The notes under the pieces are model-generated. The model ran no database searches, was not told the DNA's origin, and saw nothing but the letters and a program-made list of their open reading frames with translations. The translations under genes and the position numbers were made by a program. This document shows positions 1-64,000 of a stretch of 64,000 bases of DNA, one piece after another (the first letter of the stretch is position 1; the number at the start of each line of letters is the position of its first letter). Source of the stretch: Chryseobacterium formosense (GTDB taxonomy: Bacteria; Bacteroidota; Bacteroidia; Flavobacteriales; Weeksellaceae); assembly GCF_900116415.1 (NCBI RefSeq), contig NZ_FPAP01000003.1, positions 248,001 through 312,000 on the forward strand. Direction: 5' to 3'.

Positions 1-475
1 GTATGGTGATTATAAAGAAAACTGGGCTTTGGTAAAAACAGATTCAGGAAATTATGGTTTTGTCGATCAAAACAAAAAGCAGATTGTATCTCCGATCTAT
101 TCAAAAATTGAAAAGTTTGGAAAAATTCACCCTGATTTTGCAGTTGTGAAATCAGTTACCGGACTCTATGGTTTAATTGATAAATCCGGTAATTTGGTAA
201 CACCCGCAGAATATGATAAAATAGAAGTTTTTGGCAATATTCATCCTAACTTGGCAGTTGTAAAATCAATTGCAGGGCTTTACGGATTCATTGATAACAA
301 AGGGAAGGAAATCGCCCGCCCGCTTTATCTTAAAATCGGAAAATTTGGTGAAATCACAAAAGATTTAGCCTTGGTAGAAAATTATACACATGGTTTCGGG
401 ATGATCGACACCAACGGAAAAGAGGTTTTGCCAACTACTTATACTTTAAATGAAATCAAAGCAAAATATCAATAG
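1..475 (+). CDS. WG-repeat protein, C-terminal part (5' end outside window)
   Basis: The reading frame is open from base 2 onward, so the gene begins before the window and only its last 157 codons are seen. The protein is made of tandem units of about 37 residues with the pattern 'lavVks..GlYGfIDk.Gkei..p.Y.kI.kFG'; about four units are visible. These match WG (KWG) beta repeats, which occur in secreted or surface proteins of Bacteroidota and usually have no assigned enzyme activity. The chain stops soon after the last unit (ending KAKYQ), with no sorting domain or membrane helix in this part. The family call is firm; the function is unknown. Confidence 0.8.
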   Translation, partial: YGDYKENWALVKTDSGNYGFVDQNKKQIVSPIYSKIEKFGKIHPDFAVVKSVTGLYGLIDKSGNLVTPAEYDKIEVFGNIHPNLAVVKSIAGLYGFIDNKGKEIARPLYLKIGKFGEITKDLALVENYTHGFGMIDTNGKEVLPTTYTLNEIKAKYQ

Positions 476-566
476 TTTGCATAAAATTAAATCATTCAAA
501 TTTTAAAATTTTATTAACTCAGATTTTGTGAATGTCTTCTTACATTTGATAAAAATAAATTAGACA

Positions 567-1730
567 ATGCTTAATTTCGAGTTTAAAAATCCGACAAAAA
601 TACTTTTCGGAAAAGGTGAAATTGCTAAAATTTCAAAAGAAATCCCAACTGATGCAAAAATTCTAATGATCTATGGCGGCGGAAGTATTAAGAGCAACGG
701 CGTTTATGATCAGGTAAAAGAAGCTTTAAAAGATCATCAGTTATATGAATTTGGTGGAGTTCCTGCCAATCCTGAATATGAGGTTCTTATCGATGCTTTA
801 CGGTACATTAAAGAAAATAATATAACTTATCTTCTTGCCGTAGGAGGCGGATCTGTGATTGACGGCGTAAAATTTCTTTCAGCAGCAGCAAATTACGATG
901 GAGAACCATGGGAAATTCTTAAAAAATCTGTAAGAACTTTTGAAGGAGAAGGAATGCCTTTCGGAACGGTTTTAACCTTACCGGCTACAGGTTCTGAGAT
1001 GAATTCCGGATATGTAATTTCTAGAAGAGAAACTAATGAAAAGTTATCTTCTGGCGGACCCGGATTGTTTCCGCAGTTTTCAGTTTTGGATCCGGAGGTT
1101 ATAAGATCAATTCCTAAAAAACAAATTGCCAATGGAATTGCTGATGCTTACACTCATGTTTTGGAACAGTATATGACCGCACCTTCTTCTGCTGATCTTC
1201 AGGAAAGAATTGCCGAAAGTATTTTGATAAGTCTTGAGAATGCCGCTCCAAAAGTGATGGCTGAAGAATTTGATTATGATGCCGCAGCCAATTTCATGTG
1301 GTGTTGTACAATGGCTTTAAACGGATTGATTCAGAAAGGAGTAATCACCGATTGGGCTGTTCATGCAATGGGACACGAATTAACCGCCTATTACGGAATC
1401 GATCATGCAAGAACTTTAGCCGTGATTGCACCATCGCATTACCGTTATAATTTTGAAACAAAAAAAGGTAAACTGGCGCAATATGCAGAAAGAGTCTGGG
1501 GAATTTCGGAAGGCAGCACAGAAGATAAAGCAGAACAGGCGATTACAAAGCTGGAAGAATTCTTCCATAGTTTAAATATTCAAACTAAGCTTTCAGATTA
1601 CACCAAAGATTTTACAGGAACAGCTGAACGCGTTGAAAAAGCCTTCACAGAAAGAAATTGGGTTGGTTTGGGTGAATATAAAAAACTTACCCCGCAAGAT
1701 GCTTATAAAATTGTTGAAATGAGTTATTAG
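567..1730 (+). CDS. yqhD: NADPH-dependent aldehyde reductase / iron-containing alcohol dehydrogenase, YqhD type
   Basis: At 387 residues it has the same length as E. coli YqhD and follows it along the whole chain. Visible landmarks are the FGKG segment near residue 14, the nucleotide-binding GGGS near 38, GGGSVIDG near 94, LPATGSE near 138, and the metal ligands in ADAYTH (Asp and His near 193-197) and in MGHELTA...DHARTLA (two His). The family reduces short-chain and lipid-peroxidation aldehydes with NADPH in the cytoplasm. The gene stands alone, with 91 bp to the upstream WG-repeat gene and about 180 bp before the next gene. Substrate preference cannot be read from the sequence. Confidence 0.9.
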   Translation: MLNFEFKNPTKILFGKGEIAKISKEIPTDAKILMIYGGGSIKSNGVYDQVKEALKDHQLYEFGGVPANPEYEVLIDALRYIKENNITYLLAVGGGSVIDGVKFLSAAANYDGEPWEILKKSVRTFEGEGMPFGTVLTLPATGSEMNSGYVISRRETNEKLSSGGPGLFPQFSVLDPEVIRSIPKKQIANGIADAYTHVLEQYMTAPSSADLQERIAESILISLENAAPKVMAEEFDYDAAANFMWCCTMALNGLIQKGVITDWAVHAMGHELTAYYGIDHARTLAVIAPSHYRYNFETKKGKLAQYAERVWGISEGSTEDKAEQAITKLEEFFHSLNIQTKLSDYTKDFTGTAERVEKAFTERNWVGLGEYKKLTPQDAYKIVEMSY

Positions 1731-1908
1731 TCGACAGATGATGCTTGATAAATGTTAAATTACAGAGTTTACAAACAATATCTGATGTTAATCTTCCTAC
1801 ATCAAACAGAAATTTATCTTTTATCTAAAATTTAGCTTAAAAAACCTCAATTTCATTACTGATATTACAAATTTATTTATATTTTAGCACATTCTTAAAT
1901 TTGTGAAA

Positions 1909-2367
1909 ATGAAAAAACACCTACTTTTATTTGCCTTTTCTGCATTAGCATTAACATCATGTGAAGATGACGACGTTCAGGGATATGAATTGGATATGCT
2001 AAAAGGTGAATGGAAAACTGTAAAAACTGAAGTAATTTCCGGAGCTGACAATAAAACGGTTATCAATACCATGATTCCATCAGGTTGCGAAACAAAAAAC
2101 ACTGTCGAGTTCAGAACAGATTATTATCTTTCTTACAACGCTTTTACAGGAGTGGGTGCAAACTGCAACAGTACAAAAACTGAAGGTACATACAGCTATG
2201 ACAGCGAAAAGAAAGTGCTTGTAACGAAATTCGATAATGATAACGAAAGACCTTACCAAGTAATTATCCTAAGCAATTCTGAACTGAAAACAATGACGAT
2301 GAGCGACAATATCGATCAGGACGGAGATCTGGTAATAGATTACACGTACACAACGTACAAAAGATAA
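1909..2367 (+). CDS. Lipocalin-like lipoprotein
   Basis: 152 residues from the ATG at 1909. The in-frame GTG at 1903 is rejected because it lies inside a -7-like box (TAAATTTG, 1896-1903). A short signal peptide ends in a lipobox (LALTSC, Cys near 18), followed by an acidic EDDD tether typical of Bacteroidota surface-exposed lipoproteins. The remainder (LKGEWKTVKTEV..., two further Cys, YTYTTYKR end) resembles the small lipocalin-like domain common in Flavobacteriia. A paralogue with the same layout lies at 3622-4065. A rho-independent terminator follows directly. Ligand unknown. Confidence 0.7.
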   Translation: MKKHLLLFAFSALALTSCEDDDVQGYELDMLKGEWKTVKTEVISGADNKTVINTMIPSGCETKNTVEFRTDYYLSYNAFTGVGANCNSTKTEGTYSYDSEKKVLVTKFDNDNERPYQVIILSNSELKTMTMSDNIDQDGDLVIDYTYTTYKR

Positions 2368-2372
2368 ACGAG

Positions 2373-2398
2373 ACTCCCGGTAATTCCGGGAGTTTTTT
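2373..2398 (+). terminator. Rho-independent terminator after the lipoprotein gene
   Basis: An 8-bp stem (ACTCCCGG / CCGGGAGT) with a TAATT loop is followed by a run of T. It lies 6 bp after the stop codon of the lipoprotein gene. Confidence 0.85.
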
Positions 2399-2429
2399 AT
2401 TATCTTTATTCCTTTAAAATTTAGAAACA

Positions 2430-3089
2430 ATGAAGAAGATTTTTTCAGTATTATTACTGATTTTCGCATGTACCCTGATTTTCTCTCAGGAAAAAAAGCC
2501 AATGTTCTGGCAAGATATTCAGGATTTCAAAAAACTTGATCAGGAAACTCCACCACCACAAAACTCAATTCTTTTATTAGGAAGTTCATCTTTCACCAAA
2601 TGGCAGGATGTTTCAGATTATTTTCCAGGTAAAGTTATTATCAACAGAGGATTTGGAGGTTCAAGATTAACGGATCTTAATTACTTTTCAGAAGATCTGC
2701 TAAAACCTTATCAGCCCAAACAGATTATTGTCTATTGCGGGGAAAACGATTTTGCTGATGATGCCAAACTCAAAGCAGATGTTGTCGTAGAACGATTCAA
2801 AACATTCTACAAAAAAATCCGTGAGAAGTTTCCGAATATTCAGGTGGACTATATTTCGATAAAATATTCTCCGAGCAGAGAACATCTTTGGCCACAGATG
2901 AAAGAAGCCAACAAAAAGATCGCAAAGTTTATGAAAAAAGAAAAAAATGCTGATTTCATAGACATTACCAAAGTGATGAACGATGCAAACGGAAATATCA
3001 GAAAAGATCTTTTCGTAGAAGATATGCTGCATATGACTCCTGAAGGTTATCAACTTTGGACTTCAGTGATGAATCCATATATGAAATAA
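2430..3089 (+). CDS. Secreted SGNH/GDSL-family hydrolase
   Basis: 219 residues with a cleavable signal peptide (ending near ...LIFSQ, residue 20). The four SGNH blocks are in order: LLLGSSS near 48 (nucleophile Ser), NRGFGGS near 71 (Gly), CGEND near 100 (Asn), and DMLHMTPEGY near 197 (Asp and His, three residues apart). This is the layout of GDSL esterases and acetylhydrolases acting on carbohydrate or lipid esters, here in the periplasm or outside. The next gene starts 3 bp after its stop, so the two are probably co-transcribed. Natural substrate unknown. Confidence 0.85.
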   Translation: MKKIFSVLLLIFACTLIFSQEKKPMFWQDIQDFKKLDQETPPPQNSILLLGSSSFTKWQDVSDYFPGKVIINRGFGGSRLTDLNYFSEDLLKPYQPKQIIVYCGENDFADDAKLKADVVVERFKTFYKKIREKFPNIQVDYISIKYSPSREHLWPQMKEANKKIAKFMKKEKNADFIDITKVMNDANGNIRKDLFVEDMLHMTPEGYQLWTSVMNPYMK

Positions 3090-3092
3090 AAT

Positions 3093-3563
3093 ATGGATCG
3101 CCCCTCGAGAAATACCCCCATTTTTAAAAAAGCTGAAGAAATTTACAAAGCTTTAAAAACCATTACTGATCTCATTCCTGAAGACAATGAGTATTTGAAA
3201 GATGTAAAAATGAATCTTTTAGGAGACAGCATGGTGATGATGGCTAAAATTTCCGGTGCCGAAGCCGTAAAGCTTTATGATATTAAAATGGAAAATGCAG
3301 CTATTATAAGAAAAGCGGCACGAGATATTTTGGTAGGTGGAAATACTCTGGAAATGTTTGGTTTTGAAGATGCCAAATATTATACAATTGTGCGTGATCT
3401 GGTAGAAGAATTTAAAATACTTTTTGCTGAATGGGTGGAAGGTTTTAATCCCAAACATTTTATTGTAGACGGTTGGGGACTTTTTAATCCACCTGGAATT
3501 TCAAGAGATTATATACAGCGCGACGATGAACTTAATTTTCTTTACGAAGATGATGATGAATAA
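3093..3563 (+). CDS. Conserved-looking helical protein of unknown function
   Basis: 156 residues, no signal peptide and no membrane segment. The first 100 residues look mostly helical (FKKAEEIYKALKTI..., then a Met- and Ala-rich stretch), and the end is very acidic (LYEDDDE). I do not recognise the family. It starts 3 bp after the SGNH hydrolase stop, so it shares that transcript, but it is cytosolic by sequence, so the link is positional only. Four-helix-bundle proteins are one possible fold (inference). Confidence 0.65.
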   Translation: MDRPSRNTPIFKKAEEIYKALKTITDLIPEDNEYLKDVKMNLLGDSMVMMAKISGAEAVKLYDIKMENAAIIRKAARDILVGGNTLEMFGFEDAKYYTIVRDLVEEFKILFAEWVEGFNPKHFIVDGWGLFNPPGISRDYIQRDDELNFLYEDDDE

Positions 3564-3621
3564 TTAAAAATTCACATTTATTGGATAAAATTTCATTTAT
3601 TTGTACTTCAAAAAATTTATT

Positions 3622-4065
3622 ATGAAAAAGTTTTTTTTATTTGCCATTATTTCTTCAGGATTTGTTTTTAATTCTTGTTCCAATGATGATGACGATCAAA
3701 CTGAAGAGTTTTCAATCGTAGGAGTATGGCATCCTTCAAGGGAAATCGTAGTTTCGGGAAATAACGGAGTTACACTATCAAATACATCTTATTCAGGATG
3801 TTATTCAACAAGTACATTTGATTTTAAATCGAATAATACTTTGGTTTCGAACATATTTGAATTAAATACAAGTGATAATTGTGTAAGCACAGGTATAGAT
3901 ACGGTTCCTTATACTTATGATCATAATGCAAAAAAATTAGTGATTGAGGGTGAAGATATTGAAATCGTAAGCCGTACAGTAAATGAACTACAAATAGTGA
4001 GTGAATATGACGACAGAAATGGTGACGGTATAGATGATAAAGTCATTTTTGTTTTAGCAAGATAA
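3622..4065 (+). CDS. Lipocalin-like lipoprotein (paralogue of 1909-2367)
   Basis: 147 residues from the ATG at 3622; an upstream in-frame TTG at 3601 would place seven extra residues before an otherwise normal signal peptide. The lipobox is FNSC (Cys near 19), followed by SNDDDD, an acidic surface-export-like tether. The mature part (IVGVWHPSREIVVSG..., SGCYSTSTFDF, a second Cys, FVLAR end) parallels the lipoprotein at 1909: both have a G.W opening, two spaced Cys and a final 'dRNGDGIDDKV'-like or 'DQDGDLVID'-like acidic turn. A bidirectional terminator follows. Ligand unknown. Confidence 0.7.
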   Translation: MKKFFLFAIISSGFVFNSCSNDDDDQTEEFSIVGVWHPSREIVVSGNNGVTLSNTSYSGCYSTSTFDFKSNNTLVSNIFELNTSDNCVSTGIDTVPYTYDHNAKKLVIEGEDIEIVSRTVNELQIVSEYDDRNGDGIDDKVIFVLAR

Positions 4066-4067
4066 AA

Positions 4068-4096
4068 AAAACACTTCCAAATGGAAGTGTTTTTTG
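4068..4096. terminator. Bidirectional terminator between convergent genes
   Basis: The inverted repeat ACACTTCC / GGAAGTGT has an AAAT loop, an A-run on the left and a T-run on the right. It lies between the lipoprotein gene (+) and the helicase gene (-) and can serve both. Confidence 0.85.
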
Positions 4097-4097
4097 T

Positions 4098-5450
4098 TTA
4101 TTTTTTTCTCTTAGATTTCGAAATCGCTTTTTGTTGCGCTCTGTTGGCTCCGAATTTCTTAGGAGCTTTTCTTTTAGAAGGGCCACCCCAGTTTTCTTTT
4201 TTGTTTTTATCCTTTTTCTCATGGAAAGCACCGCCTCCATCAAAAAGTTTTACCTGAGCCGGATTTTTCATCACGATCTGATCTTCTTCAGCTGCGATTT
4301 TCTTAGGATTAATTTTCACTGTTTCAGGGAAGTTAACATAAGCCAATTCCTTATCCATCAATAATTCTATATCCAGTGCTAAAGTTTCTTCTTTCTTTGT
4401 CACGAAAGTGATTGCTTTACCATCTTTATCTGCTCTACCTGTTCTACCGATTCTGTGAATGTACTGTTCCGGAACTTCAGGTGTTTCGAAGTTGACTACG
4501 TGTGTAATATCTGAAATATCCAAACCTCTCGCCATTACATCAGTGGTAATCAAACCTTTGATTTCTTCATTTTCAAAGCGTTTCATTGCTTTTAAACGAT
4601 AATTCTGAGACTTGTTGGAGTGAATCACATCAAACTGTTCAGGAAAGATCTCATCGATTTTGGTAAATAAAAGATCTGCATGTTTTTTATTATTCGCAAA
4701 AATCAAAACCTTCGACATCTCTTCATTGCTCTTCAGTAAATGCTCAAGCAAATTAATCTTAGTATTAAAATTCTCAACTTTTATAGCAGTCTGCTCAATT
4801 TTCTCAAGTGGAGTTCCCGATTTTGCGAGTGAAATTTCAATAGGTCCTGCAAAATATTGATCGAGCATATCATCAACAGCTTCCGTCATCGTTGCCGAGA
4901 AAAGAATATTTTGTCTTTTATCTCGCATCATTTCGAAAATATGTGTTAACTGCGGTCTGAAGCCCAGATTCAACATTTCGTCAAACTCATCGATGATTAA
5001 TTTCTGAACTTCTTTTAACGAAATTGCGTTATCAATCGCCAAATCCATGATTCTACCGGGAGTTCCTACCAAAATATCGCAGCCATTATTAAATAATAAT
5101 TTTTGTGTGTTGATATTTTTTCCACCATAGATCCCTATTACTCTTGCAGTAAGATTTTCTGTAAGTTTTTCTACGATTTCAGTTACCTGAACCACTAATT
5201 CTCTTGTAGGAACTAAAACAACAACCGTAGGATTTCCACTTTTGTTGTACTTCCAGGTCTTTAAAACCGGTAATAAATACGCTAATGTTTTACCCGTTCC
5301 CGTCTGTGCAATTCCCATTACATCTCTGCCCGAAAGAATCGGACCAATACTTTTTTCCTGAATCGGTGTAGGCTCAAATAAATTTAAATCTGCTAAAACA
5401 TCAAGAACTTTAACCGGAAGGTCAAAATCTGCAAAAGTGAGTTTTTCCAT
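4098..5450 (-). CDS. DEAD-box family ATP-dependent RNA helicase with a DEFD motif II
   Basis: 450 residues. The Q motif is FEPTPIQ (25-31), motif I AQTGTGKT (48-55), motif Ia PTREL (81-85), motif Ib TPGR (130-133), motif III SAT (185-187), and motif VI HRIGRTGRAD in the second RecA domain. The C-terminus is a basic, low-complexity tail (KKEN..., KSKRKK) as in RhlE-type helicases. Motif II reads DEFD (154-157) where the family normally has DEAD; the catalytic acidic pair is kept. A -7 promoter box lies only 4 nt upstream of the ATG, so the mRNA may be nearly leaderless. Probable role: ribosome assembly or RNA turnover. Confidence 0.9.
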   Translation of the reverse strand: MEKLTFADFDLPVKVLDVLADLNLFEPTPIQEKSIGPILSGRDVMGIAQTGTGKTLAYLLPVLKTWKYNKSGNPTVVVLVPTRELVVQVTEIVEKLTENLTARVIGIYGGKNINTQKLLFNNGCDILVGTPGRIMDLAIDNAISLKEVQKLIIDEFDEMLNLGFRPQLTHIFEMMRDKRQNILFSATMTEAVDDMLDQYFAGPIEISLAKSGTPLEKIEQTAIKVENFNTKINLLEHLLKSNEEMSKVLIFANNKKHADLLFTKIDEIFPEQFDVIHSNKSQNYRLKAMKRFENEEIKGLITTDVMARGLDISDITHVVNFETPEVPEQYIHRIGRTGRADKDGKAITFVTKKEETLALDIELLMDKELAYVNFPETVKINPKKIAAEEDQIVMKNPAQVKLFDGGGAFHEKKDKNKKENWGGPSKRKAPKKFGANRAQQKAISKSKRKK

Positions 5451-5454
5451 TTTG

Positions 5455-5462
5455 CAAAGATA
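5455..5462 (-). promoter_or_regulatory. -7 promoter box of the helicase gene
   Basis: Reads TATCTTTG on the minus strand, an exact TAnnTTTG match. Its last base is 4 nt before the start codon, so transcription would begin at or next to the ATG. No clear TTG -33 element is seen at the usual distance. Confidence 0.5.
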
Positions 5463-5542
5463 GGTAATTAAATTTTGTGTTTTAAGCAGGAAGATGGATG
5501 TAAGGAGATGGAAGTCTTTACAGATGTTTTAATTTTAAGTTT

Positions 5543-5605
5543 GTCATTCCGTAGGAATCTAAGCTAACCTCTCTCTTGTAAACTTATAAAGAAGATTTTA
5601 CAAAT
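5543..5605. repeat. Decayed copy of the ATTCCGTAGGAAT inverted-repeat element
   Basis: Starts with GTCATTCCGTAGGAATC and AAGCT, matching the left arm of the better preserved copy at 10901-10965. The expected right arm is only weakly recognisable (GAAGATTTTACAAA). It lies downstream of the ABC1 kinase gene and upstream of the helicase gene. Confidence 0.55.
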
Positions 5606-5606
5606 T

Positions 5607-7250
5607 TCATTTGCGCGAAACTCTCAACAAAATAATTATTAAAAGTATAATCGAAAACAAAAACCCTAAAACCGCCACCAAAGACATTTCGCCAATTCTC
5701 GGCCCCGATTCCGAAACAAAAACAATTGCCGTTGCAATCATATTTGCTCCCAAAACCATTGCTAAAATCAGATTCACAATACTTGACTTGATTAACTGAT
5801 TGGTCTTTTCAATATTTTTAATTTCACTGGAAATCGTAAAACTGTTATCATCCAGCTTCTGCAGAACAGAACGTAATTCTTTGGGAATTTCATCAACGTT
5901 ATCCGTGAAAGCCAACACCTTTTCCATTCCTGTTTTTAGGAGTTTTTTAGGGCTGATTTTCTTGGTAAACATTTTTTTCGTGTACGGATGAAGGCTTTTT
6001 ACAATGTCTAAATCCGGATTAATGGTTCTACCTACACCTTCGATTAAGCCGATTCCTTTAAATAGAAGATAAAAATAATCAGGCATATACAGTCTGTTAT
6101 CTTTCAGAACGTCTTTCATTTTATTGATAATCACATTCGGATCAATATCTTTTAAAGAAGTGCTGTGAACGAAATTTAAAACTTCTTCCACATCATTTTC
6201 AAATCTTCTTTCATCCGGAATTTCATAGCTTACTGCCATTTTTTTCAGATAACGAACAATTTTATTGGAATTTTTTGCAACAAAAGCCACAATCAGACTT
6301 TCAAGAATTTCTTTATCATTTGGCTGAATTTTTCCAACTGCACCGAAATCGATAAAAACTACTTTTCCATCTTTTTTAACCAAAATATTTCCGGCATGCG
6401 GATCTGCATGGAAAAATCCGTAGTCCAAAATCTGAGAAACAAACAATTGTAAACCTCTTTCAGAAATCACAACAGGATCGATACCGTGTTTCAGCAGTTC
6501 TTCTTTATCGGTTACTTTTATTCCGTCGATAAATTCCATGCACAACACATTGTTGTTGGAAAATTCATCGTAGATTTTCGGAACGTAAGTTTCTTTATTG
6601 TTTTTAAAATTTAAAGCAAACTGATGGATGTTGTTTCTCTCATTAACCAAAGAAACTTCTTCAAGCAAAGACTTTTCAAAGGTTGAAATTGCCTGTTTTA
6701 AATTTAATTTAGAACCAATTTCAGAATAGGTTGAAATCAATTTAACCAGATCTTTGATCAGCAACAAATCATCCTCAATCACCGATAAAACATCAGGTTT
6801 TTTAATTTTTAAAATAATTTCATCGCCGTTAATCAAAGTAGCTTTGTAAACCTGCGCAATGGATGCGGTCGCCAAAGGTTTTGGGTTGATTTCTAAAAAA
6901 TGTTCTTTTGGAATAATATTGAATTCATTTTCAAGAATTTCTTCAACATTCATTTCCACCACTTCTACTCTATCCTGCAGCTTTTGAAGTTCCTGAATCA
7001 GTTCCGGTGGAAGCAGATCTTCACGATTGCTGAATGTCTGTCCGAGCTTCACAAAAGTTGGCCCCAATTCTTCCAAAGCAAGACGGATGCGTTCGTAAAC
7101 AGTTCCTTTTGAAATAATTTCATCAGATTGCACAAAATTTTCTTCCGGTTTTTTGCCCATTCTGGCAATCATATCTTTGAAACCGTATTTACTTAAAACG
7201 GAAATCAGTTTTGCCGATCTTTTTAGTTTTCGTTGCTGCTTGTCGAACAT
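5607..7250 (-). CDS. ABC1/AarF/UbiB-family atypical kinase
   Basis: 547 residues. The hallmarks of the ABC1 family are present: the N-terminal KxGQ motif as KLGQ (68-71), the Ala-rich nucleotide loop replacement ATASIAQVYKA (127-137), the catalytic-loop HADPHAGN (281-288) and DFG (301-303). The C-terminus has two hydrophobic helices (about 490-545), the membrane anchor typical of UbiB-like proteins. In other bacteria UbiB supports ubiquinone synthesis. Flavobacteria use menaquinone, so the role here is probably in isoprenoid-lipid or quinone handling (inference). The first residues (MFDKQQRKLKRSAK) are basic and support this start. Confidence 0.88.
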   Translation of the reverse strand: MFDKQQRKLKRSAKLISVLSKYGFKDMIARMGKKPEENFVQSDEIISKGTVYERIRLALEELGPTFVKLGQTFSNREDLLPPELIQELQKLQDRVEVVEMNVEEILENEFNIIPKEHFLEINPKPLATASIAQVYKATLINGDEIILKIKKPDVLSVIEDDLLLIKDLVKLISTYSEIGSKLNLKQAISTFEKSLLEEVSLVNERNNIHQFALNFKNNKETYVPKIYDEFSNNNVLCMEFIDGIKVTDKEELLKHGIDPVVISERGLQLFVSQILDYGFFHADPHAGNILVKKDGKVVFIDFGAVGKIQPNDKEILESLIVAFVAKNSNKIVRYLKKMAVSYEIPDERRFENDVEEVLNFVHSTSLKDIDPNVIINKMKDVLKDNRLYMPDYFYLLFKGIGLIEGVGRTINPDLDIVKSLHPYTKKMFTKKISPKKLLKTGMEKVLAFTDNVDEIPKELRSVLQKLDDNSFTISSEIKNIEKTNQLIKSSIVNLILAMVLGANMIATAIVFVSESGPRIGEMSLVAVLGFLFSIILLIIILLRVSRK

Positions 7251-7596
7251 ATTTTATAAGAGTAAATTGAACTGCAAAGTACGCTCAAAAATCATTCCTA
7301 TTGAAATTTTTAGTATTGGATTCCGATATTTTAATCAATGCGTTTGTATATTTTTAAAGATGTTTTAAGCGAACGATAGTTGTTCTTTGTTATGTGAAAT
7401 CGGAAAGTAAAACATAGTCAAATTCCATTATTAATCTTAAAAAAGAATCTATCTAAAAACTTTGTCTTTCTTAACGATTAAAAAAACGCAAGGACAAACA
7501 AAGGTTCTGTAATCTATTTTCTGAATTAAGTTAAACAAAGGCGTTTCACTTATCTCCGAAATACAAAATTTAAAATTATAACGAGTTTCAATCGAT
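7251..7596. other. Intergenic gap with a decayed repeat
   Basis: 346 bp without a plausible gene. About 7478-7558 contains 'AACGCAAGGACAAACAAAG' and 'AAAGGCGTTTCACT', which resemble pieces of the element at 22017-22183 and of the degenerate copy near 14131-14210. No terminator or full promoter was recognised. Confidence 0.4.
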
Positions 7597-8298
7597 CTAT
7601 ATCACTTTAAAAACTGTCAACAACAAAATCAAAGTTTGCCAACCCAAAATCAAATAGAAAAATAGTCTGCTTGGTTCGGAAATATCTTTTAGTTTATCAA
7701 TGATTTTATTCTTCAAAATCTCAGTAAAACTAACATTTTCATTTCTAAAATCAATTTCATCAAGTTCAACTTTCTTGAAACCGTAACTGATGATTTTCTT
7801 GAACCATTTATTTTCTTTAGAATCTCTTATTTCCTGTAAAATTTTTAACTGAAGCTTAGCTTTATCTGTCCCTTTCTGAAATAGTTGTGGCTGATTGGCT
7901 TTTACTTTATTTAAAATCCTGTCAATCATCGGGAAAAGTAATTGTTCCCCTTTATCAGCAATCAGTCTGTTGATGGTACGAAACATTACATATTTATTTC
8001 CCAATGTAAATAAAAGAAATGGACCACCTAAGATTGTGATGAGGCTTAACCCAAAAGAAATTGGTCGTGCTGCAAACAGTACTAAAACAGCAGCTTGTCC
8101 GTTTGTATGAACAGGGCCGCCTCCATTATTAAAAGTCTTGCTGATGATTACAACAATTGTTATAATGCATAAAATAGCTATTGCAATCTGACCGAAAAGG
8201 TTGATTTTCAGAAAACTCAATGTCGCACGACTCAGAAGTTTGGCAGCATATTTTACTTCATCACTTATTGTATTTTTTGATTTTAATTTATCTATCAT
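7597..8298 (-). CDS. Integral membrane protein of unknown function
   Basis: 233 residues. Hydrophobic segments are visible near residues 32-55 and 73-103, and a final one near 210-230. Between them is a soluble, charged region of about 100 residues (LIADKGEQLLF...FTEILKNKI). The first soluble loop is Gly-rich (NNGGGPVH). I recognise no domain. It stands alone, with 298 bp or more on its left and 67 bp to pheA. Nothing in the context suggests a pathway. Confidence 0.6.
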   Translation of the reverse strand: MIDKLKSKNTISDEVKYAAKLLSRATLSFLKINLFGQIAIAILCIITIVVIISKTFNNGGGPVHTNGQAAVLVLFAARPISFGLSLITILGGPFLLFTLGNKYVMFRTINRLIADKGEQLLFPMIDRILNKVKANQPQLFQKGTDKAKLQLKILQEIRDSKENKWFKKIISYGFKKVELDEIDFRNENVSFTEILKNKIIDKLKDISEPSRLFFYLILGWQTLILLLTVFKVI

Positions 8299-8365
8299 CT
8301 GTGAAAATTTAGAAGATGTAAATTAAAAAAAATTTAGCAATTATCGCATATTGAGCCACTCTAAA

Positions 8366-9202
8366 TTACTCTGAGAAAGCATATTCATTATAATGACCTA
8401 AAAATTTCACATTAGAACCCAACGAAATAATCTCATCGATGGCATTTTGTGACAGAACATGATGCCATTCACTGGCAACGTTGATAAAGAAAAAGTAATT
8501 TCCTAAACCGGTTTTCAGAGTGCGGCTTTCAATTTTTGAGAGGTTCATTTTTCGCCATGCAAATACAGATAAAACCTGATGAAGACCTCCCGCATGATCT
8601 TCGGGAAGTGTGATAATTAAAGAGGTTTTCTCAGAAGTTTTTGGTAAATCGAGATTTAAATTTTCCTTACTTTTTGAAATCACAATAAATTTGGTGTGAT
8701 TCTGCTCAAAATCCTGAATGTTTTCATGAATGATTTTCAAACCATATAGTTTTGCAGAATATCGATTCGCAATTGCCGCCCATTTTTCTTGTGGGTTTTC
8801 AGAAACCAACTTCGCTGAAGCTGCTGTAGAACTGAAATCCTGAGACGGAATATCTTTAAAATGATCATATCTGAAATGGAAAGTCTGCGCCAAAGCTTGT
8901 GGGTGCGAAATGACTTTTTCGAAAGTTTCGTTATCAGGGTGAATCATTAAATGATGTGCAATCGGCATAATTAACTCTGTTTCAATAAATACCTCAAAAT
9001 CATAGAGATAATCGAGTGTCATCGAAACCGTTCCTTCAATAGAATTTTCTAAAGGAACAACGGCTTTATCAACTTCATTGTTTTTCACTGCATTGAAACA
9101 ATCTAAGATACTCGACTGAGGAACCAATTCTTCATTCGGAAAAATCTGAGATGCTGCCAATTGCGTGAAACTTGCTTTTGGACCGAGGTATGCTATTTTC
9201 AT
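8366..9202 (-). CDS. pheA: Prephenate dehydratase
   Basis: 278 residues from the ATG at 9202, which gives the usual N-terminus MKIAYLGPKASFTQ; an upstream in-frame ATG would add nine non-homologous residues. The catalytic domain shows GPKASFTQ, the PLENSIEGTVS substrate loop near 60, and a TKFIVI segment near 175. An ACT domain (about 190-265) carries the Phe-binding ESRTLKTGLGNYFFFI region. The enzyme converts prephenate to phenylpyruvate for phenylalanine synthesis and is normally feedback-inhibited through the ACT domain. There is no fused chorismate mutase, as in most Bacteroidota. Confidence 0.92.
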   Translation of the reverse strand: MKIAYLGPKASFTQLAASQIFPNEELVPQSSILDCFNAVKNNEVDKAVVPLENSIEGTVSMTLDYLYDFEVFIETELIMPIAHHLMIHPDNETFEKVISHPQALAQTFHFRYDHFKDIPSQDFSSTAASAKLVSENPQEKWAAIANRYSAKLYGLKIIHENIQDFEQNHTKFIVISKSKENLNLDLPKTSEKTSLIITLPEDHAGGLHQVLSVFAWRKMNLSKIESRTLKTGLGNYFFFINVASEWHHVLSQNAIDEIISLGSNVKFLGHYNEYAFSE

Positions 9203-9242
9203 AAGGCAAATGTAGAAAATATTTAACATTTAACATGAAAAC

Positions 9243-9275
9243 AAAAAATCCCGCCAAAGGCAGGATTTTATATTT
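9243..9275 (-). terminator. Rho-independent terminator of guaA
   Basis: On the minus strand the stem AATCCTGCC / GGCGGGATT (one G-T pair) with a TTT loop is followed by a T-run. It lies 18 bp after the guaA stop. Confidence 0.8.
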
Positions 9276-9292
9276 AAAATTCAAAGGCAAAA

Positions 9293-10822
9293 TTATTCCC
9301 ACTCAATCGTTGCAGGTGGTTTGCTTGAAATATCGTATGCTACTCTGTTGATACCTCTTACTTCGTTGATGATTCTGCTTGAAACCGTATCTAAAAACTC
9401 ATAAGGAAGTCTGCTCCATGTTGCTGTCATGAAGTCGATGGTATTTGCAGAACGAACTACCGCTGTGTATTCGTACGTTCTTTCGTCACCCATTACTCCT
9501 ACAGATTTTACCGGAAGTAAAACTACGAAAGCCTGAGAAACTTTTTCATACAAATCGTTTTTGTACAATTCTTCAATGAAAATATCGTCAGCTTCCTGTA
9601 AAATTCTCACTTTTTCAGCATCAACTGCACCCAAAACTCTGATTCCTAAACCTGGACCAGGGAAAGGATGTCTGTGTACCAAATGATGAGGAATACCTAG
9701 TTCTTCACCTACTTTTCTTACTTCATCCTTGAATAATTCTCTCAAAGGCTCAAGCAACTCGAATTCCATATCTTCAGGAAGTCCACCTACGTTGTGGTGA
9801 GATTTGATTACTGCTGAAGGTCCGTTTACCGACTGACTTTCAATTACATCAGGATAAATTGTTCCTTGTGCTAAGAATTTTGCTCCTTCAATTTTATGAG
9901 ATTCTTCATCAAAAACATGAATGAATTCGTTTCCGATAATTTTTCTTTTTGTTTCGGGATCATCAACTCCGGCTAATTTTGAAAGGAATCTCTCTTTAGC
10001 ATCAACCAGTTTAATGTTCATATGGAAATGTTCTCCATAATTATTCATCACTTTTTTATCTTCGTCTTTTCTTAAAAGTCCAGTATCAACGAAAATACAA
10101 GTCAATTGATCACCAATCGCCTTATGAATTAAAACGGCAGCTACAGAAGAATCTACTCCTCCTGAAAGTCCTAGGATTACTTTTTGATCACCTACTCTTT
10201 CACGGATTTCTTCAACTGTTTTTTCGATATAGTTGGTCAGTTTCCAGTTTTTCTCTGCATCACAAATTCCGAAAACGAAATTCTCCAACATTTTGCCTCC
10301 TTCTTCAGTATGAGAAACTTCCGGGTGAAACTGTACACAATAGATTTTTTTATCTTCATTTGACATCGAAGCGATAACTCCCGATGTTGCGTTTAATTCA
10401 AAACCTGCAGGTAATTCTCCCACTTCATCGAAGTGGCTCATCCAGACAATAGAATTGTTGGTAACACCTTTTAATAAAGAAGATTCTTTTACGATTTCTA
10501 AGTGTGCCTTTCCGTATTCTCCTTTTACTCCTTTATGTACTTTACCGCCTAAAAGGTGTGCTGTGAGCTGCATTCCGTAACAAATTCCCAACACAGGAAT
10601 TCCCTGTTCGTATAATTCTTTTTGAACTAAGTGAGCGTTTTCTGCATTTACAGAACTTGGCCCACCAGAAAGGATAATTCCTCTCGGTTGTTTCTCTAAA
10701 ATTGTTTCTAAAGGTGTATTGAAAGGCAAAATTTCGGAATATACCCCCATCTCGCGGATTCTTCTTCCGATAAGCTGGTTGTACTGTGAACCGAAATCTA
10801 ATATGATAATACCGTTGTTCAT
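9293..10822 (-). CDS. guaA: GMP synthase (glutamine-hydrolysing)
   Basis: 509 residues. The N-terminal class I amidotransferase has the nucleophile in GICYGMQ (Cys81) and the later His/Glu in FHPEVSH. The ATP-pyrophosphatase domain carries LGLSGGVDSS, and the dimerisation domain ends with the conserved PPATIEWE. It converts XMP to GMP with glutamine and ATP. It is the last gene of the leftward purine cluster, separated from purD by 318 bp that contains two repeat elements, so it probably has its own promoter, although none was clearly seen. Confidence 0.96.
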   Translation of the reverse strand: MNNGIIILDFGSQYNQLIGRRIREMGVYSEILPFNTPLETILEKQPRGIILSGGPSSVNAENAHLVQKELYEQGIPVLGICYGMQLTAHLLGGKVHKGVKGEYGKAHLEIVKESSLLKGVTNNSIVWMSHFDEVGELPAGFELNATSGVIASMSNEDKKIYCVQFHPEVSHTEEGGKMLENFVFGICDAEKNWKLTNYIEKTVEEIRERVGDQKVILGLSGGVDSSVAAVLIHKAIGDQLTCIFVDTGLLRKDEDKKVMNNYGEHFHMNIKLVDAKERFLSKLAGVDDPETKRKIIGNEFIHVFDEESHKIEGAKFLAQGTIYPDVIESQSVNGPSAVIKSHHNVGGLPEDMEFELLEPLRELFKDEVRKVGEELGIPHHLVHRHPFPGPGLGIRVLGAVDAEKVRILQEADDIFIEELYKNDLYEKVSQAFVVLLPVKSVGVMGDERTYEYTAVVRSANTIDFMTATWSRLPYEFLDTVSSRIINEVRGINRVAYDISSKPPATIEWE

Positions 10823-10900
10823 TTTTATTATTGATAAATGATGATTGATAATTGATGAGTTTTTTTTAATGATTTTAAAGAGTTAGTTTTCAAGCGTTTT

Positions 10901-10965
10901 GTCATTCCGTAGGAATCCAAGCTCTTCAAATTTTATCATCACTGCAAAGATTTCTACGGAGTGAA
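10901..10965. repeat. Short inverted-repeat element (ATTCCGTAGGAAT type)
   Basis: The left arm GTCATTCCGTAGGAATC (10901-10917) and right arm GATTTCTACGGAGTGA (10949-10964) are inverted copies of each other with two mismatches, around about 30 bp of AT-rich DNA. A decayed second copy lies at 5543-5605. It has the shape of a MITE-like or hairpin element and contains no ORF. Confidence 0.65.
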
Positions 10966-11017
10966 AAAATTGTGTTTATTAAAATCAAGTCAACTCAAAT
11001 ATATTTTAAATTAATCT

Positions 11018-11086
11018 TAAGTTTTGGCTAAAGCCAAATTTGTGTCACTTTTTTTGAAATCGGGCTAAAGCCCGATCCTATTGATG
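11018..11086. repeat. Two-palindrome element, copy A
   Basis: Contains TAAGTTTTGGCTAAAGCC, then about 24 variable bases, then the hairpin ATCGGGC-TAAA-GCCCGAT followed by CCTATTGATG. Copy B lies at 17839-17905. The second hairpin differs between copies by paired substitutions that keep the stem. It lies just downstream of purD. Confidence 0.7.
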
Positions 11087-11140
11087 AAACCTTTATAAAA
11101 AAAGACCTGGATTGCTCCAAATCTTTTTTCGTGATTTATA

Positions 11141-12379
11141 TTAAAACTTTCCGATGTCTTCTCTGTAGAAGCCGTAGTCAAAATGTACGTGACTTGCATC
11201 TTCATACACTTTTTTACGAGCATCGTCATAAGTTGCTCCTGTTGCAACGATATTCAGAACTCTACCACCGTTTGAAACTACTTTATCGCCTTTTTTGATT
11301 GCTCCTGCATATAAAAGCTGACTGTGTCTTACTTTTTCTTCGCCAGTAATCTCAAAACCAATTTCGATGTTTCTTGGATAACCTCCTGAACACATTACCA
11401 GACAAACTGCTTTTTCGTCCTTGAATTTGAGTTCGATGTCTTTTCCGTTCATACAGTCGGTGATAACATCCAACAGATTATTTTCCATCAATGCCATTAA
11501 AACCTGAGTTTCAGGATCACCGAATCTCATGTTGTATTCTAAAAGATAGGTGCCGTTTTTGGTAATCATCAAACCAAAGAATATCATTCCTTTGAATGTG
11601 AATCCTTCAGCTTTTAGACCTTTTACGGTTGGCTCAAGAATATTTTTTTCGAAATCTGCGTAATGCTCTGAATTAAATTCAGGACTTGGAGCTACTGAAC
11701 CCATACCTCCTGTATTTGGTCCTGTATCGCCATTACCTACTTTTTTATAATCTTTTGCAGCAATACACGGGAAAAGTTTTTCACCGTTAGAGAATGCAAT
11801 AATTGATGCTTCAAAACCTTCAAGATGTTCTTCGATAACCAAACGGATTCCTGCATCACCATAGATTCTTCTGATCATGAAATCGTGTACCGTAGCTTCT
11901 GCTTCTTCTAAAGTTTCGCAGATGACAACACCTTTTCCGCCTGCAAGACCGCTCGCTTTGATCACCAAAGGATATTCCTGAGTCTGGATGTATTCTTTAG
12001 CTTCAGGATAAGAATCAAATACTACAGCTTTTGCTGTTTTAATATCATAGGTTTGCATAAATTTCTTAGAGAAAGCCTTACTTCCTTCAAGACTTGCCAC
12101 TTTCTGGTTTGGCCCGAAAACTTTAAGATCATGTTTCTTAAATTCGTCTTTCAAACCTGCAACAAGCGGAGCTTCAGGACCTACGATCGTAAGATCTACC
12201 TTCTCCTTAATTGCAAAATCTCTCAGTTCTTTAATCTCTGATAAATGAACATTTTTCCCAATCTTGTCGGTAGTCGCATTTCCGTTAGCAAAAAACATAT
12301 GACTCACTCTTGAATCTTTTTGAAGTTTCGCTGCCAAAGCAGATTCTCTTCCACCTTCACCTATGATTAATATTCTCAT
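11141..12379 (-). CDS. purD: Phosphoribosylamine-glycine ligase (GAR synthetase)
   Basis: 412 residues. The N-terminal GEGGRESAL phosphate loop, an ATP-grasp core (VIKASGLAGGKGV near 140), the GGMGSVAP segment, and LLEYNMRFGDPETQ near the end of the grasp domain are all present. It joins phosphoribosylamine and glycine in de novo purine synthesis. It follows purH in the leftward cluster but has its own promoter (12408-12439) in the 89-bp gap. Confidence 0.96.
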   Translation of the reverse strand: MRILIIGEGGRESALAAKLQKDSRVSHMFFANGNATTDKIGKNVHLSEIKELRDFAIKEKVDLTIVGPEAPLVAGLKDEFKKHDLKVFGPNQKVASLEGSKAFSKKFMQTYDIKTAKAVVFDSYPEAKEYIQTQEYPLVIKASGLAGGKGVVICETLEEAEATVHDFMIRRIYGDAGIRLVIEEHLEGFEASIIAFSNGEKLFPCIAAKDYKKVGNGDTGPNTGGMGSVAPSPEFNSEHYADFEKNILEPTVKGLKAEGFTFKGMIFFGLMITKNGTYLLEYNMRFGDPETQVLMALMENNLLDVITDCMNGKDIELKFKDEKAVCLVMCSGGYPRNIEIGFEITGEEKVRHSQLLYAGAIKKGDKVVSNGGRVLNIVATGATYDDARKKVYEDASHVHFDYGFYREDIGKF

Positions 12380-12407
12380 ACTTTATTTATTATCTAGTCT
12401 AACTCTA

Positions 12408-12439
12408 CAAATATATAATTTTGAATGCTATAAATACAA
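12408..12439 (-). promoter_or_regulatory. purD promoter
   Basis: On the minus strand there is a TTG (12437-12439), a 21-nt spacer, and TATATTTG (12408-12415), a full match to the flavobacterial -33/-7 arrangement. Expected start of transcription is about 12402, giving a leader of roughly 20 nt. Confidence 0.6.
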
Positions 12440-12468
12440 TCTCTAATTATTTTTTAATTCTATTTTAA

Positions 12469-13986
12469 TTAGTGGAAGAAATGTCTGATCCCGGTAAACA
12501 TCATCGGAATCTTGTGCTCATTAGCAGCTTCAATGCTGTCCTGATCTTTTACACTTCCACCCGGCTGAATAATCGCCGTAATACCTTCCTGAGCGCAAAA
12601 ATCTACCACATCACGGAAAGGAAAAAATGCGTCTGAAGCCAAAACCAAATCTCCTGAAAATTTTTCTTTTGCTCTTTCGATCGCCTGTTGAGTAGCCCAG
12701 ATTCTGTTTACCTGGCCACCTCCGATTCCGAAAGCCTGAATTCCGTTGGAAACTACAATTGCATTAGATTTTACATATTTTACTACTCTCTGAGAGAATA
12801 ACAATGCTTTTTTCTGCTCTTCTGTAGGCTGAGTTTCAGTTACGACTTTAATATCGTCTGAGAAGATGCTGTCGTTGTCCTGAACTAAGATTCCACCATC
12901 AACTTTTACCCAAGTTTGCTTATCTGAAACAGGGTTAACGATTTTTATAATTCTTAAATTCTTTTTCTTTCTTAAAATTTCTAAAGCTTCCTCATCAAAG
13001 TCAGGAGCCATAACGATTTCCAGGAAAGTTTTGTTTAGTTCTTCAGCTGTTGCAGCATCGATTTTGTAGTTCATTGCAACAATTCCGCCAAAGATAGATA
13101 CAGGATCACACTCGAAAGTTTTTGTGTATGTTTCCAATGCTGAAGTTCCGATCGCAACTCCACAAGGTGTAGAGTGTTTTACTGCACAACAAGCCATTTC
13201 TTCTTTGAATTCAGTTACCACTTTCCAGCAAAGATCCATATCACGAAGATTATTGAAAGACAATTCTTTACCTCCCAACTGTTCGAAATCTTTCATTGCC
13301 CCGTTTTCGAAAGTTGAAGCATAATAAGCTGCCGTCTGATGAGGGTTTTCACCGTATCTAAGGTCAGCTACTTTTTTGTAAGAAGCACTTAAATATGTCG
13401 GATATTCTTCATCCAAAAGCATTCTTGAAATCGCTGCATCATAAGCAGAAGTAAGATTGAATACTTTTCCTGCCAATCTTTTACGGGTTTCGATGAATGT
13501 GTCACCGTTTTGCTCCATTTCGATTTTTACTTTTGCATAATCTTCCACATCCGTAATTACCGTCACAGAATCAAAGTTTTTCGCTGCAGAACGAAGCATT
13601 GAAGGACCTCCGATGTCGATAAATTCTACCTTTTCGTGAAGAGAAATGTCTTTGTTTACATTTTCAAAGAAAGGGTAAAGATTTACAATTACCATGTCAA
13701 TCAGACCAATTCCGTGTTCCTGAACTGTTTTCATGTGCTCTTCGTTTGAACGAACTGCCAACAATCCACCGTGAACTTTCGGGTGTAATGTTTTCACTCT
13801 TCCGTCCAACATCTCAGGGAAATTGGTAACCTCATCAATCTGAATTGGATTTAAACCAGCGTCTTTCAAATGTTTGAACGTCCCTCCTGTAGAAATCAAT
13901 TCATAGTTCTGGGCTTCCAAAAACTGTGCGAATTCGATCAATCCGCTCTTGTCAGAAACACTGATTAAAGCTCTCTTTTTGCTCAT
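12469..13986 (-). CDS. purH: Bifunctional AICAR transformylase / IMP cyclohydrolase
   Basis: 505 residues. The N-terminal IMP cyclohydrolase (MGS-like) domain shows [18 protein letters not shown] and [14 protein letters not shown]. The C-terminal AICAR formyltransferase domain has the KHSTPCGVA catalytic segment (Lys-His) and ends with [10 protein letters not shown] and [10 protein letters not shown]. It performs the last two steps to IMP. Its leader contains two small stem-loops (14011-14053). Slightly shorter than the usual 510-530, but complete. Confidence 0.96.
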
Positions 13987-14010
13987 TTTACTTTCGATTT
14001 TTTTACTTTT

Positions 14011-14053
14011 TACAGCTATTTCAAACTGTAGACCGGGTCTTTCACCTCCGGCC
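14011..14053 (-). promoter_or_regulatory. Two stem-loops in the purH leader
   Basis: Read on the minus strand, a 6-bp stem GGCCGG / CCGGTC (one G-T pair) with an 11-nt purine-rich loop is followed directly by a 5-bp stem TACAG / CTGTA with a 10-nt loop. They end about 25 nt before the purH ATG. They could be an RNA control element, but I could not assign a known class, and no terminator-like T-run follows. Confidence 0.35.
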
Positions 14054-14130
14054 TTACTTTATTTTTACTTAGATTTTTCTTGTTTTCGAAATAATTAAAA
14101 TCTAAATGTGTTTTGTTAATTACTATTTTT

Positions 14131-14210
14131 AACGCAAAGGGCGCTAATTTTTTTTAATTTCTTGCTGAATATTTTCGTTCGCAAAGGCGTTTCACTCAGC
14201 AAAGATTGGA
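14131..14210. repeat. Degenerate AAAGGCGTTTCACT repeat element
   Basis: Contains AACGCAAAGGGCGC and, 36 bp later, TTCGCAAAGGCGTTTCACTCAGC, both closely similar to the better preserved element at 22017-22183. It is interspersed with T-rich DNA and has no coding potential. Confidence 0.5.
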
Positions 14211-14221
14211 TGCTTTATTAA

Positions 14222-14278
14222 CTACCCCGTCAAAAATTCTTTGAATTTTTGCCACCCCTCCAAGGGAGGGGAATTTTC
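14222..14278. repeat. CCCCGTC/CCCCTCC element, copy 1
   Basis: ACCCCGTCAAAAATTC, about 10 variable bases, then GCCACCCCTCC-AAG-GGAGGGGAATTTT, which forms a strong GC hairpin. A near-identical copy is at 16873-16931. Both copies sit just past the stop codon of a leftward gene (here purN), so the hairpin may also act in termination. Confidence 0.7.
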
Positions 14279-14298
14279 TTATTGCTAATAATTGGGAG

Positions 14299-14865
14299 CT
14301 AATTATTATTCAATACTTTATTTATTGCTATTGGGAAAATTTCATATTCAACTAAATGAACTTTTTCCGCAACGGTTTCGGGAGTGTCTTCTTCTGTGAC
14401 TTCGAATGATTTTTGAAGAATAGCCTCTCCTTCATCGATTCCTGAAGTTACAAAATGTACGGTTGCCCCGCTTTCTTTTTCTTTTGCTTCAATCACCGCG
14501 CTATGAACGTGATATCCCCACATTCCTTTTCCTCCGAATTTCGGAAGCAACGCCGGATGAATATTGATGATTTTTCCGACCCAATTTTCACAAAACTCAG
14601 GTTTTAAGATTGATAAAAATCCTGCCAATACGATTAAATCTGTATTTTCCGGGATTATTTTGCTCAATTCGTTGCTGAAGTTTTTTCCTCTCGGAATCAG
14701 AACATTATCTATGTTATGATTTTTTGCTCTTTCCAATCCGAAACATTCTCTGTCGGCAACCACTAAAGATACTTTTGCATTCTGGATTTCTCCGTTATCA
14801 ATAGTATCAATGATTCTCTGAAGATTGGTTCCTGAACCTGAAACTAAAATGACAATATTTTTCAT
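14299..14865 (-). CDS. purN: Phosphoribosylglycinamide formyltransferase
   Basis: 188 residues from the ATG at 14865, giving the canonical MKNIVILVSGSGTNLQ start. An upstream in-frame ATG at 14946 would prefix residues encoded by repeat DNA and is rejected. Catalytic elements are Asn in INIHPALLPKF, the His of the same segment, and the Asp in TSGIDEGEAI. It transfers a formyl group from 10-formyl-THF to GAR. It follows purM across a 149-bp repeat-filled gap. Confidence 0.93.
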   Translation of the reverse strand: MKNIVILVSGSGTNLQRIIDTIDNGEIQNAKVSLVVADRECFGLERAKNHNIDNVLIPRGKNFSNELSKIIPENTDLIVLAGFLSILKPEFCENWVGKIINIHPALLPKFGGKGMWGYHVHSAVIEAKEKESGATVHFVTSGIDEGEAILQKSFEVTEEDTPETVAEKVHLVEYEIFPIAINKVLNNN

Positions 14866-14878
14866 TTTTATTTTGTGA

Positions 14879-14909
14879 GCCTTGTCAAGGTTTAAAACCT
14901 TGACAAGGC
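14879..14909. repeat. Strong palindrome upstream of purN
   Basis: GCCTTGTCAAGG and CCTTGACAAGGC flank TTTAAAA, giving a 12-bp perfect stem. It lies 14 bp upstream of the purN start codon, so in mRNA it would form a stable hairpin in the leader. Confidence 0.7.
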
Positions 14910-14924
14910 TTTCTCTGTTATTAA

Positions 14925-15015
14925 CTAGCCCCGATTGCAACGGCATCCTTTTTCTGAATGGCTTTGTAAAAAAGCGCTGGCGAAAAAGATATAGTGGAAA
15001 GCGGGATTAAGCTCC
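14925..15015. repeat. Intergenic element between purM and purN
   Basis: A 91-bp stretch beginning CTAGCCCCGATTGCA and ending AGCGGGATTAAGCTCC, GC-rich compared with the flanks. It touches the purM stop codon. It has the look of a dispersed flavobacterial repeat (family membership from memory, not checked), and only one copy was found in this window. Confidence 0.4.
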
Positions 15016-16007
15016 TAAAATTTTAAATCTATTTTTTCGCTTCCTTCTGTAATTTCTCCGATTTCGTAAGCATCATCTAAAAGGTGCAATACTTTTTCAG
15101 CGTGTTCTGCATCTACAACCACGATCATTCCGACACCCATATTGAATGTTCCGAACATTTCTTCGTGAGCTACACCACCTCTTTTTTCCAATTCTACCAT
15201 GATGCTTGGAATCTGGATTTTTGAAGCATCAATCGTCGCACAAAGTCCTTCACCGATAATTCTTGGGATGTTTTCGTACAATCCGCCACCCGTAATATGA
15301 GCAATACCCGCAACCTGAACTTCTTCAATTACTTTATGAATATCTTTATAATATAATCTCGTAGGAACTAAAAGCGTCTCGTACAAAGGCTTTCCTTCAA
15401 ATTCTTCATTGAAATCAGGGAAAACTTTTCTTACCAAAGAGAATCCGTTTGAGTGGAATCCTGAACTTGGAAGAGCGATGATTTTATCACCTGTCTTAAT
15501 TTTTGAACCGTCAATAATCTGGTCTTTTTCAACGATTCCTACACAGAATCCTGCAACATCGTAATCTCCAGGCTGATACATTCCCGGCATTTCGGCAGTT
15601 TCTCCACCAATTAATGCGCAGTTGTTGTCTTTACAAGCTTCTACCATTCCTAAAACGATTTCTGCAGCGATTTCAGAATCTAATTTTCCGCAAGCCAGAT
15701 AATCAAGGAAAAATAATGGTTTCGCCCCGTGACAAAGGATGTCATTCGCACACATTGCGAAGCAGTCTACCCCAATAGAATCGTATTTTTTTGAATCTAA
15801 AGCTACTTTCAGCTTCGTTCCTACACCGTCTGTTCCGGAAACCAAAACAGGGTTTTTGTAACCTCCGATTTCGTAAAAAGCTCCAAAACTTCCCAAATGA
15901 TTCAATACATTGGAATTGTGAGTTTCGCCTACCGCTTTCTTGATCTTGTCAACGGTTTTGTATCCTTCTTCTTTGTCTACTCCAGCTGATTTGTACGTGT
16001 TGCTCAT
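15015..16007 (-). CDS. purM: Phosphoribosylformylglycinamidine cyclo-ligase (AIR synthetase)
   Basis: 330 residues from the ATG at 16007 (MSNTYKSAGVDKEEGYK, the usual opening); the longer frame adds 11 residues from a repetitive 'ttcagattcaag' tract and is rejected. Conserved segments are LVSGTDGVGTKLK, the Gly-rich IGGETAEMPGMY and GIAHITGGGLYENIPR. It closes the imidazole ring to AIR. It is the first gene of the leftward purine group. A terminator and a small ORF with its own promoter lie just upstream (16112-16272). Confidence 0.95.
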   Translation of the reverse strand: MSNTYKSAGVDKEEGYKTVDKIKKAVGETHNSNVLNHLGSFGAFYEIGGYKNPVLVSGTDGVGTKLKVALDSKKYDSIGVDCFAMCANDILCHGAKPLFFLDYLACGKLDSEIAAEIVLGMVEACKDNNCALIGGETAEMPGMYQPGDYDVAGFCVGIVEKDQIIDGSKIKTGDKIIALPSSGFHSNGFSLVRKVFPDFNEEFEGKPLYETLLVPTRLYYKDIHKVIEEVQVAGIAHITGGGLYENIPRIIGEGLCATIDASKIQIPSIMVELEKRGGVAHEEMFGTFNMGVGMIVVVDAEHAEKVLHLLDDAYEIGEITEGSEKIDLKF

Positions 16008-16111
16008 GCTTTTATTTAGGTTTTCAGATTCAAGATTCAAGATTTCAGATTTCGCAAATCATCTATTTCAAATCTATCTGTCTTTTGTATATTAAATTTA
16101 AATTTCGAAAA

Positions 16112-16144
16112 TAAAAAAGCCGACAATCTTGGTAGATTATCGGC
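16112..16144 (-). terminator. Terminator-like hairpin upstream of purM
   Basis: On the minus strand GCCGATAATCT / AGATTGTCGGC (11 positions, one G-T pair, ACCA loop) is followed by TTTTTT. It ends the transcript from the promoter at 16242-16272, about 100 bp before the purM start. Confidence 0.8.
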
Positions 16145-16151
16145 CGTTATT

Positions 16152-16226
16152 TTATCTCAGAATTTCAGAGTCCACAGTTTTCCCTTTTTTGAAGGAATAT
16201 TCTTTAAAAGTGGTCTGAATTTTCAT
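16152..16226 (-). CDS. Possible 24-residue small protein or leader peptide
   Basis: An ATG at 16226 opens 24 codons (MKIQTTFKEYSFKKGKTVDS then EILR) ending in TAA at 16152. The peptide is basic with no hydrophobic stretch. It is placed exactly between a near-perfect flavobacterial promoter and a rho-independent terminator, with an A-rich untranslated leader of about 10 nt. It may be a small independent gene or a leader peptide for purM. I recognise no homologue. Confidence 0.45.
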   Translation of the reverse strand: MKIQTTFKEYSFKKGKTVDSEILR

Positions 16227-16241
16227 TTCTAATTCTTTTTG

Positions 16242-16272
16242 CAAAGATATTAATTTTATGTTAATATTCAAA
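16242..16272 (-). promoter_or_regulatory. Consensus flavobacterial promoter upstream of the small ORF and purM
   Basis: On the minus strand TTTG (16269-16272), a 19-nt spacer and TATCTTTG (16242-16249) match the Bacteroidota -33/-7 consensus exactly, with the classic spacing. Start of transcription is expected near 16236. Confidence 0.7.
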
Positions 16273-16274
16273 TG

Positions 16275-16826
16275 CTATTTTTCTAAGATTGTTTCAACAG
16301 CAGAAATCTTCTGAATTTTTTCTTTTAACTCATTGTCTTTCTCCACATTAGATACTTTATTGGCTTCTTTATCGAAATTATCATTAAAGAATGGAAGCGT
16401 GAAAGTGTCAATAATATTTCCTCCATGCAAAGGAAAACGTTTTTCTGCCGCCTCCAAAACTCCTAAACCACCTCTTCCACCAGGAGCTGTAGCCATCAAC
16501 AACATTGGTTTTTCATTCCAAACTGCTCTTTCTTTAATTCTTGACGTCCAGTCGAAAACATTTTTAAATGCTGTAGAATATGTTCCGTTATGTTCTGATA
16601 ATGAAATTAAAAGTATATCTGCTGAATCTATTTTTGACGCAAAATCTACTGCTTGTTGCGGAACCCCGCTTTCTACTTCTCTTTGATGCTTATAAATCGG
16701 CATTTCAAAATCGTTCATGTCTACGACTTCTACTTCTGCATTTTCGATTAATGATGCTGAGTAAGAAACTAAGAGTTTATTGATTGATGTCTCGGAATTG
16801 CTTCCGGCGATTGCTAAAATTTTCAT
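16275..16826 (-). CDS. NADPH-dependent FMN reductase family protein
   Basis: 183 residues with a flavodoxin-like fold. The phosphate-binding GSNSETSINK loop is at 8-17, LLISLSEHNGTYSTAFKNVFDW at 74-95 carries the family's flavin contact (normally PEYNGS), and a Gly-rich ATAPGGRGG loop is near 113. Members reduce quinones, azo dyes or chromate with NAD(P)H. It is leftward, with the purM-side promoter directly downstream. The real substrate is unknown. Confidence 0.85.
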   Translation of the reverse strand: MKILAIAGSNSETSINKLLVSYSASLIENAEVEVVDMNDFEMPIYKHQREVESGVPQQAVDFASKIDSADILLISLSEHNGTYSTAFKNVFDWTSRIKERAVWNEKPMLLMATAPGGRGGLGVLEAAEKRFPLHGGNIIDTFTLPFFNDNFDKEANKVSNVEKDNELKEKIQKISAVETILEK

Positions 16827-16872
16827 TGTATAATTTGAATTTGTCTGATTTTTATGTTATTTATATTTTTTT

Positions 16873-16931
16873 GACCACCCCGTCAAAAATTCTATCGAAT
16901 TTTCGCCACCCCTCCAAGGGAGGGGAATTTT
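16873..16931. repeat. CCCCGTC/CCCCTCC element, copy 2
   Basis: Same layout as 14222-14278: ACCCCGTCAAAAATTC, a variable decamer, and the hairpin CCCCTCC-AAG-GGAGGGG with T-rich flanks. It lies directly downstream of the pirin gene (leftward). Confidence 0.7.
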
Positions 16932-16951
16932 TAATGAGGCAAAATTAGGGA

Positions 16952-17680
16952 TTATTTCAGGTAAGAAGGCAATTCCATCGGAACTTCCATTAAAAGGATT
17001 TCTGTATCTTCCGTTGCTTCGATGTTGAAACTTTGGGTGTCCCAAATTCCTAAACCGTCTCTTTCATTCAGAATTCTATCGCCCACTTTTGCACTTCCTT
17101 TTAATACAAAAGCGTACACCCCATTTCCTTTTTTGTTCAGTGTATAATTTTTACCATTTCCTTTGGTAAAATTAGCCAGATTAAACCATGCATCCTGATG
17201 AATCCAAACTCCGTCATCGTTTTTATTGGGTGATAAAATCTGTTGGAATCCGTTAATTTTTTCGCCTTCTTTAATGCTCTTTTGATCGTATCTTGGTTCA
17301 ACACCAACCTCTCTCGGGAAAATCCAGATCTGTAAGAATTTTACTTCTTCATCTTTATTTTTGTTGTACTCGCTGTGCTGAACTCCGGTTCCGGCACTCA
17401 TTACCTGAATCTCACCTTTTTTGATTACCGCAGCAGTTCCCATCGAATCTTTATGCTCCAGATCACCTTCTAATGGAATGGAAATAATTTCCATATCTCT
17501 ATGAGGATGCGTCCCGAAACCCATTCCCTGAGAAACAGTGTCGTCATTCAACACTCTCAAGACTCCGAAATTCTGTCTTTCTCTATTTTGATAGCCTGCA
17601 AAACTGAATGTATGGTAAGAATTCAGCCATCCATGATTGGCGTGACCTCTTGAATCTGCTTTGTGATATACTGTTTTCAT
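16952..17680 (-). CDS. Pirin-family protein
   Basis: 242 residues forming a bicupin. The N-terminal metal site is visible as HPHRDMEI (His near 58 and 60) with GVQHSE (His near 102, Glu near 104). The early segment ADSRGHANHGWLNSYHTFSF is typical of YhhW-type pirins, some of which have quercetin 2,3-dioxygenase activity. The second cupin ends with EILLMEVPMELPSYLK. Cytosolic. A -7 box lies at 17725-17732. Physiological role unclear. Confidence 0.88.
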   Translation of the reverse strand: MKTVYHKADSRGHANHGWLNSYHTFSFAGYQNRERQNFGVLRVLNDDTVSQGMGFGTHPHRDMEIISIPLEGDLEHKDSMGTAAVIKKGEIQVMSAGTGVQHSEYNKNKDEEVKFLQIWIFPREVGVEPRYDQKSIKEGEKINGFQQILSPNKNDDGVWIHQDAWFNLANFTKGNGKNYTLNKKGNGVYAFVLKGSAKVGDRILNERDGLGIWDTQSFNIEATEDTEILLMEVPMELPSYLK

Positions 17681-17724
17681 ATCCTTTATTTGTCATTTAA
17701 TTATTATTGCTATTAATTATGATA

Positions 17725-17732
17725 CAAAGGTA
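17725..17732 (-). promoter_or_regulatory. -7 box of the pirin gene
   Basis: Reads TACCTTTG on the minus strand (TAnnTTTG). The leader would be about 38 nt. No convincing -33 element is seen. Confidence 0.4.
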
Positions 17733-17838
17733 CCGCTTACAGGATTTAGAGTTGTTGATCTAAGGTAAGAAAGGATTTTTGTCAATTGTGAATGGCTAAT
17801 TTTCTTAGAAGTGAATTTTAAACCTTTTAGATTTGATG

Positions 17839-17905
17839 TAAGTTTTGGCTAAAGCCTTTATTCCTTCAAAATAAGAAAGCGGACTAAAGTCCGCTCCTAT
17901 TGATG
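17839..17905. repeat. Two-palindrome element, copy B
   Basis: TAAGTTTTGGCTAAAGCC, a variable middle, then AGCGGAC-TAAA-GTCCGCT and CCTATTGATG, matching copy A at 11018-11086. It lies downstream of the SnoaL-like gene at 17932, as copy A lies downstream of purD. Confidence 0.7.
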
Positions 17906-17931
17906 ATTTTACTAATTCTTTCAATGCTGTT

Positions 17932-18468
17932 TTATTTTTTAGAAGACTTTAATTCCTGTAACAAAACATCTTCCAAAGCTGACTTTTCAGCAACTACTTT
18001 ATCGACCACATCGTTTGGAACTGTTACCGAAAGTACATACTGTTTTACTTTCCATTGTCCATTGATTTTTTCTAAAACCCCGGAACCTCGGCAAATTTTC
18101 ATTTGTGTATCTAATAATTCATCAAACCAAGCCATTTTTCCATCTTTGCTGAAATAGACATTTCTTTTAACCGATGTAAAATTCCAGGTCTTTTTTTTAT
18201 CAAAATGGGGTTTTGCCCAGGTTTTAAATTCTTGTTTATTCCAGATTTCCGTTGCATCGGTTCCGATAAACGTAGATTCATCAGCAAAAAAACTGAAGTA
18301 TTTTTCAAATTCCGCATTCGCTGCAGCAACGTTGAAATCATCAAGCATTTTTGAAATGGCTGTTTTTTCATTTTCAAATTTTGCGTCTTTAGATTGCGCT
18401 GAAAACTTTGAAAAAGTAAATAGAAAGATTGTTAAAGCAAAGAATAATTTTATTCTATTCATAATCAT
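17932..18468 (-). CDS. Secreted SnoaL/NTF2-like (DUF4440-type) protein
   Basis: 178 residues. A signal peptide (about 1-25, ending FSKFSAQ) precedes a single NTF2-like domain: an N-terminal helix pair (AISKMLDDFNVAAANAEFE), FADESTFIGTDATEIW, and strands ending GQWKVKQYVLS. The domain is a cone-shaped pocket used as an enzyme or binding fold; no catalytic residues can be assigned. The start could also be the ATG two codons later (MNRIK). It is 24 bp from the transporter gene upstream, so the two may be co-transcribed. Confidence 0.75.
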   Translation of the reverse strand: MIMNRIKLFFALTIFLFTFSKFSAQSKDAKFENEKTAISKMLDDFNVAAANAEFEKYFSFFADESTFIGTDATEIWNKQEFKTWAKPHFDKKKTWNFTSVKRNVYFSKDGKMAWFDELLDTQMKICRGSGVLEKINGQWKVKQYVLSVTVPNDVVDKVVAEKSALEDVLLQELKSSKK

Positions 18469-18492
18469 AATTTTCTTTAAATATAATCAAAT

Positions 18493-19488
18493 TTAAAATT
18501 CGACCAATTCCATACGTTTTGCAATTCTGTTTGCCAACCAACTTACATAAAACAACTGGAAACTGTGATAAACCATTACAGGAAGCAGAAACAACACTTT
18601 TTGTTCATCCGGAATTCCTAAAACCAACAGAAACAAACTTCCGTGAACCAGTGATTTTTTTGAACCGCAAAATGTTGTTGTAATAACATCTTTTGCTTTA
18701 AAATTTAATCTTTCAGCGAAAAATTTAAGGATATAATAGACTGAAAAGAACAGGAAAACCACGCTGAAAGCCAAAATAACAAACACCAAAGAATGAACCG
18801 AAGCAAAAATATTTTCTATAAATGCACTCGAAAAACTTTCATACACAATCAATAAAATAATCAGTCGGTCAAATTCTGCGATAATATTTGAATATTTTGT
18901 TACCCATTTTTTCAGTAATGGATTTAATAAAACCCCTAAAATAATCGGCAATAAGACTTTGATTAAAAGCTGCTCGATAATTTGCGTCTGATTTCCTGAA
19001 GATGCATTCGAAACTAAGAAAAAACTCATCAGAAGCGGTGTCATAATAATTCCAATCAAGCCTGAAATTGACGCATTAAAAATCGCTGAAGTCACATTTC
19101 CTTTAGCAATCGAGACCATGACAACAGACGAAGAAACCGTTGAGGGTAAACTCGCCAGGAAAAATACAGAAAGCCAGATATTGTAATATTCTGAATCTTT
19201 GATGAATGGATAAAAAATCAAAACCAATAAAGGAAATAAGAGGAAAGTTCCAGACTGAATCAACAAATGCAATTTCCAGTTGGAAACATCTTTTACAACT
19301 TCTTTTAAATTTAATTTTAAACCATATAAAAGAAAAATTCCGGCAATTCCCCAATCGATAAATCCGGAAAGATTAAAATACTGGTTGTAAGATTGTTCGA
19401 ATGGAAAGATTTTCGCAAGTAAAACCATGGCAACAAGCAGAAAAAGAAAAATGTTCTGTTTGGTAAAAATTTTAGTCATCAGCTTCAT
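18493..19488 (-). CDS. SBF-like (bile acid:Na+ symporter type) transporter, YfeH-like
   Basis: 331 residues, almost entirely hydrophobic, with about ten membrane helices. Family-typical segments are FLLYGLKLNLKE (near 55), LPSTVSSSVVMVSIAKGN (crossover region near 115) and TTFCGSKKSLVHGS (near 275). It matches the SBF-like group of E. coli YfeH, about 330 residues and presumed sodium-coupled organic anion carriers. Substrate unknown. Start could be this ATG or MTKIF three codons later. Confidence 0.85.
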   Translation of the reverse strand: MKLMTKIFTKQNIFLFLLVAMVLLAKIFPFEQSYNQYFNLSGFIDWGIAGIFLLYGLKLNLKEVVKDVSNWKLHLLIQSGTFLLFPLLVLIFYPFIKDSEYYNIWLSVFFLASLPSTVSSSVVMVSIAKGNVTSAIFNASISGLIGIIMTPLLMSFFLVSNASSGNQTQIIEQLLIKVLLPIILGVLLNPLLKKWVTKYSNIIAEFDRLIILLIVYESFSSAFIENIFASVHSLVFVILAFSVVFLFFSVYYILKFFAERLNFKAKDVITTTFCGSKKSLVHGSLFLLVLGIPDEQKVLFLLPVMVYHSFQLFYVSWLANRIAKRMELVEF

Positions 19489-19540
19489 TAAATATCATTT
19501 AAAATAAAATTTTTGGTGTCTGACAAAAACTTAAAATGTC

Positions 19541-19691
19541 TTTTTAACCGCAAAAGAATCAAAAGTAATAATTGAAAAAATTTAGAATTTCAAAAATTTA
19601 CAAAATGTAAAGGTTTCATTTATGTTTTGTTTTGTTAGCTTTTGAATAACTTATTTCATTATAAATCTTTTGTGACTTTTGCGGTTAAAAA
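19541..19691. repeat. 151-bp inverted-repeat element
   Basis: Perfect 16-bp terminal inverted repeats: TTTTTAACCGCAAAAG at 19541-19556 and its reverse complement at 19676-19691. The interior continues as an imperfect, AT-rich palindrome with no plausible gene. It lies between the GH97 gene and the transporter gene. Confidence 0.75.
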
Positions 19692-19707
19692 ATATCATGC
19701 ACTAGAA

Positions 19708-19739
19708 AGAAAAATCCTTAAAGTTTTTGGCTTTAAGGA
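19708..19739 (-). terminator. Rho-independent terminator of the GH97 gene
   Basis: On the minus strand TCCTTAAAG / CTTTAAGGA (9 bp, 7-nt loop) is followed by TTTTTC. It lies about 20 bp after the GH97 stop. Confidence 0.75.
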
Positions 19740-19758
19740 CTATAAAATTATGAATTAT

Positions 19759-21912
19759 TTATTTTATTGGTTTTATAGAAACGGCAAAACCTCCACTTCG
19801 AGCCAATTTGAAATTGATTTTGGATTTGTTTGTAATCTGTTTTTTGTAGATGTTATAACTCTGAGGATTGTCGATATAATCTGCATCTTTTCCGTCTTCA
19901 TAGATTATTGCTACATACTTTTTTCCTTTGTCTAAAAATGAAAAATCTACGGTATAATCTCGTTTATTCTCATCGGTAATCCCGCCGACAAACCAATTTT
20001 CGGTTCCTTTCGCTTTTCTTGCCGTGATTACATAATCTCCCGGTTCTGCCGAAAGAATTTTTGTATCATCCCAGTCTGCCGCCACATCTTTGATGAACTG
20101 AAACGCATCCATGTGTTTTTTATAGTTTTCAGGTAGATCTGCAGCCATCTGCAAAGGCATATACATCGTCACGTACAACGCTAACTGTTTTGCCAAAGTT
20201 GTTTTCACAAAACGTTGATCTCCCGGAAAATAATAATCTAATTTCGTTTGGAAAATTCCCGGTGTGTAATCCATCGAACCACCTATCCATCGTGTGAACG
20301 GAAGAATTGTCTGATGGTCGGGATTGTTTCCTGCAAAAGCTTCATATTCAGTTCCACGGGCGGCTTCTGCTGAAATATAATTCGGATAGGTACGGCTTTC
20401 TCCTCCCGGACGAACCGATTCATGAGAATTGACCATGATTTTATACTGATTTGCTTTTTCTATAATTCTGTAATAATGATTGATCGTCCACTGCGAATAA
20501 TGATGCTCTCCTCTCGGAATAATATCGCCCACATAGCCTGTTTTCACAGAGGTATAACCATATTTATTCATCAACTGAAAAGCTTGGTCTGCCCATCTTT
20601 CGTAATTGGTTGCCGAACCGGAAGTTTCATGATGCATGATTAATTTTAAACCTTTAGATTGAGCATATTCATTCAACATTTTAATATCAAAATCAGGATA
20701 AGGCGTCAGAAAATCAAAAACAAATTCTTTCGAATGACCAAACCAGTCTTCCCAACCAACATTCCAACCTTCAATCAACAATCCCTGAAAACCATTTTCA
20801 GCGGCAAAATCAATATATTCTTTAACTTTTGTATTATTGGCTCCATGTTTTCCGTTGGGTGTTAATTTAGAAAAATCAGTTGTTCCAAGATGCACATTAT
20901 CTGCTGTAGAATAAGCCCACTGCGATTTCCCGATAATCATTTCCCACCAAACTCCCATGTATTTTGTAGGTTTGATGTAAGAAGTGTCGGTGTATTTTGT
21001 AGGTTCATTCAGATTGAAAAGCATTTTTGAATCCATCAACTCTTCTGCTTTTGGTGAAACGATAATGGTTCTCCAAGGCGTCACAGAAGGCGTCTGAATG
21101 TACCCTTTTGCGCCTTGCCGGTCCGCCGTAAGATGGGTTTTAAATTTAAAATTCTGAGCATCAACTTCAAGATGGGAAGCTGCATAATTGAGAACCGCCG
21201 CTTCTGCAATATTGATGTACAAAGGTTCTTTTCCGTTCTTTTTTAACATTAACGGAGACTGAACCGCATTTTTAATTAATTTCTGAGAAGCATTAGAATC
21301 AAAAGCCTTATCCCATTTTTGTGGAATTTCAGAGATGTTGGTTTCCTGATATTTGTATTCCTGAGAATCGTAATCGGCAACCATCCACCAGGCTTTCATA
21401 TCCGTCGGAAAATCAAATTCCGTATCTTCTTCTCTGATGACAAAATAATTCAGGTTTTTCTGCTGCGGAAATTCATATCTGAAACCAAGACCATCATTAA
21501 ACAATCGAAATTTAACCACAATACTTCGGTCGGTTAAATTTTGATTCAGCGTAACCGCCAATTCATTATAATGGTTGATATAATTTTTCTTTTCGCCTAA
21601 AACCGGTTGCCAAGTTTCATTTTTTGAGTCTCTTTTCTCAGAGGTTTTAACGAAATCATTATTTAAATCAAATTTCGCATCTTCAGTTTTAGCAATTTCT
21701 GAAGCAAATGTTACCGAAGTATCTTTAAAAAGCCTTAATCCTAATTTGGAATCTTCAACAACCGTAGATCCGTTATATTTTAAATTGTAAAAAGGAACTC
21801 CATTTTTCAGCTGGAAATTCATTTCAAATTTTCCGTCAGGAGATTTCAACGACTGCGCATTTGCACCTGCAAACATCATCGTAAGTAAAACTGCGCCAAT
21901 TGTAATTTTCAT
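19759..21912 (-). CDS. GH97-family alpha-glucosidase (SusB-like), secreted
   Basis: 717 residues from the ATG at 21912, which starts a clean signal peptide ending FAGANAQ; the longer frame adds 18 unrelated residues. The N-terminal beta-sandwich opens SLKSPDGKFEMNFQLKNG. The TIM-barrel part contains GLLIEGWNVGWEDW, IMHHETSGSATNYERW and YTSVKTGYVGD, and a C-terminal sandwich follows, the GH97 order. GH97 enzymes are Ca2+-dependent and cleave alpha-glucosidic or, in a retaining subgroup, alpha-galactosidic bonds; B. thetaiotaomicron SusB is the model. No susC/susD pair is adjacent, so this is an orphan copy. Confidence 0.92.
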   Translation of the reverse strand: MKITIGAVLLTMMFAGANAQSLKSPDGKFEMNFQLKNGVPFYNLKYNGSTVVEDSKLGLRLFKDTSVTFASEIAKTEDAKFDLNNDFVKTSEKRDSKNETWQPVLGEKKNYINHYNELAVTLNQNLTDRSIVVKFRLFNDGLGFRYEFPQQKNLNYFVIREEDTEFDFPTDMKAWWMVADYDSQEYKYQETNISEIPQKWDKAFDSNASQKLIKNAVQSPLMLKKNGKEPLYINIAEAAVLNYAASHLEVDAQNFKFKTHLTADRQGAKGYIQTPSVTPWRTIIVSPKAEELMDSKMLFNLNEPTKYTDTSYIKPTKYMGVWWEMIIGKSQWAYSTADNVHLGTTDFSKLTPNGKHGANNTKVKEYIDFAAENGFQGLLIEGWNVGWEDWFGHSKEFVFDFLTPYPDFDIKMLNEYAQSKGLKLIMHHETSGSATNYERWADQAFQLMNKYGYTSVKTGYVGDIIPRGEHHYSQWTINHYYRIIEKANQYKIMVNSHESVRPGGESRTYPNYISAEAARGTEYEAFAGNNPDHQTILPFTRWIGGSMDYTPGIFQTKLDYYFPGDQRFVKTTLAKQLALYVTMYMPLQMAADLPENYKKHMDAFQFIKDVAADWDDTKILSAEPGDYVITARKAKGTENWFVGGITDENKRDYTVDFSFLDKGKKYVAIIYEDGKDADYIDNPQSYNIYKKQITNKSKINFKLARSGGFAVSIKPIK

Positions 21913-22016
21913 CTTATTGAATTTTATAAAGTTTAAAAGTAAAAAAATACCGTCAAGAAATAGCAATATTTACAAAAGATTCTTTTCACAGGTTTAAGTT
22001 ACAAACAACACAATTA

Positions 22017-22183
22017 TTTAAACGCAGTGAGCGCAAAGATCTTTTCAAATCAAATTGCATATTTCCGTCCGAAAAGGCGTTTCACTCAGCGAAAAACGCA
22101 ATTGGCTTTTGCTGAAAGGTGCCTTAGCGAACGGAAGATAAACTACTTCATTTAAACAAAACTTTGCGAATGTTACGTTTAAG
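22017..22183. repeat. 167-bp palindromic MITE-like element
   Basis: The outer arms TAAACGC...CGCAAAG (left) and CTTTGCG...ACGTTTA (right) are inverted. Nested inside are TTTCCGTCCGAAAAGGCGTTTCACTCAGC-like and TGCTGAAAGG...GCGAACGGAAG arms, again inverted with mismatches. It has no ORF. Pieces of the same element appear near 7478-7558 and 14131-14210. Confidence 0.65.
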
Positions 22184-22267
22184 ACAATACCTAAATATTA
22201 TAACGTAATCTATTAAACATATTTAGATATAATAGCCTTAAATCGAAGAATTTTGGCAGATTATCTT

Positions 22268-22275
22268 TATCTTTG
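22268..22275 (+). promoter_or_regulatory. -7 box of metG
   Basis: Exact TATCTTTG. A TTTTGG lies 12 nt upstream, too close for a standard -33. The expected leader is about 18 nt. Confidence 0.5.
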
Positions 22276-22297
22276 CAGACTTAAAACTATACTATAA

Positions 22298-24331
22298 ATG
22301 TCAAACAGAAAGATGATTACGGCGGCTTTGCCATATGCAAACGGACCGGTTCATATTGGGCATTTGGCGGGAGTTTACATTCCTGCAGATGTTTATGCAA
22401 GATTTCAGAGAAGATCGGGAAAAGATGTTGCTTTTATCTGTGGATCAGATGAGCACGGAATTCCTATCACCATAAGAGCTAAAAAAGAAGGAGTTACCCC
22501 ACAGGATATAGTCGATAAATATCATGAAATCATCAAAAAATCTTTTGCAGATTTAGGGATTTCATTTGATGAATATTCGAGAACAACATCGGCTAACCAT
22601 CGCGAAACAAGTCAGGATTTCTTTAAAGTGCTTTACGAAAAAGGAAAGTTTACAGAAGAAATGTCTGAGCAGTATTTTGACGAACAGGCAAATGAATTCT
22701 TAGCTGACCGATATATCGTAGGAACTTGCCCGAACTGTGGTAACGAAAACGCTTACGGAGATCAGTGCGAGAGATGTGGTTCTACCCTTTCTCCGTCTGA
22801 ACTGATCAATCCAAAATCAATGTTGAGCGGAAATGTTCCTATTTTAAAAGAGACTAAAAACTGGTATTTACCATTAAACGAATATGAAGATTTCTTAAAC
22901 GAATGGATTATTGAAGGTCACAAAGACGACTGGAAACCCAATGTTTACGGACAGGTAAAATCTTGGTTGACTGACGGTTTAAAGCCTCGTGCAATGACCA
23001 GAGATTTGAATTGGGGAGTTCCTGTTCCACTTCCTAATGCAGAAGGAAAAGTTTTGTATGTTTGGTTTGATGCACCTATTGGATATATTTCTTTCACAAA
23101 AGAATGGGCTGAGAAAAACGGAAAAGACTGGAAAGATTACTGGCAAAGTGAAGAATCTGATTTGGTTCATTTTATCGGAAAAGATAATATTGTATTCCAT
23201 TGTATTATTTTCCCGGCGATGATGAAGGCTCACGGAGATTTCAAAATGCCGAAAAACGTTCCCGCTTTTGAATTTTTAAATCTTGAAAACGATAAAATTT
23301 CAACTTCAAGAAACTGGGCAGTCTGGGCACACGAATATGTGGAAGAATTCCCGGGACAGCAGGATGTTTTGCGTTACGCATTGCTTTCTTCAGCTCCAGA
23401 AACCAAGGATAACAATTTTACATGGAAGGATTTCCAGACTAAAAACAATTCTGAGTTAGTGGGAATTTTTGGGAACTTTATCAACAGAGTTGCGGTTTTA
23501 ATTCATAAATATTATGATGGAATTGTTCCTCAAGGCGACGTTAATGCTCCGGAACTACAGGAAATCAATAAATCAGCAAAAGAAATTTCAGGATTCTTGG
23601 AAAATTATGAATTCAGAAATTCTTTGACCGCCTTGATGAATTTAGCACGTTTCGGAAACCAATATCTTCAGGCTGAAGAACCTTGGAAAACCATTAAAGA
23701 TAATCCTGAAAAGGCGGCACAGTCATTATTTGTTGGAGCTCAGATTGCAGTTGGTTTAGCGCAGTTATGCGAACCATTTATGCCTTTCAGTTCTGAGAAA
23801 TTATTGAACATGTTCAACGTTGAAAAATCGAACTGGAGCGATGTTGAAACGAAGTCTGTCTTAATTGAAACAGGTCATAAAATTAATGAATCATCTCTTC
23901 TTTTCTCAAAAATTGAAGATGATGTAATCGAAGCTCAAATCCAAAAACTGGAAAATACAAAACAAAGCAATAAAAAAACAAACCCTAACGCCAACCCAAT
24001 GAAAGACGAAATACAGTTTGATGATTTCACAAAAATCGACTTGAGAACAGCAACCATTCTTGAAGCTGAAAAAGTAGAAAAAGCAGATAAATTATTAAAA
24101 CTGACTGTTGATACCGGTGTTGATGTAAGAACTGTGGTTTCAGGAATTGCAGAAAGTTTCACTCCGGAAGAAGTAATTGGAAAGCAGGTGATGATTTTAT
24201 TAAATCTTGCTCCAAGAAAAATCAGAGGAATTGAATCTCAGGGAATGTTGTTATTGACAACAAAAGCTGACGGAAAATTATCTTTTGTGACGCCGGATGA
24301 AACGGTGGAAAATGGTATTGAGATAGGATAA
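22298..24331 (+). CDS. metG: Methionyl-tRNA synthetase
   Basis: 677 residues. The class I signature HIGH is at 19-22 (PYANGPVHIGHL), and a zinc knuckle CPNCGNENAYGDQCERCG lies near 144-161. The second signature is the variant KISTS (near 335, followed by RNWAVW). An anticodon-binding helical domain follows, and after a Lys/Asn-rich linker (near 560) a C-terminal tRNA-binding (Trbp111-like) domain of about 105 residues starts FTKIDLRTATILEAEKVEKA. It charges tRNA-Met in the cytoplasm. Monocistronic, with a bidirectional terminator after it. Confidence 0.96.
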   Translation: MSNRKMITAALPYANGPVHIGHLAGVYIPADVYARFQRRSGKDVAFICGSDEHGIPITIRAKKEGVTPQDIVDKYHEIIKKSFADLGISFDEYSRTTSANHRETSQDFFKVLYEKGKFTEEMSEQYFDEQANEFLADRYIVGTCPNCGNENAYGDQCERCGSTLSPSELINPKSMLSGNVPILKETKNWYLPLNEYEDFLNEWIIEGHKDDWKPNVYGQVKSWLTDGLKPRAMTRDLNWGVPVPLPNAEGKVLYVWFDAPIGYISFTKEWAEKNGKDWKDYWQSEESDLVHFIGKDNIVFHCIIFPAMMKAHGDFKMPKNVPAFEFLNLENDKISTSRNWAVWAHEYVEEFPGQQDVLRYALLSSAPETKDNNFTWKDFQTKNNSELVGIFGNFINRVAVLIHKYYDGIVPQGDVNAPELQEINKSAKEISGFLENYEFRNSLTALMNLARFGNQYLQAEEPWKTIKDNPEKAAQSLFVGAQIAVGLAQLCEPFMPFSSEKLLNMFNVEKSNWSDVETKSVLIETGHKINESSLLFSKIEDDVIEAQIQKLENTKQSNKKTNPNANPMKDEIQFDDFTKIDLRTATILEAEKVEKADKLLKLTVDTGVDVRTVVSGIAESFTPEEVIGKQVMILLNLAPRKIRGIESQGMLLLTTKADGKLSFVTPDETVENGIEIG

Positions 24332-24350
24332 TTTAATATTTAGATAAACG

Positions 24351-24378
24351 AAACGACGCAAATTTTTTGCGTCGTTTT
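24351..24378. terminator. Bidirectional terminator between metG and the GHL10 gene
   Basis: AAACGACGCAAA / TTTGCGTCGTTT is a 12-bp stem rich in terminal A/T, placed between two convergent genes. Confidence 0.85.
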
Positions 24379-24398
24379 CTATTTATTTTTACTCAAAA

Positions 24399-26003
24399 TC
24401 ACTTTACTTTTTTCGCCATATAATCGCTCTCATTTCCTAAACGGTCTATTGCTTTGATCGCAACTGCATTTAACGTTTTACCATCTTTAAACTTAAGAAT
24501 TTCTTTTGAAAGTGTTTCTAAAGTCAAAATTTCAGTTTCCCAAATTCCGTTGTATTGTGTGAAGAGAACCCATTGAAAGACGTTTGCTATTTTCTTCGAA
24601 CTCCAACTTGTCTGTATAAAATTCCCGTTGTCATTTATAAATAAACTTGGTTTTTCTAAAGGAATCGTTTTAATCCATGGACTTTTCGGGGTTAAAGCCT
24701 TTTCTTTATACGGTCCGTTTTTCAAAGTCGGAAGCATGTTTGAATTTTTCGTCAAGCCTGCAATGCTCCAATGAATTTCTCCAGCATCATTATTTAAGAT
24801 TTGTCTGGAAAGCTCAACCTGATTTTTAATTTCGGTTGGTCGGTCAGCAGTTTTTATCTCAACCGTATTTAATCCGGGCCAAAGATGACGGTTCATTGTG
24901 TTTTCAGATTTCCACCAGTTTAATAAAGACGCAAAACCCTGTCCTTTTGAATCAATCGGCCAGTACAATTGCGGTGAAAAATAATCAACCCACCCCTTAT
25001 TTAACCATAATTTAGCATCAGCAAACAATTCGTCATATTGTGAAGAACCGACAATTCCTTCAGGATAACCGGGTTTCCAGATTCCGAACGGACTGATCCC
25101 GAATTTCACATGATTTTTCTCTGCATGGATTTCCTTGTAAATTCTTTCAACAAATTTATTCACATTATCTCTTCTCCAATCTCCTCTCGATAATGTTCCG
25201 CCTGAACTTTGGTAAGCTGCCCAAGTTTTGTGATCTGGGAAATCTGCACCTCTGTTGTAGGTTGCATAAGGATAAAAATAATCATCAAAATGTACTGCGT
25301 CGATATCATACCTTTTCACAATATCTTTTACAACATTCGAAACGTGCCCCTGAGTTTTCGGATCTGCAGGATCAAACCAATACATCCCGTTTTTTAATCT
25401 GATCGTAATATCAGAAAGCTTACTCGCCATCGATTGACTGGTTACTGCCCCACCGTTAGAATGATGCGCTCTGTAAGGATTTAACCAAACATGAAGTTCC
25501 AAACCTCTTTTATGAGATTCTTCAATCCAGAATTGTAAAGGGTCGTAATTCGGGTATGGCGGTTCACCTGTTTTTCCTGTTAAAAAATACGACCATGGTT
25601 CTAATTCACTGGTGTACAATGCATCTGCAGAAGGTCGAACCTGAAAAATTACCGCATTAAAATTATTTTCCTGAAGCATATTCAACATATTGATCGCTTC
25701 CGCTTTTTGTTGCTCTACAGAAAGATTATTTCTTGATGGCCAGTTGATATTGGCAACACTCGCAATCCAGACTCCGCGAAATTCGCGGTTAATCGCCGGA
25801 AGATTTACTTTAAAATCTTCTTCAACAGGTATTGCTGCAATTGGCGGAACAGATTTCGGATCTGGTTTTTTAACCGTACTTTTTGAATTGTTTGTCGTTT
25901 TTCCAGACTTGTTTTTTGGAGCATTTTCTCTTACAGCACATGATGTAGTGAAAGAAGCGAACAAACCTAGTATACAGATTAATTTTATTTTAGTGATTTT
26001 CAT
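24399..26003 (-). CDS. GHL10-type glycoside hydrolase lipoprotein (YngK/DUF187 family)
   Basis: 534 residues. The lipobox FTTSC puts the acylated Cys near 22, followed by a Lys/Pro/Ser-rich linker to about 65. The TIM-barrel domain begins EFRGVWIASVANINWPS and contains VIFQVRPSADALY, LELHVWLNPYRAH, IDAVHFDDYFYPY and FGISPFGIWKPG, the standard GHL10 sequence. The last 90 residues form an Ig/FN3-like domain. Family members act on peptidoglycan or other glycans at the cell envelope; the exact bond is not settled by sequence. Confidence 0.9.
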   Translation of the reverse strand: MKITKIKLICILGLFASFTTSCAVRENAPKNKSGKTTNNSKSTVKKPDPKSVPPIAAIPVEEDFKVNLPAINREFRGVWIASVANINWPSRNNLSVEQQKAEAINMLNMLQENNFNAVIFQVRPSADALYTSELEPWSYFLTGKTGEPPYPNYDPLQFWIEESHKRGLELHVWLNPYRAHHSNGGAVTSQSMASKLSDITIRLKNGMYWFDPADPKTQGHVSNVVKDIVKRYDIDAVHFDDYFYPYATYNRGADFPDHKTWAAYQSSGGTLSRGDWRRDNVNKFVERIYKEIHAEKNHVKFGISPFGIWKPGYPEGIVGSSQYDELFADAKLWLNKGWVDYFSPQLYWPIDSKGQGFASLLNWWKSENTMNRHLWPGLNTVEIKTADRPTEIKNQVELSRQILNNDAGEIHWSIAGLTKNSNMLPTLKNGPYKEKALTPKSPWIKTIPLEKPSLFINDNGNFIQTSWSSKKIANVFQWVLFTQYNGIWETEILTLETLSKEILKFKDGKTLNAVAIKAIDRLGNESDYMAKKVK

Positions 26004-26132
26004 ATTTTATTCTAAGAAAGAATTTCAAAGTTGCTAAAAGACAAAACTAATGATATAAAGGTAATTTCGGAAATCTCATACTGTAAAATTTAGTTAAAAC
26101 AATAATATACACGAGTTTAAAATTGTGGCTAA

Positions 26133-26161
26133 TAAAAAAAGCCCCGAAAAATCGAGGCTTT
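26133..26161 (-). terminator. Rho-independent terminator of typA
   Basis: On the minus strand AAAGCCTCGA / TCGGGGCTTT (one G-T pair) is followed by a T-run. It lies about 22 bp after the stop. Confidence 0.8.
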
Positions 26162-26183
26162 AGATATATTATTAGAGTTAAAA

Positions 26184-27992
26184 TTAAGCTTTCGCTCCTC
26201 TTTCTACTCTTTTTCTTTCTTCTTCAGAAAGTAATTTCTTTCTCATACGGATGAAATTCGGAGTTACCTCGATTGCTTCATCAGCCTGAATGTATTCCAT
26301 ACATTCTTCAAGAGAGAATAAGATTTTTGGTGCAACACCTGTATCTTTATCTTTCCCTGAAGCTCTCATGTTATTCAACTGTTTTGCTTCAACAATGTTT
26401 ACAACCAAATCTCCCGGCTTGTTTTGCTCACCGATAACCATCCCTGCATAGATTTCCTCGCCCGGATCAACATAGAACTTACCTCTATCCTGTAATTTAG
26501 CAATAGAATATTCAGTTGCAGGACCTTGAGTTTTAGAAATCAATACGCCATTACTTCTTCCAGGAATCGCACCTTTGAAAGGCTTGTATTCTGTGAAACG
26601 GTGTGCCATGATAGCTTCACCAGCAGTAGCAGTCAACATTTGAGAACGCAATCCGATCAAGCCTCTTGAAGGAATTTCGAATTCCATGTGCTGCATTTCT
26701 CCCTTAGTTTCCATGATGTGAAGATCTCCTTTTCTCTGAGTGGCCAAATCGATAACTCTAGAAGCAAATTCTTCAGGAACGTCTACAACCAAAGATTCAT
26801 AAGGCTCTAATTTTTGTCCGTTTTCATCTTCTCTCAAGATAACTTGTGGCTGTCCGATCGTCATTTCGTAACCTTCTCTTCTCATTGTTTCAATAAGAAC
26901 CGACAAGTGAAGAATACCTCTACCGAATACCAGGAATGTGTTGGCATCATCAGTCTGCTGAACTCTTAGTGCCAAGTTTTTCTCTAATTCTTTGTAAAGT
27001 CTTTCTTTCAGGTGGTTTGATGTAACATATTTACCGTCTTTACCGAAGAAAGGTGAATTGTTGATTGAGAAAGTCATGTTCAGAGTAGGCTCATCAATAG
27101 CCGTTCTCTCCAATGGCTCAGGATTTTCAAGATCTACGAAAGAATCTCCGATCTGGAAAGCATCGAAACCTACTACAGCGCAGATATCACCTGCCTGAAC
27201 TTCAGTTACTTTTTTCTTTCCTAAACCTTCGAAAACATATAGTTCTTTTACTTTTCCTTTCACAATTTTTCCGTCTGCCTGGGCAAGACCGATCCACTGA
27301 GATTCTTTAAGCTCACCTCTCGTTACTTTACCGATTGCAATTCTTCCTAAGAAAGAAGAGAAATCTAATGAAGTAATCTGCATCTGAAGATTTCCTTCAG
27401 TTACTTTCGGTTCAGGAACGTATTGTAAAATACCATCTAATAATGGCATAATGTTGTCAGTTTGCTCTAATGAAGTATTGAACCATCCTTGTTTTGAAGA
27501 TCCGTAGAACGTTGGGAAATCCAACTGCTCTTCAGTTGCTTCAAGATTGAAGAACAAATCAAATACCTGATCGTGAACTTCATCAGGACGACAGTTTGGC
27601 TTATCAACTTTATTGATGACAACCAAAGGTCTAAGACCTAATTCTAAAGCTTTTTGCAGTACGAATCTTGTCTGCGGCATAGGTCCTTCGAACGCATCTA
27701 CCAACAAGATAACACCGTCTGCCATTTTCAATACTCTTTCTACTTCCCCACCAAAATCGGCGTGACCAGGAGTATCGATAACGTTAATTTTTGTATCTTT
27801 ATAAGTAACAGAAATATTTTTTGATAAAATGGTAATTCCTCTTTCTCTTTCAAGATCGTTGTTATCCATTATTAATTCTCCACTTTCCTGATTTTCTCTG
27901 AAAATGTTTGTAGCATGAATAATCTTATCAACCAAAGTCGTTTTACCGTGGTCAACGTGTGCGATAATCGCAATATTTCTAATGTTTTGCAT
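26184..27992 (-). CDS. typA: Translational GTPase TypA/BipA
   Basis: 602 residues. G1 is AHVDHGKTTL (11-20), G3 DTPGHADFGGEVERVL (near 73), and G4 NKVDKP (near 127). Domain II, an EF-G-like domain, and the BipA-specific C-terminal region (GEAIMAHRF, PGRSNGVLIS, ASGKDKD) follow, ending in a charged tail. It is a ribosome-associated GTPase involved in 50S assembly and stress adaptation. Monocistronic, with a TAATTTTG -7 box at 28011-28018 about 18 nt before the start codon. Confidence 0.95.
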   Translation of the reverse strand: MQNIRNIAIIAHVDHGKTTLVDKIIHATNIFRENQESGELIMDNNDLERERGITILSKNISVTYKDTKINVIDTPGHADFGGEVERVLKMADGVILLVDAFEGPMPQTRFVLQKALELGLRPLVVINKVDKPNCRPDEVHDQVFDLFFNLEATEEQLDFPTFYGSSKQGWFNTSLEQTDNIMPLLDGILQYVPEPKVTEGNLQMQITSLDFSSFLGRIAIGKVTRGELKESQWIGLAQADGKIVKGKVKELYVFEGLGKKKVTEVQAGDICAVVGFDAFQIGDSFVDLENPEPLERTAIDEPTLNMTFSINNSPFFGKDGKYVTSNHLKERLYKELEKNLALRVQQTDDANTFLVFGRGILHLSVLIETMRREGYEMTIGQPQVILREDENGQKLEPYESLVVDVPEEFASRVIDLATQRKGDLHIMETKGEMQHMEFEIPSRGLIGLRSQMLTATAGEAIMAHRFTEYKPFKGAIPGRSNGVLISKTQGPATEYSIAKLQDRGKFYVDPGEEIYAGMVIGEQNKPGDLVVNIVEAKQLNNMRASGKDKDTGVAPKILFSLEECMEYIQADEAIEVTPNFIRMRKKLLSEEERKRVERGAKA

Positions 27993-28010
27993 GAATGATT
28001 TTTACGGGTG

Positions 28011-28018
28011 CAAAATTA
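28011..28018 (-). promoter_or_regulatory. -7 box of typA
   Basis: Reads TAATTTTG on the minus strand, a TAnnTTTG match, 18 nt from the start codon. No -33 element is evident. Confidence 0.4.
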
Positions 28019-28337
28019 ATGATTTTTAATGAATTAACCATCATCAATATTAATTAATTAACAAATTCATAATGAGAGATTTGCCTTCAACGGAATTGTC
28101 TGAATTTGAAAATCATTAATTTAAGATAAAAAATACTTTAGTTTATTGAGAGTTTATCCTATTCTCAATTTATTAAAACTTAAATAATTAAATCAATTCT
28201 TATGGAAACTTATAATGTAATAACAACGGTTTAGTATAAATCATATGTAAATTAAAAACGAAAGTGTTATTTAATCATAAAATTGAATATTGGTAACCTC
28301 TTTTTCACTAATTTGCGCACTCATAATGCCGTAGATC
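28019..28337. other. AT-rich divergent intergenic region, no feature recognised
   Basis: 319 bp between the divergent typA and MG2/plug-like genes. It is strongly AT-rich with no credible ORF, hairpin terminator or repeat shared with other gaps. The promoter of the rightward gene must lie here, but no exact TAnnTTTG box was found; CTAATTTGCG at about 28310 is the nearest resemblance. Confidence 0.4.
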
Positions 28338-30749
28338 ATGAAAAGAATAATTATATTCTGTTTTGCTCTGGCTTCTTATAGCCATGTTTATTCACAACAA
28401 TCTGCCGATAAGGCTCTTCAATATTTAAACGAAAACTTCTCACAGGAGAATATTTATGTACTCACTGATAAAGATTTGTATCTTTCGGGAGAAACGGTCT
28501 GGTTTAATGCAATGGTTCTCAGAAACTTCAGCATATCAGACATTTCAACAAATTTCTTTATTGAGCTGTACGACCGAAATAAAAAGCAGGTTTTAAGAAA
28601 GAGATTTCCAGTTTTCAATGGCTCTGTTCAGGGCAGCTTTCAACTTGCGGAAAACCTTAATGAAGACATCTATTTTGTACGAGCTTATACTCCGATGATG
28701 AGTAATCTGAGCGAAGAATTTCAATATCTGAAACAAATTCCGGTTTACAATCCGTCTTCAACGAAAAAACTGATAAAAGATAAAACCTCATCGTGGTCTG
28801 TAACATTACACCCGGAAGCAAATACCTTTATACAGGGCAACCCATCCAAAATTGCTGTAAGACTTCACAGTAAAGGTATTCCACCTTCTCAGTGGGAAGG
28901 TTATGTTATTGAAAAAGATCATCCTGAAAAGAAAATTACAACCTTCAAAGGATTAGACGGAAATGTCGGTGTTTTCTCATTTACACCTGAAAAAGACAAA
29001 ATTTACGAAGCTGTAGTGACCGACAACAATGGATTACAGAAATCCGCAGTACTTCCCAAAGCCTCCGAAAAAGGAGTAAGTCTACAGGTGATCAGTGAAA
29101 AAGACAATATTAAGTACAAAATAAAAAACTCCGGAGAAGCGTATCCTTATCTTACAGTAATTGCAAATATTGGAGAACAGGTTGTCTATAAGGCTAAAGT
29201 GAATCAGCTGAAAGATGCATTCCAGTCTATACCAACAGATCAGCTCATCAATAGCGTTATGCAAATCACGGTTTTTGACGATAACGAAAATCCTTTAGTA
29301 AGCAGAATGTGCTTTGTGATGCCACAAAATTTACATATTGCCGCTCCTGAAGTAAAGCCCGAAAAATTAAGCACCGAAAAAAGAGCTTTGAATTCTTTTG
29401 ACGTTAAACCTTTAAAGGATGTTCCGAGTTATTCTATAGCTGTATTTGATCCTGAATATAAAAAATCATTACAGGACGAAAACTTTTTGAGTTCTTTATG
29501 GCTGACCAGCGTCATTAAATCTAAAATAGACCGTCCCGCACAATATTTTTCCGACAAGATGAACCCGGAAGCTTTGGATGCGCTTTTGATTTCCGAACAG
29601 TGGAAAATGTTTGACTGGAAAGAGATCATATCGGGGAAATATCCTGAAATTATTAATAATTCATCAAAATATATTTCTTACAAGGGAAAAGTTACCATCA
29701 ATGCAAAACCGGCTCCACAGCAAACCCTTATTATGTTTGTGGAGGGAAACAAATCTGACCGCGAAATTCTTCAGGCAGAAACAGACAGCAACGGAGAGTT
29801 TTTCTTTGACAATATGATTTTTGAAAAACCAATAAAAGTCACTTATCAACTAAATGGCGCAAATGCTTCGTTGAAAAGCAGAACGAACGTATTTGTAAAT
29901 CCACTTAATACATTTATCCCTTTGAAAAAAGATTTACCTGAAGTAGAAGGATATGAACTTGTGGAAAGAAATACAACATCGGAAACTTCTCAGCCCGCCG
30001 AATTGACAAAAATCATTGAGGCGAAAAAGTCTAAAAAAGAATATGACGAGAAAATCATCAATATTGAAGAGGTAAAACTAAAAGCCAAAAGAAAAAATCT
30101 TACGGAAGATCTTAACAAAAAACTCAGCAGTCCGCTTTATCAAAGCATGAATGAAGTTGTTTTCGATTTTGTAAATGATAATCAGTCTGCAGCAAGTTCA
30201 CCGAATATTTTGCAATGGCTTCAGGGACGTGTTGCAGGATTAACAATTAACAATGAAAACGGAAATCCAACTCCTTACATTAGACAAAGCAAAGCAAACA
30301 TTTATCTGGATGAAATGTTAGTGGATGCTAGTTCTCTCAACGGAATAGCTGTTGCCAATATTGCTATGGTTAAAATCATAAAAGATGGTGGTCTTGGGAT
30401 GAGCGGCGGCGGAAATGGCGGTGTGCTAATTTACACTAAGCGTGGAGATACCCAGAGTCCCATTGAAAATAAACTTTCTACGATGGTCGATTTAAATTTT
30501 TTCGTGATGGAAGGTTATAATGAATCTGAGAAATATCCTGATTCCGATTATGGTAATTCTGAGCTCTCAAAAATCAGCACCGATTATCGCCCTGTATTGT
30601 TTTGGAATCCTACTCTTGAAATTGATGAATCCGCTCCTGCCATAATTAACTTTTACAATAATGATTCAGCGAAAAAATACCGATTTATGATTATGGGATT
30701 CGATGCTGAAAAATATATACCGGTTTATTATGATAAATTGATGCCTTGA
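28338..30749 (+). CDS. Secreted MG2-like / TonB-plug-like protein without a barrel
   Basis: 803 residues with a signal peptide (1-20, ending HVYSQ). Residues 35-130 (QENIYVLTDKDLYLSGETVWFNAMV...) are an alpha-2-macroglobulin MG2-like beta domain. Further beta domains follow, including a carboxypeptidase-regulatory-like region near 445-530. Residues 600-720 (INIEEVKLKAKRKN..., LQWLQGRVAGLTINNENG, NIYLDEMLVD, GGNGGVLIYTKRG) look like a TonB-dependent receptor plug. No barrel follows. Such proteins are common in Bacteroidota; function unknown. The CRISPR array begins 29 bp after the stop with no terminator between, so readthrough into the array is possible. Confidence 0.7.
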   Translation: MKRIIIFCFALASYSHVYSQQSADKALQYLNENFSQENIYVLTDKDLYLSGETVWFNAMVLRNFSISDISTNFFIELYDRNKKQVLRKRFPVFNGSVQGSFQLAENLNEDIYFVRAYTPMMSNLSEEFQYLKQIPVYNPSSTKKLIKDKTSSWSVTLHPEANTFIQGNPSKIAVRLHSKGIPPSQWEGYVIEKDHPEKKITTFKGLDGNVGVFSFTPEKDKIYEAVVTDNNGLQKSAVLPKASEKGVSLQVISEKDNIKYKIKNSGEAYPYLTVIANIGEQVVYKAKVNQLKDAFQSIPTDQLINSVMQITVFDDNENPLVSRMCFVMPQNLHIAAPEVKPEKLSTEKRALNSFDVKPLKDVPSYSIAVFDPEYKKSLQDENFLSSLWLTSVIKSKIDRPAQYFSDKMNPEALDALLISEQWKMFDWKEIISGKYPEIINNSSKYISYKGKVTINAKPAPQQTLIMFVEGNKSDREILQAETDSNGEFFFDNMIFEKPIKVTYQLNGANASLKSRTNVFVNPLNTFIPLKKDLPEVEGYELVERNTTSETSQPAELTKIIEAKKSKKEYDEKIINIEEVKLKAKRKNLTEDLNKKLSSPLYQSMNEVVFDFVNDNQSAASSPNILQWLQGRVAGLTINNENGNPTPYIRQSKANIYLDEMLVDASSLNGIAVANIAMVKIIKDGGLGMSGGGNGGVLIYTKRGDTQSPIENKLSTMVDLNFFVMEGYNESEKYPDSDYGNSELSKISTDYRPVLFWNPTLEIDESAPAIINFYNNDSAKKYRFMIMGFDAEKYIPVYYDKLMP

Positions 30750-30778
30750 TGATCAACGCATGAAATATTGCCAATCAT

Positions 30779-33700
30779 TTTGTGAATTTAAGATGCTTTC
30801 ATTTTTGAGTATCTTTGAGATATTACACAACTCTCCATCTGGTATATAATCATACTGAACAGTTGTGAATTGCTTTCATTTTTGAGTATCTTTGAGATAT
30901 TACACAACGAGTGATAGTATTCTAATCCTAACGGTATAGTTGTGAATTGCTTTCATTTTTGAGTATCTTTGAGATATTACACAACAGAAAAGGAGGTTTG
31001 AAAAACTTCATTCAAGTTGTGAATTGCTTTCATTTTTGAGTATCTTTGAGATATTACACAACTGTGTAGCTAAATACACACAGTTTGCTAGAGTTGTGAA
31101 TTGCTTTCATTTTTGAGTATCTTTGAGATATTACACAACAAAGATGCTAATATTAATCCTCACTTAGCGGTTGTGAATTGCTTTCATTTTTGAGTATCTT
31201 TGAGATATTACACAACCGTAAACAAGAATGATATTTCCGATAATCAGTTGTGAATTGCTTTCATTTTTGAGTATCTTTGAGATATTACACAACGACGATA
31301 AATATTATATCTCTACAGACCCTGTTGTGAATTGCTTTCATTTTTGAGTATCTTTGAGATATTACACAACCAACGAAAGAAGATGAAGCGCCATTTAGCA
31401 GTTGTGAATTGCTTTCATTTTTGAGTATCTTTGAGATATTACACAACGCAATGACATTTCAACATAATCAATCATCAGTTGTGAATTGCTTTCATTTTTG
31501 AGTATCTTTGAGATATTACACAACTTTTACTTCTTTTGTCGCCATAATTTTTTAGTTGTGAATTGCTTTCATTTTTGAGTATCTTTGAGATATTACACAA
31601 CTAATGACTGCTCCAGGAAACACAAGCTTTAGTTGTGAATTGCTTTCATTTTTGAGTATCTTTGAGATATTACACAACAAAATAATAATTTACTACACAA
31701 GCGATACAGTTGTGAATTGCTTTCATTTTTGAGTATCTTTGAGATATTACACAACGACCTTGAATGTTGCTCCACTGCAATGTTAGTTGTGAATTGCTTT
31801 CATTTTTGAGTATCTTTGAGATATTACACAACTTAATTAAAAATGAGCATGGTGTTTACATGGTTGTGAATTGCTTTCATTTTTGAGTATCTTTGAGATA
31901 TTACACAACTTATTCTACTACCTATTGACACGTCACCAAGTTGTGAATTGCTTTCATTTTTGAGTATCTTTGAGATATTACACAACAGTCATGCGGAGAT
32001 CTTCTTCATTACCACAGTTGTGAATTGCTTTCATTTTTGAGTATCTTTGAGATATTACACAACTTCTGCAAGTTTATTAATCACTGCTCTTGAGTTGTGA
32101 ATTGCTTTCATTTTTGAGTATCTTTGAGATATTACACAACTCTTTTATTCTGGATAATGAATGTTTGATAGTTGTGAATTGCTTTCATTTTTGAGTATCT
32201 TTGAGATATTACACAACAGAGCTTTGTATTACAAACTTGAAAATTGGGTTGTGAATTGCTTTCATTTTTGAGTATCTTTGAGATATTACACAACAAATAC
32301 CAGATAAAAAACAACCTAAAAAAGGTTGTGAATTGCTTTCATTTTTGAGTATCTTTGAGATATTACACAACATTCCAATTTTGAAAGGTTTTGAAATTCA
32401 AGTTGTGAATTGCTTTCATTTTTGAGTATCTTTGAGATATTACACAACGACCCACTAAATGCCTGCATAAGATTTATAGTTGTGAATTGCTTTCATTTTT
32501 GAGTATCTTTGAGATATTACACAACTGAGTTCCTGCCAAGATTTTGCGACAGTGAGTTGTGAATTGCTTTCATTTTTGAGTATCTTTGAGATATTACACA
32601 ACTATAACCATATTTCTATATATGCAAATAAAGTTGTGAATTGCTTTCATTTTTGAGTATCTTTGAGATATTACACAACACCCGTTGTCTATATGTCTGC
32701 TAGGATCAAGTTGTGAATTGCTTTCATTTTTGAGTATCTTTGAGATATTACACAACCACCAGTGTTAATTCAACTCCTTGTTGACAGTTGTGAATTGCTT
32801 TCATTTTTGAGTATCTTTGAGATATTACACAACCATAGCTAACGGAACAGATGACTCTATATTGTTGTGAATTGCTTTCATTTTTGAGTATCTTTGAGAT
32901 ATTACACAACTATAAGTAAATTTGAAAGTTTAAGTAAACCGTTGTGAATTGCTTTCATTTTTGAGTATCTTTGAGATATTACACAACTCAGCGGATAATA
33001 TACCTTGATTTTGGATTGTTGTGAATTGCTTTCATTTTTGAGTATCTTTGAGATATTACACAACTATAAGTAAATTTGAAAGTTTAAGTAAACCGTTGTG
33101 AATTGCTTTCATTTTTGAGTATCTTTGAGATATTACACAACATTTTTAATCTAAATTCTTTATGTTTTTCAGTTGTGAATTGCTTTCATTTTTGAGTATC
33201 TTTGAGATATTACACAACAATATTTTTGTGCTTAAACTTTTCATGCTAGTTGTGAATTGCTTTCATTTTTGAGTATCTTTGAGATATTACACAACATTCA
33301 ATCTCCATGGTACGCTATGAATACTGTTGTGAATTGCTTTCATTTTTGAGTATCTTTGAGATATTACACAACAATAGTATTGAATTACCATCAGCATACA
33401 TAGTTGTGAATTGCTTTCATTTTTGAGTATCTTTGAGATATTACACAACACCAAGCAAGACGAGTTATCGAAAAAATTAGTTGTGAATTGCTTTCATTTT
33501 TGAGTATCTTTGAGATATTACACAACAAATTTGCATATATAAATTTTCTTCATCCAGTTGTGAATTGCTTTCATTTTTGAGTATCTTTGAGATATTACAC
33601 AACGAAACAGATATAGAAGACATTAACGAGATAGTTGTGAATTGCTTTCATTTTTGAGTATCTTTGAGATATTACACAACTTGCATATAACTTGCCAATT

Positions 33701-33988
33701 CTTTTCTCTAGTTGTGAATTGCTTTCATTTTTGAGTATCTTTGAGATATTACACAACTTTATATAATAAAAGTATTTTGGATGCACAGTTGTGAATTGCT
33801 TTCATTTTTGAGTATCTTTGAGATATTACACAACAATTCATTAGATATTTCGTCAAGCCATCCAGTTGTGAATTGCTTTCATTTTTGAGTATCTTTGAGA
33901 TATTACACAACTCTTGGGTTACACTCTATGAATTCTGGCGAGTTGTGAATTGCTTTCATTTTTGAGTATCTTTGAGATATTACACAAC
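30779..33988 (+). CRISPR. Type II-C CRISPR array, 42 repeats and 41 spacers
   Basis: The unit length is constant at 77 bp: a 47-bp repeat (starts GTTGTGAATTGCTTTC, centre TTTTTGAGTATCTTTGAG, ends ATATTACACAAC) and 30-bp spacers. By reading, repeats 2-42 are identical. Repeat 1 (30779-30831) has a changed first base and about 6 extra bases in its 5' part (after GTGAAT), while its last 35 bases are intact. crRNA sense is the plus strand, because the repeat's first 16 bases pair with the tracrRNA at 39187-39201. Spacers 28 (32911-32940) and 30 (33065-33094) are identical. The array converges on cas2 and is closed by a terminator. Confidence 0.99.
30862..30908 (+). promoter_or_regulatory. Promoter-like sequence inside the CRISPR repeat (representative copy)
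   Basis: Within each 47-bp repeat, GTTG at positions 1-4 and TATCTTTG at positions 26-33 are separated by 21 nt. This matches the flavobacterial promoter (TTG, 17-23 nt, TAnnTTTG) and points into the following spacer. Transcription would start near repeat position 38-40, about 8-10 nt before the spacer. The same sequence occurs in every intact repeat at 77-bp intervals; the coordinates given are those of repeat 2. Confidence 0.55.
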
Positions 33989-33998
33989 CTCAAAATTT

Positions 33999-34025
33999 AA
34001 TCCGTTGATTATCAACGGATTTTTT
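33999..34025 (+). terminator. Terminator at the 3' end of the CRISPR array
   Basis: ATCCGTTGA-TTA-TCAACGGAT (9-bp stem) followed by TTTTT, 10 bp after the last repeat and 20 bp before the end of cas2. The T-run on the plus strand fits plus-strand transcription of the array. Confidence 0.85.
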
Positions 34026-34045
34026 ATTTATTTAGGATTCAAAAT

Positions 34046-35274
<1,229 letters not shown>

Positions 35275-35276
35275 AA

Positions 35277-38200
35277 TTAATATTCTCCTATTTTAGTGAT
35301 TTCTCCTAAATGATTTAACCTAACTTTTACAGGGTTTAAATCAATAAGTCCTTTTGTGCTTAATCTAAAGTATCTTTTGCTTTCTTTTGCACCATTGGTT
35401 TTCTTTAACTCTGTATTTTTTGTTTCCAAATGATGTCTAAACCAATAATCTCCTTCTGCAATACTCCAAACTAAATACAAGTATTTACTCAATAAAGATT
35501 TATCATTATCTTTTATTGCTTTATCAAATTCTTCTTCTAATAAACCAAGAATAAACATTTCATTTTGTTGCATACTGAATTTTAAATTGAGCTTATCAGC
35601 AGGTAATCTATTCAAAAATGATTCTGGAAGTTTTTTGTCTAATACTTGATTCCAAACTTCCGATGAGTTTTTGATGACAGTAGGAATATTATATTTTTTC
35701 CTTTCTACAGCGTGCCAAAATGTACAACTATACTGTATAAGTTTTCCGTCGTTATCTTCGTATATTGCAATATGATGATTATTACCTGTTTTTACCAATG
35801 TTATAACTTCATTTTTTTCATTCAAACGAAGTGGTACTACCGAATCTTTCAAACCTGTTTTTAATTTTATTGACAAAATTTTTATTCCTTTACTTTCATT
35901 ATACCACAATGGGTCTTCATCAAGATTTTTAAAATTATTTAATGCTTTTTTGACATCTATTCTGTAATCTTCCTCATTATTAAATCCTCTATTTAGTCTA
36001 TTAAGAACTACTTCTTTAACTTTGTTATCTACTATACTGTCTAAAACTATTTTTATTTTATCATCAACTTTTTCATTCCCATTTTTATCTTTTTTTACTG
36101 AATAAGTTTCTTTTCCTGTAAATATGTGGTCTTGTGCAGAAACCCCTACTTTATATTTTTTAATAATATGTTTCTCTGCAATTCCTCCTTTAGAATATAT
36201 CGTTCTTATACCATAAAGTCCAGCTTCGTGCAATGCTCCTCTTGGAACAATTACTCCAGTGTCTTTATTTTTTCCGGTAGCTTTAAATTTAGTTATTGTC
36301 GCAACTTTTTTACCTGCTTTAAAAGAAACTAAAACCTTGTCAGCCTCTTGCTCCACATACTTTGTATCGAATTTAACAGGTTTCTGCAAACGCAAATAAT
36401 CATCTAATTGAGATAGTCTTTCTTTGTGATTTTTAACAAACTCATTATCATTTTCAAATTCTTTTTCGTTATAATTTTCTCCTAAGAGTTTTTTTGCTTC
36501 TTTAATTTCTCTTTGCATCAAATCTTTAGTATCACTAGAATTCAAAGTATTTATCCGTTGAATAAAACCTTGCTTTGTACAAGCAACAACTAAAGCATCA
36601 ATGGCGTGATGGCGGTGGTCATCTCTTTTTGTCCAGTTTTCTATTTCTTCTTTTTGGTGCTTTCTTTTTCCGTGTTCGCTTGTCCATTCTTTGATTACGG
36701 TTTGTCCTAATTCTTTGTATTTAGGCATTTGCAGATTCATCAAGACATCGTCCCACCCCCAAAGATTACGAAGTTTTGCAGTAACTCCACCTTCTGTTGT
36801 TGTCACATTATTGCATACTTTCTGTAAAATTTCTCTTGCCTTTCGAGAAATATATTGAGTATCTCTCAATTGTCTGTCGATAAAGTTTTCCCAAAGTTTT
36901 TTATCGGTCTCTGTTTCTTTTCCTAGTTTTTTCCTTTCCAAATATTCTTTGTGCGAAACTTTTAACCTTTGCATTTTACTGTAAGAAATAATTCCTCTTT
37001 TGAACCAATCATCTATTCGCTCAGAATATACCCTAACTTGCTCCTCTCCTTTTGTACCAATATAATCGTACGCAGTTTGATTGGTTTTTGTTGAATTACA
37101 TTTTCTGTGAACCAAAACTTTATTGGTTTGAGAATCATCAAATAACAGAGCTTTCGGCACTATGTGGTCAACATCAAAAGCATCGCCGCTCAAAGCTTCT
37201 GTTAAATTAAATGTTTCACCACAATAAATACATTGATTATTGACGTGAGCATCTTTCAGATTTTTGCTAAGCGACGGGAAAATGAATTTATATTTCTGAA
37301 TATATCGCTTGGTTACAGGTAATCCCAGTTCAGCTAATCGTTTTCCAATTTCCTCATTGAGTTTTTTATTTTTTGAATTTTGCAAATCGGCATCATTTCG
37401 TTCGTCTTTACTTTGTTTAAGTTCTCGTGCAAGCTCGACTCTTATTTCAGATAGTTTTCCATATTGTTCAAGGATTGCGTTGACCACATTAATCATCTGA
37501 TTCAGAATTTTCTCGACAATAGGTTGTCTCAAACTATTTTTAGAAAGAAGTTCTAATCTATCTAAAGTAATTTGTTGTTCTCTTTCATCCTTCGTCAACG
37601 AATTAGAATGATTGTAACCAGCCAAACTACAGGATTGGGAATAATCATAGCCTTCCATCAGAAAAGGCAGAATTTTCCGCATCGATTTGTTTGATTTATT
37701 CCCGAAAGCCTGTTTATTAAAATCAATGTGAGATAACTTTTCAGCAGTTTCATCATCAAAACCAAACCTTTTGATTAAAGCATTTTTACATTCATCCAAA
37801 TCTTTTAGAGAATAAATGGTGTGCCACAATTGATACAAAGGTTCTTTCTCCAATGAAGCATCCAACTCTAAACCAGCTCTTTCTTCCAGAATTTCTCCAG
37901 TCTTTTTATCGACCAACATTGAAGTATGATTTGATGGAATAATGGAAACATCAAAATTCAAAAGTTCATTATCACCTAAAACCGTATGAAGAGTTGAAAA
38001 AGTTTCATTTCCTTTAATGCCTTTTAGGATTTGCTTATTCACATAAACATCATTTTTATTTAAGTCTAAAATTTCAAGAAGCTTAGTAAAACTTAAACTA
38101 TCATTTTTAAATAAATAATCTGCTAATATTTGTTTCTCCTTTAAATTGGGAATTTTTTCGCCCCACTTATATTTGCTTCCTTCTGGATTTTTTATTTTTA

Positions 38201-39083
38201 AACTAATCGTGTTGACAACTTCCCAAATCCGACAGAGCTGAAATAAAGGAGAAGTTTTCGGCGCAACTTTCGGTCCTACAAAAACCACTTTATCTTTATT
38301 TTTTTCTTTATCGAAAACAGTTTTCTCAAAACCTTCAAATTCACAAATACTGACTAACCCTTTTTGAGATTTTAGTTTTCTTTGAAAATAAATAATTTCA
38401 TTCCTTAATTGATGAACAACTTCATCCGTAAGAAAATCGTGTTTATTTTTTTGAGCATTAATGATAGTATCAAACTCTTCTGTATAAGCTTCTCGTGGAT
38501 AAACTTCTTCTTTGATTCTGAAATAAGAATTGTTTGTGTTTGCATTGTATAATTCTTCATAAAAATACTGTCCAATAGTTTGATTTCTCTCTTTCAACTG
38601 AGCATAACGACCTTTTACGGCCTGAACATAGTCGGTATCTTTTTTATCAGCATTGGCTTCACTTCTTGCAGATTTATAACCTCTTTTCTGATTAAGCATA
38701 TATAAAATACGCCCTAATTGTTCAGCAGAAATATTTTCATTAGGATTAGCTGAATCACTTCTAAGCTTCCACAAATCGAGCATTGGGAGCTTTAATAATT
38801 CCTCCGATGGAAAAATATTGTATTTATTTAGGATTTTTTTTAAATCACTTTTCTTTAGTTGCTTTCTGTCATATCCTTTTCTCTGAGTACGGCTTACCGT
38901 TCTGCTTTGATTCTTTGTAATTGACAAACCTCTTTGAAATTCTTCTTTATCACTGGTGGATAATGGAATTATTCTAGAGCCCATTGCAATAATGCGAATA
39001 GGGGTATTGTTTTCGTCAACTTCTATTAATGCCCAACCAATAGAGTTCGTGCCTAAGTCTAATCCAAGTATATTTTTAGTCAT
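35277..39083 (-). CDS. cas9: CRISPR effector nuclease Cas9, type II-C
   Basis: 1268 residues. RuvC-I is ILGLDLGTNSIGWAL with Asp9. The Arg-rich bridge helix lies near 57-82 (NQSRTVSRTQRKGYDRKQL). RuvC-II is IRVELAREL (Glu550). The HNH site is FDVDHIVPKAL (Asp639, His640), with the Asn of HRKCNSTK at 663 and a CIYC pair at 618-621 that may bind zinc. RuvC-III is HHAIDALVVA (His826, Asp829). All catalytic residues are intact, so the nuclease should be active. It is larger than Neisseria Cas9 (1082) and within the range of the longer Bacteroidota II-C enzymes. The PAM cannot be derived without protospacers. Confidence 0.98.
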   Translation of the reverse strand: MTKNILGLDLGTNSIGWALIEVDENNTPIRIIAMGSRIIPLSTSDKEEFQRGLSITKNQSRTVSRTQRKGYDRKQLKKSDLKKILNKYNIFPSEELLKLPMLDLWKLRSDSANPNENISAEQLGRILYMLNQKRGYKSARSEANADKKDTDYVQAVKGRYAQLKERNQTIGQYFYEELYNANTNNSYFRIKEEVYPREAYTEEFDTIINAQKNKHDFLTDEVVHQLRNEIIYFQRKLKSQKGLVSICEFEGFEKTVFDKEKNKDKVVFVGPKVAPKTSPLFQLCRIWEVVNTISLKIKNPEGSKYKWGEKIPNLKEKQILADYLFKNDSLSFTKLLEILDLNKNDVYVNKQILKGIKGNETFSTLHTVLGDNELLNFDVSIIPSNHTSMLVDKKTGEILEERAGLELDASLEKEPLYQLWHTIYSLKDLDECKNALIKRFGFDDETAEKLSHIDFNKQAFGNKSNKSMRKILPFLMEGYDYSQSCSLAGYNHSNSLTKDEREQQITLDRLELLSKNSLRQPIVEKILNQMINVVNAILEQYGKLSEIRVELARELKQSKDERNDADLQNSKNKKLNEEIGKRLAELGLPVTKRYIQKYKFIFPSLSKNLKDAHVNNQCIYCGETFNLTEALSGDAFDVDHIVPKALLFDDSQTNKVLVHRKCNSTKTNQTAYDYIGTKGEEQVRVYSERIDDWFKRGIISYSKMQRLKVSHKEYLERKKLGKETETDKKLWENFIDRQLRDTQYISRKAREILQKVCNNVTTTEGGVTAKLRNLWGWDDVLMNLQMPKYKELGQTVIKEWTSEHGKRKHQKEEIENWTKRDDHRHHAIDALVVACTKQGFIQRINTLNSSDTKDLMQREIKEAKKLLGENYNEKEFENDNEFVKNHKERLSQLDDYLRLQKPVKFDTKYVEQEADKVLVSFKAGKKVATITKFKATGKNKDTGVIVPRGALHEAGLYGIRTIYSKGGIAEKHIIKKYKVGVSAQDHIFTGKETYSVKKDKNGNEKVDDKIKIVLDSIVDNKVKEVVLNRLNRGFNNEEDYRIDVKKALNNFKNLDEDPLWYNESKGIKILSIKLKTGLKDSVVPLRLNEKNEVITLVKTGNNHHIAIYEDNDGKLIQYSCTFWHAVERKKYNIPTVIKNSSEVWNQVLDKKLPESFLNRLPADKLNLKFSMQQNEMFILGLLEEEFDKAIKDNDKSLLSKYLYLVWSIAEGDYWFRHHLETKNTELKKTNGAKESKRYFRLSTKGLIDLNPVKVRLNHLGEITKIGEY

Positions 39084-39173
39084 AGCTATTTTAGTTTTGA
39101 TAAAGCATAAAAATAAAGAGAAAAAAAATAATTATTTTACGGAAAACCATAAAACGTTTAAAAAAATAATTTA

Positions 39174-39181
39174 TAGATTTG
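39174..39181 (+). promoter_or_regulatory. -7 box of the tracrRNA
   Basis: TAGATTTG, an exact TAnnTTTG match, ends 5 nt before the first anti-repeat base, so transcription would start at about the anti-repeat. No certain -33 is seen in the A-rich upstream DNA. Confidence 0.55.
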
Positions 39182-39184
39182 TAA

Positions 39185-39258
39185 CCGAAAGCAATTCACA
39201 ATAAGGATTATTCCGTTGTGAAAACATTTAGCGCCTCGCCTATCTGCGGGGCATTTTT
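39185..39258 (+). ncRNA. tracrRNA
   Basis: The anti-repeat GAAAGCAATTCACAA (39187-39201) is the exact reverse complement of repeat positions 2-16. It is followed by ATAAGGATTATTCCG, the typical nexus after the anti-repeat, then TTGTGAA, which can fold back on TTCACAA, and an AAAACATTTA linker. The final hairpin GCCTCGC-loop-GCGGGGC is followed by ATTTTT and acts as terminator. The RNA would be about 70-75 nt. It is divergent from cas9, starting about 100 bp upstream of the cas9 ATG. Confidence 0.92.
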
Positions 39259-39331
39259 AATTAAAAAAATATTTCGAATACAATATACCTATCAATATTT
39301 GGGGTTGGAATTCAAAACGTTCTATCAATCA

Positions 39332-39358
39332 AAAAGCTCCCATTTCTGAGAGCTCTTT
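39332..39358 (-). terminator. Terminator of the giant surface-protein gene
   Basis: On the minus strand AAAAGAGCTC / GAGCTTTTTT (with a G-T pair) closes a loop of about 10 nt and ends in a T-run, about 25 bp after the stop codon. Confidence 0.65.
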
Positions 39359-39381
39359 TTGTTAAATTATGAATTGTTTGA

Positions 39382-42300
39382 TTATTCTTCTTTGATAAAC
39401 TTCTTCTGTACTTTTCCTTTTACATCTTCTATATCAATAATATAAACTCCACTAATGAGTACACTTACGTCAATTTTATTGTTAACAATAAATCCGCTTG
39501 AAATTAATCTTCCAGCTGCACTGTAAATTTTATAGCTCGCCTTTTCACTGATATTCTTTACATTCAGTATCGATTTTACAGGATTCGGATAAATCATTAT
39601 AGAAGTCTGATCTAATGAATTTGGTGCCGGAACTTTTGAAATTCTAACGGTATAATCCTCTACTTCCCCATCAGCAAAACTAATACAGTTTACAGGAATT
39701 GCATCTTTTGCCATTGCCACTCTCATAACCACATATTTATGATCTGTCATGCTGATAAATGCATCAGAAGGTACATTAAATACTGCACTTGCAGTTGCAT
39801 TTGTATTCGGCCCGTCTGCCAGAATTCTCTCATCAAGATCGAAAGTTCCGTTTCTATCGAAATCTATCCAGACAGCTACACCAGCTTTTCCTCCTGAACT
39901 CAGGTTTTTATCAATAATAATCTGATTTCCTGCAGAGCCTTGAACCATTTCAATAAATTTCTTAGGATCTCCCGTAAAGTCAGAATAAGTAGTTCCTGTG
40001 GATTCATTGATCATTTCAGGCTTACCGGTTGGCTTAGCAGTAACTTTTGAAATAAATTCATTAGCAGAATTTGCAGACTGCATAGGACAATATATTACTG
40101 TAGGAGTTACGAAATAATACAATGGTGTGAAATTTCCCGGTTCACCGTTACAAATATTAGCTACCTGCATTTCATACTTGGTGACTTCTAATAATCCTGT
40201 AATGGTGTACGTATTTGTATTTACCGAAATATTTGTCCAGCTCGGAATCCCAACTTTTCTGTATCTTAAAATATACGTTGCACCCGGGAACGGATCCCAC
40301 ACAACTTCAACGCTTGTAGGGTTCAGCTGAGTAATTGTAAATCCTGGAGGAGGAACTTCACACACTCTTTCTGTTGTAAATACCTGAGTATTTGACCAGG
40401 GGTTTGGTGTAGTTTCACCATTACAGATACTTGCTACTACAACTTCGTATGTTTTATAAGAATCAAGATTCGGAATCGTATAAGTATTAATTGGCGGCGG
40501 CGGTAATGCAGGAGTATTCCAAAGTATAGTTCCTTGCTCACGCCACTGTAAAACATAGGTTGCATTCGGTACAATCGGATTCCAGGTTACCAATGCAGAA
40601 TTTGATGTAATGTTGGTTACCGTCACGTTTGGCGGAGTCGGATCACATCTTGTTGTAAAGGTAGTAGTTGGAGTAAAAATTCCAATTCCGCCGGCTCCAC
40701 AAGTTGCAGCTACTCTTACTTCATATGTAGTAGCCGGAGTGAGTGCATTCACCGGTACAGGCGGATTACCTGCTAAAGTGGAAACATTCAGTGTAGTCCA
40801 TGCAGAAGCTGGGTTTGTCACAGGTCTGTATTCTAAAACAAATGCAGTATTATTAGTAGCAGAAACCCAATTAATAATCGCTGAATTATGGGTTATCGTA
40901 TTAAATGTTGGTGTAGCCGGAGTATCATTGCTGCACGGTCTAAGTTTCACAGCATAATCCTCCACTTCACCATTTACCGGATCTACACACATTACCGGAG
41001 CACTTCCTCTTTTCAGCACTACTCTCATGGTCGTCGTATTTGGCCCGGTATATACTCCGGTTGCCGGAACATCGAACGATAATGTAACGGGACTTAAAGT
41101 ATTAGAAGCAGTACTCATGATTCTTTCTGAATCAGTAAATATACCATCTCTGTTCCAGTCAATCCAGGCATGTACCGCATCTCCAAATGTAGTTCCTACC
41201 CATCCTTTAGAAACAGAAAGCTGATTTCCTATTGATCCTATTTCTAAATTGATCAATGTTGCAGCTGTCGTATAATTTGTATAGTTATCCTGCAAAGTCG
41301 TATTAGTCATCACCGGAAAGTTTACCGGAGTTACCGTAACATTTGATATGTAGTCATTAGTTCCGGTACCTATCATACTACAATAAGTAACAGGTGGCGT
41401 TGTAAAATTAAGTGATGGAGAAAAAGCACCCTGATTACCTCCGCATATTGTAGCGATCTGTACCTGATAAGCAGTTTGTTCAGTAAGATTTGGTATTGTA
41501 TAAAAACTTTGTCCTACAGGAAGTGTTAATCCTGCTGCACTTGGTAACCACGCTCCTGTAGTTCCTTCTCTCCATCTGATAACATAGGTCGCATTTGCAG
41601 TTGGCATCCACGAAACATAGGCTGAAGTATGTGTCATATTACTCACCGCAATGTTTGTTGGAGGATTCGTAGTACATGGCTGAAGATCAATAAATTTAAT
41701 TTGATAATCCTCAACTTCTCCGTTACTCGTAAGGTTTGCACATGCATCCGCAGGAGTTACCCAGTACACAATAACACGCATTTTTATTTTACTTGTTCCA
41801 ACATAAGCGTTTGCAGGAACATCAAAATTTCCTGTGACAGGAGTTGTGTTTGAAAGCCCCATACCCATTATTCTCTCTCCACCAGGTGTAGTAGAAGGAT
41901 TATTGTTAAAAATACCGTCTCCGTTAAAATCAATCCATGCGTACGTTGTATAAGTACTCGATGCAATTGTTCTTCCTACAGAAAGTGTATTATTAACTGA
42001 GTTTCTAAGAAGTGTAATGGTTTTGGTAGGATCATTGGAATAATCCGTATAGGTACTCGCTCCAGAATTATTACTTGTCATCGGAACGTTGGTTCCTATC
42101 ATAGTCACATTATTAATAAAACCATTGGTAACCGTTGCAGTTCCCGAACTACAATAAGTAAGCGCTGGTGTGGTGAAAGTAACTGGCGGAGAAAATACTC
42201 CCTGTGTTCCACATATTGTCGCAATTTCTACTTCGTATTGTGTTTGCTCTGTAAGCCCCGGAAGAGAAATATTATTCGTAAAAGGGGTTGTTACATTAAT

Positions 42301-43893
42301 GGTTTGCCATGTTCCCGAAGGCAATACTCTGTACCTTACGACATAAGTTGCATTCTGAGACGCCGTCCATGTTACCGAAGCTGAAGTAGCCGTAATATTA
42401 TTTACCGTAATATTTGAAGGAGGTACATTTGTACACGGAGGAAGTACAGTTCCTACAAGTTGAAGACGCGGCAATACCGCATATCTGCTTGTAGCAGTAG
42501 GAGGATTAAGAGGATCCGGATTTGTTGTCGTATTATAATAAATCATTCCTCTGTTTGCTCCCGCAGAATAACTGCCCCAGTTTGCGGTACAAGATGTTCC
42601 CGGTGTATTTTCATCTACAGCAATCACTACATTACTCGTCCCATCCCAAAGGAAAGGTGTTGAAAGCGGAATTTCCACCCATGTTCCGGCCGTCATTGCA
42701 GGCAAAGTCCCGGAGTAAACCTGAGTTAAAGATCCTGCAGGAATCCAGCTTGTTGTGGTGGCAAAATCAGTCTGAGAAGTATTCCCCATATACACTACCC
42801 ATTGATTATAATTTGCCTGAGTAGCTGCTGTACTTGATACAAAATATCTAATGGAAGTAATTAAATTATTCGTTCCTACGGCACCTGCAATTTCAGCATT
42901 AGTATAAATCATCTGAGAATAATTATATCCCGAGCATGAATATACCGGTAAAAATCCGTGCGTTGCTGTTCCACCTCCAATTTGTCCCGGTATAAAGCTG
43001 TCACCTTCCACCCACTGAGATTTATCTGAAGCAGAACATACGGAACGTACCCACCAGTAATAAGTAGTTCCAGATACTAAAGGCGAAATATTTGCTGAAG
43101 TTCCCGGTATAATAGTACCGACAGTTGCCGCAGTCGGAGGCGTGTTGGTCGTACTATAATAATATTCATAACCACCTGCCGGTGCAGGAGCTGGTGAAAG
43201 AGGAGGCGACCAGTTAAGCGTTGCCGAAGTTGGTGCAATATTAGTTGCCGGAGAAACCAAAGGCACAAAACACGTTGGAGCCTGAATTACCTGTACTTCA
43301 TCCAGCAAAACATCATCATAGAAATTTCCATTGTCAGCAACATCTTTATCAACAGTAAATTTAAGCTGAATTGTTGCGCCGATATAACTCGCTGCCAAAG
43401 GAATACCTACAGTTCTCCATTCAGAACTGTTGCTATTGTCTGTCCAGATCTGAACCCATCCACTCCCGTTATTTACAGCAAGCTTTAATACATTATGCTC
43501 AAAAGCAGGAACGGTTCCTGTTGCTGAAGTAAGGTGATTTTTAAACCACTCAAATTTCACATATGGGTTCGTAAGTCCTGTAAGATTAATCTGAGGACTT
43601 ATTAATTCTACATTATTTTCATCCTCGTAAGGAGCACTTGCATCCACCCAGGCAAAAGTTCCTGCGGGTTTTCCACCGTTTCCTGTAGCTCCATAACCCG
43701 CTGAGCCAGAAAATTTCCATTTTACATTAACGTTCGTAGATGTTGTTGTAGGATTTTGATTGGTCCAGCAAGTGGGCACTGCTCCCGTACTAAATGATTG
43801 TAAAAACGGTACGGGAACCGCATTACACGTTTGCGCCGAGACATTTATCTGTATACACAGCAAAAGTCCCAGAACCATTAAAAGTCTGTTCAT
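39382..43893 (-). CDS. Giant T9SS-secreted surface protein with FN3 and GEVED domains
   Basis: 1503 residues from the ATG at 43893, which starts a normal signal peptide (MNRLLMVLGLLLCIQINVSAQ, split here only by the cleavage point). A jelly-roll, MAM-like domain (about 20-205) is followed by six FN3-type domains, recognisable by 'p.n..v.nit..sa.vsW', and three GEVED domains, each opening YCS/YCP and closing NGEVEDY. A type A T9SS sorting domain ends the chain (IMIYPNPVKSILNVKN ... KKFIKEE). This is the architecture of Bacteroidota cell-surface adhesins or debris-binding proteins. A strong promoter lies at 44029-44058, about 130 nt upstream of this start. Confidence 0.88.
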   Translation of the reverse strand: MNRLLMVLGLLLCIQINVSAQTCNAVPVPFLQSFSTGAVPTCWTNQNPTTTSTNVNVKWKFSGSAGYGATGNGGKPAGTFAWVDASAPYEDENNVELISPQINLTGLTNPYVKFEWFKNHLTSATGTVPAFEHNVLKLAVNNGSGWVQIWTDNSNSSEWRTVGIPLAASYIGATIQLKFTVDKDVADNGNFYDDVLLDEVQVIQAPTCFVPLVSPATNIAPTSATLNWSPPLSPAPAPAGGYEYYYSTTNTPPTAATVGTIIPGTSANISPLVSGTTYYWWVRSVCSASDKSQWVEGDSFIPGQIGGGTATHGFLPVYSCSGYNYSQMIYTNAEIAGAVGTNNLITSIRYFVSSTAATQANYNQWVVYMGNTSQTDFATTTSWIPAGSLTQVYSGTLPAMTAGTWVEIPLSTPFLWDGTSNVVIAVDENTPGTSCTANWGSYSAGANRGMIYYNTTTNPDPLNPPTATSRYAVLPRLQLVGTVLPPCTNVPPSNITVNNITATSASVTWTASQNATYVVRYRVLPSGTWQTINVTTPFTNNISLPGLTEQTQYEVEIATICGTQGVFSPPVTFTTPALTYCSSGTATVTNGFINNVTMIGTNVPMTSNNSGASTYTDYSNDPTKTITLLRNSVNNTLSVGRTIASSTYTTYAWIDFNGDGIFNNNPSTTPGGERIMGMGLSNTTPVTGNFDVPANAYVGTSKIKMRVIVYWVTPADACANLTSNGEVEDYQIKFIDLQPCTTNPPTNIAVSNMTHTSAYVSWMPTANATYVIRWREGTTGAWLPSAAGLTLPVGQSFYTIPNLTEQTAYQVQIATICGGNQGAFSPSLNFTTPPVTYCSMIGTGTNDYISNVTVTPVNFPVMTNTTLQDNYTNYTTAATLINLEIGSIGNQLSVSKGWVGTTFGDAVHAWIDWNRDGIFTDSERIMSTASNTLSPVTLSFDVPATGVYTGPNTTTMRVVLKRGSAPVMCVDPVNGEVEDYAVKLRPCSNDTPATPTFNTITHNSAIINWVSATNNTAFVLEYRPVTNPASAWTTLNVSTLAGNPPVPVNALTPATTYEVRVAATCGAGGIGIFTPTTTFTTRCDPTPPNVTVTNITSNSALVTWNPIVPNATYVLQWREQGTILWNTPALPPPPINTYTIPNLDSYKTYEVVVASICNGETTPNPWSNTQVFTTERVCEVPPPGFTITQLNPTSVEVVWDPFPGATYILRYRKVGIPSWTNISVNTNTYTITGLLEVTKYEMQVANICNGEPGNFTPLYYFVTPTVIYCPMQSANSANEFISKVTAKPTGKPEMINESTGTTYSDFTGDPKKFIEMVQGSAGNQIIIDKNLSSGGKAGVAVWIDFDRNGTFDLDERILADGPNTNATASAVFNVPSDAFISMTDHKYVVMRVAMAKDAIPVNCISFADGEVEDYTVRISKVPAPNSLDQTSIMIYPNPVKSILNVKNISEKASYKIYSAAGRLISSGFIVNNKIDVSVLISGVYIIDIEDVKGKVQKKFIKEE

Positions 43894-44028
43894 ATAATCG
43901 GAATTTGGTAAGTTAATAAAATTGTGAGTGTATCTTTTTCTCAAAAAAAGATTAAAATTTGAAATGATAAAATAGATAGAATAAGTAGAGTTTTTCCTCA
44001 TAGGCATAAAATATTTTGGTTTGAATAA

Positions 44029-44058
44029 CAAATATAGTTTTTTTATTTAAAAAGACAA
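44029..44058 (-). promoter_or_regulatory. Promoter of the giant surface-protein gene
   Basis: On the minus strand TTG (44056-44058), a 19-nt spacer and TATATTTG (44029-44036) give a full -33/-7 match. Start of transcription is expected near 44023, which excludes the in-frame ATG at 44031 as start codon. Confidence 0.6.
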
Positions 44059-44244
44059 TATGATTACAGAAATTAAAACTAACACAAGTTATAATTAAAA
44101 ATTAAACACGAAATCAGCCTATTTCATATTCAAACAATAATTACTATTTTCTACATATAAAATCCATAATTCAAAAATTTATTACAAATTCCTATTAAAA
44201 TGATCTGAAAAAAGTCAGTATTTTAGCCATTCTAAAAATGCCGC

Positions 44245-46368
44245 ATGACCATAACAGAATTTGTAAACAAAGAATTAAATATATCCGCTAAAAGCATCAA
44301 TGCTACTTTAAAATTATTGTCTGAAGACTGCACCATTCCGTTTATTTCCCGCTACCGAAAAGATGCAACCGGAAATTTAGATGAAATTCAGATTGAACAA
44401 ATATTTAAACTCAATAAACAGTTTGAAGAGCTCATAAAACGAAAAGAAAGCATTTTGAAATCGATTGAGGAACAAAATGCCTTACATCCTGAATTGAAAC
44501 AGAAAATTGAAGCCAGTTTTGATATTCAAGAGTTGGAAGATTTATATCTACCCTTCAAAAAAAGAAAAAAAACGAAGGCAGATGCTGCAAAAGAAAAAGG
44601 ACTTGAACCTTTAGCAAAAATTATCATGAGTCAGAAAGCTCAGGATATTCAGTTTTTAGCTTCTAAATATTTAAATGATCAGGTTTCTTCTGAAGAAGAT
44701 GCTTTGCAGGGCGCAAGAGACATCATGGCAGAATGGATTAACGAAAATATGTATGTCCGTAAAAATCTGCGTCGCCTTTTTCAACGTAAAGCATTAATTA
44801 CCTCAAAAGTTGTAAAGGCTAAAAAAGACGAAGAAGACGCACAGAAATTTTCACAATATTTTGAGTGGGAAGAAAGTCTGAACCGAACACCCTCTCACAG
44901 ACTTTTGGCAATGCTCAGAGCAGAAGCCGAAGGTTTCGTAAAAACAAACATCGGAATTGATAAAGATGAAGCCTTAGATTTTATTGAAAATGCTATTATT
45001 AAATCTAAAAATGAAAGTTCAGAGCAAATCATTTTAGCCATAAAAGATTCCTACAAAAGACTTCTCGAACCCGCTATCTCCAACGAAACTTTACAGGAAG
45101 CAAAGGAAAAAGCCGATAAGAAAGCCATCGAAATATTCTCTGAAAACTTAAGTCAACTTTTACTCGCACCACCTTTGGGAGAAAAAAGAATTCTGGCGAT
45201 TGATCCGGGTTTTAAAAGTGGTTGTAAGGTAGTTTGTCTTGACGAAAAAGGAGATTTGCTGCACAACGAAACCATTTATCCTCATGCTCCGCAAAACGAA
45301 AGCGGAATGGCGATGAAGAAAATCCGATCGATGGTGAATGCTTACAACATCCAGGCAATTTCTATCGGTAACGGTACAGCAAGTCGCGAGACCGAATTTT
45401 TCATAAAAAAAATTGCTTTTGATAAGCCTTTGCAGGTTTTTGTGGTTTCTGAAGCCGGAGCGTCGGTGTATTCTGCAAGTAAAATTGCAAGAGATGAATT
45501 TCCGAGTTTTGATGTGACTGTTCGTGGTGCGGTTTCTATCGGGAGACGACTTTCGGATCCATTGGCTGAGTTGGTTAAAATTGATGCAAAATCCATCGGT
45601 GTCGGACAATATCAACATGATGTCGATCAAACCCAGCTGAAAAATGAGCTGGATTCTACCGTTATGAAATGCGTAAATTCAGTCGGAATTAATTTAAATA
45701 CCGCTAGCAAATCACTTTTAAGCTACGTTTCGGGAATCGGTGAAAAGATGGCCGAAAATATAGTGAATTACCGCGCTGAAAACGGAGCTTTTGAAAACAG
45801 AAAACAATTGAAAAAAGTTCCAAGATTGGGTGAAAAAGCCTATCAACAGGCTGCAGCCTTTATCAGAATTACCAACGGAGAAAATCCTTTAGACAACTCG
45901 GCAGTTCATCCCGAAGCATATGGAATTGTTGAGAAAATGGCAAAAGATTTAGGCATAAAAACCAATGATTTAATTGCCAACAAAGAGAAAATCAATCTAA
46001 TTCAACCTGAAAAGTATATAACCGAAACCATCGGAATTTTAAGTATTAAAGATATCTTGAAAGAATTGGAAAAACCTGGACTAGACCCAAGAAAAGCTGC
46101 CAAAGTTTTTGAATTTGATCCAAATGTAAAAAAGATTACCGACTTAAAAACAGGAATGATCCTTCCCGGAATTGTTAACAACATTACCGCTTTCGGATGT
46201 TTTGTAGACTTAGGAATTAAAGAAAGCGGACTGGTTCATATTTCTCAGCTGAAAGATGGTTTTGTTTCTGATGTGAATGAAGTGGTGAAGTTGCATCAAC
46301 ATGTTCAGGTAAGAGTAACGGAAGTGGATGAACAGAGGAAAAGAATTCAATTGAGTATGATTTTGTAA
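44245..46368 (+). CDS. Tex-family transcription accessory protein (S1 RNA-binding)
   Basis: 707 residues. The Tex N-terminal helical domain contains CTIPFISRYRKDATGNLDE (near 30-48). The YqgF/RuvC-like domain begins RILAIDPGFKSGCK (near 313). A helix-hairpin-helix region follows (LLSYVSGIGEKMAENIVNYR near 493), and the C-terminal S1 domain runs from about 634 (ILPGIVNNITAFGCFVDLG) to the end. The family binds nucleic acids and affects transcription and antibiotic or stress tolerance. The RDD gene starts 30 bp later on the same strand. Slightly shorter than E. coli YhgF (about 770). Confidence 0.93.
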   Translation: MTITEFVNKELNISAKSINATLKLLSEDCTIPFISRYRKDATGNLDEIQIEQIFKLNKQFEELIKRKESILKSIEEQNALHPELKQKIEASFDIQELEDLYLPFKKRKKTKADAAKEKGLEPLAKIIMSQKAQDIQFLASKYLNDQVSSEEDALQGARDIMAEWINENMYVRKNLRRLFQRKALITSKVVKAKKDEEDAQKFSQYFEWEESLNRTPSHRLLAMLRAEAEGFVKTNIGIDKDEALDFIENAIIKSKNESSEQIILAIKDSYKRLLEPAISNETLQEAKEKADKKAIEIFSENLSQLLLAPPLGEKRILAIDPGFKSGCKVVCLDEKGDLLHNETIYPHAPQNESGMAMKKIRSMVNAYNIQAISIGNGTASRETEFFIKKIAFDKPLQVFVVSEAGASVYSASKIARDEFPSFDVTVRGAVSIGRRLSDPLAELVKIDAKSIGVGQYQHDVDQTQLKNELDSTVMKCVNSVGINLNTASKSLLSYVSGIGEKMAENIVNYRAENGAFENRKQLKKVPRLGEKAYQQAAAFIRITNGENPLDNSAVHPEAYGIVEKMAKDLGIKTNDLIANKEKINLIQPEKYITETIGILSIKDILKELEKPGLDPRKAAKVFEFDPNVKKITDLKTGMILPGIVNNITAFGCFVDLGIKESGLVHISQLKDGFVSDVNEVVKLHQHVQVRVTEVDEQRKRIQLSMIL

Positions 46369-46398
46369 TTTTCTCTTGTACTACTAAGCCAAACTGAA

Positions 46399-46953
46399 AT
46401 GAAAAAAATATCGGAGCTTAAAATAAAGAAAATTATTCATAGACCGACTCAAAATTTTGATGAGGAAGGAAAACGTATTTATAATGCTTTTGAATATGAT
46501 TTATCCTACAATCCCACTCATATAGGAAATGAAAGAGAACGTTTGTATGCTAAGATAATTGATTTGCTTCCTTTTTTCTTATTATTTCAGCTTGGATTTC
46601 ACATGATTTTTTTCGCTTCATTGCTTCTGTCAATTTTAAGCGTACTTGTAATAGGAACGATTACAGAATCAACCTTAGGAACTACTGTCGGTAAGAAATT
46701 TTTTAAATTGAAAGTGATTGATGATTTTGGTAAAAATCCTAAAATTCTAAAATCAGCATTAAGAAATTTTTTATCTTTCATTAATTTCTTTCCTGTTTTT
46801 TCTGACTTTGAACCCGGACCAAATGAATACTGGGCAAAATCTGGAACTAGACTCAATTTCAGCATGCATCTCAACAATCAAATTGCTAAAACTTTTATTG
46901 TTAAAGAAGATAAGATTCCTGAAATCAAAAAACTGTTAGCAGAAAAAAAGTAG
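46399..46953 (+). CDS. RDD-family membrane protein
   Basis: 184 residues. The RDD signature is present as RLYAKIIDLLPFFLLF (Arg and Asp near 48-54) and the later GTTVGKKFFKLKVIDDFGKNP (near 93-113), with hydrophobic helices at about 50-90. The N-terminal 45 residues are polar. Family function is mostly unknown, with some members proposed as ion exchangers. It follows tex by 30 bp and probably shares its transcript. Confidence 0.75.
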   Translation: MKKISELKIKKIIHRPTQNFDEEGKRIYNAFEYDLSYNPTHIGNERERLYAKIIDLLPFFLLFQLGFHMIFFASLLLSILSVLVIGTITESTLGTTVGKKFFKLKVIDDFGKNPKILKSALRNFLSFINFFPVFSDFEPGPNEYWAKSGTRLNFSMHLNNQIAKTFIVKEDKIPEIKKLLAEKK

Positions 46954-46974
46954 CCTGAAAATCAGGCTACTTTT
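46947..46974. terminator. Bidirectional terminator between RDD and M28 peptidase genes
   Basis: AAAGTAGCCTGA / TCAGGCTACTTT, 12-bp stem, AAA loop, A-run left and T-run right, between convergent genes. It overlaps the end of the RDD gene. Confidence 0.88.
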
Positions 46975-46978
46975 ACTT

Positions 46979-48541
46979 TTATTTAAAATCTTTAGAATCT
47001 CTTCTCGGCTCTTTCAATTCAGGCCATTTTGCGACTTCGCCTTTGTCATTTTCAGGCATTGTTCTGCGCTCTCTGCTTGTAAATTCAGGATCTTCAGAAG
47101 CCATGTATGCTAAAGTTGCGGTAAGAATCACGTTGTTTTTCACCTCATCAAAAACAATTTTATCATACGTGTCTTTCGTGGTATGCCATGTGTAACCGAA
47201 ATATCCCCAGTTTAATGAACTCAAAGAAAATCCGGGAACTCCTGCTGCAACAAATGAAGCATGATCTGAACCGCCTCCACCCGGCATTCCGGGAAAATCG
47301 GTCTTGATGTGATCTCTTACATTTTTTGGTACAGCATTCAGCCATTTTCCGATGTAATCATAAGATTTTACAAAACCTTGTCCGGCAATATTCACTACTC
47401 TACCCGTTCCGTTATCTTGGTTGAAAACCGCCTGCGTTCCTTTGATGATTTCCGGATTATCTGCTACAAAACCTCTTGAACCGTTAAGTCCCTGCTCTTC
47501 ACTTCCCCAAAGTCCGACAACGATGGTACGTTTAGGATTCGGATAATATTTTTTTAGAATTCGCATCGTTTCAAGCATTGTTAAAACTCCCGTTCCATTA
47601 TCTGTTGCACCTTGAGCGCCATCCCAGGAATCCAAATGGGCAGAAAGAATCACATATTCATTCGGTTTTCCAGTACCTTTAATCATTCCTACGGTGTTGA
47701 AAGTTTTTGCTTCCGGAAGGATTTTAGACTGTGCATCAACCTTAATTCTTGGTTTTGAACCTTTTTCAGCCATTCTGTACAGCATTCCGTAATCTTCTAC
47801 ATCAATGTCAAACATTGGGATTTTTGAAGTTTTAGCTCCGAAAATACGGTTGGCTCCCATAATTCCTGTCCAGTTTGAAATCGCAATTCCTGCCGCATCT
47901 GCTTTTTCTAAAGCTTCAGGAAGGGTGTTGTTATCATAACCGATGTTTTTCACATAGTCACGGAAATCTTTTGAAGCCTGCTCTTTTTCTGCCTTTAATT
48001 TTTCGTATAATTCAGGGGTAGCAAATTCTTTGATCTGTTCATCGGAACGACCAATTTTCTGGTATTGCGCCATCAAAACGATTTTACCTTTTGAAGAAGG
48101 AAGCCATTGATCAAACTCCGCTTTAGTAGAAACTTTAGGCAGAATAATCACTTCAGCTTCGACTGCTTTTTTCGTTGACGGACTCCAAGCCAATTGCGTT
48201 GCGGAAAGAGATTTCACTCTCGGATGAACCATATCGACATGTGTTGTTCCTCTTTGCCAACCTTTCCAAGTTCCAAACTGTTGAAGATTAGCTTCAATTC
48301 CCCATGATTTTAATTTATTGACCGTCCATTCATTAGATTTCAGCATTTCAGGAGTTCCGACAAGACGAGGGCCGATTCCGTCTAATAATTCGAATGCCAT
48401 ATCTTCCAACTGAGAATGGTTATTCGTTTCATTAACAAAATTCTGAACAATAGGATTTAATTTCTGTTCCGTGGATTGTGCATTGACAAACTGACTCGCC
48501 AAAACCACTGCAGGAACTGCAAAAAACGTGTTTATCTTCAT
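46979..48541 (-). CDS. Secreted M28-family zinc aminopeptidase
   Basis: 520 residues with a signal peptide (1-21, ending FVNAQ). An inserted PA-like domain lies in the first half. The co-catalytic zinc ligands are visible in order: His and Asp in LSAHLDSWDGAQGATDNGTG (near 299-313), the Glu pair in GLWGSEEQGLNGS (near 346), and His in GGGGSDHASFV (near 421). Members release amino acids from peptides in the periplasm or outside the cell. Monocistronic by context. Confidence 0.9.
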   Translation of the reverse strand: MKINTFFAVPAVVLASQFVNAQSTEQKLNPIVQNFVNETNNHSQLEDMAFELLDGIGPRLVGTPEMLKSNEWTVNKLKSWGIEANLQQFGTWKGWQRGTTHVDMVHPRVKSLSATQLAWSPSTKKAVEAEVIILPKVSTKAEFDQWLPSSKGKIVLMAQYQKIGRSDEQIKEFATPELYEKLKAEKEQASKDFRDYVKNIGYDNNTLPEALEKADAAGIAISNWTGIMGANRIFGAKTSKIPMFDIDVEDYGMLYRMAEKGSKPRIKVDAQSKILPEAKTFNTVGMIKGTGKPNEYVILSAHLDSWDGAQGATDNGTGVLTMLETMRILKKYYPNPKRTIVVGLWGSEEQGLNGSRGFVADNPEIIKGTQAVFNQDNGTGRVVNIAGQGFVKSYDYIGKWLNAVPKNVRDHIKTDFPGMPGGGGSDHASFVAAGVPGFSLSSLNWGYFGYTWHTTKDTYDKIVFDEVKNNVILTATLAYMASEDPEFTSRERRTMPENDKGEVAKWPELKEPRRDSKDFK

Positions 48542-48914
48542 ACTTTTTATTGATTGGCATAAAGATAAAGTTTATTAGTGAAATTAAAATTTTGATCTGT
48601 AATTAAAATTTTCAAACCATTAAGAATATTGAGTTTTCAAGATTAAATAAGCTAAATATCTTTTAAGATTAATCAAGATTAATGATTTAGCAGAACGCTT
48701 TTTAATCAATTTCATCAATCATTAAAAGAACTTAAAATTTCAATATCCTTAATGGTAAAAAAACTTGGAACAATTTTTATGTTTTTTTTATAAAATTTCA
48801 CTAAAAAAATCTGTGTAATCCTTAGGCAAAATTTTATCCCACGGATTTCACAGATTTACACAGATGTCATTTGGTATTTTCTCTTTTACCTTTTTACTTA
48901 TTTCTTGTTTCTTT
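48542..48914. repeat. Intergenic gap with a 'CACAGATTTACACAGAT' inverted-repeat remnant
   Basis: 373 bp without a credible gene. At 48805-48868, AAATCTGTGTAATCC is followed by an inverted, partly tandem counterpart CACGGATTTCACAGATT / TACACAGATG, the shape of a decayed hairpin element. Around 48640-48700 are tandem-like 'AAGATTAATCAAGATTAATGA' runs broken by point changes. No promoter was found. Confidence 0.45.
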
Positions 48915-49748
48915 TTATAACGGATACTTTATCGCCTTATCCAGCTCAATCGGATTATTATACTTTCTGATATTTTCTTTGAGCCTTTCATTCACTTCGC
49001 GAGAATTGTTTTGTCCGACTTTCGTCCCGTCATTAAGATAAAATTCGTCACTTGAACGGGTTTGCTGGGTTGCATTTCTCAAATAACCAACCGGAGAATC
49101 ATAATATTTCAGCTTGGAGTCTCTGTATTTTTTATCATCAACCGAAATACTGTTTTCAATCATATAATCGATATACATATTGTTTTTAGGCTTTTCAATT
49201 TTCTGCGATTTTACCAGTTCAAATTTGTAATCTTTTTTATCATCAGAAAGTTCCACAATTAAGCCGGGAAGTCCGTGAAATTTGTAAGGCCCTTCCTGAA
49301 AAGGAATATCAGTCGTAAACCACGCCGTCCATTTTCTTCCGCCCCAATTCGTTGTGGCTTTTTGTAAATTTAAATATTTAACCTTTCTTTTCTCATTGGT
49401 CAGTTTCCAGTTCTGAGAATCTTTTGAAGAAAGTTTCAGAACAACATTTTCCAGAACATCATGATAATCATAATCTGCAGAACCTGGTTTATGGGTTACA
49501 ATATGAGAAGTATTAAATTTTGAGCCATCTGTAACAGGCAAATTGTTTGTAACCAAAGAATCTCCGATATAAAAATCGCGCGGATAGTATTTTACTAATT
49601 TAGGTTCGATATCAAGATGATAATTTTCTTTTGTTGTGATATTTTGCGTAGAATCTTTTTTATATTCCACATCATAGATAAAACGATGAGTTTGGGACTT
49701 TGCTACAAAACCGGCAATTAGAAAAGTTGATAATAGTATATTTTTCAT
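48915..49748 (-). CDS. GLPGLI-family secreted protein
   Basis: 277 residues with a signal peptide (1-18, ending AKSQ). The family-defining motif is present as YKFHGLPGLIVEL near 157. The rest is beta-rich and charged. GLPGLI proteins are Bacteroidota-specific, exported, and of unknown function, often next to TonB-dependent or carboxypeptidase-regulatory-domain proteins, as here. The gene starts 17 bp after the upstream paralogue, so it is the third gene of a leftward operon. Confidence 0.85.
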   Translation of the reverse strand: MKNILLSTFLIAGFVAKSQTHRFIYDVEYKKDSTQNITTKENYHLDIEPKLVKYYPRDFYIGDSLVTNNLPVTDGSKFNTSHIVTHKPGSADYDYHDVLENVVLKLSSKDSQNWKLTNEKRKVKYLNLQKATTNWGGRKWTAWFTTDIPFQEGPYKFHGLPGLIVELSDDKKDYKFELVKSQKIEKPKNNMYIDYMIENSISVDDKKYRDSKLKYYDSPVGYLRNATQQTRSSDEFYLNDGTKVGQNNSREVNERLKENIRKYNNPIELDKAIKYPL

Positions 49749-49765
49749 GTATTAATTATATCTGA

Positions 49766-50914
49766 TTATTTTTCGTTAACAAATTCCTGTTCCTCCTTCG
49801 AAAGTAAAATTGTAGTTTCTTTTTCATCCTTAACGGGAATACCCTGCCAAATACTTTTAGTAAAATCAACTTTTGGGTCTAAACCTTTTTCATCAGCTTT
49901 TGTAAATGTGTTGTAAACAATTTCTCGCATCGATTTTTTTACGTGCGTTTCATCTTTATAAAAATAGGTGAATTTATCGCTTTCCACCCGCGAAACTGCT
50001 GGAATATATACTCCGTCTTTCTTATAAAATTCATAGGTGTAGGTCGCAATTCCGCCTTTTACCGTATACTCTTTTCCATCTGCAGATATTTTTTTTTCTG
50101 CTGCCAGATCTTCCTGATTGTATATAATCTGGTAAGACGTGATGACTTTATCAATCTTATTATATCTCAGGTTTCCGTCTAATGTTACGCCGTAAGAAGT
50201 CTTTAGCTTAAAGTTTATCAATTGGTCATCCTCTTCTTCACCGACTATTGTTCCTGAAAATTTAGCATTAGAAGTTTTCATAAACCGCAATACTCTATCG
50301 ACTTCATGATTAAAAAAATAACTTCCGATGTAGTCGTGATTAACCTCTTTCGTTTTTGCAGAGAATACGCTGTCGGTAGCATTTCTCTTCAGATATTTAA
50401 CATTGTTCAGCTGTAGCTGGATAATGTCGTCGTATCTTTTGTTGTATCCGTCTTTGAAATTATACCAGTTGGTTTTGCTCCAAAGTTTGGCTTCAGAAAT
50501 TGCCATAAAATACAGTTTATCATTATTAGAATATTTATTTTTCATGACAACATCATAGACGGAAGGCTTATCATAATATCTTTTCTCGTAATTTTTAAAT
50601 ACATCCTGAAAAAGCTTTTTAATGTCGATACTTACAATTTTCACTTCTTCAATTTCTTTAAAAACAGGTTGAAGTTTAATTACAGAACTGAAGTTTTTAA
50701 TTTTTTCTTTTTTAAAACCCGAAGCAGAAACCTCAAAGTCTTTTGAAGTTGCATCAACAGGAGCAAAACCATCCTCATTGGTATAAACAAGCTGTTCCGG
50801 TAAAACAATTCTTGCGTTTGAAACAGGTTTTTCCGTTTCGGAATCAATAACCTGTAATTTTTGTGCATTTAAGCAAACTGATAATAAAACAAACAGAAAG
50901 TAAAAATGTTTCAT
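49766..50914 (-). CDS. Secreted protein with carboxypeptidase-regulatory-like domain, paralogue 2
   Basis: 382 residues. A signal peptide (1-17, ending CLNAQ) is followed by a CarboxypepD-regulatory-like domain (KLQVIDSETEKPVSNARIVL... to about 75). A long region with no family I recognise follows (FKEIEEVKIVSIDIKKLFQDV..., YDDIIQLQLNNVKYL, KKDGVYIPAVSRVESD). It ends LLSKEEQEFVNEK. It aligns end to end with the upstream gene at 50920, evidence of tandem duplication. Only 5 bp separate the two. Confidence 0.75.
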   Translation of the reverse strand: MKHFYFLFVLLSVCLNAQKLQVIDSETEKPVSNARIVLPEQLVYTNEDGFAPVDATSKDFEVSASGFKKEKIKNFSSVIKLQPVFKEIEEVKIVSIDIKKLFQDVFKNYEKRYYDKPSVYDVVMKNKYSNNDKLYFMAISEAKLWSKTNWYNFKDGYNKRYDDIIQLQLNNVKYLKRNATDSVFSAKTKEVNHDYIGSYFFNHEVDRVLRFMKTSNAKFSGTIVGEEEDDQLINFKLKTSYGVTLDGNLRYNKIDKVITSYQIIYNQEDLAAEKKISADGKEYTVKGGIATYTYEFYKKDGVYIPAVSRVESDKFTYFYKDETHVKKSMREIVYNTFTKADEKGLDPKVDFTKSIWQGIPVKDEKETTILLSKEEQEFVNEK

Positions 50915-50919
50915 AAAAA

Positions 50920-52068
50920 TTATTTTACATTAATAAACTCCTGCTCTTCTTTGGAAAGTAATACAGTCGATTCCTTGTCGTCTTTTACAGGCACATTCAG
51001 CCAAATGCTTTTATTGAAATCTACCTTCGGATCGAGACCTTTTTTATCAGATTTTGTAAAAGTATTATAGATAATTTCGCGCATAGATTTTTTCACATGT
51101 GTTTCGTCTTTGTAAAACATAGTGTAATTATCACTCTCAAACCGTGTTAAAGCAGGAACATACACCCCGTCTTTTTTATAAAAATCATACGTTAGCGTCG
51201 CCTGTCCGTATTTATAATCAAATTCCCTTCCGTCAGTTGAAACCTTTTTTTCAACCGGTAAATCATCCATGATGTAATTCGCCTGAAAAAATGTAATGAC
51301 TTTATCAGCTTTATTATATTTGATATTTCCTTCTACATTCGTACCTCTTTCTGTTTTAATTTTAAAGCTGATTGATTGCTCATCTCCTTCTTCAGAAATA
51401 AGCGTTCCGGAATATTTAGTCTTATGGAATTTTATGTTTTGAATATTTCGGTTTAGCTCGTAATTGAAAAAATAATTTCCCAATTCTTCATGTGAGAATT
51501 CTGCAGTCTTAGCAAAAAATATACTGTCTGAGTTATTCTTTTTCAAATATTTTACGTTATTAAGCTGCATCTGGAGAATATCATCGTATCTTTTGTTATA
51601 ACCATCCTTGTAATCGTACCAGTTTTTTCTGCTCCATAGTTTGACTTCAGTAATAGCCATAAAATGGAGTTTATTATTATCAAAATACTTATGCTTCATC
51701 ACCACATCGTATAAAGAAGGTTCGTCGTAATATCTTTTATGATAGTTTTTAGACACATCTTCAAATAGCTTTTTAATATCTACACTCACGATTTTCACTT
51801 CTTCAATATCCTTAAAAACAGGTTGAAGCTTAATTACAGAACTGAAGTTTTTAATTTTTTCTTTTTTAAAACCTGTAGCCGAAATTTCAAAGTCTTTATA
51901 AGTATTATCTACAGGTGCAAAACCATCTTCATTGGTATAAACGAGTTGATCTGATAAAATAATTCTTGCATTTGCAATAGGTTTTCCCGTTTCGGAATCA
52001 ACAACCTGTAATTTTTGTGCGCTTAGAAAAGCTGATAATAAAACAAATAAAATAGAAAGATGTTTCAT
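50920..52068 (-). CDS. Secreted protein with carboxypeptidase-regulatory-like domain, paralogue 1
   Basis: 382 residues from the ATG at 52068, which starts the signal peptide MKHLSILFVLLSAFLSAQ; the longer frame adds 18 residues across the promoter and is rejected. Same length and layout as the downstream paralogue: a CarboxypepD-regulatory-like domain (to about 75), then EEVKIVSVDIKKLFEDV, YDDILQMQLNNVKYL, a beta-rich C-terminal half, and LLSKEEQEFINVK at the end. First gene of an operon with the paralogue and the GLPGLI gene. A 26-bp inverted repeat overlaps its expected transcription start. Confidence 0.75.
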   Translation of the reverse strand: MKHLSILFVLLSAFLSAQKLQVVDSETGKPIANARIILSDQLVYTNEDGFAPVDNTYKDFEISATGFKKEKIKNFSSVIKLQPVFKDIEEVKIVSVDIKKLFEDVSKNYHKRYYDEPSLYDVVMKHKYFDNNKLHFMAITEVKLWSRKNWYDYKDGYNKRYDDILQMQLNNVKYLKKNNSDSIFFAKTAEFSHEELGNYFFNYELNRNIQNIKFHKTKYSGTLISEEGDEQSISFKIKTERGTNVEGNIKYNKADKVITFFQANYIMDDLPVEKKVSTDGREFDYKYGQATLTYDFYKKDGVYVPALTRFESDNYTMFYKDETHVKKSMREIIYNTFTKSDKKGLDPKVDFNKSIWLNVPVKDDKESTVLLSKEEQEFINVK

Positions 52069-52075
52069 AATAAAA

Positions 52076-52108
52076 GTTCCGCTATTGGTTATTAGCGGAA
52101 CAAATATA
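52076..52108 (-). promoter_or_regulatory. -7 box with an inverted repeat over the transcription start
   Basis: On the minus strand TATATTTG (52101-52108) runs straight into GTTCCGCTA-N8-TAGCGGAAC (52076-52101), a perfect 9-bp dyad ending 7 nt before the start codon. The expected +1 falls inside the left arm, so the dyad is better placed as a repressor operator than as an mRNA hairpin. Confidence 0.5.
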
Positions 52109-52277
52109 GATTCAAAAAACAATACAATTCTACATGAAATGATTTATTTAATATTATTTGTGAATATTTTACTTTTTTTAAGGATATTTTCTGAAAAATT
52201 GCTTCTGTAATCATCATCTGATTCAGAGAATTCATTAATAACAAGATTGGTTTCTTACTGAATGTGTATTATAAATA

Positions 52278-52308
52278 TAAAAAAAGCCGACTGAATCAGT
52301 CGGCTTTA
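52278..52308 (-). terminator. Rho-independent terminator of the histone-H1-like gene
   Basis: AAAGCCGACTGA / TCAGTCGGCTTT (12 bp) with a T-run on the minus strand, 8 bp after the stop. Confidence 0.85.
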
Positions 52309-52315
52309 TCTGTTT

Positions 52316-52492
52316 TTATTTTTTTGATTCTTCAACAGAAACTTTTCTGAAGTCTTTGAACAATTTGCTTAGTTCCAAAGCTGCTTTACGAGCTCTTGTT
52401 CCAGCTGCTTTGTTTCCTTTTTCTACTTGTTGGTTTGCTTCAGTTGTAAAAGCTTCGAATTCCGCGTTGATTTTTTCAATAAGTTCTTTCAT
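52316..52492 (-). CDS. Histone-H1-like small basic protein
   Basis: 58 residues, starting MKELIEKINAEFEAFTTEA, with the central NKAAGTRARKAALELSKLFK and an end VSVEESKK. This corresponds to the short protein annotated as histone H1 or Hc1-like in many Flavobacteriia (from memory of the family). The N-terminal half is acidic and the middle basic, consistent with a small helical DNA- or RNA-binding protein. Coding is supported by a -7 box 20 nt upstream (52512-52519) and a strong terminator 8 bp after the stop. Confidence 0.85.
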   Translation of the reverse strand: MKELIEKINAEFEAFTTEANQQVEKGNKAAGTRARKAALELSKLFKDFRKVSVEESKK

Positions 52493-52511
52493 GTCTATAA
52501 AATTTAGGCTG

Positions 52512-52519
52512 CAAATATA
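52512..52519 (-). promoter_or_regulatory. -7 box of the histone-H1-like gene
   Basis: Reads TATATTTG on the minus strand. Predicted leader of about 14 nt. Confidence 0.45.
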
Positions 52520-52676
52520 TGTTTTCAGACAATTCCAGCCTAATGGTTGAGGTTTTTTTTAAGCCAATACATGAAAATATAACATTAAAAACAAAAATAT
52601 AACGAGAAAATGCTGCTCTCAGGCAAATATTAACATAATAATTCACTTTTCAAGTATAATTTATTAACATTTAAAT

Positions 52677-54098
52677 TTAACTCAAAATAAGTTCGTGTGC
52701 CTTTTTCCCTGCTTTTTCAATTAAAACGAGACTTTCAGAATTCAAATAATCAGAAAACACAACTCTGAAACAATGTTGATATTCATTCGTCACAGAAAAA
52801 GTTGTTCCCGGAGTAAAATGAATCTTCTCAGCTTCACAATAATTGTAAAATTCTGTCATATTTATTTCTTTCGGTAATTCGCACCAGATACTATAACCGC
52901 CTTTTGGCTGATGAAAATAAGATGTTTCAGGGAAATACTTCTTTAAAGCTGATAATAAAAGCATAGCTTGCTGATTAAGTTTCTTTCTAAACGAGCGAAG
53001 ATGACGGCCATAGCTATTATTTAGTAAAAGTTTTACGATTAATTCCTGATAAATTGGCGAAACAGATCTTCCTAAAGAAAATTTTATCTTTTCTACCTGC
53101 TGAAAAAACTTTCCCGCATTTAACCAACCCAAGCGAATTCCCGGTGCAAGGCTTTTAGAAAAAGACGAAAAAGTCATTACATTTTCATCATCATCAAAAT
53201 TCTTGAGACAAGTTGGTCTTTGTTCGGTAAAATAAAGGTCGCCATAAATATCATTTTCAATAATCGGAATTTTATGCTTTGCTGAAGTAGCCACCAAATT
53301 CTTTTTATCAGAATCGCTCATTAATTTTCCTGTAGGATTATGAAAATTCGGAGTAATGACTAATGCTTTTATGGTATGTTCATCACAAATTTTTTCAAAA
53401 TAATTGATATCAAAACCATTTTGAATATCCATCGGAATTTCAATAATTTTAAGCTTTAAACTTGCTACAACTTCAAGCACAGAAAATACACACGGACTTT
53501 CTATTGCAATCACATCACCTTCATTCGTTATCGAACGAAGAGCAATATATAATGCCTGTAATGCACCGTCTGTGATTATAATTTCATCCGGATGAATGTT
53601 GGTTCCAAACTTTCGCATTCTGTCAGAAATAAGATTTCTCAATTCTTCTAAACCATTTGAAGGATAATACCGAAGTAAGGAAGCGCCTTTTTCTCTGATG
53701 ATATTCTGCATGGTCCGAAGAATCAGTTTTTGCGGAATCAAAACATCTCCTGGAACTGCATTGTTGAAAGAGTTAGCTTCCGAAGATTTATTCCTCGCTG
53801 AAGTCAGTTCAAGATTATGGATAAAATCTACATCTCTGGATATTGGAAAAAAGGTTTTTGGCGATGCCTGAATACTATATTCAAAATCTTTATCAACAAA
53901 ATATCCTCGTTTCGGAATACTTTTCACAAGACCTTTCATGATAAGACTTTCATATCCGCTCTGTATCGATACAATGCTTAGACCGAATTCTTTTTTAATT
54001 TCGCGGATTGATGGTAATCGCTCCCCTTTCAGCAAAACTCCTTTATTGACTTTATCTTCTATAACCGAAGTGAAAATTTCATATTTATATGAAAACAT
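52677..54098 (-). CDS. MocR-type regulator (GntR HTH fused to class I aminotransferase domain)
   Basis: 473 residues. The winged helix occupies residues 1-75 (GERLPSIREIKKEFGLSIVSIQSGYESLIMKGLV). The fold-type I aminotransferase domain follows, with IITDGALQALYIAL, NFHNPTGKLMSD, the PLP lysine in FSSFSKSLAPGIRLGW (second Lys context SFSK), and the C-terminal FRVVFSDYL. MocR/PdxR proteins use PLP or an amino-acid adduct as effector and act as activators or repressors. It is divergent from a GNAT-like gene across 115 bp that contains three direct repeats (54103-54167), the usual MocR operator type. Confidence 0.9.
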   Translation of the reverse strand: MFSYKYEIFTSVIEDKVNKGVLLKGERLPSIREIKKEFGLSIVSIQSGYESLIMKGLVKSIPKRGYFVDKDFEYSIQASPKTFFPISRDVDFIHNLELTSARNKSSEANSFNNAVPGDVLIPQKLILRTMQNIIREKGASLLRYYPSNGLEELRNLISDRMRKFGTNIHPDEIIITDGALQALYIALRSITNEGDVIAIESPCVFSVLEVVASLKLKIIEIPMDIQNGFDINYFEKICDEHTIKALVITPNFHNPTGKLMSDSDKKNLVATSAKHKIPIIENDIYGDLYFTEQRPTCLKNFDDDENVMTFSSFSKSLAPGIRLGWLNAGKFFQQVEKIKFSLGRSVSPIYQELIVKLLLNNSYGRHLRSFRKKLNQQAMLLLSALKKYFPETSYFHQPKGGYSIWCELPKEINMTEFYNYCEAEKIHFTPGTTFSVTNEYQHCFRVVFSDYLNSESLVLIEKAGKKAHELILS

Positions 54099-54102
54099 TT
54101 TT

Positions 54103-54167
54103 AAAATCTATACTGCACAAATTTATAAAATTAAAATCTGTACTGATTATTTTTAAAGAATCTGTAT
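54103..54167. promoter_or_regulatory. Three direct repeats, likely MocR operator
   Basis: AAAATCTATACTG (54103), AAAATCTGTACTG (54133) and AGAATCTGTATCT (54157) are in the same orientation, 30 and 24 bp apart. The -7 box of the MocR gene (TAAATTTG on the minus strand, 54118-54125) lies between the first two, and a TACTTTTG box for the GNAT-like gene follows at 54192-54199. Confidence 0.6.
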
Positions 54168-54213
54168 CTATATAATAAATCATATTCTATTTACTTTTGA
54201 TAAAAAATAGGAA

Positions 54214-54732
54214 ATGAAAATAATTTCAAAATTTGTAATCGGTTCTGATCAGGGTGTTTCTGATTTTTTATCTGTAAAAAAACAGGCTTTCAGTTATCTT
54301 CATAAAAATTTCATTGATAAGCAACAAATTGATGATTATACTGAAAAGCAATTTGATGAAAGAAAAGTAATTACACAACTGAATGATCTATCGAATCAGC
54401 TTATCATAACTTATAAGGATGATTTACCCATTGCATATTGCCTCTTAAAAAGCGGTTCAAATAATTCTGCAGTTTCTGAAAATAAAAGAACAACAGAAAT
54501 AGATTTCGTTATTCTTGAGGATCACGACTCAGAAGAGGTAAGAAATTCACTTTACAATAAGTTTATGACAGCTGCAAAATTCACGGATATTGTGTGGATT
54601 AATATTTTACAGCAAAATACGCTTAATGATTTCCTGAAAAATAAAGGCTTTATACATATTGAAAATTCATTAAGCCAAGAATTTGGTCTTCCAACTTACA
54701 TTTTAAGCCTCGATATAAAAGCTTTGCATTGA
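54214..54732 (+). CDS. Divergent GNAT-like acetyltransferase
   Basis: 172 residues. The order of elements resembles a GNAT fold: an N-terminal helix pair (FLSVKKQAFSYLHKNF), strands QLIITYKDDLPIAYCLLK, then EIDFVILEDHDSEEVRNSLYNKFMTAAKF (the position of the acetyl-CoA helix), and DIVWINILQQNTLNDFLKNKGF near the end. The RxxGxG/A pyrophosphate loop is not evident, so activity is uncertain. Its position opposite the MocR gene suggests it is that regulator's target. Confidence 0.55.
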   Translation: MKIISKFVIGSDQGVSDFLSVKKQAFSYLHKNFIDKQQIDDYTEKQFDERKVITQLNDLSNQLIITYKDDLPIAYCLLKSGSNNSAVSENKRTTEIDFVILEDHDSEEVRNSLYNKFMTAAKFTDIVWINILQQNTLNDFLKNKGFIHIENSLSQEFGLPTYILSLDIKALH

Positions 54733-54892
54733 TAAAAAATCAGATAATCAGCTTTAATTCTTGACTAATTTCAAACATATCACTTTATCTATTAAATATA
54801 ATAGAAAATATTATCAATATTAACATTATTTATGATTAGTAAATGTATTACATTTGACAAATAAAACTATTACTAATATCCCTCATAATTAA

Positions 54893-55741
54893 ATGTATCA
54901 AGTAACTGATGAATTAAAGAAAAATGGCTTTAGCATTAATCTTGTTTCAAAAATAATCGAACGAAATAATTTTTCGAAAAAGTTTAATACAGCAGACTAT
55001 TTTTGTATTTATCTGGTCACCGAAGAATTCAATATTATAGTTGAAAACGAAAAATATGACGTTCCGCCCGGCAATGCCGTTTTTATCGGTCCACAAAAAA
55101 ACGTGGAGTTTGGAAATATTTTGGGAAAAGAAATTTATGTAATTGCATTTTCAAAAGAATTTTTCGATAAAACTTCCAAAGACAGCATATATCTCAATTC
55201 AAATATTTTTTTCAATTACAGATCTCATATTTTTGTTGCTCCTTATTTTGGAACAAATGAATACAACAAAATAATTCTTGTTGAGAGATTAAAAAGGTTT
55301 GCGGAAACAGGTAATCACAATCTTTACATTTCTGCTGCACATAATGCCATTGAAAGTTTAATTTTAGACGCCCACCTCTATATTGACCATAAGAATGATC
55401 AGAAAGAAGAACATCTTGAATCTGTAAGTTTAGTAAACCGATTTACCGTAATTCTGCAAAGAGATTACAAAACACAAAAAAAAGTTTCCTACTACGCAAG
55501 TGAATTGAGAGTTTCTGCGAGAAAACTGACAGAAATGACAGAATTCGTTTATGGGAAATCTGCAAAGCAAATGATTATTGAAAAGGTTGCATTCGAATGC
55601 GAAAAAGCAATTAAATTTTCAAAGAATACATTATCGGAGATTGCATTCGAACTTGGGTTTAATGATGAAGGAAATTTCACAAATTTTGTAAAAAAACACA
55701 CCGGCAAAAAACCATCAGATATGAGAGAAGTTGCTGTATAA
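54893..55741 (+). CDS. AraC-family transcriptional regulator
   Basis: 282 residues. The N-terminal 150 residues are a cupin-like sensor (NIIVENEKYDVPPGNAVFIGPQ). The C-terminal double HTH spans about 180-280 (VSYYASELRVSARKLTEMTEFVYGKSAKQMI ... LSEIAFELGFNDEGNFTNFVKKHTGKKPSDMRE), the standard AraC pattern. A TACATTTG -7 box lies at 54849-54856. It precedes the fibre-like operon at 56369 on the same strand, separated by 627 bp and a terminator; regulation of that operon is possible but unproven. Confidence 0.88.
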   Translation: MYQVTDELKKNGFSINLVSKIIERNNFSKKFNTADYFCIYLVTEEFNIIVENEKYDVPPGNAVFIGPQKNVEFGNILGKEIYVIAFSKEFFDKTSKDSIYLNSNIFFNYRSHIFVAPYFGTNEYNKIILVERLKRFAETGNHNLYISAAHNAIESLILDAHLYIDHKNDQKEEHLESVSLVNRFTVILQRDYKTQKKVSYYASELRVSARKLTEMTEFVYGKSAKQMIIEKVAFECEKAIKFSKNTLSEIAFELGFNDEGNFTNFVKKHTGKKPSDMREVAV

Positions 55742-55771
55742 TCTAAAATTTTCACTTAAAACACATACAAG

Positions 55772-55807
55772 AAACCACTCTATCTAAAGAGTGGTTTTAT
55801 TTTTTAT
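55772..55807 (+). terminator. Rho-independent terminator of the AraC gene
   Basis: AAACCACTCT-ATCTAA-AGAGTGGTTT followed by TATTTTTTAT, 30 bp after the stop. Confidence 0.85.
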
Positions 55808-55847
55808 AACAACTATCAATCAATTGATAACCAATTATATAAATTTT

Positions 55848-55885
55848 ATTTTTACGTAAAAATTTATAAATTTTTACGTAAAAAT
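55848..55885. promoter_or_regulatory. 38-bp perfect palindrome
   Basis: Two identical 14-bp palindromes, TTTTTACGTAAAAA, flank TTTATAAA, and one more A/T pair extends each end, so the whole 38 bp equals its own reverse complement. It lies 24 bp upstream of the promoter of the candidate small RNA. It could be a double operator or a cruciform-forming site. Confidence 0.6.
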
Positions 55886-55907
55886 TATTAAATCAAACCC
55901 ACAGTAA

Positions 55908-55939
55908 ATTGCACTACGTATTTATACTGATTAGATTTG
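55908..55939 (+). promoter_or_regulatory. Promoter of the candidate small RNA
   Basis: TTG (55909-55911), a 20-nt spacer and TAGATTTG (55932-55939) form a complete flavobacterial promoter in a region without an ORF. Confidence 0.55.
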
Positions 55940-55944
55940 CAGTA

Positions 55945-56139
55945 TAAGATTAGAACAACAGATAAAAATATTTCATTATAAGAAAATAAAAGAACACCAA
56001 ATCACAAAGTTTTTATTAGTATTTATTTATTCTTTTCAATCAATACATTCAAATAATATTAATAAACTTTTCATCATCAGTTTTTAGAGGTAACAGGATT
56101 CAATATTAATTTAATAATGAGTCCTGTTACCGATTTTTT
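55945..56139 (+). ncRNA. Candidate small RNA ending in a strong terminator
   Basis: About 195 nt between the promoter at 55908-55939 and a terminator (GGTAACAGGA / TCCTGTTACC, 23-nt loop, followed by GATTTTTT at 56132-56139). The plus strand contains no ATG in this span before the terminator loop, so it is unlikely to encode a protein. The terminator cannot belong to the AraC gene, which has its own. Sequence is AT-rich; no known family recognised. Confidence 0.45.
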
Positions 56140-56368
56140 ATTAAACACAAATATTATTCAACAAATATCCAATTTTAACGATATTTTTACATGAAATTGG
56201 AAATTATAATTAAAAATATACTTTAATTATTCAAAACACAACACCTCACACCCATTTCTGTAAAAATTCACAAAAATTAAACACATTTTTGCAAATCCCA
56301 ATCTCTAATTGTTGTATAAATTTGCATCCGAAAAGAATAGATAAACATCTACATTAAAACTGATTGAA
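56140..56368 (+). promoter_or_regulatory. Leader and promoter region of the fibre operon
   Basis: AT-rich. A TAAATTTG -7 box at 56317-56324 lies 44 nt before the first start codon; the nearest TTTTTG upstream is 25 nt away, longer than usual. A small dyad CCAATTT...AAATTGG occurs near 56168-56200. Nothing else recognised. Confidence 0.45.
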
Positions 56369-56890
56369 ATGAAACAATTTTTATTGACAGCATTAGCTCT
56401 TGTAGCTTTTGCAACATCGAAGGCTCAACAAGTTAAGCTGAATGTAATCTTAAAGCCTATCCAGACTCTTGTAGTAAACGATGAGCAGAAAACTGTGAAT
56501 CTTGAGTACACTACTGCGAATGATTACCTGAATGGAGTTGGTAAGACCAACCAAGATCACTTAACAATTTACAGTACCGGAGGTTTTCAGGTAAAAGTAA
56601 AAGCAAACAATGCAAACATGCAACTTTCCGGGAAAACTATGGCTGTAAATACAGTAAAACTTACTGCTTCTGCAGGTTCACAAGCATTGATTAATGCCAC
56701 ATACCAGCAAGATATGGAGCTTACTGGGGGTGAAACTACTTTAGTTTCTTCTGGTAATGGTGCTGTAAACAAAAACGTTACCGTAAAATACCAAGGTGCA
56801 GGAGCTAATACATATATTGATAATTATGTACCAAACCAAAACCCTTCTACCTATACTGCTGATTTGACTTACACTATCATTAGTGCATAA
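56369..56890 (+). CDS. Small secreted fibre-subunit candidate
   Basis: 173 residues with a signal peptide (1-19, ending SKAQ). The mature part is all-beta and low in charge and has no Cys. Landmarks are KPIQTLVVNDEQKTVNLEY, FQVKVKANNANMQLSG, and a C-terminal strand STYTADLTYTIISA. The end resembles that of the larger protein at 57750 (GEYSTTLQYEITPQ), and both share FQVKV near the middle, so the two probably have a common pilin-like domain (compare spore-coat-U or DUF4402-type subunits). First gene of a four-gene operon whose second member is a PapD-like chaperone; the likely role is major subunit. Confidence 0.65.
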   Translation: MKQFLLTALALVAFATSKAQQVKLNVILKPIQTLVVNDEQKTVNLEYTTANDYLNGVGKTNQDHLTIYSTGGFQVKVKANNANMQLSGKTMAVNTVKLTASAGSQALINATYQQDMELTGGETTLVSSGNGAVNKNVTVKYQGAGANTYIDNYVPNQNPSTYTADLTYTIISA

Positions 56891-56965
56891 AAATAATTGA
56901 AAACTGATTTGATGAGGAGTGTTACAATATTATGTTGTAGCACTTTTTATCGTAAATAATTAGCT

Positions 56966-57757
56966 ATGAAAAAAGTTGCTTTGGTATTCTGCTTTTTGAT
57001 GATTCAAATCAGTGCTCAAACCGGAATTTCTGTTTCTCCGCCGAGGGTTTACTTTGATACTACTCCCGGAAGCAGCAGCACCCAAAAAGTTACAGTAACA
57101 AATGTAAGCGCCAAACATTCTCTTGATCTTGCAGTAAACTTAGGAGATTGGGAATATGACGAACGAGGTGAAAATGTAATGCATCCCGCAAATACACTCG
57201 AAAATTCGTGCGCTCAATGGATTAGTATCAATAAAGAAGACACTTATTTTACACTGGCTCCCGGAGAAAGAAAAGACATCAATGTAACACTTACCACTCC
57301 CACTCTTGAAAAAGATAAGCTTGCAGCACATACAGCCTTACTTTTTGTTAGCCAGATGAATCCGGTAGACGGAACCGATAGTAAAGGAGCAAAAATAAAA
57401 GTAAGTGTGAAATCGGGAATTAAAATATTCCATAAAAAACCGGAAACAACAGCCCGAAAAATTGAAATTCAGGATCTGAAGTTTGACACTGCTAAAAAAA
57501 TACTAAATCTTCAATTTGCAAATCACTCTGAATTGTGGACTGACGGTAAAATCAGCACAGATCTTATCAACACTACAACAGGAAAAAAAATATCAATCGA
57601 CCCGACTGTATTTTATACACTTCCGGGAGATGTCAGAAAATTAAGCATTCCGGTAAATGCTCTTGAAGAAAAAGGATCATACAATTTATCAGTCTTAATC
57701 GATTATGGTGATGATAGTGTTTTGGAAATGGCTGAACTGAATTTTAACTATGAATAA
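56966..57757 (+). CDS. PapD-like periplasmic chaperone
   Basis: 263 residues with a signal peptide (1-18, ending ISAQ). The N-terminal Ig-like domain has the chaperone opening GISVSPPRVYFDTTPGSSSTQKVTVTN, a SCAQWISI strand and FTLAPGERKDINVTLTTP, then AHTALLFVSQ near 128, the usual order of strands in PapD-type proteins. A second Ig-like domain fills the C-terminal half. It overlaps the next gene by 8 bp. The family folds and caps subunits for delivery to an outer-membrane usher. Confidence 0.75.
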   Translation: MKKVALVFCFLMIQISAQTGISVSPPRVYFDTTPGSSSTQKVTVTNVSAKHSLDLAVNLGDWEYDERGENVMHPANTLENSCAQWISINKEDTYFTLAPGERKDINVTLTTPTLEKDKLAAHTALLFVSQMNPVDGTDSKGAKIKVSVKSGIKIFHKKPETTARKIEIQDLKFDTAKKILNLQFANHSELWTDGKISTDLINTTTGKKISIDPTVFYTLPGDVRKLSIPVNALEEKGSYNLSVLIDYGDDSVLEMAELNFNYE

Positions 57758-58775
57758 ATACTGCATTCTTTTTTTCATCATCTTTAATTTTGCTTTTAAA
57801 GCTCAGGTTTCTGTAAGTTCGTGGACAAATTCGTATATGCAAATCAACAATTACAACGGAAATACTAATCCGGATTCATATACAGTGACTTTCGCAGGAA
57901 ACGGAATTTTTAATGTTTCTCACTGGAGACTTTCTGCACGTCTGCAACAAAATATAGTCTCCGAAAACGGACAATATACCATTCCGGGAAATAAAGTTTC
58001 TTTCCAGCCGGTGTCAACAACCGGGCAAGCTACTCCGGGACCAATACCTTCTATGGCACAGATCGGTGCAGTATCAAATGTTTTTTTGCAGGAAAATGTT
58101 GAAGCTTTTTTAGTTCCGCAATCCAATGCAGCCATTTACAACAATCCGTCGAGTCCGAACGGATATTACAGTTTATCATTAAAATATGCCATCACTTTAA
58201 TGGGCGGTGCATATCTCGGAACTTATCCCGCATGGACGAGATTCAACGCAACCGTAGAATTTACAGCGTATGACCAATACAATAATGTGATCGGAAGAAT
58301 ACCGCATACATTCCAGTTTCACATTGCAACGCTTTCGGGAACTCCACCCGTAACTCAGGAAATGTCTATGATATTAGATTCGAATGCATCAAACGGAACA
58401 CTTGTCTTCGATAGTATGCAGGACTACAGCAACGGAAACAGCATTACTTATTCCAATGGTCTTAAAGTAAATACCAATACTAACTTTCAGGTAAAAGTAC
58501 GATCTGTACAAAGTAATATGACTTCAACGCTGGGTTACACTCTTCCGGTATCTGCTATTCGGGTAAGATTGCAGCCGTTATCACAGGGAAATCAGACCAT
58601 TTATCCGGTTACACTTTCTACAACGAGCCAGATTTTGGCTAAAGGAAATGCTACCCAATCGACATCCTATAACTATGATTTGATCTACTACTCTGTCGCC
58701 CAGGATCCTAATCTGATTAATGCAAAACCCGGAGAATATTCTACGACTTTGCAATATGAAATTACGCCTCAATAA
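57750..58775 (+). CDS. Two-domain secreted protein, putative tip adhesin or second subunit
   Basis: 341 residues with a signal peptide (1-19, ending FKAQ). Residues 20-195 form one beta-rich domain (VSSWTNSYMQINNYNG... AYLGTYPAWTRFNATVEF). Residues 200-341 form a second domain that parallels the 173-residue subunit: NTNFQVKVRSVQSNM, then the final strand GEYSTTLQYEITPQ. A two-domain protein with a subunit-like C-terminal half is the layout of tip adhesins in chaperone-usher fibres (inference). Its start overlaps the chaperone stop by 8 bp, and the barrel gene follows after 8 bp. Confidence 0.55.
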   Translation: MNKYCILFFIIFNFAFKAQVSVSSWTNSYMQINNYNGNTNPDSYTVTFAGNGIFNVSHWRLSARLQQNIVSENGQYTIPGNKVSFQPVSTTGQATPGPIPSMAQIGAVSNVFLQENVEAFLVPQSNAAIYNNPSSPNGYYSLSLKYAITLMGGAYLGTYPAWTRFNATVEFTAYDQYNNVIGRIPHTFQFHIATLSGTPPVTQEMSMILDSNASNGTLVFDSMQDYSNGNSITYSNGLKVNTNTNFQVKVRSVQSNMTSTLGYTLPVSAIRVRLQPLSQGNQTIYPVTLSTTSQILAKGNATQSTSYNYDLIYYSVAQDPNLINAKPGEYSTTLQYEITPQ

Positions 58776-58783
58776 ATTATCTG

Positions 58784-61579
58784 ATGAGCCTTAACTGCAG
58801 AAATAAATTTCTGTTTTTTATCTTATTTGTAGTGTCTTTTATAAAAATTGGCGCACAGTTCAGTCAGTTTCCTGTAACAATGGAGATTGAAGAAGATCAT
58901 AATCCCTCAAAATCACGGCTCATCAATATTGTTATTGCGTTTCAGAATAATGGCTCTGAGACATTTACCGGAAAACTTCATACCATTTTACCTCAAGTTT
59001 ACAAAGTAATCTCAGGGACTGATATTCCAATTAATCTGCAAAAAGGAGAAAAAAAATATATTCCGATAAGACTGATTGCCGAAACCAATGCAAAAGCAGG
59101 AAGTTCGGAACTTAGGATTCAGCTGTTAAGTAATTCCGGCGTTATTCTGTCTGAAAAAATCACCACCCATACGATCGAAGTAGATAATAATCTGACCATG
59201 ACTTCATTGTCACCCATTATTTTCAGAAGTGCAGATAATGAGCCTGTTTCAGTAAAAATACGAATTGCCAACACGGGAAATATTCCTCAAAGTATAAGTT
59301 TAGTATGTAAATTTCCTGATGCAGACAAAGGAAACGTTTTCGTTGAGCAGCAAGCCAAAATTGGTGTAAAGCGAGATTCTGTGTTTACATTTACGTATCA
59401 ACCATCAAAAAGTCTTTCAGGTACAGCAAACTATGTAATCAATATTTCAGGATTTAGAAATCCGGAAAAGGAAATTTTTAATACAACCAGCATTACCGTA
59501 CAAAATATCGCCAGCAAACAGCGTTATCAGGAACCTCAATACAGCAGTATTACTGATCCTTTTAAAAATGAAATCACAACATCTTTCAGAAGAGTCGGGC
59601 AAAATCTGAATATGTATCAGATCTACGGAAACGGAGGTTTTAATCTTCCTTCCGGTTATCTTTTTTTGAGAGGAAATGCTTCCATCTTCAGCAATCAGCA
59701 GCTTCCTGTTATTACCAATACCAACATCAGTATGTTTCAGGGAAATAACGAATATCATGTAGGTTCTGTAAATAAAATGTTTGAAACAACGCTTTCCGGA
59801 AGAGGTGCAGAGTACATCCGTCATTTTGGTACCGGTAAAAAAATAGAAATCGCCTTTGTAGACCAAAATTTTAATCTGATCGAGAAAAATGCTTTTTTAA
59901 AAAACGGCTACGGATTTTTTGCAAAAGGAAGCCTGAATACGAATAATGATGATAGAAATGCATCTGCAGCCTACATTTACAGATATGACCCTTTTGAAAA
60001 AGCGAAACATCATATTTTGGGAACTGAAGGCAATTATGCTTTTAATAAAAAATGGAAGCTTAACGGGAAACTCAATACAGGATTGAGCTCATACGAAGAA
60101 CAGGATGTTCTGAAACCTTCTTTGGCGTTTGAAACCAATTATAAAGGTGCTATAGATGAATATGGCATCAATGGTAATTATTTTTACAGTTCTGCTTATT
60201 TTCCGGGGAACCGTAGAGGAAGTATGCAGATACAACAGAATATTACCAAAAATTTTGGCGATTATAATATTTTTACAAGCTTTAATTACTCTAATTTTTC
60301 TCCAAAGTTTTACTTCTTTACCCGAAGTCAGATTTCGGATAATACCAGATTTGATTTAGGTTTAAAGTTTCCCAGTGTAAAGAAGCTCAATTTTGGCTTG
60401 ATTTATCAATATCAAAACGAATCTTCAAACAGTTTCAATAATTTTTTTGGAAACTGGATGAGCGAGGAAACTAAACAGATGAGCGCACACCGATTAATAG
60501 AATCTTTAACGTGGTCCGACAATAAAACAAGACAATCTGCAGTGCTTTCTCTTGAAAACGGATTTGTGCAGTACCCGCTTCAGGATTCTCCACAGTTCCA
60601 GCTGAGATTTAATGCAAATTATAACTTCAGGAAGCTGAACTTTAATGCAATTTATCAGAAAGGAAGCTATTATCTTTCCGAGTATGCATTTACATACCGC
60701 ATCAATAAAGATGTAGAGTACAAAAAATTGGCACTTTCTCTGTTTTACAACGAACAGTTTTTAGAACGTAGACTAAGTATAAGCACCGGAGCTTCTTATG
60801 CAGATGACATCATTTACGGAAAAGCACCGTCTGCTTTTATCAATGCAAAATATAATGCGAAAAAATTCGGAGCGTTTTTCAATTCGTCGTGGTATAATTA
60901 TTCTGTAGGAAGTTTATCAAACAATATTCTGACACTGGAAATCGGAATTACGATAAACCTTAAGAAAGCCGTACTCGATCCCGGAAAAAAAGGAAAAATT
61001 CAGATTTTTACTTTCTATGACGAAAACAATAACAATATTTACGATCCTGAAGAAAAACCTGCGAATGATTATATCGTAAGCATCAATAATGTTGTGCTTA
61101 AAACGGATGCGTTGGGAACAGCATTGTACAAAGATGTTCCTTTCGGAAGTTTTGAACTCAAACAATTGATACAGCAAGGTTGGTATTATGATGAGCAGAA
61201 ACTGGATCTTGATAAATACAATTACCCACTGCAAATTCCGCTTCACCAAAACGGAACAATGACCGGAAAATTATTTCTGGATTATAATGCTGCAACATCT
61301 TTGGAATTTGATATTAAAACCTCCTCTATTTATTTTAACATCCTGAAAGACAACCGACTTATTGAGAGATTCAGTGCAGATGATGAAGGTAAATTTACAT
61401 CATTCCTTCCGACAGGAAATTATACCGTCATTATCGACGAGGCTTCTCTTCCGAACAATGTTTATTGTGAACAAAAAATCAAAGAAGTTAACATTAAAGC
61501 CGGTGAAATAACAAAAATCCCTGATTTTGTCATTAAGGTTAAAGAAAAAAGAGTTAATAAGAAAACCTTCAGCAATTAA
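58784..61579 (+). CDS. Usher-like outer-membrane barrel protein
   Basis: 931 residues with a signal peptide (about 1-24, ending KIGAQ). Two Ig-like domains occupy about 28-235 (IVIAFQNNGSETFTGKL, VKIRIANTGNIPQSISLV). Residues 245-725 are a long run of alternating amphipathic strands rich in Tyr, Phe and Asn (for example LFLRGNASIF, YAFNKKWKLNGKL, FNAIYQKGSYYLS), as in large outer-membrane barrels. Near 735-800 an Asp/Asn-rich domain follows (YDENNNNIYDPEEKPANDY), as found after the barrel in several ushers, then a final beta domain. Its place after a PapD-like chaperone and two subunits suggests an usher role; FimD identity is not visible by eye. Confidence 0.6.
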   Translation: MSLNCRNKFLFFILFVVSFIKIGAQFSQFPVTMEIEEDHNPSKSRLINIVIAFQNNGSETFTGKLHTILPQVYKVISGTDIPINLQKGEKKYIPIRLIAETNAKAGSSELRIQLLSNSGVILSEKITTHTIEVDNNLTMTSLSPIIFRSADNEPVSVKIRIANTGNIPQSISLVCKFPDADKGNVFVEQQAKIGVKRDSVFTFTYQPSKSLSGTANYVINISGFRNPEKEIFNTTSITVQNIASKQRYQEPQYSSITDPFKNEITTSFRRVGQNLNMYQIYGNGGFNLPSGYLFLRGNASIFSNQQLPVITNTNISMFQGNNEYHVGSVNKMFETTLSGRGAEYIRHFGTGKKIEIAFVDQNFNLIEKNAFLKNGYGFFAKGSLNTNNDDRNASAAYIYRYDPFEKAKHHILGTEGNYAFNKKWKLNGKLNTGLSSYEEQDVLKPSLAFETNYKGAIDEYGINGNYFYSSAYFPGNRRGSMQIQQNITKNFGDYNIFTSFNYSNFSPKFYFFTRSQISDNTRFDLGLKFPSVKKLNFGLIYQYQNESSNSFNNFFGNWMSEETKQMSAHRLIESLTWSDNKTRQSAVLSLENGFVQYPLQDSPQFQLRFNANYNFRKLNFNAIYQKGSYYLSEYAFTYRINKDVEYKKLALSLFYNEQFLERRLSISTGASYADDIIYGKAPSAFINAKYNAKKFGAFFNSSWYNYSVGSLSNNILTLEIGITINLKKAVLDPGKKGKIQIFTFYDENNNNIYDPEEKPANDYIVSINNVVLKTDALGTALYKDVPFGSFELKQLIQQGWYYDEQKLDLDKYNYPLQIPLHQNGTMTGKLFLDYNAATSLEFDIKTSSIYFNILKDNRLIERFSADDEGKFTSFLPTGNYTVIIDEASLPNNVYCEQKIKEVNIKAGEITKIPDFVIKVKEKRVNKKTFSN

Positions 61580-61618
61580 GCCCATCTAAATTTTACTTAA
61601 AAAAAAATTCATTAAAAA

Positions 61619-61666
61619 TTTGCGTAGCTAAATAACTACATATAAATTTGTAGTCAAATAACTTCA
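61619..61666 (+). promoter_or_regulatory. Promoter with twin operator repeats for the ArsR operon
   Basis: TTTG (61619-61622), a 20-nt spacer and TAAATTTG (61643-61650) form the promoter. GTAGCTAAATAACTACA (61624-61640) and GTAGTCAAATAACTTCA (61650-61666) are near-identical repeats on either side of the -7 box; the first is a palindrome. They are placed to let the ArsR protein block its own promoter. Confidence 0.6.
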
Positions 61667-61668
61667 TA

Positions 61669-61992
61669 ATGAATTTAAGAAGAGATGTATTTCAGGCAAT
61701 CGCAGATCCTACAAGAAGGGCAATTCTGCTTTTGGTAGCTTCACAATCGATGACTGCAGGTGCAATAGCCTCTAATTTCGATACGGCAAGACCTACCGTG
61801 TCTAAACATTTGCAAATACTTTCAGAATGCGAACTCCTGACTCCCGAACAGAACGGAAGAGAAATCATTTATCATTTGAACCCAAAAAAAATGAAAGAAA
61901 TAGCTGATTTTATAGAACCTTTCCGCCAAATGTGGGATGAAAGATTCAATAAACTGGAGTCGATCATGAAGAACTACAAAAACAAAGATTAA
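61669..61992 (+). CDS. ArsR-family winged-helix repressor
   Basis: 107 residues forming one winged helix: [25 protein letters not shown], the recognition helix [13 protein letters not shown], and a wing with REIIYHLNP. There are no paired Cys for metal binding. It belongs to the subgroup usually paired with an SRPBCC (AHSA1) gene, which starts 2 bp after its stop. It is first in a four-gene operon and probably autoregulated through the repeats at 61624-61666. Confidence 0.9.
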
Positions 61993-61993
61993 T

Positions 61994-62458
61994 ATGGAAC
62001 TGAAAACAAAAATTAAAGCTGAAGAAAATTCACAGGAACTTTTCATTACAAGAGAATTTGACCTTCCATTGGAATTGCTTTTTAAAGCTTATGAAGATGC
62101 TGAAATCGTAGAGCAATGGATGGGAACAAAGGTGATCAAGCTCGAAAACCAAAAACACGGAAGCTGGAGATTCGAAACCTCTCACGATGGGCAGGTTGTA
62201 TTTTCTGCAACAGGCGTGATTCTGGAATTCTTTCCCAATGAAAAAATCACTCGGACTTTCGAAATGGAGAACAGTCCTTTTCCTGTACAGCTGGAATTCC
62301 TGACTTTTGAATCAACAGATGAAAATAAAAGTAAACTGACGATTCAGCAAATCTTTAAATCAATTGATTACAGAAATCAGCTTCTGAAAATGCCTTTTGC
62401 AAAAGGTTTAAGCATGGCGCACGACAGACTTCAGGAAATTTTTAACCCCTCAAAATAA
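61994..62458 (+). CDS. SRPBCC/AHSA1-domain protein
   Basis: 154 residues. The opening FITREFDLPLELLFKAYEDAEIVEQWMG is the typical first strand and helix pair of the START-like ligand-binding fold, and HGSWRFETSHDGQVVFSATGVILEF and FEMENSPFPVQLEF follow as expected. These proteins bind hydrophobic ligands in a central cavity. Genes of this kind are regularly coupled to ArsR repressors like the one upstream. Ligand unknown. Confidence 0.88.
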   Translation: MELKTKIKAEENSQELFITREFDLPLELLFKAYEDAEIVEQWMGTKVIKLENQKHGSWRFETSHDGQVVFSATGVILEFFPNEKITRTFEMENSPFPVQLEFLTFESTDENKSKLTIQQIFKSIDYRNQLLKMPFAKGLSMAHDRLQEIFNPSK

Positions 62459-62464
62459 TTCAAA

Positions 62465-62857
62465 ATGCAAAAGAGAAATAAAATCATCTATTGGATTTTA
62501 ACCCTATTTTTATCTGTTGGAATGTTGGCCGGAGGAATTCAGCAAATGTTACAAATCGGCGGTTACAACGAAATTATCACTAAGTTACATTATCCGCTAT
62601 ATCTTTTAACGATTTTGGGAGTATGGAAAATTTTAGGAGTTATCGCCATTTTAATCCCTAAATTTCCGTTGTTGAAAGAATGGGCTTATGCAGGATTTTT
62701 CTTTGCCATGTCCGGAGCTGTAATTTCACATTTGGCAGTAGGACAGAATTTTACAGAGACAATTCCTGCTCTAATTTTATTGACAGTAACCGTTTTGTCA
62801 TGGTATTTCAGACCAGAAGACAGAAAAATAACAAATTATAAAAATAATCTATCATGA
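62465..62857 (+). CDS. DoxX-like membrane protein
   Basis: 130 residues with four hydrophobic helices (about 8-28, 43-63, 72-92, 98-116). The segment SVGMLAGGIQQMLQIGGY and the helix-breaking KILGVIAILIPKFPLLKEWAYAGFFF match DoxX-like four-helix proteins. Function is unclear; the family includes redox-linked membrane components. It overlaps the next gene by 4 bp (ATGA). Confidence 0.8.
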   Translation: MQKRNKIIYWILTLFLSVGMLAGGIQQMLQIGGYNEIITKLHYPLYLLTILGVWKILGVIAILIPKFPLLKEWAYAGFFFAMSGAVISHLAVGQNFTETIPALILLTVTVLSWYFRPEDRKITNYKNNLS

Positions 62858-63435
62858 ACGAGCAGGCAGAATTATTTTTCGGAAAAGCTAAAAAATGGAA
62901 AGAAGAATTTCTATTCCTGAGAGAAATCGTTTCTGAAAACAAATTTTTGGAAGAAGACTACAAATGGATGCATCCTTGCTACACTTTGGAAGGAAAAAAC
63001 GTAGTGCTTATTCACGGTTTTAAAAAATATTGTGCTTTACTTTTTCATAAAGGCGCTTTGATGAAAGATCCTGAAAATATTTTAATTCAGCAAACCGAAA
63101 ATGTACAGTCAGCAAGACAATTGAGATTTACCAATATTCAGCAGATTATTGACCTTAAATCGGTCATCAAAAGTTACATCAAAGAAGCTGTAGAAATTGA
63201 GAAATCCGGGAAGAAAATAGAAATGAAAGCGGTTTCAGACTACCCTATTCCGTCAGAATTTCAACATGCATTAGATGAAGATAAAAATTTGAATGAAGCG
63301 TTCTATTCATTGACTCCCGGAAGACAAAAAGCTTATCTTTTTTATTTCAATCAAGCTAAGCAAGCTAAAACAAGAGAATCAAGAATTGAGAAATATTACC
63401 AGCAGATTTTAGCTGGAAAAGGGATTGATGATTAA
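62854..63435 (+). CDS. YdeI/OmpD-associated family protein with DUF1801-like domain
   Basis: 193 residues. The N-terminal part (WKMHPCYTLEGKNVVLIHGFKKYCALLFHKGAL, written here as seen around residues 38-70) is a DUF1801-like domain. The C-terminal helical part (PSEFQHALDEDKNLNEAFYSLTPGRQKAYLFYF then NQAKQAKTRESRIEK) is the YdeI/bacteriocin-protection type. Cytosolic. It is the last gene of the ArsR operon, translationally coupled to the DoxX-like gene. Role unknown; the family has been linked to stress and antimicrobial-peptide tolerance. Confidence 0.78.
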   Translation: MNEQAELFFGKAKKWKEEFLFLREIVSENKFLEEDYKWMHPCYTLEGKNVVLIHGFKKYCALLFHKGALMKDPENILIQQTENVQSARQLRFTNIQQIIDLKSVIKSYIKEAVEIEKSGKKIEMKAVSDYPIPSEFQHALDEDKNLNEAFYSLTPGRQKAYLFYFNQAKQAKTRESRIEKYYQQILAGKGIDD

Positions 63436-63446
63436 ACAAACTATCA

Positions 63447-63501
63447 TGCATTTTGAAACGTAGTTTTTTTTAACTTAAATATATTAGAGATTCAAAATGC
63501 A
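63447..63501. other. Spaced inverted repeat between convergent genes
   Basis: TGCATTTTGAA (63447-63457) and TTCAAAATGCA (63491-63501) are perfect 11-bp inverted copies separated by 33 bp. It may serve as a weak terminator for the two convergent genes. Confidence 0.45.
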
Positions 63502-63508
63502 AATTGAA

Positions 63509-64000
63509 TTAAGGTATTTGCAGCTTAAAAGGTCCTTCAAAATACGTCTGATAAGAATCGATTAACTTCCCTTTCATGTCATAAACTCCAATCGTAATAT
63601 TTTGTTTAGACAAATTCATTTCCGATTCTGGGAAACTGATATTGATCGTTCCTTTTGAGATTTTATCCCGATCAACGGTGATTTTGCTTACTGTACTGTA
63701 ATTTATTTCTGCATGAGCAGGTTCAATCACTTTTATCGTCACTATTTTTTTCTCATTGGTTTTATTTAAAAAAGTATAGTTATACGTATTCGTAATTTTT
63801 CCCTCTCTTACGAAGAACGTACTTCCTGCCGGTTTGATGAATTTTGCTTCCATCTCGCCACGGCTGTAGAGCAGAAATCCTAAAAACCCTACTAATAAAA
63901 ACAAAATCACAGCAAAACCTTTCATCTTTCCGGTAAATTTATATGGAGCTCCGGTTTCAATTTCTTTTTCGGAGGCATAACGGATTAAGCCTTTCGGAAG
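63509..64000 (-). CDS. ccoG: Cytochrome c oxidase accessory protein CcoG, C-terminal part (runs off the window)
   Basis: The frame stays open to base 64000. It reads LPKGLIRYASEKEIETGAPY, a CcoG/FixG hallmark that follows the ferredoxin-like clusters, then one membrane helix (GFAVILFLLVGFLGFLLYS) and the Ig-like FixG C-terminal domain (TYNYTFLNKTNEKKIVTIKV ... FEGPFKLQIP). An internal ATG at 63925 is not the true start. The family is needed for copper reduction during assembly of cbb3 oxidase, so a cco operon is expected to the right of the window. Confidence 0.88.
   Translation of the reverse strand, partial: LPKGLIRYASEKEIETGAPYKFTGKMKGFAVILFLLVGFLGFLLYSRGEMEAKFIKPAGSTFFVREGKITNTYNYTFLNKTNEKKIVTIKVIEPAHAEINYSTVSKITVDRDKISKGTINISFPESEMNLSKQNITIGVYDMKGKLIDSYQTYFEGPFKLQIP

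Follow-up and report, generated by a model that had tools for sequence, protein, structure and literature searches.

A four-gene operon of Chryseobacterium formosense that probably works like a divergent chaperone-usher pathway

Introduction

The chaperone-usher strategy for building surface fibers is known mainly from Proteobacteria. The window analyzed here, a stretch of 64,000 nucleotides from Chryseobacterium formosense (contig NZ_FPAP01000003.1, positions 248,001 to 312,000), contains four neighboring genes that were originally predicted to encode a divergent pathway of this kind. The locus therefore raises the question of whether a member of the Bacteroidota assembles fibers with a chaperone and an usher. 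The usual route in this phylum, the type V (FimA/Mfa1) pilus, uses lipoproteins and a protease, and the available portions of two papers report neither chaperone nor usher for it (PMC4789730, PMC5789003); one of them describes fiber assembly in Porphyromonas gingivalis as an enigma, since neither chaperones nor ushers had been found (PMC5789003). In the open-licence literature that we searched, seen in part, we found no description of a chaperone-usher system in Bacteroidota. Our analysis bears out the predicted pathway in outline: there is a high likelihood that the genes form a complete operon working like a chaperone-usher pathway, in a divergent branch found here in Bacteroidota. Very probably, the gene set builds adhesive surface fibers, with subunits passed from the chaperone to a predicted outer-membrane pore.

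Results

The four open reading frames, encoding proteins of 173, 263, 341, and 931 amino acids (aa), were recovered from the window with the predicted spacings of 75 bp, −8 bp, and 8 bp (Table 1). Their order was retained in all 16 type-A loci of an initial set, consisting of the window and 15 relatives. We then used a wider set of 77 loci, all from named genomes, of which 39 had the order of the window (type A), 32 had a second order with 1 to 7 tandem subunit genes (type B), and 6 were incomplete, so that a complete gene order of one of the two kinds was present in 71 loci. Each locus had one chaperone gene. The recurrence of the gene order in 16 of 16 and in 39 of 77 loci supports an arrangement that is more than chance. 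The chaperone and tip genes overlapped in every one of the 39 type-A loci (by exactly 8 bp in 35), and the type-A barrel proteins were 42 to 59% identical to that of the window, the exception being a single locus at 24% (L103).

Table 1. Positions of the operon, its domains and residues of interest, and nearby elements within the window
Feature	Position	Strand	Basis
AraC-family regulator, possible operon regulator	54893..55741	+	Pfam HTH_18, E 5.1e-13
Perfect 38-bp palindrome, possible operator	55848..55885	no strand	lies between regulator and operon
TAAATTTG, putative −7 element	56317..56324	+	match to TAnnTTTG
Candidate major fiber subunit (pilin), 173 aa, cysteine-free, with a signal peptide by eye	56369..56890	+	ORF, model, structural matches
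Predicted donor strand, subunit residues 20-31	56426..56461	+	hydrophobic pattern; outside all strands of model
PapD-family periplasmic chaperone, 263 aa	56966..57757	+	profile comparison, anchor residues
Chaperone Arg27 codon, counterpart of FimC Arg8	57044..57046	+	R in 27/27 alignment rows
Chaperone Lys153 codon, counterpart of FimC Lys112	57422..57424	+	K in 17/27, H in 10/27 rows
Two-domain tip adhesin candidate, 341 aa	57750..58775	+	pilin domain homology
C-terminal pilin domain of tip protein, about residues 205-341	58362..58772	+	hhalign
Usher-like outer-membrane assembly platform, 931 aa	58784..61579	+	model, Foldseek, VIA-align
N-terminal Ig-like region, residues 31-250, probably two domains	58874..59533	+	predicted strands
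Predicted barrel, residues 263-725, with 26 strands and without an insertion of domain size	59570..60958	+	model
C-terminal beta domains, residues 736-920, collinear with FimD and PapC	60989..61543	+	model, VIA-align

Upstream of the operon lies a gene for an AraC-type regulator, which may belong to it; a homologue was found upstream in 15 of the 16 type-A loci. The two 19-nt arms of the palindrome that follows are 100% complementary, and the putative −7 element agrees with TAnnTTTG, which we take to be the Bacteroidota −7 consensus. We also considered an invertible promoter, and hence phase variation, and dropped it, as none of the 21 inverted pairs in the AT-rich gap stood out. The genes from 61669 onward (ArsR, AHSA1, and others) do not seem to belong to the operon.

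Homology to known systems was clearest for the chaperone. Compared with a profile built from eight chaperones of E. coli K-12, the 263-aa protein gave a probability of 95.6 and an E value of 1.2e-8 over 207 columns, against 0.13 for the reversed control. The alignment paired Arg27 and Lys153 with FimC Arg8 and Lys112, which we take to be the chaperone anchor residues, and a DYG motif with NDYG; the rows with His at the Lys112 position were those of type-B chaperones. Thirteen distant chaperones showed neither basic residue, in a multiple alignment whose own reliability is uncertain. In the reciprocal comparison, a profile of 40 chaperones from these loci that included no E. coli sequence recovered all 10 chaperones of E. 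coli K-12 with E values below 1 (8.5e-6 to 0.59), together with 6 of 184 other ORFs. Pfam PapD_N matched 7 of 22 family members weakly (best E, 0.0015), and a relative at locus L183, matched by the chaperone profile with E 7.5e-13, exceeded the PapD_N cutoff (28.8 bits versus 23). These comparisons support the predicted PapD-like protein as a PapD-family chaperone, judged by its sequence. A PDB sequence search with the chaperone profile found no match; that with the protein itself gave a weak row for La-related protein 4, taken as chance or common fold.

Searched against Pfam and NCBIfam, the four proteins returned nothing over a curated cutoff, hhalign of the family profiles against single FimC, FimD, FimA, FimF, FimG, and FimH sequences gave no match, and of the profile-against-profile comparisons with E. 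coli only that of the chaperone yielded one.

For the subunit, the model (pLDDT 87.7) has a pilin-like core, with residues 1 to 31 in no strand. Within the predicted donor segment, positions 24, 26, and 28 were hydrophobic in 38 of 38 sequences and positions 25 and 29 in none. Chaperone-usher subunits made up 38 of the 50 structural matches listed, many being type 1 pilus entries, and among these the pilin alignments mostly start at subunit residues 26 to 32, a few at 15 to 21. The best pilin match listed was a CfaE-type pilin domain (Z 7.4, rmsd 2.9, 114 residues aligned), and CsuA/B gave Z 7.3 (rmsd 3.2, 117 aligned); the Z range of the pilin matches, 6 to 7.4, is one that the structure-comparison tool grades as common. 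Ranking first among the matches listed were the TLP-1 fibers (TLP-1a and TLP-1b, Z 9.4 to 9.5), and TasA, P. calidifontis pili, and a Sulfolobus filament were listed as well. Profile comparison with E. coli pilins gave E 0.0023 (reversed, 0.07) over only 35 C-terminal columns. Together, model and hydrophobic pattern suggest a pilin with an incomplete Ig fold and an N-terminal donor strand, rather than a complete fold that needs none. A PDB sequence search with the subunit profile returned mostly coronavirus spike rows, taken as chance or common folds.

The tip candidate, predicted to be a two-domain secreted protein, is related to the subunit. Its C-terminal domain aligned with the type-A subunit from residue 32 on (hhalign probability 98.9, E 1.2e-17), and a whole-genome search with the subunit profile retrieved the same domain with E 2.5e-13. 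In type B the probability was 97.9, and the alignment began further back, at subunit residue 21. By its sequence, the type-A tip combines an extra N-domain with a pilin domain lacking a donor segment, as in FimH.

The fourth protein was compared mainly through its AlphaFold2 model (pLDDT 80.9, pTM 0.49), in which 26 long strands at residues 263 to 725 are followed by beta domains; the longest stretch between neighboring strands is 20 residues, and no plug-sized insertion is predicted. FimD or PapC accounted for each of the ten best Foldseek matches in the PDB (E 1.7e-14 to 2.1e-10), with query TM-scores of only 0.20 to 0.28 and rmsd of 17 to 22; multi-Ig proteins came next (E 8.5e-10). Among the 50 VIA-align matches listed, only three extended beyond residue 733, all of them ushers, while in Z the ushers were no closer than other large barrels (PapC 14.9 versus Mtr complex 16.3 and Fiu 15.8); absence of a fold from the VIA lists was not used as evidence. 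The model thus points to an usher fold, with a large barrel and two C-terminal domains, and does not indicate a barrel of the wrong size or topology for an usher.

Sequence comparison with E. coli ushers gave no match for the whole protein (E 0.05; reversed, 0.28) or for the barrel alone (0.3; reversed, 0.27). The N-terminal region likewise failed to match the E. coli usher profile (E 0.88), in a comparison that also missed the barrel; this agrees with the predicted Ig-like start in place of an obvious FimD N-domain. The Pfam usher model PF00577 did not match the barrel protein, and across 296 phylum genomes it scored above cutoff in none and below it in three, none of this family, while the E. 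coli control was found. As for a possible derivation of the N-terminal region from the chaperone, the two aligned at E 0.001 (probability 21; reversed, 0.56). The idea that the two N-domains are mutual repeats was dropped, since their E value (0.021) was worse than that of the reversed control (0.0021).

The C-terminal domains of the barrel protein have a common fold. A SpaA-type prealbumin-like fold was recognized there at E 0.0035, below cutoff, and weak PDB sequence rows for NOMO2 and a cell-wall anchor protein were taken as chance or common folds.

Relatives of the usher-like protein were spread across the Bacteroidota phylum sample. The usher profile matched in 53 genomes, in many of them with the N-terminal or C-terminal part only, and within the genus the barrel profile matched in 92 of 148 genomes (in one, a short C-terminal stretch only). 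In the L183/L187 group, the usher-like proteins were linked to the family through the C-terminal domains only (E 1.1e-11; barrel, 0.53). In 40 further loci from among the 53 genomes, a subunit-like ORF was present in 35 and a chaperone within 3 kb in 29; of the 11 in which a chaperone was not found, one is a 3.4-kb contig. Chaperone and usher are often separated by subunit genes, which lowered the count to 7 of 40 at an adjacency limit of 1.5 kb.

Discussion

The working that we infer for this locus comprises donor-strand exchange, a tip-first order, fiber formation, adhesion, and gating. All four proteins would be exported by Sec. The chaperone would bind each incomplete subunit, lend it a strand, and anchor its C terminus via Arg27 and Lys153, and the 931-aa barrel protein would collect the chaperone-subunit pairs in the outer membrane, probably by its N-terminal Ig-like and C-terminal domains. 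The tip protein, whose type-A pilin domain lacks a donor segment, would leave first; the N-terminal segment of the next subunit (residues 20 to 31) would then displace the chaperone strand, so that a linear adhesive fiber grows outward.

Three other explanations were weighed. The subunit's closest listed structures, TLP-1a and TLP-1b, and its matches to TasA and archaeal filaments would fit a donor-strand fiber that polymerizes by itself outside the cell, with a barrel that is no more than an export pore and a PapD-like protein that only prevents aggregation. However, subunit, chaperone, barrel, and tip are kept together in 71 of 77 loci, tip and subunit have the pilin domain in common, and ushers come first in the Foldseek ranking of the barrel; we know of no usher in TasA, archaeal thread, or TLP systems. 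We consider this reading improbable. In the literature searched (open-licence papers, seen in part), no paper on TLP-1 was found.

Quite improbable, too, is a system that secretes a short adhesive complex, in which one subunit and one tip stay at the surface without forming a polymer. The single subunit gene of the window's type-A locus would suit it, and no fiber has been seen so far, but in type B the same machinery is accompanied by 1 to 7 similar subunit genes, and all 38 subunits preserve the donor-segment pattern. A type V pilus, made from protease-trimmed lipoprotein precursors, would share the phylum, and one paper proposes a strand-based, donor-strand mechanism for type V pilins as well (PMC4789730). 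Against it, the window's subunit has no cysteine and hence no lipobox, the Pfam and NCBIfam searches found no fimbrillin family, and the chaperone and barrel present here were not found for P. gingivalis (PMC5789003). This last explanation can be given next to no credence.

Within the favored chaperone-usher reading, the locus resembles classical type 1 pili (E. coli K-12 fimA-I-C-D-F-G-H) in its gene set, in a chaperone of the PapD family that, in type A, retains both anchor residues, in the pilin domain of its tip protein, and in a modeled barrel with C-terminal domains collinear with FimD; the type-B locus has nearly the same gene order. It differs in that the usher and pilins are not recognizable by sequence and the Ig-like start of the usher does not match the FimD N-domain in sequence. 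The predicted barrel has 26 strands rather than 24, and the model lacks the plug of FimD/PapC, a domain that seals the pore in FimD (PMC12122975).

Archaic (sigma) pili such as Csu and CupE, described as the widely spread class (PMC4654587, PMC9452303), share the resemblance of the subunit model to CsuA/B. Their pilin domains have invariant cysteines (PMC4654587), however, and CsuC uses Arg89 and Tyr196 to hold the end of the subunit, whereas here 35 of 38 subunit ORFs, the window's among them, are free of cysteine and the Arg8 and Lys112 counterparts are kept instead. Alternative (alpha) pili (CFA/I, ECP) provide the best pilin match listed, a CFA/I tip domain, and EcpC was weakly similar at the C terminus (E 0.0024; reversed, 0.37). 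EcpB was matched by a broad chaperone profile (E 0.001), and EcpB/EcpE fell on the Bacteroidota side of the chaperone tree, although the chaperone profile reached them only at E 0.14, and ecp has two chaperone genes where the Bacteroidota loci have one.

We lean toward placing these loci in a separate major chaperone-usher branch across Bacteroidota, with an usher that has neither plug nor FimD-type N-domain and whose N-terminal Ig-like domains, one possibly closing the pore, do the chaperone docking and gating. If true, this branch would be an independent solution to usher activation, and an usher without a plug would let one ask what gating requires. A second fiber route in Bacteroidota would matter for the adhesion of many Flavobacteriales, and the operon offers a testable gene set. 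The C. formosense genome itself carries a type-A locus, a type-B locus, and a diverged third; its type-B locus has five subunit genes, followed by chaperone, usher, and tip.

The four-gene operon and its chaperone

The ORF listing of the window (positions 248001-312000 of its contig) contains the four genes of the original prediction (subunit, 173 aa; chaperone, 263 aa; tip, 341 aa; usher or barrel protein, 931 aa) with the spacings it had stated (75 bp, -8 bp, and 8 bp), and a Pfam search placed an AraC-type regulator gene upstream of them. The operon very probably works like a chaperone-usher system. From its anatomy, we infer that donor-strand exchange would take place, that export would follow an order, and that a fibre would form.

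Single-sequence Pfam searches with the chaperone gave weak matches (PapD_N, E 0.09). When its profile was compared with that of eight E. coli K-12 chaperones, both domains were spanned at E 1.2e-8, against 0.13 for the same comparison with reversed sequence; the comparison with EcpB/EcpE gave E 0.14. The alignment pairs Arg27 with FimC Arg8 and Lys153 with FimC Lys112, the anchor residues of FimC in mature numbering; chaperones of type B (the second of two gene orders described below) have His instead of Lys at the latter place. A profile of 40 chaperones that included no E. coli sequences recovered 10 of the 10 E. coli K-12 chaperones of the test set at E<1. It also matched 6 of the 184 remaining ORFs, of which two are the tip and the usher of the window itself. 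An unrooted tree of 63 chaperones set the eight classical E. coli proteins apart (branch support 100/100, length 3.01); EcpB and EcpE grouped with the Bacteroidota chaperones in this tree, which has ten open forks and places where long branches meet. We file the 263-aa protein as a PapD-family chaperone.

Seven of 13 distant chaperones (loci L173, L181, L182, L184, L186, L188, and L190) carry an RY(G/A)(I/V)Q motif near the Lys112 place and have no counterparts of Arg8 and Lys112. This motif is maybe an alternative means of holding the subunit's end.

Features of the operon, the usher model and related loci of the same genome
Feature	Sequence	Coordinates	Remark
Perfect 38-bp palindrome	window	55848-55885	gap before operon; contains ATTTTTACGTAAAAAT twice
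Subunit, chaperone, tip, usher	window (+ strand)	56369-56890, 56966-57757, 57750-58775, 58784-61579	type A
Ig-like strands	usher	residues 31-250	model
26 strands, each at least 9 residues	usher	residues 263-725	model
Beta domains	usher	residues 736-920	model
Five tandem, similar major-subunit genes	L003	9585-13841	own genome's type-B locus
Diverged third set (subunit-chaperone-barrel-subunit)	L173	6711-11995	own genome
Orphan type-B subunit	L270	4389-4934	own genome
Orphan type-B subunit	L271	4873-5418	own genome

Subunit and tip

In the subunit model (38 sequences, pLDDT 87.7), the first strand begins at residue 32. The N-terminal segment alternates, with hydrophobic residues at positions 24, 26, and 28 in 38/38 subunits, at positions 25 and 29 in none of the 38, and at position 27 in 21%. 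VIA-align placed TLP-1 fibres at the top (Z 9.5 and 9.4), followed by the CFA/I tip pilin (Z 7.4) and the CsuA/B pilin (Z 7.3). By our own count, chaperone-usher subunits make up 38 of the best 50 rows, and many of these 38 are redundant entries for the type 1 pilus; the other 12 are TLP-1, CEP192, tube and cannula proteins, a hexosaminidase, a Sulfolobus filament, a CLIPPER domain, P. calidifontis pili, and TasA. Alignments to pilins start mostly at subunit residues 26 to 32 and in a few cases at 15 to 21. Because of these rows and their starts, the predicted fold fits a pilin without proving one.

The tips of types A and B have a C-terminal domain homologous to the subunit (hhalign probabilities 98.9 and 97.9), and the subunit profile recovered both domains from the whole genome (E 2.5e-13 and 1.1e-16). 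Outside this domain, the tips had no Pfam match above cut-off.

The barrel protein

FimD consists of a 24-stranded barrel with a plug and two C-terminal domains, and its N-domain takes in chaperone-subunit pairs, according to PMC12122975. In a Foldseek search of the PDB with the usher model (35 sequences, pLDDT 80.9, pTM 0.49), ushers took the first ten places, at E values from 1.7e-14 to 2.1e-10 and with query-length TM-scores between 0.20 and 0.28, ahead of multi-Ig proteins (8.5e-10), LptD (1.7e-8), and BtuB (2.2e-7). VIA-align put the barrel no closer to ushers than to other large barrels; among its best 50 rows, the only three that extend beyond residue 733 (7lhh, 9fw9, and 9fxs) are all ushers. 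The model predicts no plug-sized insertion in the barrel. Profile comparisons gave no match between the N-terminal region and E. coli ushers and established no sequence link between the barrel and ushers. The barrel protein resembles FimD/PapC ushers in its predicted structure and genomic setting. Because neither the usher sequence family nor a plug was found, we do not file it as a FimD/PapC usher.

Gene orders among relatives

The barrel protein is present in 24 of 59 relatives and in 1 of 20 genera. Its homologues form an orthologous group (type A, 42-59% identical) and a paralogous one (type B, 21-23%); genome G021 has the orthologue in two pieces (36 and 50% identical). In a first set of loci, the window's among them, all 16 of type A have the order subunit, chaperone, tip, usher, and the 15 type-B loci have subunits, chaperone, usher, tip. 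One of the latter (L054) starts at a contig start and has no subunit, and in 12 of the 15 the tip is followed by a histidine kinase and a homologue of a response regulator. The 77 loci from named genomes comprise 39 complete sets of type A, 32 complete sets of type B, and 6 incomplete loci. Of these six, four lack some genes (orders caU, cUb, and Ub) and lie either close to the end of a contig or on a short contig, and two consist of usher pieces only. The two sets overlap in part, so their counts are not additive. Hosts in the named genomes are Chryseobacterium (the source of the closest loci), Flavobacterium, Kaistella, Myroides, Paenimyroides, and MAGs assigned to Weeksellaceae.

Type-B loci hold 1 to 7 subunit genes, and thus the arrays vary. 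The window's own genome has three sets: one of type A, one of type B that includes five subunit genes, and a diverged third set whose chaperone (E 1.3e-20) adjoins a 908-aa barrel ORF with Ig-like N-terminal matches. Each of the two orphan type-B subunit copies elsewhere in this genome adjoins a similar 138-140-aa gene; the pairs are perhaps a duplicated block.

Spread in the phylum and a possible second usher type

The consulted sections of PMC4654587, PMC4793230, PMC5789003, PMC4789730, PMC9452303, and PMC12122975 contain no report of a chaperone-usher pathway in Bacteroidota; archaic pili occur in a wide range of phyla, according to PMC9452303. The Pfam usher model scored above cut-off in 0 of 296 genomes of the phylum, and such systems may have been missed for that reason.

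The chaperone profile matched in 25 of 395 genomes and 16 of 170 genera of the phylum sample, and the usher profile, often over part of its length, in 53 of 395 genomes and 34 of 196 genera of the class sample and, within the genus, in 92 of 148 genomes. Among loci fetched from 40 of the 53 genomes, every one has an ORF of >800 aa at the match; a chaperone (E<1e-10) lies no more than 3 kb away in 29 of them, and 35 contain a subunit-like ORF (E<1e-3).

The usher-like proteins of L183, L185, L187, L189, L191, and L192, from elsewhere in the phylum sample, were taken as one profile; its match to the profile of E. coli ushers (E 1.2e-8) runs across the plug region. Two usher architectures may therefore exist in the phylum. 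By eye, their N terminus appears to be of the FimD kind. L192 is the site of one of three sub-threshold PF00577 matches.

Among nine distant usher-like ORFs scanned, a C-terminal domain scored above cut-off in two (L188 and L190), SPOR in one of them and LysM in the other, and SPOR scored below cut-off in a third (L184). These domains suggest that the proteins are anchored to peptidoglycan.
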